Shown: positions 1-38,666 of the stretch, one piece after another
Layout of the letters: each line of letters begins with the position of its first letter
How positions within the stretch are numbered: the stretch's first letter is position 1
From: a virus
Reading direction: 5' to 3' (one strand)
DNA: 38,666 nt
Virus record (IMG/VR): IMGVR_UViG_3300023174_000346
Location: 1 to 38,666 of that record
Made by a program: the position numbers and the translations under genes
Notes under the pieces: generated by a model
Database searches by the model: none
The model's input: only the letters and a program-made list of their open reading frames with translations
Told to the model about the DNA's origin: nothing

Positions 1-236
1 TTTAGTAGTAGCGAAGTATTGTTTAATATCTAAAAATGTAGATGAGTTTGCCGCAATAGATAATTGCTCTGCTACCGAAACATTATCTATTGTTAAATTT
101 ACCGTAGCCGCATTTGGAGTTGGGTTAGAAAATATAGCGTTAGTGACAATGCCGTTAGTTGAGGCTGCTAAAGTGTAAACATCAGGGAATTTGCCAAACG
201 CGCCTTGTGAAATAGCAGTTGAAGCAAGTGTCGCGG
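1..236. repeat. Terminal direct repeat, left copy (matches 38431-38666)
   Basis: Bases 1-236 align without gaps to 38431-38666, with eight substitutions at window positions 37, 142, 154, 157, 160, 178, 217 and 232. Both copies are in the same frame of the fibre gene, and every difference falls on a third codon position and is synonymous. This supports a circular or circularly permuted genome whose two ends came from slightly different strains. A true duplication of the gene end is the alternative. Confidence 0.9.
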
Positions 237-726
237 TTGGTGATACATAAGTAAATAATGTGGTTGAAGGCACGGCAGTCACGGCATAAGTTCCGTCTGT
301 TGCGGCTTGACCAACATTTACGCGGACAATATCTCCAACGGCAAGACCGTGCGCTGAACCAGTAGTGACAATTGCTGTGTAGTTCACTACCGCCACATTT
401 GAGATTGTTCCGCCTACTGTTACTCCTGAATTAAATATGCCTGAGCCGTTAGGCGTCACTGAGGCTGACGCAATGTTTGAAGCGGTTACAACATAGGTGC
501 AAGTGTTTAATCCAGCAAAAGAGTTTACTGGAAATAATCCGTCATAAGACGCGCCAACGCCTTGAACATTAATGAGTGTGCCTACCTGAGAAAGTCCGTG
601 GTTAGAACCGAAAGTTAAAGTAACAAGGTTAGATGTAAGTGCTGCCGTAGTAACTGTGCGGTTTACATTTGTTGCGCCGTAAGAAGGTGTGCCTCTATAA
701 AAAACTGCTGGTGTATTAGTTGCCAT
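1..726 (-). CDS. Tail fibre/appendage protein, N-terminal part (cut by window edge)
   Basis: The frame opens with ATG at 726 and stays open to base 1, giving 242 residues without a stop. If the ends are joined, it continues into 38365-38430 and finishes as a protein of about 263 residues. It is Thr/Ala/Val-rich with the low-charge composition of phage fibre proteins. It carries two related beta-rich segments: residues about 28-75 contain NHGLSQVG and residues about 112-165 contain AHGLAVGD, which suggests tandem copies of one small domain. It lies directly downstream of another fibre protein and ahead of a beta-propeller protein. A structural role at the tail tip or in host adsorption is inferred from this context. 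No enzyme motif is seen. Confidence 0.7.
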   Translation of the reverse strand, partial: MATNTPAVFYRGTPSYGATNVNRTVTTAALTSNLVTLTFGSNHGLSQVGTLINVQGVGASYDGLFPVNSFAGLNTCTYVVTASNIASASVTPNGSGIFNSGVTVGGTISNVAVVNYTAIVTTGSAHGLAVGDIVRVNVGQAATDGTYAVTAVPSTTLFTYVSPTATLASTAISQGAFGKFPDVYTLAASTNGIVTNAIFSNPTPNAATVNLTIDNVSVAEQLSIAANSSTFLDIKQYFATTK

Positions 727-1419
727 TTAGTATGCTCCCATAATGAACTCGTATTCCAAGCTTGCGGCGTCTATGCCTCCTGTGAGTAGATTACCACTCG
801 AATCAAATCCGTTCAGAACTGTGCCTGAACTATTGACGATCTGTAATGCGTTGCCTGTTTGACCTGCTAATAACTGAATACGAACCGGCACGAGGCTAGA
901 TGTAGAAGCGCCTAAAACTACTTCATCTATCTCGGTGCGAACTCTAGTATTTGTAATGTTTGCGTTTACGATCGAAGTTGCGCCTGCCGCGACCGCTACT
1001 GTGGCTAATGAAATTGAATTTGTAGGTGTGGCTGGGGCGGTTGGACTCACAGCTGGCGTTCCAGCCACAACATTGATTGCCACTGTGTTTGTAGTTCCTG
1101 TGTAAGCAGAATCGCTAACAGTTAAACAAACTCTGTCAATTCTAGGATTAGTTGCGTCTGCTGTTGTAATAGTTGCTGTTGCTGCGGCATCATTGTATAC
1201 AGTGTAAGCACCCATATTGGCTTGATAGTCGCCAACAATAATTGCCCAACCTGCGGCAATAGACACGGACATAGCAGGAGAGGCTGATTGCGATACTGCT
1301 AAATCGTTAGTTCTGCGAACACCAGTTTGTGCCCAAACAGCTTGGCTCGCCGTTAAGCGATCATTTTCAGCAGTGTGACTACCGTTTTGTAACCAACTGG
1401 GTGGGGTTCTAAGCGCCAT
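727..1419 (-). CDS. Minor tail / tail-fibre protein
   Basis: A 230-residue protein lies just after the distal tail gene (8-base gap) and ends one base before the next fibre gene starts. Its N-terminus (residues 1-50) has the pattern of phage tail appendage proteins: a polar start followed by NDRLTASQAVWAQTGVRR and an SPAMSVSIAAGWAIIVG beta segment. The middle is a Thr/Ala/Val beta-rich region (residues 75-150). The C-terminus has LQLLAG- and SSGNLL-like turns, as found where trimeric fibres begin. A role in building or decorating the tail tip is inferred from position and composition. The family is only loosely recognised. Confidence 0.7.
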   Translation of the reverse strand: MALRTPPSWLQNGSHTAENDRLTASQAVWAQTGVRRTNDLAVSQSASPAMSVSIAAGWAIIVGDYQANMGAYTVYNDAAATATITTADATNPRIDRVCLTVSDSAYTGTTNTVAINVVAGTPAVSPTAPATPTNSISLATVAVAAGATSIVNANITNTRVRTEIDEVVLGASTSSLVPVRIQLLAGQTGNALQIVNSSGTVLNGFDSSGNLLTGGIDAASLEYEFIMGAY

Positions 1420-1427
1420 GTATTCTC

Positions 1428-2279
1428 CTAGACATAAGTGTTATACCAAGTAATAGTAGCAGAGGTGCCGCCTGTCGTACCTGTTCCGTAATAGTAAAAT
1501 TGGTTTGTTCCAGGTGGCGCAGTCAGCCAAGTAGAGGTTGCGGTTATTAGATTTCTAGCAGGGCTACCGTTCAATGTTACGGTTTTATCTAGTAAATTGA
1601 TTACACAAGTGTCTGTATCGGCAAAAGTGTAGGTAAAAAAGAGATATTGACCCTGAGTGTAATTACCAAATATAGGATTAGTAATTGGTCCATTGAAAGT
1701 AATTGTCGGATAAGCAGTTGCCCAACCGCTATTTAATACAGAGGTAAATGGATCAGTGCCGTTCAAGTAGGTCAAGTTGTAAGTGCGATTATACACGCGC
1801 CCTAAAGCGCCACCCTTGGACATTGTTGCACTTTGTAGAGTGCTGTCGTAAATCAAAGGTATTGGACAATAAAACTCAATTTGGCATGTAATGTATCCGT
1901 AAGTGTAGTTAGGATCTATTGTTGTCCTCAAACCGCGAACACGAGCATTGACGAATTGTTCACCGCTTGAAGGTGGCAATAAGAAATACAAAGGTGTTGT
2001 GCCTGAAACCTGCGGCAACAAATACTTTTGTAATGTGTTCAAATTTGTTTGAGCAGATGTTGCGCCTGATCCAAAAACATTGATAATCATGCTTATAGTT
2101 CTAGAACCAAGAAAATCCTGACCTGAAAACATGCCATCGTTGTAGCCTCTGTTATCATCTTGATTACGAATAACAGGCAAGCCTTCTAATCCGTCAACGC
2201 TTAGAATTTGATATGGCGAACCAGCGCCGCCAAAAGTTTGACTATTAAATGAGAATTGATAAGGCGTTGTGATAGGCAT
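1428..2279 (-). CDS. Distal tail protein (Dit-like)
   Basis: A 283-residue protein encoded immediately after the tape measure, with start and stop overlapping by one base (TAATG). The N-terminal part (residues about 1-150) matches the Dit/SPP1 gp19.1 pattern: YQFSFNSQTFGG, then ILSVDGLEGLP, a DGMFSGQDFLGSRTISMIINVFG strand pair, and GYITCQIEFYCPIPLIYD closing the domain. The remaining 130 residues form a beta-rich domain like the galectin-like half of Dit proteins. Dit hexamers cap the tail tube and anchor the adsorption apparatus. The order tape measure, Dit, fibres is classical for siphoviruses. Confidence 0.8.
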   Translation of the reverse strand: MPITTPYQFSFNSQTFGGAGSPYQILSVDGLEGLPVIRNQDDNRGYNDGMFSGQDFLGSRTISMIINVFGSGATSAQTNLNTLQKYLLPQVSGTTPLYFLLPPSSGEQFVNARVRGLRTTIDPNYTYGYITCQIEFYCPIPLIYDSTLQSATMSKGGALGRVYNRTYNLTYLNGTDPFTSVLNSGWATAYPTITFNGPITNPIFGNYTQGQYLFFTYTFADTDTCVINLLDKTVTLNGSPARNLITATSTWLTAPPGTNQFYYYGTGTTGGTSATITWYNTYV

Positions 2280-4918
2280 TATTTATCGTACGCTCCAACC
2301 GTAACTGTTTGACCGTATTTATAGGCTCTTAAAATAGCGTCAGCGGTGTCTGAATCGCTTTGAGTTTGATAATTAGTGATATTGATATTTACATTTCCTG
2401 ACTCTTCGCCTCTTTTTACTGGAGTGAGGCCAAAGTCGCTTGGCGCTGTAATTGTTCCGTTGCTTGAAACTCCAGCGCCAATTTTTCCGTATGTTGCGCT
2501 TCCTCCTAAGCTAGACATTAAGGTCATTAAAGTTGTAATAGCCGTGATCGTTTCTTGAATTTCGCTATTAATAGTAGATAAAGCTTGAGTGAAGCTATCT
2601 TGCATATCTGCGAGGACTCTGTCAAGGTCTTTTCTCGCCTCTGCTAAAGACTCAACAAGTTCAGCAGCCAATTCGGTTAATGCCTCATTTAACTGTGTCT
2701 TAGCGGTTGTCATCGCCTCTTCAAACTCAACCGCGTATTCAGTTAACTTTGTATTGAGCTCTGTTCCTACCTCAGCATAAGCTTTTATTAATTCTTGGGT
2801 TGCTAATTTCATGCCTGTATTCATGCTGGTCGCCAAGGCGTCTATACCAGTATTGGCATTCGCCTCAGTTTCTAAAAATAAAGTTTGTAATTCTTTAATT
2901 GTTTCAGGTGTTGCTTCGTTAATCTTTTGGGCTAACTGAGTTCCAATTTCAGTACCTTGCCCCACTATCTGTTCAATAAAGGTTTGACTAAACCCTTTGT
3001 CTTTAAGTCCTTGAGTTTGAGTTAATAAGTTTTTTGAATTAGCAAGCTTGTTTTTTAACTTGTTTATGATATTTTCAACGGTAGCGTCTAAGGGTTGATC
3101 TCCACCTAATAAGTCGCTATATATTTTTCCTACATCTAAGCTAGTTGCGGTTTTAAAGATATCGCGTAAACGGTCGATAGAAGTTTGAACAATACTTGCG
3201 CGTTTTTCCGCTGCTTCTTTTGTAGCCGTGACGATTTTGTTTTGATAATCTTTTTCTATCTTAAAACTTTGTTCAGCGTAAGTTGTTTGGGCTTTTGCCA
3301 CGCTTTTTGCGTTATTTTTTTTAATATCTGCGACTTTTTCGTCGTATTCTAAGCGCTTTCTTGCTACATCTTTTTCGTAATCAGCGATTAATTGAGCTCT
3401 TTTGTTTTCTTGATCGGCAAGTTTTTTGTATTGGTTAGTGACATCTTTTTGGGCTTTTTCTAAATCTGCTGCGCGTTCTTTAGCCGCTTTAGCCCTAGCC
3501 TTCATTTCTTTGTCACTTATGATAACTTCATTGCCAGTTCTAACATCAGTACCAGTTGTAGCGGTCTTGACATTAGTTTTAATATCAATTTGTTTTTTAG
3601 CTAATTTATCTAAACTATCGCTGAACTTGCGAATATCATTAGCTGTTTCATTGACGGCTTCTGCTGGACCTTTGAATTGATCGCCTATTTTGGGTATTTT
3701 GGAAGCAGCAGTCAATAATGATCCGATAGCACCTACTAGGTATCCAGCGCCGTTAATTATGACTTGAAACACCTTTACCATAGCGTTGCGGAAAGTTTCG
3801 CTATTTTTCCAAGCTATTGCGAAACCAGCAGCAAGTAAAGTTAATGCTGTTATTACTACACCTATAGGATTAGCTTTTATAACAGCGTTCATCACCAATA
3901 TAGAAGCGGCTAACCCATTAGTTGAAGCAATAGTTGCTAATTGTGCGCCTTTCATTAGAGTCATAATTACTCTGAAAGCTTGAGTTGTCACTCCTGCCAC
4001 AATTATTGCGGTGCGGTAAGTAGCATAAGCAGCAGCGCCAGCGATCAATACTTGAGTCACAGCGACAATTGTTTCTTTATTTTTAACCAAGAAATCAACC
4101 AATTTTTCTAAAGCCGGAATTACTTTACTGGTAAGAGTTCCAATAAATTGAGTAATTGTTGGAACCAATTCTGCGCCAATTTTTTGTTTTAAGTTATTAA
4201 AATTATTAATCGCAACTTGCATACCACCTTCACTGGTGTTGCGTAAATTTTTGTTAAAATCTGCATAGGTAGAATTTAACACTTCAACAATAGCCCGAGA
4301 TCGTTCCAATTCACTACCATGTGCAATTGTCTTTTTAGTCGCTGCGTCTAATATAAAACCAGTTTTAGTTAAAGAAGCAAAATTACCTTGCATAGCTTGA
4401 GCAAGTCCATTGGTCATTTGTTTAAATTCTTCTGTTGTAGCGTTAGCACCTTTTTCCGCTGTCACATAGTTAAGAATTGCTGGAGTCAAGGTTTCGATAG
4501 AAGCAGCTGTCAAGTCGAAAGTTGCTAATTGAGATTGGGCAGCAGTAATGTTATCCGCAGATACAACACCTACTTGTTCTAGAGCGCGTGCTTGCTTACC
4601 TAATAAATCAATTTGCTTTTGCGTGGCTCCGTTAGTATTTAATAAAAGATTAGTTAATCGCGCTTGTGCGGCTTGTGCCTTGTTAGATTCCGCCACGGCG
4701 CTTTGAAAGAAATTCACTATTTGAGAAGCACCAAAAGTAACTCCAGCGACCATTCCTAATTTTTTTATAGTGCTTGTAAAATTATTAACGCCTGCGCTAG
4801 CTGTTTTAACTGAGCCGTCCATGCCAGCAAGAGCGTTTTGCGCTTCGGCGAGACCTTTTTTTAATTGGCTTATATCTGCTTGGAGTTCAATCAGCACTGG
4901 TGGGATCGGTGAAGCCAT
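2279..4918 (-). CDS. Tape measure protein
   Basis: At 879 residues this is the second-longest protein in the window, after the protease-scaffold fusion, and it sits between the tail chaperone/gp10 genes and Dit as expected. The N-terminal third is Ala-rich and helical. Hydrophobic helices lie around residues 285-375 (VLIAGAAAYATYRTAIIVAG, VVITALTLLAAGFAIAW). Residues 470-600 are a charged coiled coil rich in Lys/Glu/Ala, and residues 680-800 a second helical stretch. The usual length rule of about 0.15 nm per residue gives a tail near 130 nm. No peptidase or lysozyme domain is visible. It has a TAATG overlap with the next gene. Confidence 0.92.
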   Translation of the reverse strand: MASPIPPVLIELQADISQLKKGLAEAQNALAGMDGSVKTASAGVNNFTSTIKKLGMVAGVTFGASQIVNFFQSAVAESNKAQAAQARLTNLLLNTNGATQKQIDLLGKQARALEQVGVVSADNITAAQSQLATFDLTAASIETLTPAILNYVTAEKGANATTEEFKQMTNGLAQAMQGNFASLTKTGFILDAATKKTIAHGSELERSRAIVEVLNSTYADFNKNLRNTSEGGMQVAINNFNNLKQKIGAELVPTITQFIGTLTSKVIPALEKLVDFLVKNKETIVAVTQVLIAGAAAYATYRTAIIVAGVTTQAFRVIMTLMKGAQLATIASTNGLAASILVMNAVIKANPIGVVITALTLLAAGFAIAWKNSETFRNAMVKVFQVIINGAGYLVGAIGSLLTAASKIPKIGDQFKGPAEAVNETANDIRKFSDSLDKLAKKQIDIKTNVKTATTGTDVRTGNEVIISDKEMKARAKAAKERAADLEKAQKDVTNQYKKLADQENKRAQLIADYEKDVARKRLEYDEKVADIKKNNAKSVAKAQTTYAEQSFKIEKDYQNKIVTATKEAAEKRASIVQTSIDRLRDIFKTATSLDVGKIYSDLLGGDQPLDATVENIINKLKNKLANSKNLLTQTQGLKDKGFSQTFIEQIVGQGTEIGTQLAQKINEATPETIKELQTLFLETEANANTGIDALATSMNTGMKLATQELIKAYAEVGTELNTKLTEYAVEFEEAMTTAKTQLNEALTELAAELVESLAEARKDLDRVLADMQDSFTQALSTINSEIQETITAITTLMTLMSSLGGSATYGKIGAGVSSNGTITAPSDFGLTPVKRGEESGNVNINITNYQTQSDSDTADAILRAYKYGQTVTVGAYDK

Positions 4919-4919
4919 A

Positions 4920-5363
4920 TTATCCCTTCATTGCTCTCAGCTTAGTTTTAAAAGCATTTGTGAACACTCTGTTCAGCATTCCGTTACTTACTAGATAACC
5001 GACTGCTGGCATAAGGAAAGGATACCTCACGCCTGATTTCCATAATGAACTACCAAGCTCTACCGCGCGCGCGTATTCAACTGTTGGTCCAACCGTAGCT
5101 ACATAACTACCAAATCCATATCTCACTTCAGTGCTAATAGAGCGGCGTAAAGTGCCAGTAACAACATTGGGACCGGGTCCTGTACCGGGTATATGTCCTT
5201 CGCCGCGTTTATGAACACCAGTACTAGCATTTTTTTTAGCTTGTCGCTCAACAGCAAAAGCAGCTTGCGTGATGCCGTATTCAGCTGCTCTTTCTACTTG
5301 CACTTCCAATGCATTCATACCAGCAAAAACTTGACCGAGGTTGCGAATGACAATAGCGCCCAT
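4920..5363 (-). CDS. HK97 gp10-like tail completion / neck protein
   Basis: A 147-residue protein with the HK97 gp10 family pattern: an N-terminal helix (GMNALEVQVERAAEYGI), AFAVERQAKKNA, a TGTLRRSISTEV segment, VATVGPTVEYARAVELGS, and RYPFLMPAVGYL near the end. Members act at the head-tail joint or in tail completion. Its position is unusual, because it lies after the tail chaperone genes and just before the tape measure rather than before the tail tube. The start overlaps the stop of the upstream chaperone frame as TAATG, so translation is probably coupled. Confidence 0.8.
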   Translation of the reverse strand: MGAIVIRNLGQVFAGMNALEVQVERAAEYGITQAAFAVERQAKKNASTGVHKRGEGHIPGTGPGPNVVTGTLRRSISTEVRYGFGSYVATVGPTVEYARAVELGSSLWKSGVRYPFLMPAVGYLVSNGMLNRVFTNAFKTKLRAMKG

Positions 5364-5916
5364 TACTTTGTCCGTTCCGCCATCTCAATTTTAACTTCTT
5401 CTACCGTTGCGGCTATCGCTAATAACCAGTCGGCAGTTTGAGCAGGTAAATCATCTACTTCTTTTGGCGTATAACCAAATCGGTCTGCCATTTGGTAGTA
5501 GTACCAAGCTTCGTCTGGATAATTTAAGTCGTCACGGCGCGAGCCACCGTTGAGAACCCATTTTAACCTTTGGAGTTGGTTGTATCCGCTTTTGGGTCTG
5601 CCTCGTTTTTAATGGTTTTAGCGATAGATGGGAATAATGCGTCTTGTGCGTCTTTAGTAGCTTCGACTAAAGCGTCATAATCTGCTATTTCTAATTCATC
5701 TAAAGATTCCATTTTAATGCTTGGAATTAATAAATCGAAAGACCATTCTTCGACTAACATTGCAATAAGAGCATCGCCTAATTGTAATGCACGAGATAAT
5801 TCGCCTTCTGCTGAATCACTAGCTTTCATAACGCGTTTGCGATCTTTAACACGAAGTAGTGATGGGTCTTTCAATGTAACTGTTGCTCCTGATGGGAGCT
5901 TAACTTGCTTGGACAT
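5363..5916 (-). CDS. Tail assembly chaperone, -1 frameshift fusion (G-T type)
   Basis: A second frame without its own good start runs from about 5590 to a stop at 5363 and encodes ...LQRLKWVLNGGSRRDDLN..., a typical T-domain sequence of siphovirus chaperones. It joins the upstream gene by a -1 shift at the heptamer C CCA AAA (5590-5596, read on the minus strand). The fusion is about 184 residues. Products of this kind bind the tape measure while the tail tube polymerises around it. The T half contains YPDEAWYYYQMADRFGY and a charged C-terminal helix. The predicted heptamer gives seamless codons on both sides, which strengthens the call. Confidence 0.85.
5563..5916 (-). CDS. Tail assembly chaperone, short form (G type)
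   Basis: A 117-residue protein in the slot after the tail tube and before the tape measure. It begins with a small beta region (VKLPSGATVTLKDPSLLRVKDRKRVM) and continues as helices (ELSRALQLGDALIAMLVEEWSFD, then ADYDALVEATKDAQDALF). This layout is usual for the short tail chaperone of actinophage siphoviruses. Most ribosomes should end at the TAA at 5563. A minority shift frame at 5590-5596 to make the longer form. It has a good ribosome site (AGGAGGCAATT) ahead of the ATG. Confidence 0.85.
   Translation of the reverse strand: MSKQVKLPSGATVTLKDPSLLRVKDRKRVMKASDSAEGELSRALQLGDALIAMLVEEWSFDLLIPSIKMESLDELEIADYDALVEATKDAQDALFPSIAKTIKNEADPKADTTNSKG
5590..5596 (-). promoter_or_regulatory. -1 ribosomal frameshift slippery heptamer CCCAAAA
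   Basis: Read on the minus strand in the short-chaperone frame the heptamer is C CCA AAA, a canonical X XXY YYZ slippery sequence. Slipping back one base leads into the T-domain frame with no intervening stop. The short-frame stop lies about 25 bases downstream. Confidence 0.8.
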
Positions 5917-5961
5917 AATTGCCTCCTGTTAGTTGCCTTCCGTATATCTTAACAAACCGAG

Positions 5962-6017
5962 GAGCAGATGGGTGGGAGATCGGGAAGGCGTACGATCTCA
6001 ACCTTGCCCACCTGCTC
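5962..6017 (-). terminator. Large hairpin between tail tube and chaperone genes (attenuator or terminator)
   Basis: The sequence starting 12 bases after the tail-tube stop folds in nested layers. GAGCAG at 5962-5967 pairs with CTGCTC at 6012-6017, GGTGGG at 5971-5976 with CCCACC at 6007-6012 (sharing one base with the outer arm), and AGATCG at 5977-5982 with CGATCT at 5993-5998, with an asymmetric bulge at 5999-6006. No strong U run follows in the transcript. It may therefore be an mRNA-stabilising end for the tail-tube transcript, or a partial terminator that lowers chaperone expression, rather than a full terminator. Confidence 0.5.
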
Positions 6018-6028
6018 TAAGAGGTTAT

Positions 6029-7015
6029 TTAGGCGTAAGTTCCTGAAGCTTTAGCGTTTTGTAGCACCCATTTGATAGGAGCGTATCCGCCAGTAGAACC
6101 TGCGTCTGTGGTATTGCCTTGACCGTTGATATCAACAGCAACTTGCACAAAGTCTTGACCGCGATCAATGACTGCGGCTACATAAGCACCCCTAGTAATT
6201 GTTGCTTGAAGTTGAACCAAAGCGGCACCAGTGCCATATTGCCAGTTAAGGACAATGGCTGGTTGAGTGTTCGTTAGGAAGCGTGTTAGTTCGGTGTTGT
6301 CTTCCATCACAAAAGTCAATTTACCTGTAACTTCTAACGCACCTAAGAACACTGAAAAAGGATTCTGAGTTTGAGCAATACCGTAAATAGGTGTTACTGG
6401 TCGCTTCAAGTCGATGCTACCACTGATTGTGTTTGAAACAGTAGAGCCAGCGATTGAAACTGTGCCTTGCCATACCGGGGTAGGAAGGATAGTTGAAAAT
6501 GAAGGAGTAGGTGTTGAAGCACTTGCAGAAGCCCAGCCAGTAGCTTTTGCATCGTACTCTAACATGCCGTCAGCATTAAACTTTAATGAAAAATCAGAGA
6601 ACTGCATACCTGGGTATGCGCGAACTGCTGCTGCATAAAAGTCTGTTAATGTGTATGAAATTGGTTGAGCGTCTGCTGCTGCGGTAGGTGAGTTCTTTAA
6701 TGAAACAGTGTGAGTGAAAGGTGCGCTCGCTCCTGTTGTTGCGACTGAACCCATAATGCCAGCAATTGAATAACCGATAGTGTCAGGAAATACTGATCCA
6801 CCGAAATCGAATGTTGAACGAGTGCGACCCGGTATGTAGTTGTAGTTTTCAACCAAAGATCCGCGTAGACCCTTGTCGTATAAAGGATCAATCAAATCTA
6901 CTGGCTTCAAGCTTCCAACCATTACTGGTATAAAATCTGTTGGTGCTACGGCAGTTCCTTTAGTTGCTTCTTTAGCGATACCTAAATAACTGCGGACGGA
7001 ATTTTGGACTGACAT
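6029..7015 (-). CDS. Major tail (tube) protein
   Basis: A 328-residue protein immediately upstream of the chaperone pair, where the tail-tube gene always sits in siphoviruses. The N-terminus (SYLGIAKEATKGTAVAPTDFIPV) is the common start of phage tail-tube proteins. It is followed by a beta-rich body with MQFSDFSLKFNADGMLEYDAKATGW, a Ser/Thr/Pro linker at residues 165-175, and a second beta domain (SGSIDLKRPVTPIYG, then GKLTFVMEDNTELTRFL). It would polymerise as stacked hexamers around the tape measure. The ribosome site (AGGAGAG) is clear. The hairpin just after the stop suggests separate tuning of its high expression. Confidence 0.88.
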   Translation of the reverse strand: MSVQNSVRSYLGIAKEATKGTAVAPTDFIPVMVGSLKPVDLIDPLYDKGLRGSLVENYNYIPGRTRSTFDFGGSVFPDTIGYSIAGIMGSVATTGASAPFTHTVSLKNSPTAAADAQPISYTLTDFYAAAVRAYPGMQFSDFSLKFNADGMLEYDAKATGWASASASTPTPSFSTILPTPVWQGTVSIAGSTVSNTISGSIDLKRPVTPIYGIAQTQNPFSVFLGALEVTGKLTFVMEDNTELTRFLTNTQPAIVLNWQYGTGAALVQLQATITRGAYVAAVIDRGQDFVQVAVDINGQGNTTDAGSTGGYAPIKWVLQNAKASGTYA

Positions 7016-7019
7016 TTAA

Positions 7020-7196
7020 TCACTCTCCTGCTTTCAAGTCTGACGAGGCAGACGCGGTTGTGGGTTTACTTGCGCCAGCAGGTACTACATTTGCGGAATT
7101 GAAATCTGCTGGTGCTTCAAATTCCTCACCTGACTTGACAATGATACCAAGCGTTGGAAACACTCGTTCATCGCTTCCGGTGTATTTTACTTTCAT
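7020..7196 (-). CDS. Small head-tail region protein (58 residues)
   Basis: A short gene in the gap between the tail terminator and the tail tube, with ATG at 7196 and AGGAG 5' of it. It begins MKVKYTGSDERVFPTLGIIV, has an acidic GEEFEAPADF segment, and ends in a Ser/Ala/Thr-rich tail. Short proteins with this KYTG...ERVFP...G...F.AP layout are frequent in the neck region of actinophages. Their exact function is not known to me. It is co-directional and tightly packed (4 bases to the tail-tube gene), so a structural or assembly role is inferred from place only. Confidence 0.75.
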   Translation of the reverse strand: MKVKYTGSDERVFPTLGIIVKSGEEFEAPADFNSANVVPAGASKPTTASASSDLKAGE

Positions 7197-7205
7197 ATTT
7201 TTCTC

Positions 7206-7694
7206 CTAAGCTTGTATCATCTCTGTGACATCAAATTGTATCTCAGCAAATGTTTCGGTGGCGCCACCGTTGTCTGTGGCAGGTTCGCCATAGGTTGTAT
7301 TGATCTCGGGTTCGGCACCTTGCCAAACAAGAGTTCCAGTTGTGTCTCCGAAATTGTGATCTGACCGTAGTCGAGTTTTGATATTGTCTATTAAGGTGTC
7401 AAAAGTAGTCATTGCGGCTGTGCTATCGCGCTCCATCGAATGCTGATAAACTTGTAAAATTACTGAATAATCTACGCGTTTCCAACCGTTAGTCGCTCCG
7501 CCTACCGCTATACGCGATTCGCGCTCGCTTTGAATAAATATTACGACCGCTGCTCTAGATAACTGTCCAGCTGTCGAATTAACTTGATAATTTATACGCT
7601 TCGGGAAGCTTGTAAAGACTTGATTTAATCCTGAAATAGTCGGAGTAGTCAAGAAAGTGTAAAGAGTAGAGCGTACGCCTGTGCGACCTGCCAT
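7206..7694 (-). CDS. Tail terminator / minor neck protein
   Basis: A 162-residue protein in the slot of the tail terminator, after the head-tail adaptor and before the tail tube. The sequence has an N-terminal helix (RSTLYTFLTTPTI), a KRINYQV strand, and a core of VDYSVILQVYQHS followed by MTTFDTLIDNIKTRLRSD. That alternation fits the alpha/beta fold of terminator proteins that close the top of the tail tube and bind the head. It has a TAATG overlap with the upstream connector gene. The assignment rests on position and on the secondary-structure pattern. Confidence 0.65.
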   Translation of the reverse strand: MAGRTGVRSTLYTFLTTPTISGLNQVFTSFPKRINYQVNSTAGQLSRAAVVIFIQSERESRIAVGGATNGWKRVDYSVILQVYQHSMERDSTAAMTTFDTLIDNIKTRLRSDHNFGDTTGTLVWQGAEPEINTTYGEPATDNGGATETFAEIQFDVTEMIQA

Positions 7695-8581
7695 TAACGA
7701 ATCCGTCTATAAAGATCAAGCATTCCTATAGCTATTGCCATTTCTGAGCCAAACTTTTGCGCTCCAGACTGATCGCCCATTGGTTTGGTTGTTATTGACA
7801 TAGTTAAAGAGTTATCTCCGCGCACCTTCAAAAACGCCGTTGTAATGAGAATACAAGCCTCTTTAATAGTTTGTGGCAAATTACCGAAGGCGACTCCTGA
7901 AGCGTGGCTATAAGCCAAAGCAGAGGCTAATAAGACCGTTGTAGAGCCGTATGTATAGCTTGTCGATACCGTGACTGTTTCGCTATTAGCGCCGTCGTAA
8001 ATGCGTAATTTCATACCAGGTACGATTCCTGTCGCTGTTTGAACTGTCATGGAAGTTTGGGTAGCAGTTGCGCTCGCGATCAAATTATTAACATATCCTG
8101 ATGTGTATTGAAAAGTCACGAAAATTGGTTGTCTTGGTGAATAGGCTGAAAAGGCTAATGGACCCTGAGATGAATAAGTGTTAGATAATTGTGATAATGG
8201 AACAATAATTTGTTGATCTTCAAACCAAGATTTTGATGGGTCAGTTAAGGCAATAAGATTATTAGGGTCAGTGCCATAAGAAAGACTTTGTAATGAAATG
8301 ACTGGGTTATTATTAGGGTGTAATGCGAGAAAACCTTGTGAAGTCATGCGTGTGCGTTGATTCTCTACCTGAGTAGAAGCATTAAGATTTTGGTTCAGGT
8401 ATTCGTCCATAAAAGATGAAGCTCGTAAGATTACATTGGCTAATTCAGCGTCTTGCGCTGCGCTATTACCGCCTACTACCAAATTGTCATAATCGATAGC
8501 CGTAGGTGCGGCTTTATATTCAGCCACCGTAATATAAGGATTTTCACTGAAAGGGTGCTGGGTCGTTACACCTGTTGCCAT
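7694..8581 (-). CDS. Head-tail connector/adaptor protein
   Basis: A 295-residue protein downstream of the capsid gene. The N-terminal half resembles head-tail adaptors: PYITVAEYKAAPTAIDYDNL and a helix (DAELANVILRASSFMDEYLNQNL). The middle is a beta insertion with ATQTSMTVQTATGIVPGMKLRIYDG. The C-terminal helical segment (LPQTIKEACILITTAFLKVRGD) is typical of gp6-like adaptors, which form a ring under the portal. It is longer than simple gp6 adaptors (about 100 residues) because of the beta insertion. It is followed by the terminator gene with a one-base overlap. Confidence 0.7.
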   Translation of the reverse strand: MATGVTTQHPFSENPYITVAEYKAAPTAIDYDNLVVGGNSAAQDAELANVILRASSFMDEYLNQNLNASTQVENQRTRMTSQGFLALHPNNNPVISLQSLSYGTDPNNLIALTDPSKSWFEDQQIIVPLSQLSNTYSSQGPLAFSAYSPRQPIFVTFQYTSGYVNNLIASATATQTSMTVQTATGIVPGMKLRIYDGANSETVTVSTSYTYGSTTVLLASALAYSHASGVAFGNLPQTIKEACILITTAFLKVRGDNSLTMSITTKPMGDQSGAQKFGSEMAIAIGMLDLYRRIR

Positions 8582-8857
8582 TTAATCTCCGTCTTTTTGT
8601 ATTGCTGTTGATTCGTGTCCGCAACGCCCACATTTGCGAAACCAACCATTAAAGCCACATTCTACGCAACAATAACCTTTTTGTCCGTCATCTTTAGAAA
8701 TTGGATTGAGTGAAGCTTCGAAAAACCCTTCGCGCTTCATAGCATCTGCGTGCTTAGAACTTTCAACCGCATATATGCCGTTCTTGCTTGGTTGATAAGT
8801 TGTATTTCCTACCACTGTTTCTCTTACGCCTCTGTCCGGCGCTACCATTCTTCGCAT
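8582..8857 (-). CDS. Small zinc-ribbon protein in the head operon
   Basis: A 91-residue protein starting MRRMVAPDRG at 8857, chosen because AAAGGAGG lies just ahead of this ATG. An upstream extension would run into the major capsid gene. The first half is a short beta region (RETVVGNTTYQPSKNGIYAVES). The C-terminus holds a four-cysteine ribbon, CCVECGFNGWFRKCGRCGH (residues about 65-83). It sits between the major capsid gene and the connector gene. It may be a minor capsid or decoration component, but I do not recognise a named family. Confidence 0.75.
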   Translation of the reverse strand: MRRMVAPDRGVRETVVGNTTYQPSKNGIYAVESSKHADAMKREGFFEASLNPISKDDGQKGYCCVECGFNGWFRKCGRCGHESTAIQKDGD

Positions 8858-8876
8858 TTTGCCTCCTTTAATAGAG

Positions 8877-8902
8877 GGAGAGTGCCCCGAAAGACACTCT
8901 CC
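8877..8902 (-). terminator. Hairpin after the major capsid gene
   Basis: GGAGAGTG at 8877-8884 pairs perfectly with CACTCTCC at 8895-8902 across a 10-base loop, 14 bases after the capsid stop. On the minus-strand transcript no U run follows, while the plus-strand side is T-rich. It is best read as a 3' stabiliser or weak terminator that raises capsid mRNA relative to downstream genes. Confidence 0.5.
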
Positions 8903-8916
8903 ATCTTTTACTTTAA

Positions 8917-10575
8917 TTAAGCAGTTTGAATTCCTGAAACTGCACCGTTCCATGCTGGAGCAGTACAGAAGAATGTTCCACGGAAGTAAGTGCTGAACTC
9001 GTATGCGAACTGGGTTACTGGCCATTGAATGCCCATGTAATCCTGCACCAAGAAGTTAGCCCATACATCGGAAACTTCAGTATCTGGAATTGGAAGGGTG
9101 AAGCTTAGAACTGGTGCCACACCTGCGTTTAACCAAGGGTGAACCATCAATTCGACTGCTTTACCTGTTACTTCGTTCTGAAGTCCAGTCACGATAGAAC
9201 CGTATGTGGTTCCTGTCTCGCCTGGGTTATCAATAACCAAACGATAGTTAGCAGTTGAACCTGACTTAATTGCGTCAGATAGTTGCTTACGATCATTACC
9301 GTTAAGAAGAACCATGTCTGGATCAGCTTTAACATTTGAGTACAAGTTAGCAAACACTGTTTGAAACTCTACACCCGGATTAGATGTTGAGAATGTAGTG
9401 TTGATTGCGTTGTTGTAGCCTGTGTTAGCGCCTAGAACTGTTGGCAGAATTCCGTCATATCCAGTTGCGTAAGCAGATGTATCTGCTGAAGCGCGTGAAG
9501 CAAGAATTGTGCTTGTGGTTGAGTAAACAAGAGTGTCTGGTGCAGAGGTAGAACCTGCTCCTACAACGAAACCTGTTGTTGACTTAATTGTGCCCTGATA
9601 TTTAGCGTTTGCTGCACCAGTTGTAGCACCGATGTAAATGTTGTATCCAAGAGCACCAGTTACAGGTGTGATTACAAACTTCAATACCTGTGATGATGTT
9701 GTCTGGGATGAAACTGTTGTGATGATTGACTCACCAAATCCGTTAGCAGAAATACCTGCGTCTGCTGTTACATAGATGTAGTAAGTTGAATCAGCAAGTG
9801 CTACCTGACCAGTTGCGGCAGATGGCTTTGTGATTGTCACTGTTGGAGATGATAGTGCGCCTGCATAACCACTAGCAGTTCCGCGTGCCATAAGCATCAT
9901 GCGCTCTTCCATAAGCATCGTTGCGTATAGAGTTGAGGTTGATGATAGCTGGCGTAGGTCTTGGTATCCCAAACCTGAGAAGTTAGCATCGAAGCTTACT
10001 GAATCAGATAGTGAGTATGAGTTGTAAGGCAGCACTAAATCGTCTGCTGTGTAAGCAATCTTTGGACCACGCTCGTAGTTGATTGAACCAAATGAGGTAG
10101 TTGTAGATTCTGTAATACCTGGCCAAATTTGTGCTTGTCCGCCAGTACCTGTACCTGTGTAGCCAGTAATGCGCTTTACACGGTGAGAAGTACCAACACC
10201 TTTTTTACGAGGAATGCGGTTACGAAGTGGAGTTGGGCGTGGTGTTAATAGCTTTGCTGGTGCTTCTAGATCGAAAGCAGCGAAGCTTGTTGATAATGGA
10301 GATGTAAGTGTGATGTCCTTTTGGATCTCTTGCATTGCTACTCTCTGTGAAGCGAGTGCATTGTTAAGACCTGCTAGTGCATCTGGGGTTAAAGACTTGC
10401 TTGCAGCAAGAGCTTCTAATTGAGCAACTGGATCTGCCGCAGGAGCTTGACCGGGTACGCTGGAAGCATTTGAAAGAGCCTTACCGAGTGTCTCGGTATA
10501 TTCTTCCATGTGCTTTGCAGCTTCTACTGGTGTGGCACCGTCGAACAAATCCTTAGCGCGTGGCATCTCAGCCAT
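8917..10575 (-). CDS. Major capsid protein (HK97 fold) with Ig/FnIII-like insertion
   Basis: A 552-residue protein in the capsid slot, after the protease-scaffold gene. Residues 1-95 are a helical N-terminal region that may be cut during maturation. The HK97-type core begins around residue 105 (KLLTPRPTPLRNRIPRKKGVG) and includes TESTTTSFG, a YQDLRQL...MEERMMLMARG helix, and VFANLYSNVKADPDMVLLNG. Residues about 243-352 are a beta-rich segment with GYNIYIGATTG that breaks the core. It looks like an immunoglobulin or fibronectin-III-type domain exposed on the capsid surface. The protein is longer than typical HK97-fold capsid proteins (300-400 residues) for this reason. Confidence 0.9.
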   Translation of the reverse strand: MAEMPRAKDLFDGATPVEAAKHMEEYTETLGKALSNASSVPGQAPAADPVAQLEALAASKSLTPDALAGLNNALASQRVAMQEIQKDITLTSPLSTSFAAFDLEAPAKLLTPRPTPLRNRIPRKKGVGTSHRVKRITGYTGTGTGGQAQIWPGITESTTTSFGSINYERGPKIAYTADDLVLPYNSYSLSDSVSFDANFSGLGYQDLRQLSSTSTLYATMLMEERMMLMARGTASGYAGALSSPTVTITKPSAATGQVALADSTYYIYVTADAGISANGFGESIITTVSSQTTSSQVLKFVITPVTGALGYNIYIGATTGAANAKYQGTIKSTTGFVVGAGSTSAPDTLVYSTTSTILASRASADTSAYATGYDGILPTVLGANTGYNNAINTTFSTSNPGVEFQTVFANLYSNVKADPDMVLLNGNDRKQLSDAIKSGSTANYRLVIDNPGETGTTYGSIVTGLQNEVTGKAVELMVHPWLNAGVAPVLSFTLPIPDTEVSDVWANFLVQDYMGIQWPVTQFAYEFSTYFRGTFFCTAPAWNGAVSGIQTA

Positions 10576-10592
10576 GTTTGGATTCCTTTCGG

Positions 10593-13514
10593 TTAGTTAG
10601 ATTCGGTAACGGCGTTTGCTTTCGCAATAAACTCTTGATAAAGAGCTTTGTATCCTTTTACCAAATCTGGGTCGGTTGATGCGTCTGCTTTAGCCTTATA
10701 TGTTGCGGCTTTAACCAATAAATCATTTGACGCGTGATCTATCGGCTTGATAGTCCTTCTTGGACCACCTGCCACAGCGAGAGACTTAGCTGTCGCTAAC
10801 TCCGACTCCAAACTTATCGCTTTTTCAGTCGCCGCCTCTTTTGCGGACACTAAAGAATTGATCTCTGTTTTAAGAGACTCGGTAGCTATCTTGACTGCTT
10901 TCTCAACGATGGCGTTTATATCCTCTGATAATTTATCATCATCAGAAACTTTTTCTTCTTCAATAGGTGCTTCTTCAGCAGGTGCTACTTCCAAAGGCAC
11001 TTCAGTTGAAGGCACTTCCTCAGTTGTAGGTTCTTCTGCTTCAGCAGACTTTGGTGATTCGTCTGGCGAAACCATTGTCGCGGTTGATACATCTGTGCGA
11101 CCGTGTGAATCTTGTGGAATACCACAACCACACTCTAGGCACTTATGAGTTTCGGCTGACTTAGGTGTTTCGTCAGAAGCTTCTTCTGTCGTTTTTGTCA
11201 TTGATTCTCCATCGTGCATTTTGCACATTTTATCATTACATCCTCCAGCCTTGCCGCATTTTTCACAACCGGCACAGTCGCAACCAATTGTTGATTTAAC
11301 ATACGCATTTTTTTCTGCGGACATTTCAATGTTTTCTTCTGGCGACATTACTTCTCCTTCTGCTACTTCACCGTCGTACCAACCAAATAAATGGTGAACG
11401 GCAGATAGTAAATGAGCAATAGACATTTCTTCATTGCCACCTTCGGTCATTTCGTTGGCTTCGACAACAATAAGTTGTGCCAAAGCTTGACGAGCTTGAT
11501 CGAATAGTGCTTGATCGAACTTCACTAAATCTTGAGTTGCGAAAGACTTAGATTGTTCAATGAGTTCCTTTGCGGTTTTCATTAGTATCTCTTTCTGTTC
11601 TGTGGCGTCTTTCGCCTGATGTAATTGTAGGGTAATGCTAGAAGATTTGATTAAACCCATACTCATAGCTGTCGAAATAGTACGCAATTCTTTGCTTGCT
11701 CCATAAAGTACGCCAGCGGTGCTGTGATAATTTTGATCTTCAAACACATCTTTTGCACTGTCAATTTTGGCTCTAGCTTGCTCAATTTTGGCTCTAGCTT
11801 CGCGTACTGTTGGAGCATTTTGTGCTTGTTTTAAGTAACGCTCTGCGGACTTGGTATCTCTATGACCTTTTGCAGTGTATTCGTCTTCTATTGTTTTCAT
11901 GCGAGCGTTTTGAATTTCATTTTTTTGTCTGTTAATTTGAGTTTTAGCATCTATACCAACTGGATTGTCGTCACGACTGCCAAGCGCGCGTGACTCGCGA
12001 GGCTGTGCAGACCCTCCGCCTCCTCCACCTGCTCCGCCTCTACCACCCCTACGACCGTGTGACATTTGATTGTGTGAGCCGTGTTTTTCTATATCGGCTA
12101 CAGAAGATTTATTCACTTCATCAATTCTTTTGATTAACTTCGAGTGAACATCATCTATGGTACTTCTGACGGAAATAAAACTTGAACTTAATTCTTCATA
12201 ATCATCTGCTACATCAGAAGCTTTATCTAATGCTTCTGCCGCATCTTCTAAGTGTTTGGTATGTAAATCTAATCCACCTTCTTTCATGGCTTCGTTCAAA
12301 CTTTTATCTGCATCAGCCATAAGAGTATCTATTTCTTGTGCGCCAGTGTTTATTTCTTTTAAAGCTGCGTTTTGTTCATTTTCAGGATGTTTGCTTAAAT
12401 TAGGATTTTGCAAAGTTTTTTTAATATTATTACGCGCTTCCGTAATTTCAGCTCTTGTTGCCCTGACATGTTCAGTTCCTACACCGCCACCACCACCGCT
12501 AGAACCGCCACGGCGACCGTGTGACATTTGATTGTGACTTCCATGTTTTTCAATTAATTCTTCAACTTTCCACATGCCGGTTTCGCCTTCAACACTTTTA
12601 GCCAATACAAGCTGGCAATTAGGATTAGCCGGGCGATCTACCAAGCTTACTTCTACGATTTGCCCATCAATGATTCTGCCATTAGCCGCTTTGGTATCTC
12701 TAACTACGCGCGGTGATTTAATGCCAATAGAAAATCCACGCAATACGCCAGCATCTACTTTTTTAACTGAAACTGGGTCTACTACAAGAGCGTGAATATA
12801 ATGTCCGTCTTTTTTCTTTTCATATTCTTTTGCTACACCAGCCGCAATAGAAGAATGTTGCTCTCTGATGTTTCCGCCAGTTCTGAACCACTCTGGCATT
12901 GCCCGATCCAACCAAATAGGATCACAAATTTGTTGGTCGATGTCTAACGCGTCATCTGTTGCCTTACCGTAAACCATCATCGTTCCGTCAGCATTGCGGT
13001 CTGACTTTACAATCTCAAAGAATGCTGTTGTTAAATCGTTCATGGTGCTTTTCTCCTTAGATTCATTTTCTCTTTTTACTTTTTTAGCCCAAGCCCATCC
13101 TGCATCGCCCCCCCATAGCAACCACGCTATGTATCCAGCGCTATCTTTGCCCCAACCTTCACCCTTTTTGTCTACTTCATGCCGGGCAAAATAAGACAAC
13201 ATCCTGTTAATTGTATCTAATGAGATTGCAGCTCCGTTAGATAAATCTCTTGCTCTTGCTACTCCAACTTCGGTTCCTCCGCGATTGTATTTATCGCGTA
13301 GTTCTAATCCGCGTTTGGCGTTGCTGCGTACTTCTTGCGGCGGTACATGCCCGGCGCTTTTTTCTGCATTTGGTTCGTTTATGTATAGCGCTGCTAATTG
13401 TTTCTTTGCATCTTCTTTTGTTTTATGGCAACCCATTACTGTTCCGTCACTATCCTTAACTACTGGATAGCCATCGCAACCGTATGAACCCTCTTCGCCA
13501 ATGTGATAAGGCAT
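10593..13514 (-). CDS. Prohead protease fused to scaffold-like region
   Basis: A 973-residue multidomain protein. Residues 1-50 form a small Cys-containing module. Residues 55-148 match a phage module with KYNRGGTEVGVARARDLSNG and AWLLWGGDAGWAWAKK. Residues 160-310 are the HK97-type prohead protease, with likely catalytic His220 (REQHS) and Ser262 (RGFSIGIK) and a conserved VEVSLVDRPANP end. Two copies of HGSHNQMSHGRRGG (residues 324-337 and 478-491) are each followed by a glycine run. Coiled coil fills 350-470 and 520-690. A Cys cluster lies at 745-764 and 792-797, an acidic stretch at 825-865, and a final coiled coil at 865-910. It should assemble the prohead and then digest the scaffold. 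An internal start at residue 158 is possible. Confidence 0.85.
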   Translation of the reverse strand: MPYHIGEEGSYGCDGYPVVKDSDGTVMGCHKTKEDAKKQLAALYINEPNAEKSAGHVPPQEVRSNAKRGLELRDKYNRGGTEVGVARARDLSNGAAISLDTINRMLSYFARHEVDKKGEGWGKDSAGYIAWLLWGGDAGWAWAKKVKRENESKEKSTMNDLTTAFFEIVKSDRNADGTMMVYGKATDDALDIDQQICDPIWLDRAMPEWFRTGGNIREQHSSIAAGVAKEYEKKKDGHYIHALVVDPVSVKKVDAGVLRGFSIGIKSPRVVRDTKAANGRIIDGQIVEVSLVDRPANPNCQLVLAKSVEGETGMWKVEELIEKHGSHNQMSHGRRGGSSGGGGGVGTEHVRATRAEITEARNNIKKTLQNPNLSKHPENEQNAALKEINTGAQEIDTLMADADKSLNEAMKEGGLDLHTKHLEDAAEALDKASDVADDYEELSSSFISVRSTIDDVHSKLIKRIDEVNKSSVADIEKHGSHNQMSHGRRGGRGGAGGGGGGSAQPRESRALGSRDDNPVGIDAKTQINRQKNEIQNARMKTIEDEYTAKGHRDTKSAERYLKQAQNAPTVREARAKIEQARAKIDSAKDVFEDQNYHSTAGVLYGASKELRTISTAMSMGLIKSSSITLQLHQAKDATEQKEILMKTAKELIEQSKSFATQDLVKFDQALFDQARQALAQLIVVEANEMTEGGNEEMSIAHLLSAVHHLFGWYDGEVAEGEVMSPEENIEMSAEKNAYVKSTIGCDCAGCEKCGKAGGCNDKMCKMHDGESMTKTTEEASDETPKSAETHKCLECGCGIPQDSHGRTDVSTATMVSPDESPKSAEAEEPTTEEVPSTEVPLEVAPAEEAPIEEEKVSDDDKLSEDINAIVEKAVKIATESLKTEINSLVSAKEAATEKAISLESELATAKSLAVAGGPRRTIKPIDHASNDLLVKAATYKAKADASTDPDLVKGYKALYQEFIAKANAVTESN

Positions 13515-13516
13515 GA

Positions 13517-13798
13517 TTACGCAGAGTAAGTTAAAACAATCGCGCCTGTCGTTGAGGCTGCTGCTGAAATTGCGTAAATAATGTCATTTGCGCTTGCATA
13601 AAATGTTTGTGAAGTTCCGTTAGCAATTGTGCGCCCAATAGTTGCACCTGATGTAGCAATTGTGCTGTCACCAACAAAGATTGCGGCGCTGTGACCGTTG
13701 TAAATTGATATTGGTGTTTGTGATTTAGCATTTTTATCTACTTGATGTAAAATTGATACTACAGTTTGTGTGCTTGCGTTGATATGTTTAAATGCCAT
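13517..13798 (-). CDS. Small structural protein, possible capsid decoration
   Basis: A 93-residue protein between the MuF-like gene and the protease gene, two bases from the next start. It is almost entirely beta-strand type: VVSILHQVDKN, PISIYNGHSAAIFVGDS, RTIANGTSQTFYAS and a closing GAIVLTYSA. Small beta-sandwich proteins of this kind near the portal in actinophages are structural, often decoration or capsid-stabilising. The function here is inferred only from location and composition. Confidence 0.7.
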   Translation of the reverse strand: MAFKHINASTQTVVSILHQVDKNAKSQTPISIYNGHSAAIFVGDSTIATSGATIGRTIANGTSQTFYASANDIIYAISAAASTTGAIVLTYSA

Positions 13799-13818
13799 TG
13801 ATGCTCCTTAAATTATCG

Positions 13819-14694
13819 CTAATCATACATGTTGTAATCTTGTAAGTCTTGTGAAGCAAGTGTATCTAGATAATCTTGTCCTCCGCTTGGGTCATCTATC
13901 ATGCCACCAATTACTGGTAGTAAAGCACACCTACAATTAGGGTGAACTGGTGGTTGTGTGTCGTTAGACCTAAAAGCTTGTCCTACTATTACTATTTGCC
14001 CTTCGTTTGGTGCGCAAATATCACAAGGGTCAGCAGCAGCCCATTCCATTCTTTCTAATCCGTAGTTTTGATAAGTTTCAATAGTAGCTGCGCTCATAGC
14101 TCGGTTTTGTTCAGTAATAGCAATAGTCAGCGCTCGAGCCGGGTCACCTATTTTCTCTGTAATCACTTTTGCCGCACGCGCAGGAGAGAATCCAGCTTCT
14201 ATTGAGTCTGCCAATGCAGTACCTATGCGGTCATAGCCCACTTTGGCGATAGCTGCACTTGTAATTCCAGCTTGCAAAAGTAATTTTCTAAAAGCGTCAG
14301 TAGGTCGTAATTTCAACGCAGCAGCCCTATTACCCGGAGTCCATTGGCTCCAGTCTACATAATCTCCGGCTTTAGTAATGTTAAGCGCTTTCTTTCTAGA
14401 AGCTTGTAATCTCGCTACTGCTTCTCTAGCTGAATCTTGCCCTAATAAAAAACCATCTGCCCAAATTTTAATAATTGCAGCGGTTATAGGCTCAGTATTT
14501 ACCTGAACATGAAGCATTGCCCAAGCTCGCGCACGAGCGCGATCCTGAGTGTTGTTGTCGCTTACAAATGGGTGAGTATGTTGATAATCTTCAAATATCT
14601 GCCGAGCGTCAATAGAACTCCGTATTGCCGCGCGAACCTTTACTGAATTCTTAGCAGCTATGCGCCCATCAGCTTTATGCGCGCCCCATTTCAA
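13819..14694 (-). CDS. MuF-like minor head protein
   Basis: A 291-residue protein directly after the portal, with a 4-base overlap. The C-terminal domain (residues about 200-265) has the MuF signature: TEQNRAMSAATIETYQNYG, AADPCDICAPNEGQ, and PPVHPNCRCALLPVIGG, including the conserved Cys pairs and HPNCRC. The N-terminal 190 residues are helical and Arg/Ala-rich. MuF proteins sit inside the head near the portal and may be ejected with the DNA. No ADP-ribosyltransferase or other toxin domain is fused here. Confidence 0.85.
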   Translation of the reverse strand: MKWGAHKADGRIAAKNSVKVRAAIRSSIDARQIFEDYQHTHPFVSDNNTQDRARARAWAMLHVQVNTEPITAAIIKIWADGFLLGQDSAREAVARLQASRKKALNITKAGDYVDWSQWTPGNRAAALKLRPTDAFRKLLLQAGITSAAIAKVGYDRIGTALADSIEAGFSPARAAKVITEKIGDPARALTIAITEQNRAMSAATIETYQNYGLERMEWAAADPCDICAPNEGQIVIVGQAFRSNDTQPPVHPNCRCALLPVIGGMIDDPSGGQDYLDTLASQDLQDYNMYD

Positions 14695-16484
14695 GAGATA
14701 TAGGCTTTAGCCAGCGATCTCGCAGTTTCGAGGTCACCCTCCATAGCACATCGATTAAGAGCTTCGGCTACAACTGGGTCGATAGTCTTAAACTCAAAAT
14801 CTCTATTTCGCCTGCCTTTATTAGCCCATTTCATAAAAGCTTTAACCTCAGCCGCTACTTCGATTTTAGGTTCAACCTTAGCTTCACCATCGGCTTCTAA
14901 TTGTGGCGCTGTGACAGTTTGCGATGGGTCTATCAGTCCATCTGGACCGAATAAATACATTCCTCCAGCCGATACAAGTATTGGCATATCTGCTTGTGGA
15001 GTGTCGAGTAATGGTAAACCTAATTCGCTTCTATGTTCATTAATAGTTTTAGCGCCAGAAGTGACTTCAATTTGCGCTTTACGAGCAGTGGCTTCATCGT
15101 CTTGGCGCTTACTTGGCATAAGTTTGAACTCTAATTCTCTAGGCATACCGAGATAAGTGTAAGAAAGATTAGTTATCGCTTTACTTAGGTAATTTACAAT
15201 AGGCTGAATACCAATAGCTTCGGCATTACCAGCTTTACCATCTTCAAATCCTTTGCCACCTAATCCACCTTTAGGGTTGTAACCAATTTCAGTAGGTTGG
15301 ACGCCAAAGTGACCGCAAATGGAAGCTATTAAAAACTCATCGAGCGTGTCTTTAAACTTTTCACCGTAAGTATCGTTTACGACCGGGGTAATTCCCTGCG
15401 GTAATATGCGAGCGCGCTTGCGTTGCTCAGTCTGCCCAGCTAAATCATCATTTAATATATTTTCATAAGCGCGGATCAAGTCTGGGTTGGTTCCCCAAAC
15501 TGCATCGGTAATAAACATTGTTTCTGGTAATACGCCGTCAGTATATTCAGCGCGTATCCATTGCTGTCTGCGCAAATAAATATCTGCTAGTGGCAAGCTT
15601 CTTTCGACCGGGCTATATCCGTACACGCTAGTGGTTCTTCTATTGCGAACCAAGTAAGCCAAATCATCAGAAGTAAATTCGCCGTCTGCTTTTGGGTCTT
15701 CATTATTGGCGCTGAACTCAGCTCTAGGAAAACCGTAAAGTATTTGTTGATACGCTGGTGAAGGAGCCATAGGGCGCATACCGCGATCGTCTAATAGTGG
15801 CTTGATCGTTGAGCCGTCTAGTATCTGCAAGCCATACAGATCGCCTCCTACTGTTTTCTGCGGCCAAATAGCTAATGCATCAATAACCAATAGTTCTTCA
15901 AGTGCAATAGTAAGCCAGTCAGTAAAGGTTAAACCGTTAGATTTATCTGGGTTCTCCCAAAAAGTGCGCATCCTATTTATTTCATCATTAAATTGATCTC
16001 TGGCTTTAACCATAGCTCTTACATGGTCGCCTCCTGTAGCGGAAATAATCTTTTCTGAAGCGTCAGTAGCAAGAACAATATCCCACTCCAAGCTTATTAC
16101 TTTAGATTTAATTACTTCTACACACCTTCTTAAAATATCAATTTGATCGGCTGCTGCGCGTAAAGTTTTAAAAGGCACGAGTCTTGTTTCAGTAACATTT
16201 ATATTTTGTGCTACTTGATATTCATATCTGCGTGGGTCTGGTCTGCCGTCTTCGCGTAAAGGGTTAATAGCGCCGGGAGTAATTGGTAAACCGGGTCCAA
16301 ATGGCACCATCGCCATCCAAGGGTTGCGAGGTAGTGGAGTGTTATTACCGTATGACTGTCCGATAGCTCCAGAAGCTTGTCGCATTTGTTGTTCTGTCAT
16401 TGCTACCGCACCTGCTGGAAGATTAGGTGCTTTTCCCAAATCTGTTCCGGTTATTACTCTTGCGATTCGGTCTCTTAAACCCAT
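14691..16484 (-). CDS. Portal protein
   Basis: A 597-residue protein between the large terminase and MuF genes. It has a Pro/Gly-rich N-terminus (NPWMAMVPFGPGLPITPG), helical and strand segments including TFRTLRAAADQIDILRR-like clip/wing sequence, a nucleotide-independent DNA-facing region, and the portal landmarks LEELLVIDALAIWPQK, AEYTDGVLPETMF, and ARKAQIEVTSGAKTINEHRSELGLPLL near the crown. The C-terminal tail is charged (EADGEAKVEPKIEVAAEVKAF). It forms the dodecameric ring through which the terminase pumps DNA. The size is typical. Confidence 0.9.
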   Translation of the reverse strand: MGLRDRIARVITGTDLGKAPNLPAGAVAMTEQQMRQASGAIGQSYGNNTPLPRNPWMAMVPFGPGLPITPGAINPLREDGRPDPRRYEYQVAQNINVTETRLVPFKTLRAAADQIDILRRCVEVIKSKVISLEWDIVLATDASEKIISATGGDHVRAMVKARDQFNDEINRMRTFWENPDKSNGLTFTDWLTIALEELLVIDALAIWPQKTVGGDLYGLQILDGSTIKPLLDDRGMRPMAPSPAYQQILYGFPRAEFSANNEDPKADGEFTSDDLAYLVRNRRTTSVYGYSPVERSLPLADIYLRRQQWIRAEYTDGVLPETMFITDAVWGTNPDLIRAYENILNDDLAGQTEQRKRARILPQGITPVVNDTYGEKFKDTLDEFLIASICGHFGVQPTEIGYNPKGGLGGKGFEDGKAGNAEAIGIQPIVNYLSKAITNLSYTYLGMPRELEFKLMPSKRQDDEATARKAQIEVTSGAKTINEHRSELGLPLLDTPQADMPILVSAGGMYLFGPDGLIDPSQTVTAPQLEADGEAKVEPKIEVAAEVKAFMKWANKGRRNRDFEFKTIDPVVAEALNRCAMEGDLETARSLAKAYIS

Positions 16485-16496
16485 GTGAATCTCCTT

Positions 16497-17873
16497 TTAT
16501 TGCCCTTGTGTTTCGGCTTGCGTAATCATAGCAGTCCCACACTTACTGCAACGCGCAAAACTCTTAGGCATTGGTAAATTACATTTAGGACAAAAATTAG
16601 ATATAGCATTGAAATAATCAGACACGCTACTGGTTGCTAATAAGTCGCTAAAAGCTTGCACCATTGCATCTAATCTGTCTGGACTGTCTGGGCTTTCCGG
16701 CGTCCAAGTAGCCATTTGATCTTCCAGCTTTTCATAATTACCAATATGCTTGATTCTGCCTTGTTCATACATCGCCGCTACTGGTTCGGCTCTTAATCTT
16801 TTACCAACATGCGCTCTAATTTCTCTGATCGGCAAGCTTGGTTCTACTTGTCGCAATACTGCGCTCACCATATCTCCACCTTGGTTCACTTCTACTAGGA
16901 TTGCATCAGCTTTCCATTCTTTAAAGACTTGCACAGCTTTACTCGCCCATTCGTAGGGTGAACCTTTGAATGAGTAATCACCTAATACATAACCAAAACC
17001 TCTAGTGTCAGAACCGCAAACGATGATGCCAGTTTCATCTGAATCTTTAGTATTAGTTATTGCCGGGTCAATTGACACGATCAACCGGGATAAAGGAGGA
17101 CGCTCGGTGACTCGGTTACGATCGATCAAGCCGCGTGTCCAGAGTGCGCCTTCAACATCATCTAGTATTTCGCCGTATAGCTCTTGTCTACCTAGACGAG
17201 TATTGTTGTAGCGAGCTTGAAGTTCAATAAGAGCTTGTGGCGCTAAATTAGCTGCATTATCAAAGGTCGAGCCTCTTACAACCCTTACTGAACCGTCATC
17301 TCTAGCGTTTAATTTGCGTATCAAAGGTATTGGTTTAGGCGTTGTCGTGATTATTGTCCGAGGGTGACTACCTAACCGTAGACCGAACTGCAACTGGTCG
17401 TAAGTATCTTCGTAGCGCCAAGCTGCAAGCTCGTCACACCAAGCTCCGTGATGTTGTGGACCGCGTAATCGATCTGGCTCGTCAGCTGAGAAAAGCTTGA
17501 TACGAGTGCCGTTTAATAATCTTATTTCGCCTATCGTTCTGTTGTAATAATCCAGAACTCCGTATTGTCGCAGTATGGGTAGTAAGCCAGATTCTCCTTC
17601 AGCGCAAGTATCTCGCACATCTCCGAATGTTGGTGCGATGACAGCCCACCTAGTATTACGCTGCGTAATAGCTTGCCAAGCAATCCATTCCGCTGCAGTC
17701 CTAGTCTTACCAGCACCACGACCAGCAAGGTATAACCAAGTAGTCCAAGTATCAGCATCAGGTAATTGTTCGGGTCTCGCCATCTCCGCTTCCCATGTCG
17801 CCCGGCGAGAAGCGAGTTGATCGTACCAATTCAACAATTCGTTGGGTATGCTGTTCGAGGAGTGCGCCGTCAT
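16497..17873 (-). CDS. terL: Terminase large subunit
   Basis: A 458-residue packaging motor. Walker A is GRGAGKT (residues 51-57), after the family N-terminus MARPEQLPDADTWTTWLYLA. Walker B and the catalytic Glu are in AWCDE (residues 144-148). The nuclease domain begins with LIVSIDPAI (Asp269), and further acidic residues lie at ILVEVNQGG and SPDRLDAMVQAF. The final 40 residues add a four-cysteine zinc ribbon (FCPKCNLPMP...CSKCG), which is not part of the usual enzyme. The ATG at 17873 lies 116 bases inside the small-terminase gene. An alternative Met at residue 31 would lose conserved N-terminal residues. Confidence 0.95.
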   Translation of the reverse strand: MTAHSSNSIPNELLNWYDQLASRRATWEAEMARPEQLPDADTWTTWLYLAGRGAGKTRTAAEWIAWQAITQRNTRWAVIAPTFGDVRDTCAEGESGLLPILRQYGVLDYYNRTIGEIRLLNGTRIKLFSADEPDRLRGPQHHGAWCDELAAWRYEDTYDQLQFGLRLGSHPRTIITTTPKPIPLIRKLNARDDGSVRVVRGSTFDNAANLAPQALIELQARYNNTRLGRQELYGEILDDVEGALWTRGLIDRNRVTERPPLSRLIVSIDPAITNTKDSDETGIIVCGSDTRGFGYVLGDYSFKGSPYEWASKAVQVFKEWKADAILVEVNQGGDMVSAVLRQVEPSLPIREIRAHVGKRLRAEPVAAMYEQGRIKHIGNYEKLEDQMATWTPESPDSPDRLDAMVQAFSDLLATSSVSDYFNAISNFCPKCNLPMPKSFARCSKCGTAMITQAETQGQ

Positions 17874-18237
17874 AAGTAATTACCTCTGCCTGTATCTTGG
17901 TTGGAGCGTCTAACCCGAGAATACGAGTTCGCCTGTCTACTATCTTCAAAATGGTTTCAATAGCTTTTTTGTCGCCATTCTTAGCATCGTCATAAACGCC
18001 AAATTGCAATCTATCGAGTAAGTCAATTTCCATATTTCTATACTCTTCAAGCTTGGGTGCAACCATGCGTTCAGTAATGCGTTGGTATGCCTTGTAAGCG
18101 CCAGAAGCGTTGGCGTATCCAGTAGCTTTAGCTATAAGCTCCCAAGTTGCGCCTGTCCTGCGTAATTCGATAATCTTTTCTTCTTTTTCCAAACGCACAA
18201 GTTTCAGCGCATCTTCTTCTTGTATTTTTCCTGTCAT
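17758..18237 (-). CDS. terS: Terminase small subunit (putative)
   Basis: A 159-residue protein ending inside the start of the large terminase. Residues 18-60 look like a helix-turn-helix (KIIELRRTGATWELIAKATGYANASGAYKAYQRI), which binds the packaging start site. A helical oligomerisation region follows (LEEYRNMEIDLLDRLQFGVYDD...AIETILKIVDRRTRILG). Such proteins recognise viral DNA and load the large subunit. The 116-base overlap with the large subunit is long for a phage and both frames look genuine. Confidence 0.8.
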   Translation of the reverse strand: MTGKIQEEDALKLVRLEKEEKIIELRRTGATWELIAKATGYANASGAYKAYQRITERMVAPKLEEYRNMEIDLLDRLQFGVYDDAKNGDKKAIETILKIVDRRTRILGLDAPTKIQAEVITYDGALLEQHTQRIVELVRSTRFSPGDMGSGDGETRTIT

Positions 18238-18251
18238 ACGCTTAATTTATC

Positions 18252-18698
18252 CTAAATCAAATTATACGCAACTCGGTCGGTCATGCCTTCTTCCCAAAAG
18301 TAAAGCTCAGCAGGACAAGAAGCTTGTGCCAATCCCTTCAGCACTTTCTTATTGTCTTCAGTGAAGTTTGTAATGTTATGTCCTACAATTACGGCGTTTT
18401 TAAAATTCACTACATTTTCTATCGATCTACTTGTAGGTAGTAAAAATACTTTCAGTACTAGCTCGCCGTATCTCTCTATAAGCCAATCAGTAGTGATAGC
18501 TCTAATTACCGGGTCATCTTTGCGAGCGCTAATAGCTATAAAAGGTTCAGTAGGAATCAATAAAGGTTTTGCCGCTTTATATTGTTCAAGTAGTCCCATC
18601 TTATGCGCCCTACGCTCAGCACCGTTCATTTTGCCCCATTTTTTCGAGCTTGGTAACGGTTTTGTAGCTAATACTCCGTCAATATCGTACCCGGTCAT
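18252..18698 (-). CDS. HAD-like phosphatase
   Basis: A 148-residue protein beginning MTGYDIDGVLATKP. The DxDG motif (Asp5, Asp7) is the nucleophile/acid pair of the HAD superfamily, followed by FIAISARKDD (motif II-like, Ser/Thr region) and a later Lys/Asp region (IENVVNFKNAVIVGHN). It is short for a HAD enzyme and may be a minimal phosphatase of the polynucleotide-kinase-phosphatase or nucleotidase type. It overlaps the glycosyltransferase gene by four bases (ATGA), which places it in the DNA modification cluster. Whether it acts on nucleotides, sugar phosphates or DNA ends cannot be told from the sequence. Confidence 0.65.
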   Translation of the reverse strand: MTGYDIDGVLATKPLPSSKKWGKMNGAERRAHKMGLLEQYKAAKPLLIPTEPFIAISARKDDPVIRAITTDWLIERYGELVLKVFLLPTSRSIENVVNFKNAVIVGHNITNFTEDNKKVLKGLAQASCPAELYFWEEGMTDRVAYNLI

Positions 18699-19633
18699 AA
18701 TCCCATTGTTGCTAAAGATAAATTAAGTAGCATATAAGCGTTGCTGTCTTGAACTTGTCGAGCGTGTATAGCTTCGCGCTGCTCTCTTGATAGCCTTAAA
18801 AGCGATGCAAGCTCTCTAGGTGAGGTAACTCCATACGCCCAATTTAGAGCTGGATTACCTATTGGCGCGGCAACTGGTATCCCAGCGAGTAGCGCGTGGT
18901 AAGCTCGCCCGGTCCTCCACCCGGTAATAGCGTGTTTACCGTCGTACATCGCAAAGCAAGCTCGCCATTGCTTATACCAATTAGCTCTATCACGCTGCTG
19001 TGGAGGCTCAACGATAGATAAGCTTGGATCGTTCCACTCTTCAATTCTTCCGGCTATGGTCAATGTGCCGCTTTGCAAGTAGGGTGTTAAGCTCTTCATA
19101 CGCCCATTTGGACGCCCATAATATATAGCTGTTGGCTGCGTACCGTCACTAAACTCTTGTTGATCGAGTAGTGCGTGGAATGGCAAATCAATCATTCTTG
19201 CCGCTGATGGCACCCCAAGCTTGAGTCGGGTTGGCTCAAGTTTAGTAGCATTTACCGCTACAAACCACCGAGTCCAGTCTTCACTCGGTAACTCTTTCCA
19301 TAAAAAAGGCAAGTCTGGGTCGTCACATAAAAAGATTACTTTACCTTTGTGGGTTTTAATCATTTCAAAGGTTTCATTCCAAGCTTTTCCATTGAACAAT
19401 AGGTTATTGCCGCCAAACTCCAGCATTAAAACATCGCAAGGTGTATAAGCTTCTTGTTTATGCCCAGCCTCTGTACTGGCTGTCGTCAATGGTGATAGCC
19501 AAGCAAACTTATGACCGCGTAATTCCAGATTCAGTATTAACGCTCGGCGTTTTTCTAACCAAGTGCCTCTTTGCCCAGTTTCGTTATCCGTTAATGGAAG
19601 TTTGCCAGATACACGCCTATATCCAATTTTCAT
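18695..19633 (-). CDS. Glycosyltransferase-like protein (GT-B type), probably DNA-modifying
   Basis: A 312-residue protein directly after the TET-like dioxygenase gene (one-base gap) and before the HAD gene (four-base overlap). The layout suits a GT-B enzyme: an N-terminal Rossmann-like half with CDVLMLEFGGNN and GKVIFLCDDPDLPFLW, and a C-terminal half with TAIYYGRPNGRMKSL, TLTIAGRIEEW, RACFAMYDGKHAITGWRTGRAYHALLAGIPVAAPIG. The last stretch is a donor-binding region like GT family 4. Beside a 5mC oxidase, transfer of a sugar to 5-hydroxymethylcytosine in DNA is a reasoned inference. Transfer to a capsid or host-surface target is the alternative. Confidence 0.72.
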   Translation of the reverse strand: MKIGYRRVSGKLPLTDNETGQRGTWLEKRRALILNLELRGHKFAWLSPLTTASTEAGHKQEAYTPCDVLMLEFGGNNLLFNGKAWNETFEMIKTHKGKVIFLCDDPDLPFLWKELPSEDWTRWFVAVNATKLEPTRLKLGVPSAARMIDLPFHALLDQQEFSDGTQPTAIYYGRPNGRMKSLTPYLQSGTLTIAGRIEEWNDPSLSIVEPPQQRDRANWYKQWRACFAMYDGKHAITGWRTGRAYHALLAGIPVAAPIGNPALNWAYGVTSPRELASLLRLSREQREAIHARQVQDSNAYMLLNLSLATMGL

Positions 19634-19634
19634 T

Positions 19635-20516
19635 TTATGGGTTTTTAGATGACCGCACTTGTAAAGTAGCTTCTCCCTTTAACACAGCCGCCATTTGATC
19701 TTCGCGCTTGGTTCTATTTTCTGCTCCTCGCGCAGTTTCCACCGCATAAGTAAAGCAATCTTTCATGCCTTTCAGTGCGTAATAAACTACTGAGTATCTG
19801 TAAGAATCTTCTTTTGTCGGCATCATAGGTGTTACTCCATGCACATATTTGTAGCCGGGGAAAAATAAAACCCAACCATCGCGACAAGCACAAGTAAGTT
19901 TATATTCAGGGAAGTCTAAATATCCACCCTTCATATCGCGCCTAATTACCGGCATAGCGCTCCAAGTAGCAAAGTTAAATCCATCTCTATGGTAAGGCAG
20001 AGTCGAAGCTTTATTAACTACGCCAGAAGTCCATAAAGCATCATCAGTCATACGCCATTCGTTATCTAATCCAGCCTCAGCCAAGTTTTTAACATCGTTC
20101 TCGAATATTTGTGGCGCAAATTCTTTAAACATTCTTCCAAACTTCTCAGCAAAAGCTATTAATACCGCGTGTTCATTGGGTTGTTCGTTTGCAAGCGTAG
20201 TAGGACGGCAAGACTCCCTGCGTTGGTATATTTTGCGCGGTGCCATACCAAATGTTCGTGAAGAGTTTTCAATGCCTAGGCTTTGGCGCTTGGTAGAGCC
20301 GTACTTAATATTCATTACAGACTTGCGCAATAAATTGACTTCTTCTTCCATTGGAAAGTAAGCTAAAAATGGTTCTTCCGTGTCTTCGTCTATGTAAATA
20401 CCCGGTTCGATACAATTAGCTTCTAAATCGTCTACCATTTTGCCAACCAATTCGGTAGCTTCGTCTGGGGTTAATACGCGCTTAATTCTAAATATAGGTA
20501 ACTCAGATAGATTCAT
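19635..20516 (-). CDS. TET/JBP-like 2-oxoglutarate/Fe(II) dioxygenase
   Basis: About 293 residues from the ATG at 20516. A TTG at 20549 would add 11 residues. The metal triad lies in the double-stranded beta-helix: LPYHRDGFNF gives His and Asp (residues 176 and 178 from this start), and FFPGYKYVHGVTPM gives the second His (226). SYRYSVVYYALKGMKDCF carries the 2-oxoglutarate Arg (240). The GGYLDFPEY and TWSAMPV segments match phage TET/JBP proteins. Known phage members oxidise 5-methylcytosine in DNA to 5-hydroxymethylcytosine. The adjacent glycosyltransferase and the C5 methyltransferase at 31483 support that role. It overlaps the ParB-like gene. Confidence 0.85.
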   Translation of the reverse strand: MNLSELPIFRIKRVLTPDEATELVGKMVDDLEANCIEPGIYIDEDTEEPFLAYFPMEEEVNLLRKSVMNIKYGSTKRQSLGIENSSRTFGMAPRKIYQRRESCRPTTLANEQPNEHAVLIAFAEKFGRMFKEFAPQIFENDVKNLAEAGLDNEWRMTDDALWTSGVVNKASTLPYHRDGFNFATWSAMPVIRRDMKGGYLDFPEYKLTCACRDGWVLFFPGYKYVHGVTPMMPTKEDSYRYSVVYYALKGMKDCFTYAVETARGAENRTKREDQMAAVLKGEATLQVRSSKNP

Positions 20517-21174
20517 CTTTTGGTGCACTCTCTCCCGATACATCTTCAATTAATCTTACAACCGCATCAGCATTAGTAGTCAAACCGTGTTGAGCGCGAT
20601 AGGCAGATAGTTTATCAATTAACCAGACATAAGTTGTGTTGTCGTAATCCATCATTAACATTCGCGTTGCTTTTTGTGCGTAGCGTTCAGCATATTCACC
20701 GAGAGATGTGCCGATATTTACATTGCTTAATCCAGTTTCGCCTACCTTTGGCGCCAAGTGGATACCTGCGCCTAAGTTCGGTGTAGTTTCTTCGTCTAGT
20801 AATGCCATCAAAGAATCTACATCGTCTTGCGAATACCCAGTTGCTTTTAAGTCTGGTAATTCATCTAATAATTCTAGTAATGTTTCCGTGTCGTAAGTGC
20901 CCATATCTGAAGTCTTATTGTCGATCGCTACTATCTTGGCCGCTGTCGCTTGATCTACATCTACATAATTGACTGAAATATCTGCCCAGCCTAATTTCTT
21001 TGCTGCGGCGTAAGTGTGGTTGCCAGCCAATATTTCTTTAGTGCGAATGTTCACTGTTATTGGTTTGTATTGACCGTAAGCAGATAAAGATTCGGCTATA
21101 AGATCAATATTACCTTTGCGTGGGTTTTTAGCGTATGGAGTTAATTCATCAAGCGCTACTTGTTTTATTTCCAT
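20503..21174 (-). CDS. ParB/sulfiredoxin-like nuclease-domain protein
   Basis: A 223-residue protein with an N-terminal ParB-like domain: LTPYAKNPRKGNIDLIAESLSAYG, a YKPITVN strand, and ILAGNHTYAAAKKLGW (residues about 12-80), the nucleotide-binding/DNA-contact core. A DDVDSLMALLDEE-like acidic patch follows at residues 112-130, then a helical tail. Phage ParB-like proteins frequently neighbour DNA modification genes, and this one overlaps the TET-like gene by 14 bases (47 with the TTG start). It could direct or regulate modification or act as a nuclease. No second ParA partner is present, so partitioning is unlikely. Confidence 0.75.
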   Translation of the reverse strand: MEIKQVALDELTPYAKNPRKGNIDLIAESLSAYGQYKPITVNIRTKEILAGNHTYAAAKKLGWADISVNYVDVDQATAAKIVAIDNKTSDMGTYDTETLLELLDELPDLKATGYSQDDVDSLMALLDEETTPNLGAGIHLAPKVGETGLSNVNIGTSLGEYAERYAQKATRMLMMDYDNTTYVWLIDKLSAYRAQHGLTTNADAVVRLIEDVSGESAPKDESI

Positions 21175-21352
21175 TTTCAGCCTCCTGTCGTTCTGCGATC
21201 TCTAATCGTGCGTCTAATAAATCATCTAAGCTAGATAGTAATAGATTTCGGCGCCGAGGTGTTAATCGAGAATCTATAAGCAATTTTTGAATATGCTTCA
21301 TAGCCTCGTCTAATTCCTCGACGCTTACTATCTCTGTAATCACTACGGTCAT
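21149..21352 (-). CDS. Small helical protein of unknown function
   Basis: A 67-residue protein, predicted almost entirely helical (EELDEAMKHIQKLLIDS, RRRNLLLSSLDDLLDARLEIAERQEAE). Its end overlaps the ParB-like gene by 26 bases. It resembles small phage coiled-coil proteins without assigned function. I do not recognise a family. Confidence 0.6.
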   Translation of the reverse strand: MTVVITEIVSVEELDEAMKHIQKLLIDSRLTPRRRNLLLSSLDDLLDARLEIAERQEAENGNKTSSA

Positions 21353-21361
21353 GCATAAAGA

Positions 21362-21550
21362 CTAGCGTTTTTTCCTCGCTTCGCGCTTCGCTCCGTAAGC
21401 TTTTACCTGCTCGGCATCGTAGAACACGGACCGCCATTCGCGTTTCACCCAATTCAGGGTTTTACGGTGCTGGATTTGTCTCAAATTATTTATCGTAATA
21501 TTGAGATATTCAGCGACTTGTTGGCTAGTCCATAATTCGTTATTTACCAA
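21362..21550 (-). CDS. Small helix-turn-helix (MerR/excisionase-type) protein
   Basis: A 62-residue protein whose start appears to be TTG at 21550, four bases before the end of the SSB gene on the transcript; GAGGAAG precedes it. The sequence WTSQQVAEYLNITINNLRQIQHRKTLNWVKRE...FYDAEQVKAYG is a MerR/Xis-like winged helix (helix_turn_helix_17 type), and the tail is very basic (KREARKKR). It could regulate DNA or aid packaging. Without an integrase, an excisionase role is unlikely. Confidence 0.7.
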   Translation of the reverse strand: MVNNELWTSQQVAEYLNITINNLRQIQHRKTLNWVKREWRSVFYDAEQVKAYGAKREARKKR

Positions 21551-21915
21551 GGTGCTTCCTCTTTCTGCTGAACGCTTTTAACAACTGGCGCTTGGTTCTT
21601 AGGTGATTTAGGCACAATAGCAAAGTCTGTGCCATTTATTTCTAGTGATACCCGGTCTTTGCCTTCTTTGTCCGTGTATTGAGATACTCCAAGCTTACCG
21701 ATAACCAAGACTTTATCGCCTTTTCTAAGACTATCTATAACAAGATCGGCTTTTGAGTTCCAAAATGTAACTCTAAACCAAACTGTTTCGCCTTCACCTT
21801 TGGTCTTGCTCCAAGGTGTGTGTGCCAATGAAAATACTGCCAAAGTTTCATCTTTAGCCATTTTCAATTCCGGCTCGTTGCCGACATTACCATTTATTGT
21901 AATTTGATTAATCAT
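21544..21915 (-). CDS. ssb: Single-stranded DNA-binding protein
   Basis: A 123-residue OB-fold protein with the SSB pattern: INQITINGNVGNEPELK, a FSLAHTPWSKTKGEGETVWFRVTFWN strand pair, ADLVIDSLRKGDKVLVIGKLGVSQYTDKEGKDRVSLEINGTDFAIV. The C-terminal tail ends EEAPW instead of the acidic DDIPF-type tip that recruits host repair proteins. It overlaps the HNH gene by eight bases. It should coat phage single strands during replication or recombination. Confidence 0.9.
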   Translation of the reverse strand: MINQITINGNVGNEPELKMAKDETLAVFSLAHTPWSKTKGEGETVWFRVTFWNSKADLVIDSLRKGDKVLVIGKLGVSQYTDKEGKDRVSLEINGTDFAIVPKSPKNQAPVVKSVQQKEEAPW

Positions 21916-22243
21916 TTATTCCTCCTAGTGAGATAGTTGTGCCTTCGTTAGTTAGCAAAACGATAGAACCGTCTGGTTTGAAGAAAGGAGTTTCTTCTGG
22001 CTCTTGCCAAGACGCAACCATCCAGCCTTTTCGTTCTGCCATTTCAGGATTCAGGTGGATGCTGTCTGTTTTCAGATTATGGCACCCATGATGAATCCAA
22101 ATTAAATTCGCAACAGAATCTTCACCTCCGCGCGATTTTAATTTTCTGTGATGTAATGCCATCGATTCTTCTCTGACACCACCACAAACTTCGCAATAGC
22201 TTCCAGCGCGCTCTTGGACAATTTCAACAATTTTTTTATCCAT
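21908..22243 (-). CDS. HNH endonuclease
   Basis: About 111 residues from the ATG at 22243, chosen because AAAGGCG precedes it and the transglycosylase gene ends just ahead. The HNH core is SYCEVCGGVREESMALHHRKLKSRGGEDSVANLIWIHHGCHNLKTDSIH: a zinc-binding CxxC pair, the catalytic HH pair, the SRGGEDSVANL segment, and HHGCH. Phage HNH proteins near terminases often cooperate in DNA packaging by nicking the concatemer. Here four modification genes lie between it and the terminase. A homing function is the alternative. Confidence 0.85.
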   Translation of the reverse strand: MDKKIVEIVQERAGSYCEVCGGVREESMALHHRKLKSRGGEDSVANLIWIHHGCHNLKTDSIHLNPEMAERKGWMVASWQEPEETPFFKPDGSIVLLTNEGTTISLGGIND

Positions 22244-22256
22244 ACCGCGCCTTTCG

Positions 22257-22706
22257 TTAATACCAAGGGTTGCCCTTCTTGGCTTGCTTTTGCCAAAACG
22301 CCCAAGCTTCGCAAGGCGAGCCATAACGCTTCGTAATGTATCTTAACCCAAATGTAATCTGAACGCCAGCCTCTTTGGGCTTGTGTGGTGCTTTGTAATT
22401 AGCCCATGTACTCGGCATAAATTGCGCAATACCGTAGGCTCCTGACTTTTTGTTTTCAGCCTTTGGGTTCCAATGGCTCTCGCGCTCCCAAAGTTCGACC
22501 AAGCATTTGTATTGTTGGTGAGAACCCCATTGATTCATTACTTTTCCGTAGGCATAAGTTTTTGGAGAAGCAGTTAATAATGTTAAAGGTTTTGGGCGCA
22601 CAGGTGCTATTGCGGCTTCCGCACTTACCGAACTGCAAAATCCAACCAATAAGGCGATTAAAAGGATTCTGCGACGAAAGACTATTTTAGTAGTCCTTCC
22701 TCCCAT
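22257..22706 (-). CDS. Secreted lytic transglycosylase (SLT-type)
   Basis: A 149-residue protein with an N-terminal signal: RRRILLIALLVGFCSSVSAEA (about residues 11-31), with a cut near SAEA. The rest is a small lysozyme-like transglycosylase domain: KCLVELWERESHWNPKAENKKSGAYGIAQFMPSTWANY, where the Glu in WERESHWN is the catalytic acid, then FGLRYITKRYGSPCEAWAFWQ. It resembles resuscitation/aggregation-factor-type domains common in Actinobacteria. It may help the phage pass or degrade peptidoglycan, separately from the CHAP endolysin at 34796. Confidence 0.8.
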   Translation of the reverse strand: MGGRTTKIVFRRRILLIALLVGFCSSVSAEAAIAPVRPKPLTLLTASPKTYAYGKVMNQWGSHQQYKCLVELWERESHWNPKAENKKSGAYGIAQFMPSTWANYKAPHKPKEAGVQITFGLRYITKRYGSPCEAWAFWQKQAKKGNPWY

Positions 22707-22785
22707 CGCACGCTTGGCAAACTTTGGCGTTGTAGAGTTGTTTTCCGCATCCTAAGCAACGGCTGATAAATGAATCACTACTCAT
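22687..22785 (-). CDS. Tiny zinc-ribbon protein (32 residues)
   Basis: A short gene overlapping the start of the transglycosylase by 20 bases. AAGGAGAACGAAA precedes the ATG at 22785. The peptide has RCLGCGKQLYNAKVCQACDG: two CxxC knuckles that would bind one zinc ion. It is the first gene after the predicted promoter at 22839-22844. The function is not known; a nucleic-acid-binding role is only a guess. Confidence 0.65.
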   Translation of the reverse strand: MSSDSFISRCLGCGKQLYNAKVCQACDGRKDY

Positions 22786-22974
22786 TTTCGTTCTCCTTAA
22801 CTGAGAAATAGCGAATAGGTGTTATTAGTTTATCCGTAATTATAGATTTTTAACCCGATTTAGAACGGTAAACCGGGTCAAAAATGGAGCGCAGGTCTGG
22901 CTAACCCATGGACTAGGTATCATGACCAGCCTTGGTGGTATGAACAAAACCACTTTAACGCTCATGGTCGTCAA
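22786..22974. other. Non-coding control region of the late operon
   Basis: No convincing gene is seen in these 189 bases. The region holds the promoter at 22839-22844, the ACCCG (22853-22857)/CGGGT (22874-22878) inverted repeat, and another small inverted repeat GTGGT (22935-22939)/ACCAC (22949-22953) nested inside GACCA (22924-22928)/TGGTC (22965-22969). A 14-base stretch at 22897-22910 recurs exactly at 23042-23055 inside the next gene. It separates the small-protein block from the late operon. Confidence 0.6.
22839..22844 (-). promoter_or_regulatory. Predicted -10 element (TATAAT) ahead of the late operon
   Basis: A perfect TATAAT reads on the minus strand. No good -35 match lies 16-18 bases upstream, as is frequent in Actinobacteria. 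Transcription would begin near 22832, giving a leader of about 45 bases to the zinc-ribbon gene. The inverted repeat ACCCG/CGGGT lies just upstream of the -10 and could be an operator or activator site. Confidence 0.5.
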
Positions 22975-23160
22975 TTATGCGTAAAAAGTTTTAGTGTGAA
23001 GCTTGCCATTAGGCTCGATCAAAGACACTAGCGTGTAATTACTGGCTAACCCATGATCTACAAATTTATTGTAGGAAGCCACAGCGTCTACACAATTATC
23101 TAATTCTTTTCGCCATGTTTTTACACCGTCAGTAATGACTACGATTGTGTATTCATTCAT
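22975..23160 (-). CDS. Small protein of unknown function (61 residues)
   Basis: Starts MNEYTIVVITDGVKTWRKELDN and continues as a compact alpha/beta sequence (CVDAVASYNKFVDHGLASNYTLVSLIEPNGKLHTKTF). It is the last gene of the small-protein block and overlaps the preceding gene by four bases (ATGA). It resembles short phage proteins with an alternating strand-helix-strand pattern. No family is recognised. Confidence 0.6.
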   Translation of the reverse strand: MNEYTIVVITDGVKTWRKELDNCVDAVASYNKFVDHGLASNYTLVSLIEPNGKLHTKTFYA

Positions 23161-23423
23161 AATTTATCCTTTTCTGGCGCTAATTCCAACATCATCTCAT
23201 TTAAAACTTGTAAATCGAGCGTTGGATCTACATAAGCCACTTTGTCTGGAGTCCGTTGAGCGTCCAAGCCTGAATCTTTACAAAAGTCTATATAAGGCTT
23301 TTCGCCTTTGTAGTCTTTCATAAACTCTACGGCTCCACGATATAAAGGCTCTTCGTTATTTATCCACATAGATACATTCCAAGTCGCCCGGTTTTTCCAG
23401 CCGTTATATCCTGATTCGCTCAT
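23157..23423 (-). CDS. Conserved small phage protein (DUF7249-like)
   Basis: 88 residues from the ATG at 23423, chosen because it overlaps the preceding stop as TAATG. The sequence GWKNRATWNVSMWINNEEPLYRGAVEFMKD matches the WxNRATWNVxLWINN pattern of small phage proteins that I associate with DUF7249, without a known function. It is followed by an acidic helical part. A sequence identical to a DnaA box occurs here, but it is explained by the codons for Met-Trp-Ile. Confidence 0.7.
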   Translation of the reverse strand: MSESGYNGWKNRATWNVSMWINNEEPLYRGAVEFMKDYKGEKPYIDFCKDSGLDAQRTPDKVAYVDPTLDLQVLNEMMLELAPEKDKL

Positions 23424-23521
23424 TAAGACCACCAACCTTTCGCTACGCCTAATCCCCATATACCCAAACCAATAGCCATAAGATTACTTATAAGCAATAA
23501 TCCTAAAATTACATATACCAT
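23423..23521 (-). CDS. Tiny membrane protein (32 residues)
   Basis: A very short gene with AGGAGGGAAGCTTG directly before the ATG at 23521 and a one-base stop/start overlap with both neighbours (TGATG upstream, TAATG downstream). The peptide is nearly all hydrophobic: VYVILGLLLISNLMAIGLGIWGLGVA, a single membrane helix, then KGWWS. Overlapping starts on both sides and a strong ribosome site make this a real gene. It could act at the host membrane, for example in superinfection exclusion, but no evidence favours one role. Confidence 0.65.
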   Translation of the reverse strand: MVYVILGLLLISNLMAIGLGIWGLGVAKGWWS

Positions 23522-23727
23522 CAAGCTTCCCTCCTAAATCTATAAGTGTGTTTACAAACTGGACAAGTAACTTTGTCGTCCACCAAACCCCAGTCGTCAG
23601 TTACAAAATCCGCTGACCAACGACCTTGGCAAATATCCGTGCAGTCGTCGCATCCGTCCTCGTGGCATACGACTTCTAAAGTTACTTCTTGGCAATAAAT
23701 ACCTGAACCCATCATTGATTCGCTCAT
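23521..23727 (-). CDS. Small zinc-ribbon protein
   Basis: A 68-residue acidic protein with EVVCHEDGCDDCTDIC near the middle and VTCPVCKHTYRFRREA at the end. The paired cysteines would form zinc-binding knuckles. It lies in a run of small genes joined by one-to-four-base overlaps. The function is unknown. Confidence 0.65.
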   Translation of the reverse strand: MSESMMGSGIYCQEVTLEVVCHEDGCDDCTDICQGRWSADFVTDDWGLVDDKVTCPVCKHTYRFRREA

Positions 23728-24065
23728 AATTTTCCGCTCCGATGGTAATCAACAAAGTCTTCGAAACTGTGTTCAATACCGTCATGAGTGACCGTTTGGT
23801 TAGTAATATCGATGACTACTGGTTCGTATTCTTCTTCGCCACCAGTTTCGCCGATAAATAAACCAAACCCGGTAGTTTCGCGCCATGCGTCACCGATCAA
23901 ATATGACACTATAATGCGTAACGCATAAGATTCGTCCTGCCAGCGTGATTCAGCGTTCTTAATCGCATACGCTAGGTCGGCAAACTTCTCATCACCACCC
24001 CAATGTGAATACAAAGTTAGATAATTATTGTCTTGCTTAAAATGAAAATTCGTTCTCGCTCCCAT
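23724..24065 (-). CDS. Phage protein of unknown function (113 residues)
   Basis: The ATG at 24065 is chosen because GAGAGAAGGAATAAC precedes it and the previous gene stops 14 bases ahead. It begins MGARTNFHFKQ and contains LTLYSHWGGDEKFADLAYAIKNAESRW, a pattern (NFHF...LYSHWGG) seen in small conserved phage proteins of unknown role, followed by an RIIVSYLIGDAWRETTGFGLF segment and an acidic, HDGIEHSFEDFV tail. It overlaps the next gene by four bases. Confidence 0.65.
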   Translation of the reverse strand: MGARTNFHFKQDNNYLTLYSHWGGDEKFADLAYAIKNAESRWQDESYALRIIVSYLIGDAWRETTGFGLFIGETGGEEEYEPVVIDITNQTVTHDGIEHSFEDFVDYHRSGKL

Positions 24066-24079
24066 GTTATTCCTTCTCT

Positions 24080-24433
24080 CTACCAAGACGACTGGTAAGT
24101 AATAACCCAGTCCTCATCGATATCGTCTAGTGTTTTGGTTAATTGCTCGATTGTTGTATCAATATCGCTAAAATAAGCTTCTCCGTATTCAGTGTCTCCA
24201 AAAAAGAACCCTGACTGAGTCGGTAGTAATGTTGGCGCTAATTTCGGTTGGTTCTTAACCCTTTGGCAAAGACCCGATAATTCCTCTATTTGATCTCGAG
24301 TTACGAAATATAACCCGCAATCGTCTACGCCGTCTTGGCAATTGACTACGAACCATCGATGAATAGCGTTTGATTTCCGCCAATATGCTTTTTCGTATAA
24401 CTTACCTGCACTTAAATACATATCTAGACCCAT
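24080..24433 (-). CDS. Conserved phage protein of unknown function (117 residues)
   Basis: Starts MGLDMYLSAGKLYEKAYWRKSNAIHRWFVVNCQDGVDDC. This MGLDMYL...RKxNAIHxWFVxNxQDGVDDC opening is widely conserved in phages, but I know of no assigned activity. Conserved His, Trp, Cys and Asp residues suggest a metal or nucleotide site. It is followed by helices and an acidic end (LDDIDEDWVITY). A TAATG overlap joins it to the preceding membrane-protein gene. Confidence 0.7.
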   Translation of the reverse strand: MGLDMYLSAGKLYEKAYWRKSNAIHRWFVVNCQDGVDDCGLYFVTRDQIEELSGLCQRVKNQPKLAPTLLPTQSGFFFGDTEYGEAYFSDIDTTIEQLTKTLDDIDEDWVITYQSSW

Positions 24434-24594
24434 TATTTACCTCCTAAATCGCAAGTAATCATGTCGCCAAAACAATATCCGTTGCCGGTCCACCACAAAT
24501 GGGTAGATATTACATAAATGCCAATAACCAATGCGCTCCAAAACGCGATACGCACAAGTAATCGCACTCGATAATAATTCTTAGACTGCTTCAT
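24433..24594 (-). CDS. Small membrane protein (53 residues)
   Basis: A short gene with AAAGGAGCGAGC before the ATG at 24594. Residues 9-31 (RVRLLVRIAFWSALVIGIYVIS) form one basic-to-hydrophobic membrane helix. The C-terminal side has two cysteines (YCFGDMITCDL). The start overlaps the previous stop as ATGA and its stop overlaps the next start as TAATG, so it belongs to the same coupled series. The function is unknown. Confidence 0.65.
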   Translation of the reverse strand: MKQSKNYYRVRLLVRIAFWSALVIGIYVISTHLWWTGNGYCFGDMITCDLGGK

Positions 24595-24749
24595 GCTCGC
24601 TCCTTTACTTCTAGTAATATGGCTAAAGCCTTCTCGAAATTGGAGACTAATTGCTCGTTCAATTCCAAGTTATTTTTCGCTATGAATTGACTAGAGTCAG
24701 TTAATGTCGTGACAATTTGAATAAATTCTTCCGTTGTTATCAAATACAT
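24591..24749 (-). CDS. Small helical protein (52 residues)
   Basis: The ATG at 24749 is preferred over a start at 24782 because it overlaps the preceding stop as TGATG. The peptide MYLITTEEFIQIVTTLTDSSQ...NNLELNEQLVSNFEKALAILLEVKERA is helical and amphipathic. No family is recognised. Confidence 0.6.
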   Translation of the reverse strand: MYLITTEEFIQIVTTLTDSSQFIAKNNLELNEQLVSNFEKALAILLEVKERA

Positions 24750-24850
24750 CAGCCCACCTGCCACCATTCGCACTTTTTGCAATAGTAATATTGTTGCTCA
24801 AAGTCGCATACGAGAACATGGTTTCCGTCTTTACAAGCTTCTTGCGCCAT
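24749..24850 (-). CDS. Tiny cysteine-rich protein (33 residues)
   Basis: AAGGAGGTTGAATA precedes the ATG at 24850. The peptide has CKDGNHVLVCDFEQQYYYCKKCEWW, with a C...C and CxxC arrangement fitting a zinc knuckle. Both ends overlap neighbours by one base (TAATG upstream, TGATG downstream). The function is unknown. Confidence 0.6.
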   Translation of the reverse strand: MAQEACKDGNHVLVCDFEQQYYYCKKCEWWQVG

Positions 24851-25026
24851 TATTCAACCTCCTTAAAATTAAATTCGTGAACCGTAGTTGCCACATCAAT
24901 TTCGTCGTTAGCAAAATCCCATGGCTCTTTCATTTGCAGATATACCGCACTCTCAATGGCAGTAATTTCATTTATCGTTAATTTGCGATCAGTGTCGAAG
25001 GTAATTTGAGCGGTATAAGTCGCCAT
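24850..25026 (-). CDS. Small acidic protein (58 residues)
   Basis: ATG at 25026, overlapping the upstream stop as TAATG, with GGAGGCAAAG ahead. The peptide MATYTAQITFDTDRKLTINEITAIESAVYLQMKEP has a strand-helix start, then an acidic linker (DFANDEIDVATTVHEF). A mixed alpha/beta fold is likely. No family is recognised. Confidence 0.6.
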   Translation of the reverse strand: MATYTAQITFDTDRKLTINEITAIESAVYLQMKEPWDFANDEIDVATTVHEFNFKEVE

Positions 25027-25595
25027 TACTTTGCCTCCACTAGATTCTTACCCCAAAACTTCTGAAGCACTTCAGGGTTAGTAAATATGCGGTACTTGCC
25101 GTTTACAAGCACCACTGGTTGTAAGTCGCCGTTGCGCTTGGCATCGACACCTGCTAGATAAACAGTCTTACCGTTAATAAAAGCGGAAAGACCTAACGCA
25201 TTAGGAGATAGACGATGTGTGAATTGATAAGCGCGAAAGTTCTTAGCATATTCAGAGGCTAAGTTCACTCCGTTCTCGCCAAGCACAACTTTATCTGCTT
25301 TGATAATAATTTGAAATCCTTCGCCAAACTTACAACGATTAGACCGTAACTCTAAACCGTTTTCAGCGAACACACCCTCAGCATGAGTCGCAATACCGTC
25401 CTGTAATTGCGTTGCTAATTGTTTAGTAATTGGATCGTTGGAATAAGCTTCGATCTTGAATTGAAAGCCGTCTCCATATTTGCTAGCAGACTTACCAACG
25501 ACCATGCCGTTCTTTTTGATGATAGTGGTAGCGAATTGTTGTAATTCGTCATGCACTTTCACGCATAGTTCTTTCGATACATCGTAATCGTTCAT
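25026..25595 (-). CDS. Phage protein of unknown function (189 residues)
   Basis: The ATG at 25595 is preferred to one 54 codons upstream because it overlaps the preceding stop as TAATG and the earlier stretch lies inside the zinc-finger gene. The sequence has two similar alpha/beta halves: KKNGMVVGKSASKYGDGFQFKIEAYSNDP and AENGLELRSNRCKFGEGFQIIIKAD share an NGxxxxSxxxKxGxGFQxxIxA pattern, indicating an internal duplication (residues about 30-60 and 79-102). It is followed by a KTVYLAGVDAKRNGDLQPVVLVNGKYRIF region. No known family is recognised. Confidence 0.7.
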   Translation of the reverse strand: MNDYDVSKELCVKVHDELQQFATTIIKKNGMVVGKSASKYGDGFQFKIEAYSNDPITKQLATQLQDGIATHAEGVFAENGLELRSNRCKFGEGFQIIIKADKVVLGENGVNLASEYAKNFRAYQFTHRLSPNALGLSAFINGKTVYLAGVDAKRNGDLQPVVLVNGKYRIFTNPEVLQKFWGKNLVEAK

Positions 25596-25813
25596 TATTT
25601 TGCCTCCGTATTGGTTATTAAAGTCCAGCCACTTGACTGGACTAATCCGCACTTGTGACATGTACCAGAGCGGACATCTACATCTGCTACACAACGCATA
25701 CAAGCAGTCGCGCGCACAACTGGCTCGCCTCTGTGTAAATCGTGGTGCAACATCCATTGGTATTGCTTTTCAAATTGCTTACCGCAGTCGAAACACTCGT
25801 ATTTTTTAGCCAT
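25595..25813 (-). CDS. C2H2 zinc-finger protein with C-terminal zinc ribbon
   Basis: A 72-residue protein. Residues 5-27 follow C-x2-C-x12-H-x3-H exactly (YECFDCGKQF...MLHHDLH), the classical C2H2 finger, rare in bacterial viruses. The C-terminal half has CMRCVADVDVRSGTCHKCG, a four-cysteine ribbon. DNA or RNA binding is expected from the finger. It overlaps the upstream and downstream genes by one base each. Regulation of phage or host transcription is an inference. Confidence 0.75.
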   Translation of the reverse strand: MAKKYECFDCGKQFEKQYQWMLHHDLHRGEPVVRATACMRCVADVDVRSGTCHKCGLVQSSGWTLITNTEAK

Positions 25814-25980
25814 TATCGCTTGTCCTTACACTTTTTACACACTGCCAAAGTCGCAGATGTAGGTTCGCCATTATCGAAAGCGCAACTTATTGTCTTAATA
25901 ATTAAGTCGCCATCGTATTCGTCGCACCAAAAACAACCACCAGCGACACCGTAAACGATTTGATCTTTTAATTTAGCCAC
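25813..25980 (-). CDS. Small cysteine-rich protein with GTG start (55 residues)
   Basis: GTG at 25980 opens the frame, and its stop overlaps the next start as TAATG. The peptide has GGCFWCDEY at the front and LAVCKKCKDK at the end, a CxxC...CxxC pair that can bind zinc. A short acidic region (DGDLIIKTISCAFDNGEPT) lies between. Ribosome-site strength is modest (AAAAGGC). The function is unknown. Confidence 0.6.
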   Translation of the reverse strand: MAKLKDQIVYGVAGGCFWCDEYDGDLIIKTISCAFDNGEPTSATLAVCKKCKDKR

Positions 25981-25982
25981 GA

Positions 25983-26249
25983 TTAGAAGCCTTTTCTGCG
26001 ATCATGTGCTGAGCCAGAAGCACATGAAATATCGTTAATAACTTTTCCTGCTTCAATAATTTCTGAGCCAACAATTTCATACATAGAAACAGGCATGCGG
26101 TCAATTGCTTTTTGTAAACGAGCAACTGCTTTTTGTAGTTCGTCAGAATAAAGTGCTAATTGCTTTGTAGTGGCTTTGCAATTTTGTAATGCTGTTGCGG
26201 TGTAATCGATATTACCGCAACCGTTTCCAGCGATCGTATCTTTTTTCAT
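25983..26249 (-). CDS. Small helical protein (88 residues)
   Basis: First gene after the predicted promoter at 26297-26325. The peptide has a short Cys-containing start (GNGCGNIDY), a long helix (CKATTKQLALYSDELQKAVARLQKAIDR), and a second helix (MYEIVGSEIIEAGKVIND). AAAGG lies upstream of the ATG, in the foot of a leader hairpin. No family is recognised. Confidence 0.6.
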   Translation of the reverse strand: MKKDTIAGNGCGNIDYTATALQNCKATTKQLALYSDELQKAVARLQKAIDRMPVSMYEIVGSEIIEAGKVINDISCASGSAHDRRKGF

Positions 26250-26267
26250 AACTTGCCTTTCCGTTGG

Positions 26268-26286
26268 GGGAAGCTTCGTGCTTCCC
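26268..26286 (-). promoter_or_regulatory. Leader hairpin at the 5' end of the small-gene transcript
   Basis: GGGAAGC at 26268-26274 pairs perfectly with GCTTCCC at 26280-26286 around a five-base loop. Transcription from the promoter at 26297-26325 would start near 26290, so this stem sits at the extreme 5' end, where it could protect the mRNA. The ribosome site lies just beyond it. Confidence 0.45.
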
Positions 26287-26296
26287 TGTTAAGAGA

Positions 26297-26325
26297 ATTA
26301 TGGAGGTCAGATTACGGTTTGACTA
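26297..26325 (-). promoter_or_regulatory. Predicted promoter for the small-gene block
   Basis: On the minus strand a -35-like TAGTCA (26320-26325) and a -10 CATAAT (26297-26302) are separated by exactly 17 bases. Four and five of the six bases match sigma-70-type consensus. It lies downstream of the RusA-like gene's stop and would drive the genes from 26249 leftwards. Downstream of the RusA stop there is also GTCCAA...TTGGAC, an inverted repeat of six bases. Confidence 0.5.
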
Positions 26326-26389
26326 TTATTGGCAAGTAGCGCGTCCAAAATATTTTTTTTGAGTAGCGTTGGACGAGTAGTAAATAAAA

Positions 26390-26761
26390 TTATTTTTTGA
26401 GTAGCCTTATTTCTAGACCGGGGGAACTTCCGTATATTTTATGAGCGTGTATTTCTACTACTTGTCCGTCGTCTAAGTAAGCTACTCCAGTAAGAGCGTC
26501 GAGCGCGGCACGAATAAGTTTGTCGAGGTCTGGCGCTACTGACGGAAACTCGCGCTTCACCGTTTTTGGGCGGGGCATAATAAATACTAGAGTCATTTGT
26601 ATTGGGTCTGCTACTGGTATTGCTCCAGCTTGTTTCGCACTCCACGCAATAGTAGAACGCCATACGGCGAGCGCTGAGCCTTGTGAGTGTAATACTCGAC
26701 CGTTAATAACTTTCATCGAGCCTTGAGGCACTGGTATGCCCTCGGCGCGAAATTGAATCAC
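26390..26761 (-). CDS. RusA-like Holliday junction resolvase
   Basis: A 123-residue protein from a GTG start that overlaps the preceding stop. It has the RusA pattern: an FRAEGIPVPQGSMKV strand, VFIMPRPK, and the catalytic region APDLDKLIRAALDALTGVAYLDDGQVVEIHAHKIYG with conserved Asp residues in PDLDKL and LDD. RusA enzymes cut four-way junctions formed during replication and recombination, so the DNA can be packaged. The gene is grouped with the replication initiator and the ERF and Cas4-like genes. Confidence 0.88.
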   Translation of the reverse strand: MIQFRAEGIPVPQGSMKVINGRVLHSQGSALAVWRSTIAWSAKQAGAIPVADPIQMTLVFIMPRPKTVKREFPSVAPDLDKLIRAALDALTGVAYLDDGQVVEIHAHKIYGSSPGLEIRLLKK

Positions 26762-26943
26762 GCTATAACGATAACTGGTTCAGCAGTAATGTGATGTAGT
26801 GTGCCAGTTTCATTGACTAAATAATAATCTACTGCGCCGTGCGCGTCTGGTCCTTCAACATAATTTACAAACCAAGCTTGTTTATTAACAATTATTTTGT
26901 CGCCAAATAATACCTTTGTCGGCGCAATTAAAGTTACGCTCAC
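26758..26943 (-). CDS. Small protein of unknown function (61 residues)
   Basis: A short gene with a GTG start at 26943, preceded by GGGAGG, ending in a four-base overlap with RusA. The peptide has a beta pattern (VTLIAPTKVLFGDKIIVNKQAWFVNYVEG, DYYLVNETGTLHHITAEPVIVI). It resembles a small OB- or SH3-like barrel. No family is recognised. Confidence 0.6.
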   Translation of the reverse strand: MSVTLIAPTKVLFGDKIIVNKQAWFVNYVEGPDAHGAVDYYLVNETGTLHHITAEPVIVIA

Positions 26944-27008
26944 TGTAATACCTCCCTAGAGGTTAATACCATAGATAAAGCGTAAGGCTTATAGGTAATT
27001 TGAGCAAG

Positions 27009-27797
27009 TCAAATACGCTTCAAAATATCCTTAAAATAATCAGGCATAGGTATAGCTTTTTCGGCTTCTCGCTGTTGCTGTTCAATCGCCTTCCGTGAGG
27101 CTTCTCGCTCCCTTTCGCTTTTCTCCCTCGCCACTATTAACTCTCTCGCTTTTATCTCCTCTACGGTCATTTTACGAGGCGGTAATGGCTCATCTAGCCA
27201 GCGTTCAGCGTTTAACCAAGTCGCCGGGTGCGGAGTGAAACTCGGATCGCGGTTTGGGTCTGCGGCAAAGCGCATTGCACCGTCAATAACTGCCTTTGGG
27301 TTCTTTATTTTCTCCCAAGCTTTTCTCGCTGAACCCTTTGCTGTCTTTCGTGGATAAACTTTCCAAAACTCATCGAACATAGATGTATCTAAGGATGGTT
27401 CTATTGAATGATTCATAGGGCGCAATTGTCGGGTCGTATCGGTCGCAGATGTCGCCTCGTTCAAGTCGTTATTGTCGGGTCGTGGCTTACGACCAGTCAC
27501 CATGTCGCCTCGTACCCTAACTAGGTTGATTTTATATAAATGGGGTCGCCTATCGTCTCGGCAATTAATAGAACCGCCTCTACCCTTATCCATGCGCAAC
27601 CAACCATCGGCAACAAGTTTATTAACACACCTTTGCACCGTGCGTATTGTCAAACTCGCCCGGTTAGCAATAGTTTGCTGACTTGGCCAAGCGTTATCGC
27701 CTTCGTCTGAAGCGTGATCGGCTATAACTAGCAATACCATTTTCTCGCTAGTGGGAAGCTTCGTTCTCCAAACTTCCGTCATAACTCGTATGCTCAT
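27009..27797 (-). CDS. Replication initiator (helix-turn-helix, lambda-O-like organisation)
   Basis: A 262-residue protein. AGGAGG lies six bases before the ATG at 27797. Residues 15-80 form a winged helix (EKMVLLVIADHASDEGDNAWPSQQTIANRASLTIRTVQRCVNKLVADGWL), as in phage replication initiators. Residues about 95-130 are a variable linker whose DNA carries four iterons. Residues 140-200 (DEFWKVYPRKTAKGSARKAWEKI, PHPATWLNAERWLDE) are the usual C-terminal domain of phage replication proteins. The last 60 residues are a charged helix. Binding to the iterons and recruiting the host helicase is inferred. The WhiB gene overlaps the start by 50 bases. Confidence 0.85.
   Translation of the reverse strand: MSIRVMTEVWRTKLPTSEKMVLLVIADHASDEGDNAWPSQQTIANRASLTIRTVQRCVNKLVADGWLRMDKGRGGSINCRDDRRPHLYKINLVRVRGDMVTGRKPRPDNNDLNEATSATDTTRQLRPMNHSIEPSLDTSMFDEFWKVYPRKTAKGSARKAWEKIKNPKAVIDGAMRFAADPNRDPSFTPHPATWLNAERWLDEPLPPRKMTVEEIKARELIVAREKSEREREASRKAIEQQQREAEKAIPMPDYFKDILKRI
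27427..27513. repeat. Four iterons in the initiator gene; candidate replication origin
   Basis: Four 11-base repeats of TGTCGNNTCGT start at 27427 (GG), 27450 (CC), 27473 (GG) and 27503 (CC), where the letters give the variable pair, alternating perfectly. The spacing is 23, 23 and 30 bases. The copies lie in two reading frames of the gene (RGDM and RPDN in one, EATS and TTRQL in others), so they are not a protein repeat. An AT-rich run follows at about 27527-27543. The layout resembles the lambda origin, where iterons lie within the O gene. Confidence 0.7.
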
Positions 27798-28119
27798 CTA
27801 TAACCTCCTGTAACTGCTCATTGCTAATTCCAAAACGCGCCAATTCTTGCCTTGCTTTATTTGCAATAGTGGGAGGCTCGCCTTTGGTCAAGGCTTTTCT
27901 TTCATTGCTAGTTAAGCCACCCCACACACCGTCATTTTCATGCGCAAACGCATAAGCAGTGCATTCTTTCCAAATTGGACACGCAAGACATATTTTCCGC
28001 AAAACATCTATGTTTATCCATTCCAGCACTCTCCGGTTTTCTTCTACAATAAAAAATAAGTTAGTCGGAGCGCCAGCACAAGCGGCTTTTTCCCAATTTA
28101 TTTGCCTATACCTTGGCAT
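27748..28119 (-). CDS. WhiB-family iron-sulfur transcription regulator
   Basis: A 123-residue protein with the four cluster cysteines: Cys14 (KAACAG), Cys44 and Cys47 (CLAC), and Cys53 (KECTAY), then the signature GVWGGLT (residues 64-70) and the basic SNERKALTKG turn. An additional acidic C-terminal helix (residues 83-123) is unusual in length. WhiB proteins occur in Actinobacteria and their phages and bind the host sigma factor. The gene probably redirects host transcription to the phage or blocks host development. It overlaps the replication initiator by 50 bases. Confidence 0.93.
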   Translation of the reverse strand: MPRYRQINWEKAACAGAPTNLFFIVEENRRVLEWINIDVLRKICLACPIWKECTAYAFAHENDGVWGGLTSNERKALTKGEPPTIANKARQELARFGISNEQLQEVIDEHTSYDGSLENEASH

Positions 28120-28766
28120 CCTACCTCCCCACTTGCGTCGTAAAACTTACAATACTTTGCGCAAAATGCTGGATAGTTTTCTGCTGGTGGCATATCTTTG
28201 GTTTCCGCAAGCTTACGCACCGCACCTAACCAGTTCAATGCTTCTTGCGCCACCGCTACATCGTAATTCTCTATATGAACTCTTATGTCGCTCATATCGG
28301 CATCTCTTGGTATAGCGACTAGGGATACCTGTTTAACTTCATAACCGTTATTTGCTAATAACCAGCCATAAAGTTGTACTTGCCAGCGTTGTTGTTGGCT
28401 AGGAAAATACCGTAGTGATTTCTTCTTTGTAGTTTTCCAATCAACCACTAATCCAGAATCTTTGATGTATAAATCGCAATGACCTTTTAACCCATCGTGC
28501 GTGAACTCTTGTTCAATTAAGAAATTATCTCCAAATGGGTCTTCTCGTTTAATAGCTTCGCTTATTCCTGTATGAATAAATGTGCCTAAAATGGCCGCTA
28601 ATGATTCAGTTTGATAGTTAGTAATAGGTTGCTCGGTCAATTGGTAATAGACCTGCCTAGCGCAACCTCCGACTGATGATGGACCTACCTCGATCTGCTT
28701 GGAACGATCTCTATTGCGATCAAACGCCGTGAGAGATTTGGCTAGTAATTGTTGTAAGTCAGTCAT
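28098..28766 (-). CDS. Cas4/RecB-like exonuclease
   Basis: About 222 residues from the ATG at 28766. The upstream start at 28823 would lie inside the preceding gene. The Cas4-type layout is complete: an N-terminal Cys in VGGCARQVYY, the nuclease motifs EQEFTHDGLKGHCDLYI and VVDWKTTK (Asp and Asp-x-Lys), QVQLYGWLL, and a C-terminal CAKYCKFYDASGEVGCQG cluster that completes a likely 4Fe-4S site. It probably resects DNA ends, working with the ERF-like annealing protein at 30230. No CRISPR components are nearby. Confidence 0.82.
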   Translation of the reverse strand: MTDLQQLLAKSLTAFDRNRDRSKQIEVGPSSVGGCARQVYYQLTEQPITNYQTESLAAILGTFIHTGISEAIKREDPFGDNFLIEQEFTHDGLKGHCDLYIKDSGLVVDWKTTKKKSLRYFPSQQQRWQVQLYGWLLANNGYEVKQVSLVAIPRDADMSDIRVHIENYDVAVAQEALNWLGAVRKLAETKDMPPAENYPAFCAKYCKFYDASGEVGCQGIGK

Positions 28767-29001
28767 TAGGAGTCCAAACGATTTTAAATATTTCGCGCTG
28801 AATTTGCTTAGGTATTGGTCCATGCACTTGTTCTATTACTTGCATATTTAAAGTCAATTCTTCGGTAATGAACGATCTCCAATAAAATTGAAATTCACGC
28901 GCTAATAATTCAAAAGAATTTTGTCCATCAACCGTCACATTCATAGCATCGTTTTTTATATAAGCCAAAGTTTGATCGTGTTGAAAGACCGGGTGACTCA
29001 T
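28759..29001 (-). CDS. Small protein of unknown function (80 residues)
   Basis: The peptide contains MSHPVFQHDQTLAYIKNDAMNVTVDGQNSFELLAREFQFYW and IPKQIQREIFKIVWTPND. It is predicted to be alpha/beta and acidic. It overlaps the preceding and following genes by 4 and 8 bases. It is in the recombination block, but no family is recognised. Confidence 0.55.
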   Translation of the reverse strand: MSHPVFQHDQTLAYIKNDAMNVTVDGQNSFELLAREFQFYWRSFITEELTLNMQVIEQVHGPIPKQIQREIFKIVWTPND

Positions 29002-29135
29002 TCGCTTAATTCCTGCCTGATTTTAATTAGTGCATCTTCGCGACTCAAATTAGGATATTTTTTTAAAGCGGCATCGATAAAAGCTTCCAACACCGCTTCG
29101 CCTTTTTCGGTTAATTCGTAACTTTCTTCGGTCAT
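28998..29135 (-). CDS. Small helical acidic protein (45 residues)
   Basis: A short gene with ATG at 29135, overlapping the previous stop as ATGA and the next start as ATGA. The peptide MTEESYELTEKGEAVLEAFIDAALKKYPNLSREDALIKIRQELSE is one or two acidic helices. The coupled overlaps on both sides support a real gene. The function is unknown. Confidence 0.6.
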   Translation of the reverse strand: MTEESYELTEKGEAVLEAFIDAALKKYPNLSREDALIKIRQELSE

Positions 29136-29500
29136 AAAGCGTCTATCGATGATCGAACTGAAGTGCCTATCGACCTTGCGATATCTACCTGCGTTTTAAC
29201 TCGCATAGCATTTGCTCGAACTGATCGCACCGTAGCCTCTAGGGAAGCCACGCGAAAATGTAAGTCCTCGCATTGTATTAACGCTAGGTCTTCGCGCTCC
29301 TGTACTGTGTAATTTTTACCACTAGGAGCAGACTTAGAAGCAAAAGTCATACGCGCTCTGGCTAATTCAATTTCGTAAGAAGCTTTCGTTTCGAAATATG
29401 CTTTTTCTACCGTAGACATGTGTGTCTGTATATCGTCTATCTCTTTAGATAAGTCATATAAACGCTTTTCAACTTGCGCCGGAGTAACTACATTATTCAT
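29132..29500 (-). CDS. Coiled-coil protein (122 residues)
   Basis: The ATG at 29500 is preferred to 29518 because it keeps the overlap with the preceding gene short (8 bases). The peptide has a leading strand (VVTPAQVEKRLYDLSKEI) and long coiled coils (DIQTHMSTVEKAYFETKASYEIELARARM and RVASLEATVRSVRANAMRVKTQVDIARSI). The C-terminus is Arg/Ser-rich. It probably oligomerises. No enzyme motif is visible. Confidence 0.6.
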   Translation of the reverse strand: MNNVVTPAQVEKRLYDLSKEIDDIQTHMSTVEKAYFETKASYEIELARARMTFASKSAPSGKNYTVQEREDLALIQCEDLHFRVASLEATVRSVRANAMRVKTQVDIARSIGTSVRSSIDAL

Positions 29501-29786
29501 TAGCCATTGCCTCCTCATCTAATTCGGTAACGCTTTCAGCAACATCTGCCATTGTTGGAACTGCTCTTAATTTATTACGCTTTTCTACATCCATTACTTT
29601 CCAAGCGTCTTTAACAATATCGAATGGGTCGGGAATTAATTGATAGCCAGCGTTTTCTAATGCTTGTCCGCAAGTAATAGGGTCGATTCGTAACTCTTGC
29701 GCCACCCTTGTGATAGATACCTGCTGGTGATTAACCGCAACTATCCAACCCATGCTTGGTTCAAACTTCTTTTGTTTATCGCTCAC
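29493..29786 (-). CDS. Protein of unknown function, partly helix-turn-helix-like
   Basis: A 97-residue protein with a GTG start at 29786. Residues 20-50 (QVSITRVAQELRIDPITCGQALENAGYQL) look like a short helix-turn-helix. The end is acidic (AESVTELDEEAMANE). The start lies inside the end of the preceding gene. A regulatory role in the early block is inferred with low certainty. Confidence 0.55.
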   Translation of the reverse strand: MSDKQKKFEPSMGWIVAVNHQQVSITRVAQELRIDPITCGQALENAGYQLIPDPFDIVKDAWKVMDVEKRNKLRAVPTMADVAESVTELDEEAMANE

Positions 29787-29958
29787 TTGTATCTCCTAGT
29801 TTTTCTATGAAAGCTTGTAAAGTGCTTTCTTTCCACCTGACCGATGAATTAACATGAACACAAGGTAATGTTCCTGTGTCTCTTAATTTATATATCGACG
29901 ATCTGCCTAAATTAAGGCGTTCCATCACTTGTTGTACTGTCAAAAGCGAATCGCTCAT
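29776..29958 (-). CDS. MerR/excisionase-type helix-turn-helix protein
   Basis: 60 residues from the ATG at 29958, chosen over a start at 29997 because it overlaps the previous stop as ATGA. SDSLLTVQQVMERLNLGRSSIYKLRDTGTLPCVHVNSSVRWKESTLQAFIEKLG is a clear helix_turn_helix_17/Xis domain (RSSIYKLRDTG...RW...L..F). With no integrase in the window, a regulatory or DNA-architecture role is likelier than excision. Confidence 0.75.
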   Translation of the reverse strand: MSDSLLTVQQVMERLNLGRSSIYKLRDTGTLPCVHVNSSVRWKESTLQAFIEKLGDTSER

Positions 29959-30233
29959 ATCAGCATACCTTCCGCACAAGCACGCCAAACGATGCAATTA
30001 TTACCTTTGATGTTCTTGCGAGTTACGCCTGAATCGTTTACCAAGCCATTTTTAACTAGCGTACCTCTAGATGGGCGAACTGTATTACCGTCTAAATGTA
30101 AAGAAGATTCAATTTCTTGGTCGGTTGCGCCATGTAGACCGCGATTAAGAATAAACTCATAAACCTTTCGGTTAATAGAACCTATACTTGGTTCAACCTT
30201 TAATTTTGCTTCTATCGAAGTTTGTTGAATCAT
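29955..30233 (-). CDS. Winged-helix regulator-like protein
   Basis: A 92-residue protein with a compact wHTH pattern: INRKVYEFILNRGLHGATDQEIESSLHLDGNTVRPSRGTLVKNGLVNDSGVTRKNI. Residues 22-75 fit helix, helix, recognition helix and wing, as in small phage regulators and DNA-end binding modules. The ATG overlaps the preceding gene by four bases. The target is unknown. It follows the ERF-like gene. Confidence 0.65.
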   Translation of the reverse strand: MIQQTSIEAKLKVEPSIGSINRKVYEFILNRGLHGATDQEIESSLHLDGNTVRPSRGTLVKNGLVNDSGVTRKNIKGNNCIVWRACAEGMLI

Positions 30234-30772
30234 GACAAACTCTTAACTCTTGTATTAAGAGCGTCTTTTAAAGTAGTTCCATTAACTGGAATTTCAAGAT
30301 TAGAAGCTTCGTTAGCCCATAACTGCCTAAGTGTTTGTAGGTTATCGACTAACTTGATTTCTTCTATAATGTTTGCTAACCGTGTTACTTCTTCCGCAGA
30401 ATAAACTTTAGGCGGAGCGACTGGTTTGCGTGGTTCGCGTTCGTACCGTTCTACCTTTTCCATTTCTTCGCGAGAAGGTCTTTTCATACCAGAATAATTA
30501 CACTGAGCCAATGCTCTTCCAGTTGAACTTGTCTCCGCATTTTCTAGGGCACTAGATTTATTTACTGGACTTGCGCCTACAATTTCTTCTGCGTGTCCAC
30601 TAGCGACCGGAGTTGAATCTTCTCGATCAAAATAGATTTCTGTCTTACAAATAAAGCGACGCTCATCATGGTAAACCAACTCAGTAAGCACTCTGCCCTC
30701 TGGGTGGTCTAACCAAAACCGAGCCAACCGACTTTCTACCGTTTCATACGCATCTAGATCAAAACGACCCAT
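30230..30772 (-). CDS. ERF-like single-strand annealing protein
   Basis: A 180-residue protein, first in its transcription block. The motif SSALENAETSSTGRALAQCNY (residues about 73-93) is the hallmark of ERF-like phage annealing proteins. It is followed by basic patches (RPSREEMEKVERYEREPRKPV) and helical segments (AEEVTRLANIIEEIKLV). The N-terminal beta region (VLTELVYHDERRFICKTEIYF) fits the family core. Together with the Cas4-like nuclease, SSB and RusA it would make a complete recombination set. Confidence 0.72.
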   Translation of the reverse strand: MGRFDLDAYETVESRLARFWLDHPEGRVLTELVYHDERRFICKTEIYFDREDSTPVASGHAEEIVGASPVNKSSALENAETSSTGRALAQCNYSGMKRPSREEMEKVERYEREPRKPVAPPKVYSAEEVTRLANIIEEIKLVDNLQTLRQLWANEASNLEIPVNGTTLKDALNTRVKSLS

Positions 30773-30908
30773 AGCTTGCCTTCTTTCAGTTAGGGGATTC
30801 TTATGAATCCTGTTGGGATAATTATGCCCCTAGGATTACAAAAAACCTAGTTTATGCGCTAAGTTTGGTTATCGGCGCGCCGTTTGTAATTCGTGGGAGG
30901 ATATAGGC
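30773..30908. promoter_or_regulatory. Divergent control region
   Basis: These 136 bases separate the leftward early block from the only rightward gene. They contain GGATTC (30795-30800)/GAATCC (30805-30810), AATCCT (30806-30811)/AGGATT (30832-30837), and the 10-base palindrome CGGCGCGCCG (30873-30882). A ribosome site GGGAGG lies before the plus-strand ATG. No convincing -35/-10 pair was fixed on either strand, but nested inverted repeats suggest a shared operator. Confidence 0.55.
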
Positions 30909-31508
30909 ATGACAACCCTTGTGGCTATACAAAATTCGGAATGGTCAATTATTGCGGCAGATTCGCAAGCAACCGATTCTGTTAGAAAATACGATATTTC
31001 CCCAACCGGCAAAATCAACTTAAATAATGGTTATTTGTTTGCTTCTGCTGGCTTGTGCCGAGGTCAAAACTTATTAGCATTTGGTTGGACACCGCCTAGA
31101 CCGCCTAAATCTAATTTAGATAAATTTATTACTCAAACTTTTATACCGTCTATGCGTAAATATTTTATAGATTCTGGCTACGACATGAAAGACGATGGCG
31201 ATATCGCAAGCTTCGACAATGACTTATTGGTCAGCGTCCGTGGAGTTATTTATAGTATTGATTCTACTTACGCTTGGGAGCGTACTGCTGGCGCTATATA
31301 CACCGCCGGGTCAGGAGGGTCTTACGCTATGGGCGCATTAGACGCCTATCAGATTGAAGACAAAGAATCCTATGAGGAAGCTATTGCTATTGCCGTTCGC
31401 GCCATCGAAATAGCCATCAGGCGCGACCCTTACTCTGGTGGCAAAGTCCAAATAGGAATACAACACCGCAATGGTAAAAGCTTTATTGAGACATTAGACG
31501 ACGAATAA
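30909..31508 (+). CDS. Proteasome/HslV-like Ntn-hydrolase
   Basis: A 199-residue protein and the only plus-strand gene. After removal of Met1 the sequence reads TTLVAIQN, with Thr1 as the expected nucleophile. IIAADSQAT places Asp at position 17 of the mature chain, exactly as in HslV, and PTGKI supplies a lysine at 34, matching the catalytic Lys33 with one insertion. YTAGSGGSYAMGALDA matches the HslV/proteasome Ser-Gly-Gly loop (GSGG). The family makes self-compartmentalising peptidases. Cutting host or phage proteins is inferred. It has a strong ribosome site (GTGGGAGG), converges with the methyltransferase by 26 bases, and has no ATPase partner gene nearby. Confidence 0.82.
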   Translation: MTTLVAIQNSEWSIIAADSQATDSVRKYDISPTGKINLNNGYLFASAGLCRGQNLLAFGWTPPRPPKSNLDKFITQTFIPSMRKYFIDSGYDMKDDGDIASFDNDLLVSVRGVIYSIDSTYAWERTAGAIYTAGSGGSYAMGALDAYQIEDKESYEEAIAIAVRAIEIAIRRDPYSGGKVQIGIQHRNGKSFIETLDDE

Positions 31509-32658
31509 TCCATTCTACGACTGGTACGGCTACCGCATTACCCATTTGCTTATATCTATGACCGTCAGTTTGTCCTTCAGTCCAATTATCTGGGAAACCT
31601 TGTAGGCGCTCGCATTCTATTGGAGTGATGCGCCTGACAGTAAACTCTGAACCTACCATCGGCATATTATTTCCCCCGGTACCCATATAACCAGTCAATG
31701 TATTCATAGTTTCGTTTTGTATTCTAACTCCGTCTGATCTATGTGGGTCAAAAACAATTACCGTTGCTCGCGTATCTCCGTTGTTTTCAAATCTATTCAA
31801 AGTCGGTGCCACCCCCCCCTCTATCCAAGTTTCGAAATCTTCACTATTTTGCGCTCGGCGCGACTTAGCAAAAGAAACTATCAAATTTTCGCTACCGCCA
31901 CCGACATCTCTTCCTGCTGAACGCAAAGTAGATAATTTACTTATTACTATATTTTCTTCTGGTCTTTTATTGCTAGTAGCCGTTAATGTAGTTAATCCTT
32001 CAGAGTATCCTGCGAAGCTTGACTGTCCGAAACCTGCTGTAACGCTGCCTGCAACATCGGTGGAAGTGTTTTGCCTCTGCGGTTCGCTCTCCTTAATATT
32101 CCACTTGCTGCTTTCGCCGATAGCAAGTATTTCCGCAGGTGTTCGCCCATCGTCTCCAAGACATCCGACAATAAAGACCCTTCTGCGCCGTTGTGGAACT
32201 CCGAAGTATTGAGCGTCAAGAACCCGATACGCGATCCCATACCCGAGTTCAGCCAACGACCCGAGGACGATTCCCAAATCTTTTCCTCCGTTTGATGACA
32301 ATAAACCGGGTACATTTTCGAGGATAAAGTATTTTGCTTTGGTTTCATCGAGAAGTCTGTGTATTTCCCAAAATAATCCTGAGCGTTCGCCAGCAAGTCC
32401 TCTACGCTTTCCTGCGACTGATAAGTCTTGGCAGGGGAATCCACCGACAATAATTCCATCTGAGTTGAATCCGAATCTAAATAATTGTTTTCCTGTGACA
32501 TCTTTCACATCCTCCAATATTTGTGATTTTGGGAAGTGCCTTGCTAATATTTTTCGAGCATTTTTATCTATTTCTACCGAAGCTACTACCTCTACTCCGT
32601 TGCGTTCTAACGCTAAGTCAAAACCGCCAACGCCAGCAAATAATGAAACTGCTTTCAT
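31483..32658 (-). CDS. Cytosine-C5 DNA methyltransferase
   Basis: A complete 391-residue enzyme. Motif I is LFAGVGGFDLALERNG. The catalytic loop (motif IV) is GGFPCQDLS with Cys76. Motif VI is ENVPGLL (Glu114), VIII is QRRRRVFIVG (156-165), and the target-recognition stretch lies between about 170 and 340. IX is RRITPIECERLQGFPDNW and X is KQMGNAVAVPVVEWI. It transfers methyl from SAM to C5 of cytosine in a sequence not determined here. A TET-like enzyme elsewhere in the genome makes further oxidation likely. A run of eight G residues (31812-31819 on the other strand) encodes EGGV. The 3' end overlaps the Ntn-hydrolase gene. Confidence 0.95.
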   Translation of the reverse strand: MKAVSLFAGVGGFDLALERNGVEVVASVEIDKNARKILARHFPKSQILEDVKDVTGKQLFRFGFNSDGIIVGGFPCQDLSVAGKRRGLAGERSGLFWEIHRLLDETKAKYFILENVPGLLSSNGGKDLGIVLGSLAELGYGIAYRVLDAQYFGVPQRRRRVFIVGCLGDDGRTPAEILAIGESSKWNIKESEPQRQNTSTDVAGSVTAGFGQSSFAGYSEGLTTLTATSNKRPEENIVISKLSTLRSAGRDVGGGSENLIVSFAKSRRAQNSEDFETWIEGGVAPTLNRFENNGDTRATVIVFDPHRSDGVRIQNETMNTLTGYMGTGGNNMPMVGSEFTVRRITPIECERLQGFPDNWTEGQTDGHRYKQMGNAVAVPVVEWIIRRLMSQ

Positions 32659-32661
32659 GCG

Positions 32662-32850
32662 TTAATTTTGCCTTATCTGTTTTGATTCATCGGAAGGCTC
32701 GCCCAAAACAAGCTTGTAAAACTTTATTTGTGCCAAGTTAAAACCTAACCGTATATTTACATCTAAGTTTTCAGGTATAGGCGAGTTTAATATTTCTTCA
32801 GCAATTTGTTTACGCAATTCTTTTAATTGAATATTGAGTGTTTTTTCCAT
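32662..32850 (-). CDS. Small helical protein (62 residues)
   Basis: The ATG at 32850 overlaps the previous stop as TAATG. An upstream GTG at 32862 is less likely. The peptide is helical and charged (EKTLNIQLKELRKQIAEEILNSPIPENLDVNIRLGFNLAQIKFYKLV). It is in the block between the phosphoesterase and methyltransferase genes. The function is unknown. Confidence 0.55.
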   Translation of the reverse strand: MEKTLNIQLKELRKQIAEEILNSPIPENLDVNIRLGFNLAQIKFYKLVLGEPSDESKQIRQN

Positions 32851-33884
32851 TAGTCTAACCAAACTTTATATCCAGCAGTCACTCTACCTTTTTCGGGATC
32901 AACAAAATGTAATCTTTGAGAAGGCGTAGCGCTAGCCGCTAACATTACGCCAGCGTATCTATTGTCGCTTTCCGTAGAACCTGTTTGATAGACACTACCT
33001 TGACCGTTCGCCATAGCCCATTCGGCATGAGTGTGATAGTGACCGATGTAGACATCTCTAAACTCCCAAGGGTAAGACCCTGATCGCCATTTATTGGCGT
33101 GTTGAACGATTGCACCGGGTGAAGCAAAACCATTTCTACCTACCTCGTCTCCGTGTATTAAAAGCGCACGATAATTGCCTATTTCGACTCTTTGTATATC
33201 TTCAGGGCATTCTTGCCACACTAATCGCTTTTCTCCTTGAAGTAATTGGCGCGCAAGTTCATAACACATACGATCAAAATTATCTGATCTTGGCACATTA
33301 TCGCGCTTTGAGCCTATGCGACCGTGATTACCCCATTCCGGTACTACTTTGACTTTCTTATAGTTAGCGAGCGCATACCGCACTACATCTACACATAGTC
33401 GAGATACATTTACATATTGCTCGAATAAAGTTGAATCAATTTCAAAAGCTTGACTAGGGAAATTAAATAATCCCTCAACCATATCGCCACCGAACATAAT
33501 CACTACTTCATCAACTGGGTGGTCGGCTCTTTGTATTTCAGTAATTCTTACCGCTTTACTAGCGAACTCCATTACGCGCTTAGCCATTATTTCTGAATTA
33601 TATGAAGTAGTTTTCTTAGCACCTTGCCAGTCCGTTAGGTGCCATAATGCTATTTCTGGTTTTTTCTTTGTATTCACAATTTTAGGTTCAGGCGTTGGCA
33701 ATATTGGACCAGCCGCCATAGTCGCGTCATAAGCCGCTTGATGGGTTGCTTCTACTAGATCATCAACTTTTTGTTTTGTTTGTAATAATTTTTTCTGGAC
33801 ACGCATTAACGCTCGGCGTAATTCCACTACATCGTTAGATTCAATACCATCTGGCATTGCGTTGAACTTATCTTCAAGACTCAT
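32850..33884 (-). CDS. Calcineurin-like metallophosphoesterase
   Basis: A 344-residue protein. Residues 1-45 form a coiled lead (NDVVELRRALMRVQKKLLQTKQKVDDLV). The catalytic domain then shows the family motifs in order: LTDWQG, VIMFGGDMVEG (metal Asp), EWGNHGRIG (GNH), LLIHGDEVG, and GHYHTHAEW (final His pair). Related phage enzymes act on DNA ends or on cyclic nucleotides or linkages. Without a partner ATPase such as SbcC, the substrate is not clear. It is in the same transcription block as the methyltransferase. Confidence 0.85.
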   Translation of the reverse strand: MSLEDKFNAMPDGIESNDVVELRRALMRVQKKLLQTKQKVDDLVEATHQAAYDATMAAGPILPTPEPKIVNTKKKPEIALWHLTDWQGAKKTTSYNSEIMAKRVMEFASKAVRITEIQRADHPVDEVVIMFGGDMVEGLFNFPSQAFEIDSTLFEQYVNVSRLCVDVVRYALANYKKVKVVPEWGNHGRIGSKRDNVPRSDNFDRMCYELARQLLQGEKRLVWQECPEDIQRVEIGNYRALLIHGDEVGRNGFASPGAIVQHANKWRSGSYPWEFRDVYIGHYHTHAEWAMANGQGSVYQTGSTESDNRYAGVMLAASATPSQRLHFVDPEKGRVTAGYKVWLD

Positions 33885-34140
33885 TATTCATCGCAATTTC
33901 TCTACCGTGAATTGTGTATCCAAGCTTGTCCTGCCATGAATCATCATGATTAGGGTTGGCTATACACCGCACGGATTTGTAAACATCTAACATTAAAGCA
34001 ACTTGCCAAGCTGGGATATCATCAATATTTAACATTGCGCCCCATAATCGCCCGGCTAAAGTAAAATTTTTTCGCGCGTCACCGTATATGGTTTGGCGCT
34101 CTTCTAAAATGTTATCTATTTTGCGTTTCGGCATCGGCAC
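33874..34140 (-). CDS. DUF6378-like phage protein
   Basis: About 86-88 residues (GTG at 34140 or ATG at 34134). It contains ILEERQTIYGDARKNFTLAGRLWGAML, ALMLDVYKSVRCIANPNHDDSWQDKLGY, a pattern conserved among phage proteins with unknown role (IYG...R.WG.ML..LMLD.K..R....H.DSW.D..GY). It overlaps the phosphoesterase by 11 bases. No catalytic role can be assigned. Confidence 0.75.
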   Translation of the reverse strand: MPMPKRKIDNILEERQTIYGDARKNFTLAGRLWGAMLNIDDIPAWQVALMLDVYKSVRCIANPNHDDSWQDKLGYTIHGREIAMNNES

Positions 34141-34352
34141 TTCTGTCGTCTGTGTTGGTTTAATGTAGGTTCGCCCATGCGATAACCTTCATCTCGCAAA
34201 GCCGCAATAATAGTGACCGTAGCGTAATTATTGGCAAGTGCATTATCTATTACTTTTTTATCGGCTTCTGATAGTTGTTCATATAACACCGTCCAAGAAC
34301 ACTTATTATTGCGATCAAATAAATGCTTTTTTATATTTTCTTCTAAAGACAT
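34116..34352 (-). CDS. Small protein with basic Cys/Arg end (78 residues)
   Basis: The ATG at 34352 is chosen because ACAAGGAGGCAAC precedes it. An upstream start at 34403 would extend over the DnaA boxes. The peptide has a helical part (LSEADKKVIDNALANNYATVTIIAALRDEGYRMG) and a basic tail (NQHRRQKCRCRNAK). It resembles small helix-turn-helix proteins (ATVTIIAALRDEG) that could bind DNA. It is the first gene of the block. Confidence 0.65.
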   Translation of the reverse strand: MSLEENIKKHLFDRNNKCSWTVLYEQLSEADKKVIDNALANNYATVTIIAALRDEGYRMGEPTLNQHRRQKCRCRNAK

Positions 34353-34362
34353 GTTGCCTCCT

Positions 34363-34395
34363 TGTGGATAATCGTAGCAACAAACTTGTGGATAA
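34363..34395 (-). promoter_or_regulatory. Two perfect DnaA boxes upstream of gene 34352
   Basis: TTATCCACA reads on the minus strand at 34363-34371 and again at 34387-34395, extended to TTATCCACAAG in both, with a spacing of 24 bases. The site next to the gene abuts its ribosome site. The boxes match the bacterial consensus exactly and lie outside coding sequence. Confidence 0.65.
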
Positions 34396-34422
34396 CCTAA
34401 CAAAGAAACGCCGGAAGAACGA

Positions 34423-34448
34423 AACCCCCACTATTCCTAGTGAGGGTT
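34423..34448 (-). terminator. Candidate late-operon terminator
   Basis: AACCCCCACT at 34423-34432 pairs with AGTGAGGGTT at 34439-34448, with one mismatch and a six-base loop. On the minus strand the following bases are TCGTTCTTCC, a weak U-rich tail. It lies 90 bases past the holin stop and before the next transcription block, where a terminator of the late operon is expected. Confidence 0.6.
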
Positions 34449-34470
34449 CTGTCCAGCACTCTCCAAGTAA

Positions 34471-34476
34471 ATTATA
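34471..34476 (-). promoter_or_regulatory. TATAAT-like -10 upstream of gene 34352
   Basis: TATAAT reads on the minus strand at 34471-34476 with no clear -35 at 16-18 bases. If real, transcription would begin near 34464 and pass through the hairpin and the DnaA boxes, making a regulated leader for the gene at 34352. This is a weak call. Confidence 0.3.
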
Positions 34477-34538
34477 GGAACTTACTCAGCGCGATAATTA
34501 TGTGTGCTAATCGCATTCAAACTGATTAGGCTCGCCGA

Positions 34539-34784
34539 TTATTTAGCAACCTTTTTCGCCGACTTCTTCGCAAGCTTATTGATTTCAATATCAGAAGCGT
34601 CAGCTACCAAGCCAAAAGCAGCGTCATTTGGATTAGCAGCTCTGATGGCTACTGGCACTACTGCGGCAAGTCCAGCGGCAAGAACTGCATGCCAGTCTTG
34701 GTTGCCAGTCGCGTAAACAGCGATTCCAGCAGACAAAAAACTCCGCGCGTAAGAAGCTATTACTGCCTTTAATTTTTTATTCAT
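34539..34784 (-). CDS. Holin-like protein
   Basis: An 81-residue protein next to the endolysin. It has an N-terminal basic start (MNKKLKAVIASYARSF), two membrane segments (LSAGIAVYATG and HAVLAAGLAAVVPVAIRA), then NPNDAAFGLV and a lysine-rich tail (IEINKLAKKSAKKVAK). This SYARSFLSAGIAVYATG...LAAGLAAVVPVAIRA...NPNDAAFG layout is common in holin-like genes of actinophages. It would make holes through which the endolysin reaches the wall. It is the last gene of the late operon. Confidence 0.75.
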   Translation of the reverse strand: MNKKLKAVIASYARSFLSAGIAVYATGNQDWHAVLAAGLAAVVPVAIRAANPNDAAFGLVADASDIEINKLAKKSAKKVAK

Positions 34785-34795
34785 TTTAACCTTTC

Positions 34796-35248
34796 TTATG
34801 GTCTAGCAATACCCATTACAAGCGTATATGGGCGCTTTCTTAAGTATACTCCGTCACCATTTGCCTGTGAGCCTTTATCACCGCTAGAGGTATTACCCTC
34901 GTAAGTCCAAATGTATTTTTTGCCATCATTTTTAGCCACAATACCTACATGATCGGGTTCTGCATCTTTATCAAATTGAAAGAACGCTATATCGCCCGGT
35001 TGAGCCTGTCCTACTGTTACAAGCTTATTACGCTTTGTGAACCACTTTAACCCAACATCGCAAGAAGCAAAACCTTTGGCAGTTTGCGCCGATACGAGTT
35101 CAGATAATCCAGCTCTGTAATAACACCAAGATACAAATATTGCGCACCAAGGCTGGTTGTTTAATCCGTACCAAGCGCCAAATTTATTATTATTGTTGCC
35201 TTGTTCTGTGTAGCCTAACTCCGCTTTTGCCGCCTCCACTACAATCAT
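34796..35248 (-). CDS. Endolysin with CHAP domain
   Basis: A 150-residue protein, almost only the CHAP catalytic domain: ELGYTEQGNNNNKFGAWYG, WCAIFVSWCYYRAG (catalytic Cys), PGDIAFFQF, DHVGIVAKND (catalytic His), and YEGNTSSG (Asn). No cell-wall-binding domain is attached. CHAP enzymes are amidases or endopeptidases that cut peptidoglycan at the end of infection. The start (MIVVEAAKAELGY) overlaps the preceding gene's stop by four bases. Confidence 0.88.
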   Translation of the reverse strand: MIVVEAAKAELGYTEQGNNNNKFGAWYGLNNQPWCAIFVSWCYYRAGLSELVSAQTAKGFASCDVGLKWFTKRNKLVTVGQAQPGDIAFFQFDKDAEPDHVGIVAKNDGKKYIWTYEGNTSSGDKGSQANGDGVYLRKRPYTLVMGIARP

Positions 35249-35442
35249 TTTTTCTCCAATAACATTTCGTATATTGCGTCTACTCTTTGTTCAAGTCTAT
35301 TGACCTGATCTTTGACTGAAGATCCGCCATTTGGTTTCAATTCATAAAGATAATGTTTGACTAGCCACCTTACAAGCGCGGCAAAACCAGCCACGATGCT
35401 CATAATTGAAAGTATTAGACCTGCCCATTGATTAGTGTTCAT
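35245..35442 (-). CDS. Small membrane protein in lysis cassette (DUF2746-like)
   Basis: A 65-residue protein with one N-terminal membrane helix (WAGLILSIMSIVAGFAALVRWLV), a short linker, and a C-terminal coiled coil (SSVKDQVNRLEQRVDAIYEMLLEKK). This layout is common next to actinophage endolysins. It may be a second holin or a holin regulator. It overlaps the endolysin by four bases (ATGA). Confidence 0.68.
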   Translation of the reverse strand: MNTNQWAGLILSIMSIVAGFAALVRWLVKHYLYELKPNGGSSVKDQVNRLEQRVDAIYEMLLEKK

Positions 35443-35457
35443 TTGCGCCCCTTGGGG

Positions 35458-35673
35458 TTATGTGAGTGTAATGGTTTTAATGATACCAGCAGAATTAACA
35501 AATTTGAGCGTTGTTGTCGTTGAGTTGTACCACATGTCGCCATTACGCGGATTAGTAGGATCAGTTGTCACTATTGGCACAGTGAATCTCTGCGCTGTTT
35601 CTAGTTTGCGCAGTCTTGCCTCAATGTCTGCCTGTATAGCCCGAAGATCAGGTGGTTGATTTATATATGCCAT
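35458..35673 (-). CDS. Small tail-associated protein (71 residues)
   Basis: The peptide has a helical start (PPDLRAIQADIEARLRKLETAQRF) and a small beta end (GDMWYNSTTTTLKFVNSAGIIKTITLT). The NGDMWYNSTTxxLK motif occurs widely in phage fibre and tail proteins. It lies between the minor tail gene and the lysis genes. A structural role, for example trimeric fibre attachment, is inferred. Confidence 0.65.
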   Translation of the reverse strand: MAYINQPPDLRAIQADIEARLRKLETAQRFTVPIVTTDPTNPRNGDMWYNSTTTTLKFVNSAGIIKTITLT

Positions 35674-35679
35674 GTCGCC

Positions 35680-36771
35680 TCAGTTGCTTGTTGTGGTCAA
35701 AGTAATTGTAACGCGCTCAGGGCTGTTTTCACCAGGTTGAATGTTCAGACCGACAATTCTATAAACAGCGTCTAATGTAGAAGGAAATCTGTTGTCTTTG
35801 ATTACAATTCTTGCGTCATCGCCTATATTGTAAGTTCCAAATTCAGGCGTAGCATAGGCAGGAACAGCAATTTTTATTGTTGTTGGAGGATAAGACAAAC
35901 CATTGACTTGACCTAGCGTTAATTGGCTCAACAAAGTTGAACTGGTTACATCTGAATAATTGGCTTGATCTTCAAGCAATGGCCAACCAGTAGCAGTTTT
36001 GGTTGAATCAGTTTGAGTGGTTAGCAATTTACCTTCATTGGAGCCAGCGCCCAAGCCGTATATTGTGTTAGCGGCAATAGATCCGTCTTCAGGATAGACA
36101 TATTCGACAATATTGCCTGCTGGTAGAGAGAACACAGGCGCAGTAATGCTTGTTACTGAATAAACAGTTCCAATTCTAGGATACCCAAATTGTAATGTTT
36201 TAGAAGGAACGCCTGCTATGTAAGAAACACGAATATTAAAATCAAATCCATTGTAAGCTCTTGATAGGTCTTGAACTGCCGCATAAACCTGTTTGTATTC
36301 GTATCCGTAGTAAGTTCTTGACACTAAAACGCCTGATGTGTTTGTAGGAACAATTAAGCCTATGTTTCCGTAGGCAGTAGATTGAGCGTTGTTAAATAAA
36401 GTTTGCGCAATAATTAATTGATCGACATTGTTGAACACTGTGTCGGTCGTGATGCGTCTGCGTTCGAAATATGATTCGAACTCTCTTCCGGTCAGCGTCA
36501 ATTGTTGCGTGGCTGAATTGTATTCTCGCCCCCATATAACACCCCCCCAAACCAAGCTTCCTTTCCGATCTATATACAATGCTGTGCGACCAGGTATAGT
36601 TGAATTAGGAACATTTAACCCTGCTGAATTGACACCTGATAAAAGTAAATGCCCAGTAAAAGTGCCAGCTTGATTTAACTGTTGATTAAAAGATACGCCT
36701 GTTAAAGGGAGTTCGCCAAGCAGATTATTGGTTAAAAGGTCGGCAAAAAGATACCGATAAGTTGTAGCCAT
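35680..36771 (-). CDS. Minor tail protein (baseplate-hub-like)
   Basis: A 363-residue beta-rich protein starting YRYLFADLLTNNLLGELPLTGVSFNQQLNQAGTFTGHLLLSG, a start typical of actinophage minor tail proteins (gp37/hub-like). It is followed by RTALYIDRKGSLVWGGVIWGREYNSATQQLTLTGREFESYFERR, a strong hub/Tal-like region (residues about 62-107), and a later IYGLGAGSNEGKLLTTQT segment. It ends with RVTITLTTTSN. It is likely at the tail tip, linking the tube to the receptor-binding proteins. A run of seven G residues encodes its VWGG. Confidence 0.78.
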   Translation of the reverse strand: MATTYRYLFADLLTNNLLGELPLTGVSFNQQLNQAGTFTGHLLLSGVNSAGLNVPNSTIPGRTALYIDRKGSLVWGGVIWGREYNSATQQLTLTGREFESYFERRRITTDTVFNNVDQLIIAQTLFNNAQSTAYGNIGLIVPTNTSGVLVSRTYYGYEYKQVYAAVQDLSRAYNGFDFNIRVSYIAGVPSKTLQFGYPRIGTVYSVTSITAPVFSLPAGNIVEYVYPEDGSIAANTIYGLGAGSNEGKLLTTQTDSTKTATGWPLLEDQANYSDVTSSTLLSQLTLGQVNGLSYPPTTIKIAVPAYATPEFGTYNIGDDARIVIKDNRFPSTLDAVYRIVGLNIQPGENSPERVTITLTTTSN

Positions 36772-36779
36772 ATTGCCTC

Positions 36780-36974
36780 CTATTCAGCCAATAGGACTAA
36801 TCTACCAGCCCCTTCACCTATGTCACTTATTGTCTTTGCGCCTAAATCCTTTTGGCAGACATAAACCCATTGGTGAATTGTGTCGGGTTCTGTGCTAACC
36901 GCTTCGTATTTAGCCTCAGATTCGCAAAATTGGCAAACTGGAATTGTAGGTAAATAAAGGTTGAGCGTGTCCAT
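36780..36974 (-). CDS. Small protein with CxxC knuckle (64 residues)
   Basis: The peptide has VCQFCESEAKYEAVS, a CxxC pair, and VYVCQKDLGAK with a further Cys. The pattern resembles half of a zinc ribbon. It is located between fibre and minor tail genes. The function is unknown. Confidence 0.6.
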   Translation of the reverse strand: MDTLNLYLPTIPVCQFCESEAKYEAVSTEPDTIHQWVYVCQKDLGAKTISDIGEGAGRLVLLAE

Positions 36975-36977
36975 TAT

Positions 36978-37208
36978 TTACTTAGGCAGAACAAAACCTG
37001 TTTGTTGTAATTTTTCCTCTGCTGTTGGTATTGCTTTAGGATATTTAATGCCGTCAGGGTTTTCTACTTTGCTATTATATTTATCGCAAATAGCCTGTGC
37101 GTGTAGTTCGGCAGAGGCTTTATCTGTATAAGGCCATTGGTCAGGAAAATCTTGACCGTCTTGACGATAGGTAACAAGAGCATCTTTATCTACTTTAAAT
37201 GTAAGCAT
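36978..37208 (-). CDS. Small protein of unknown function (76 residues)
   Basis: Starts MLTFKVDKDALVTYRQDGQDFPDQWPYTDKASAELHAQAICDKYNS and ends VLPK. It is a short alpha/beta, acidic protein. Small proteins in this slot often assist fibre assembly, but no direct evidence exists here. Confidence 0.6.
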   Translation of the reverse strand: MLTFKVDKDALVTYRQDGQDFPDQWPYTDKASAELHAQAICDKYNSKVENPDGIKYPKAIPTAEEKLQQTGFVLPK

Positions 37209-37217
37209 TTTTTCTCC

Positions 37218-38351
37218 TTATACCGCAGTTGACCAAACTGCAATAGTTAGGCTTGTATCGGCTGGATTAGTACCAGTACCGTTTACAAGAACCCAAATAC
37301 CATTACCATACCCTAAGGCATTTTGTGTTGTAACGCTAGGTCCAGTTGAAGGAGCAGTAGCACTCCAGCCTGGTACATTTTCTACTTTTTCTAAAGAAAA
37401 AGCGTATCGGTTGTAACTGCCAGTGCTAAATCTATTAAAAATATCTGCTCCAGTATATGTATATAAAATTTGATTACTTTGACCACCGTTAGAATTTATA
37501 TCTATACCATAATATTTAGAGTTAACACTATCCCAAATAGGCAACATTCTTTGGGTGTCAGATCCACTAGGAAGACTTGAAACTGCATAAGAAGGGGGTC
37601 CTTGTATCTCATAAGGCGCTGTATCCCATTGCGTTGATACAGAAGCAGATGACCTTCTTGCCTGTTGACCAGCAAGAGTAGCAAACTTATCTACATGAGG
37701 CATATACCAAATATAACCAGCATCAGTAGCACTATTGTAAACAGGAGCAAAATTCCAAGTAGTTCCGTTTGTAGAGTAATAGGCTTGTTGATTAGCGGTA
37801 GATAATTGATTACCTGCTACTATTACAGTTTGAGCAGTATTTACGGCTATGCTTCTAATACTATTTGTTGGAGTAAGTCTTGCAGTCCAAGTAATCCCGT
37901 CAGGTGATGTAGAAAGTGAATTTACCGCACCAGCGTCACCGATTAAAATAAATAAGTTTATTGACCCAACAACCCATATAACATCGAAAACCGTGCTTGT
38001 TCCAACAAGTTGGCTTGTTCGTGCAGTCCAACTTCCACCAGGAGTTCCTGAATAACAATAGTTGTTAACACCCGCAACAACCCAAGTTGTACCGTTAAAT
38101 GCAATTGCTCTTATTGCCGCATTAGTAGGAAAAATTACTTGATAATTCCAAGTTTTTGCGTCAGTAGAATAACCAATAACGCCAGTACTGGTACCAAAAA
38201 TATAATAACCGCCAACATAATAAACTTTAGTATAGGCATACCCTATGACTTGTGTACTACGCGCTCCGCTTAAAGAACCAAAATTAGGATTGCTATAAGA
38301 AGTCCATACTTTTGTTGTTGATTTGATGACTGGTAAAGTGCTAATGCCCAT
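37218..38351 (-). CDS. Beta-propeller-like tail protein, possible receptor binding
   Basis: A 377-residue protein with repeated blades such as TKVYYVGGYYIFGTSTGVIGYSTDAKTWNYQV, AIRAIAFNGTTWVVAGVNNYCYSGTPGGSWTAR, FILIGDAGAVNSLSTSPDGITWTAR and IRSIAVNTAQTVIVAGN...YYSTNGTTWNF. The W-V-A-G-x...S-x-D-G-x-T-W pattern is that of BNR/sialidase-like or WD-type propellers in phage appendage proteins. It lies among the fibre genes and carries no AAGCTT site. Host-surface binding is inferred. AAGGAAGG precedes the ATG. Confidence 0.75.
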   Translation of the reverse strand: MGISTLPVIKSTTKVWTSYSNPNFGSLSGARSTQVIGYAYTKVYYVGGYYIFGTSTGVIGYSTDAKTWNYQVIFPTNAAIRAIAFNGTTWVVAGVNNYCYSGTPGGSWTARTSQLVGTSTVFDVIWVVGSINLFILIGDAGAVNSLSTSPDGITWTARLTPTNSIRSIAVNTAQTVIVAGNQLSTANQQAYYSTNGTTWNFAPVYNSATDAGYIWYMPHVDKFATLAGQQARRSSASVSTQWDTAPYEIQGPPSYAVSSLPSGSDTQRMLPIWDSVNSKYYGIDINSNGGQSNQILYTYTGADIFNRFSTGSYNRYAFSLEKVENVPGWSATAPSTGPSVTTQNALGYGNGIWVLVNGTGTNPADTSLTIAVWSTAV

Positions 38352-38364
38352 TATTTAACCTTCC

Positions 38365-38666
38365 TTAAACAATCGTAATGCCTGATACCATAGCATCTAT
38401 TTGAGGTATAGAAGTGCCAACTGAAATCTTTTTAGTAGTAGCGAAGTATTGTTTAATATCTAAAAAAGTAGATGAGTTTGCCGCAATAGATAATTGCTCT
38501 GCTACCGAAACATTATCTATTGTTAAATTTACCGTAGCCGCATTTGGAGTTGGGTTAGAAAATATAGCGTTGGTGACAATGCCATTGGTCGAGGCTGCTA
38601 AAGTGTAGACATCAGGGAATTTGCCAAACGCGCCTTGTGAAATAGCGGTTGAAGCAAGTGTTGCGG
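38365..38666 (-). CDS. Tail fibre protein, C-terminal part (cut by window edge)
   Basis: The frame is open at the right edge and ends with TAA at 38365. It encodes the same sequence as the last part of the gene at 1-726, then adds KKISVGTSIPQIDAMVSGIT and IV before the stop. It is thus the C-terminus of that fibre protein if the ends are joined. The last 50 residues include TNAIFSNPTPNAATVNLTIDN and a beta-rich end, typical of a trimeric tip. Eight silent differences separate the two copies. Confidence 0.75.
   Translation of the reverse strand, partial: ATLASTAISQGAFGKFPDVYTLAASTNGIVTNAIFSNPTPNAATVNLTIDNVSVAEQLSIAANSSTFLDIKQYFATTKKISVGTSIPQIDAMVSGITIV
38431..38666. repeat. Terminal direct repeat, right copy (matches 1-236)
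   Basis: See the left copy at 1-236. There are 228 identities in 236 positions, with no gaps. Joining the two copies reconstructs one continuous fibre gene. Confidence 0.9.

Follow-up and report, generated by a model that had tools for sequence, protein, structure and literature searches.

A run of short direct repeats inside the replication initiator gene of a phage raises the question of whether the phage begins its replication there, within the very gene that encodes the initiator. Origins placed in this way are textbook knowledge for lambda, and for most other phages we know of no known origin. In the case of mycobacteriophage RepA, a study from 2020 only guessed that the origin lies in or beside repA (PMC7157519). 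Here we have analyzed a stretch of 38,666 bp (the window), which is the linear 38.7-kb contig of an IMG/VR record, and its features are collected in Table 1.

The array is formed by four exact copies of TGTCGNNTCGT with the centres GG, CC, GG, and CC and spacings of 23, 23, and 30 bp, just as and where the original prediction had placed them, and a search of both strands found no further copy in the remainder of the 38,666 bp. The number expected by chance in the window is 0.13, and none of 100 dinucleotide shuffles contained at least four copies. On the gene strand the repeat reads ACGANNCGACA and the copies start at offsets 284, 314, 337, and 360 of the gene, so that all three reading frames are used; the earlier statement that the copies fall in different frames therefore stands with the amendment that two of them share frame 2. 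That they are repeats at the DNA level, as had also been proposed, is borne out by the 23-bp spacing, which is not a multiple of three, and by synonymous codon shuffling with the protein held fixed, in which no shuffle out of 5000 brought the best spaced word to four copies and one brought it to three.

Table 1. Features of the initiator locus and other genes of the window mentioned in the text (motifs are given on the gene strand)
Feature	Position	Strand	Remarks
Replication initiator gene, 262 aa	27009..27797	-	HTH_36 and phrog_270 matches
Arg56 codon, recognition helix (RTVQR)	27630..27632	-	covariation; predicted reader of C:G at ACGANNCGACA position 10
Arg80 codon, wing (RDDRRP)	27558..27560	-	covariation; predicted reader of iteron 5' C:G (position 2)
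Iteron 1	27503..27513	-	ACGAGGCGACA; 30 bp to iteron 2; frame 2
Iteron 2	27473..27483	-	ACGACCCGACA; frame 2
Iteron 3	27450..27460	-	ACGAGGCGACA; frame 1
Iteron 4	27427..27437	-	ACGACCCGACA; frame 0; second array begins 23 bp further on
Second array, copy a	27406..27414	-	GAATCATTC; frame 2
Second array, copy b	27393..27401	-	GAACCATCC; frame 0
Second array, copy c	27381..27389	-	GATACATCT, weakest; frame 0
RusA-like resolvase	26390..26761	-	PF05866, 4.5e-17; adjoins initiator here and in Arthrobacter phages
TET/JBP-type oxygenase match	19635..20549	-	PF12851, 5e-7, below cut-off; PHROG name queuine tRNA-ribosyltransferase
ParB-like gene	20503..21174	-	overlapped by the oxygenase ORF
Proteasome-subunit-like protein	30909..31508	+	PF00227, 8e-11
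C5 cytosine methyltransferase	31483..32658	-	

The initiator passes the cut-off of a single Pfam family, HTH_36 (2e-14), and most of the protein (residues 1-243) is covered by a match to phrog_270, 'replication initiation protein' (E 9e-41). A PDB sequence search returned weak wHTH matches only, among them DnaD (DnaD-like winged helix, E 0.0014). The AlphaFold2 model (pLDDT 81) has a winged helix (aa 1-97) and a helical C-domain (aa 139-262), separated by a disordered linker (aa 99-138, with pLDDT <50 at 99-106 and 109-124), and with a pTM of 0.39 it does not give the relative placement of the domains. The iteron array sits in the linker part of the gene, and because this stretch encodes a disordered segment its amino acids are free to obey DNA-level constraints. 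The gene belongs to a run of overlapping genes on the same strand, and its other neighbours encode a WhiB-like protein and a PD-(D/E)XK nuclease. Neither a helicase nor a polymerase was found among the window proteins scanned, which were part of the ORFs, as expected if the phage recruits the host replisome. Elsewhere in the window, the oxygenase match and the C5 cytosine methyltransferase make a 5mC-based DNA hypermodification possible, and the proteasome-subunit-like protein, unusual for a phage, is encoded by one of the few plausible plus-strand genes.

The search in related phages that the original prediction had called for gave a uniform answer. An array with 23-bp spacing is present at the same location in 29 of 29 full-length relatives (52-76% identity), so that, counting the window, all 30 full-length genes have it and none keeps the protein without the repeats, the case that the original prediction had named as its refutation; the top autocorrelation lag is 23 nt, no codon multiple, in 28 of the 30. 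The consensus of the relatives is ACGRNNCGACW on the gene strand, in a unit of ∼23 bp with a free central pair, and the pairs found at the same sites vary between relatives (GG/GG/GG/GG, GG/CC/CC, GA, CA, and others). As the central pair is free, the GG/CC alternation that had been pointed out is real in the window but incidental, and we rejected it as a functional signal. Furthermore, the copies within a genome vary in concert, with GGCGGCG in all four copies of one relative (L021), CGACT in all four of another (L023), CGTCA in three copies of L015 and a concerted change also in L026, and the residues that the copies encode differ from frame to frame. Beyond this family, the Arthrobacter phages, whose initiator is ∼40% identical, have five iterons with GGGGTG cores, mostly at 22 bp plus one step of 30 bp, and nearly all of them show 22 and 11 nt among the top autocorrelation lags, neither being a multiple of three; Pseudomonas phage JBD68 likewise has a 22-bp array, and a clear array was not seen in distant homologues such as L053, L059, and L064. 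Another group (L131, L136, L194, and similar) has the helix R(T/A)VQ(A/Q/D)xIKWL and common CCCCCGCAG iterons spaced by 16-17 bp upstream and 22-23 bp downstream, which raises the question of whether these may be auxiliary plus core iterons.

The repeats could instead be operators, with transcription controlled through them by the initiator itself or by the product of a neighbouring gene, for example the WhiB-like protein. Winged helix-turn-helix domains are in fact frequent in repressors, and autoregulation is common among the initiators of iteron plasmids. However, the array is internal to the gene, 280-370 nt past its start, and within the overlapping same-strand run, the window holds no other copy, the position in the linker is kept across phages with differing upstream genes, and the protein belongs to the replication initiators of phrog_270, so we consider operators improbable.

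That the repeats are read by the initiator is suggested by covariation of the iteron letters with the recognition helix and wing, and the Arg56 codon does not overlap the iterons. Among the Arthrobacter phages, ACGGGGTGMCA iterons go with a VQR helix and an RSDRRP wing (class 1) and (C/T)(T/A)GGGGTGMAM iterons with a VQN or VHS helix and a (P/A)ANRRP wing (class 2), and phage Andrew combines a VQN (Asn) helix and an RADRRP wing with the iteron ACGGGGTGMAC, a mixture which indicates that the predicted helix and wing contacts are separable. Thus, helix Arg goes with C, and Asn, Tyr, or Ser with A, two bases past the core, and wing Arg goes with the 5' C; Arg-G:C and Asn-A are classical pairings. 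We also searched 2.9 million viral contigs for pairs of window-type iterons with 23-bp spacing, using the DNA only. Of the resulting 80 loci, 76 lay in the sense strand of wHTH initiator genes and none was antisense, which together with the covariation supports the earlier proposal of putative initiator sites inside the initiator gene. One of the four loci outside detected initiator genes (L524) looks like an undetected one, and we found no convincing satellites or free-standing iteron copies. The residue of the predicted contact is Arg in 75 of the 76 genes and Ile in the other; among genes with CGGGGYGACW pairs it is likewise Arg in all 26 that could be aligned, whose helices are varied (RNVQRC, RQAQRI, RQVKRI, RTVRRH), and in none of those with GGGGTGMAM (A-type) pairs, which have Tyr (47), Asn (10), and others. 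In 19 loci (L601-L719) GGGGTGMAM pairs are antisense in initiator genes, suggesting initiators with iterons that point the opposite way.

The association holds when genes are grouped by winged-helix identity with both sites masked. In clusters at 50% identity, helix Arg is found in 13 of 13 C-type versus 0 of 18 A-type clusters (Fisher p=4.8e-9), and at 70% the counts with and without Arg are 24/0 for C-type and 0/32 for A-type. For the wing, Arg occurs in 11/14 versus 0/17 clusters at 50% (p=4e-6), a comparison in which the 5' C is inherent in the C-type search pattern, and the association inside the A-type genes alone is weaker (6/10 with C and 0/22 without it, 70% clusters). A tree of the C-domain gave six helix and six base changes, and the independent pairs on well-supported branches agree in three of three cases, too few for significance. 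There are exceptions (L214 and L237, with Arg but GTG in place of xCx), and, because the winged helix and the iterons lie within ∼250 bp, a single recombination event could move both, so that some of the joint switches may reflect a transfer of the N-terminal half as a linked unit. In the Arthrobacter phages Galaxy, Abidatro, and Chickaboom (L090, L114, and L117) an Arg-type core, ACGGGGCGACA, lies out of register at gene offset ∼341 within an array that is of the Asn type elsewhere, as if left over from a change in iteron specificity. All these data lead us to predict that the initiator reads the iterons through the helix Arg, on a C:G pair, and the wing Arg, on the 5' C:G. If this code is true, the initiator of the window and those of Coral (gp44, of the Arg type) and Galaxy (gp42, of the Asn type) would each favour their own iteron among ACGGGGTGCCA, CTGGGGTGAAC, and ACGACCCGACA; the code (Arg-C:G at two iteron positions, Asn/Tyr-A) could be tested through single substitutions, and it predicts which phages have a common origin specificity.

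The same data bear on the possibility that the array serves another DNA transaction, as a partition site for the ParB-like protein or as a packaging or recombination site. The window does encode a ParB-like protein, ∼6 kb from the array, and direct repeats also make up partition sites, but the iteron letters covary with the helix and wing of the initiator itself and the scanned pairs fall in initiator genes, which makes this even less probable than operators.

Besides the incidental nature of the alternation and the unit of ∼23 bp, the original prediction had missed a second array next to the iterons. In the window it is degenerate (GAAYCATCC-like, 27381-27414), with spacings of 13 and 12 bp that are common to most relatives, often as three copies of GAAACACCC. 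In the Arthrobacter phages, three to four GAACCGTCCTT-like words follow immediately 3' of the iterons at distances of 11, 11, and 12-13 bp, with all three frames represented in their translation (RTVL, EPSL, NRPS), and GAACCRTC at 11-13 bp spacing is found in phages of many hosts. In 81 distinct linkers, picked by protein similarity and including near relatives that inflate the count, the counts of GAACC[AGC][TC]C in the three frames are 51/21/30 versus 13.9/0.45/7.9 after codon shuffling, and outside the linkers the word occurs only six times in 46.6 kb of the same genes. A DNA-only scan for GAACCRTCN{3,4}GAACCRTC placed 76 of 120 loci in wHTH initiator genes, none of them antisense; a scrambled version of the word had 2 of its 120 loci there. 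Sites with 11-bp spacing are distributed 18/19/5 over the frames, whereas those with 12-bp spacing are in frame 0 only (EPSx), so coding bias contributes too; in bacterial genomes, three-copy matches were mostly 12-bp coding tandem repeats (20 of the 118 tallied were in wHTH genes, and 12 of the 29 with an 11-bp step). When 74 representatives were chosen by their iterons, the top downstream 7-mers over codon shuffles included ACCCAAT, CACCCAA, TAGAACC, AGAACCA, and AACCATC, and at least two strict GAACCR[TC]C copies were present in only 11 of the 74, so the motif is loose; in nine of these 11 the array starts ∼20-23 bp past the last iteron core. We found no papers in the open-access literature that name this array or the origins of the Arthrobacter phages.

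The least probable explanation of all is that either kind of repeat simply follows from a protein linker that is repetitive or of low complexity. The linker is disordered, and the single frame of the 12-bp sites reveals a protein-level bias in part of the second array of other phages. However, the copies here use all three frames, none of the spacings of 22, 23, and 11 is a multiple of three, the repeats are not recovered by codon shuffling and the covarying residues lie outside them.

The AT-rich stretch reported beside the iterons is a modest enrichment over the window mean of 57.7%, with 68% A+T at 27523-27547 (80th percentile of 25-mers) and 62% at 27373-27422 (68th percentile of 50-mers). 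We rejected the former, upstream stretch as an opening element, as the same codons are not AT-rich in the relatives. The proposed check by cumulative GC skew was uninformative: the curve falls straight through 27 kb, with no turn at the array within the window, and has its minimum near 35-36 kb.

Taken together, the repeats are very probably docking sites of the phage's own initiator within its gene, and we assign a probability of about 0.9, on sequence grounds, to 27381-27513 being the replication origin of the phage, used in the following way. The winged helix would bind the four ∼23-bp direct iterons, with the recognition helix on the 3' ACA half and the wing on the 5' AC half, the iteron-bound initiator would form a nucleoprotein complex, and the second array, 23 bp past the last iteron, would then be opened or used for helicase loading. 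For this last role, suggested by the case of lambda and by the DUE repeats of plasmids, which Rep binds as single strands (PMC4081077), we see roughly even odds. More tentatively, and slightly against the odds, GAACCRTC arrays may be an origin element of a hitherto undescribed, sequence-specific kind that phages of many hosts use for opening or helicase loading, strand-oriented, phased at about a helical turn and located about one iteron length past the last iteron. If so, this element and the helix/wing code would allow both the origins of phages and the specificity of these origins to be read off the sequence. The second array is kept across hosts while iterons and domains change, which raises the question of what reads it.

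The site is thus best read as a putative in-gene origin of the HTH_36 type, accompanied by a second array that is sequence-specific, and lambda-O-like in layout but with a non-homologous initiator. It has the tandem direct repeats (∼17-23 bp, in fixed register, in or next to the initiator gene) of iteron-type origins, and, as in lambda-type ones, several iterons lie inside the initiator coding sequence; at the place of the AT-rich element it has a conserved repeat array with 62-68% A+T in the flanks. Ori-lambda similarly has iterons of ∼20 bp, four in number, placed centrally in the O gene and an opening region 3' of them (L249; PMC7466680), but its iterons are hyphenated inverted repeats (ATCCCTCAAAACGAGGGA), unlike those of the window, and its flank is strongly and not mildly AT-rich. 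The parallel drawn with the lambda O gene therefore holds for layout and not for ancestry: lambda O and P22 gp18 both pass PF04492, which is absent from the Pfam matches of the window initiator, and hhalign against lambda O found no similarity (probability 0.3%). The origin in P22 gene 18 also has in-gene iterons (20/24/23 bp) and, where the window has its second array, short A/C-rich repeats (ACAAAAGACAAT, 14 bp), but with a PF04492 initiator, another iteron and AT-rich repeats instead of GAACCRTC; A-rich repeats (ACAAAAGACA...) occupy this position in both lambda and P22. In SPP1, gp38 binds direct repeats in its own gene, beside the DUE of oriL (PMC6316719), although this phage encodes a helicase and a loader of its own and possesses a further origin (oriR), and the likeness to the window is one of layout. 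Iteron plasmids (such as RK2 with TrfA) combine iterons with a repeated DUE, of which Rep proteins bind one strand and all 13-mers are needed (PMC4081077), and thus provide a model for the second array, but their origin is outside rep and the protein has two winged helices. Finally, the Arthrobacter phages (such as Coral, Galaxy, and Andrew), whose initiators carry no annotation beyond helix-turn-helix or replication initiation protein, the origin being unannotated in the stretches read, share with the window a homologous initiator, an iteron array and the second array, and differ in the GGGGTG cores and two specificity classes of their iterons.
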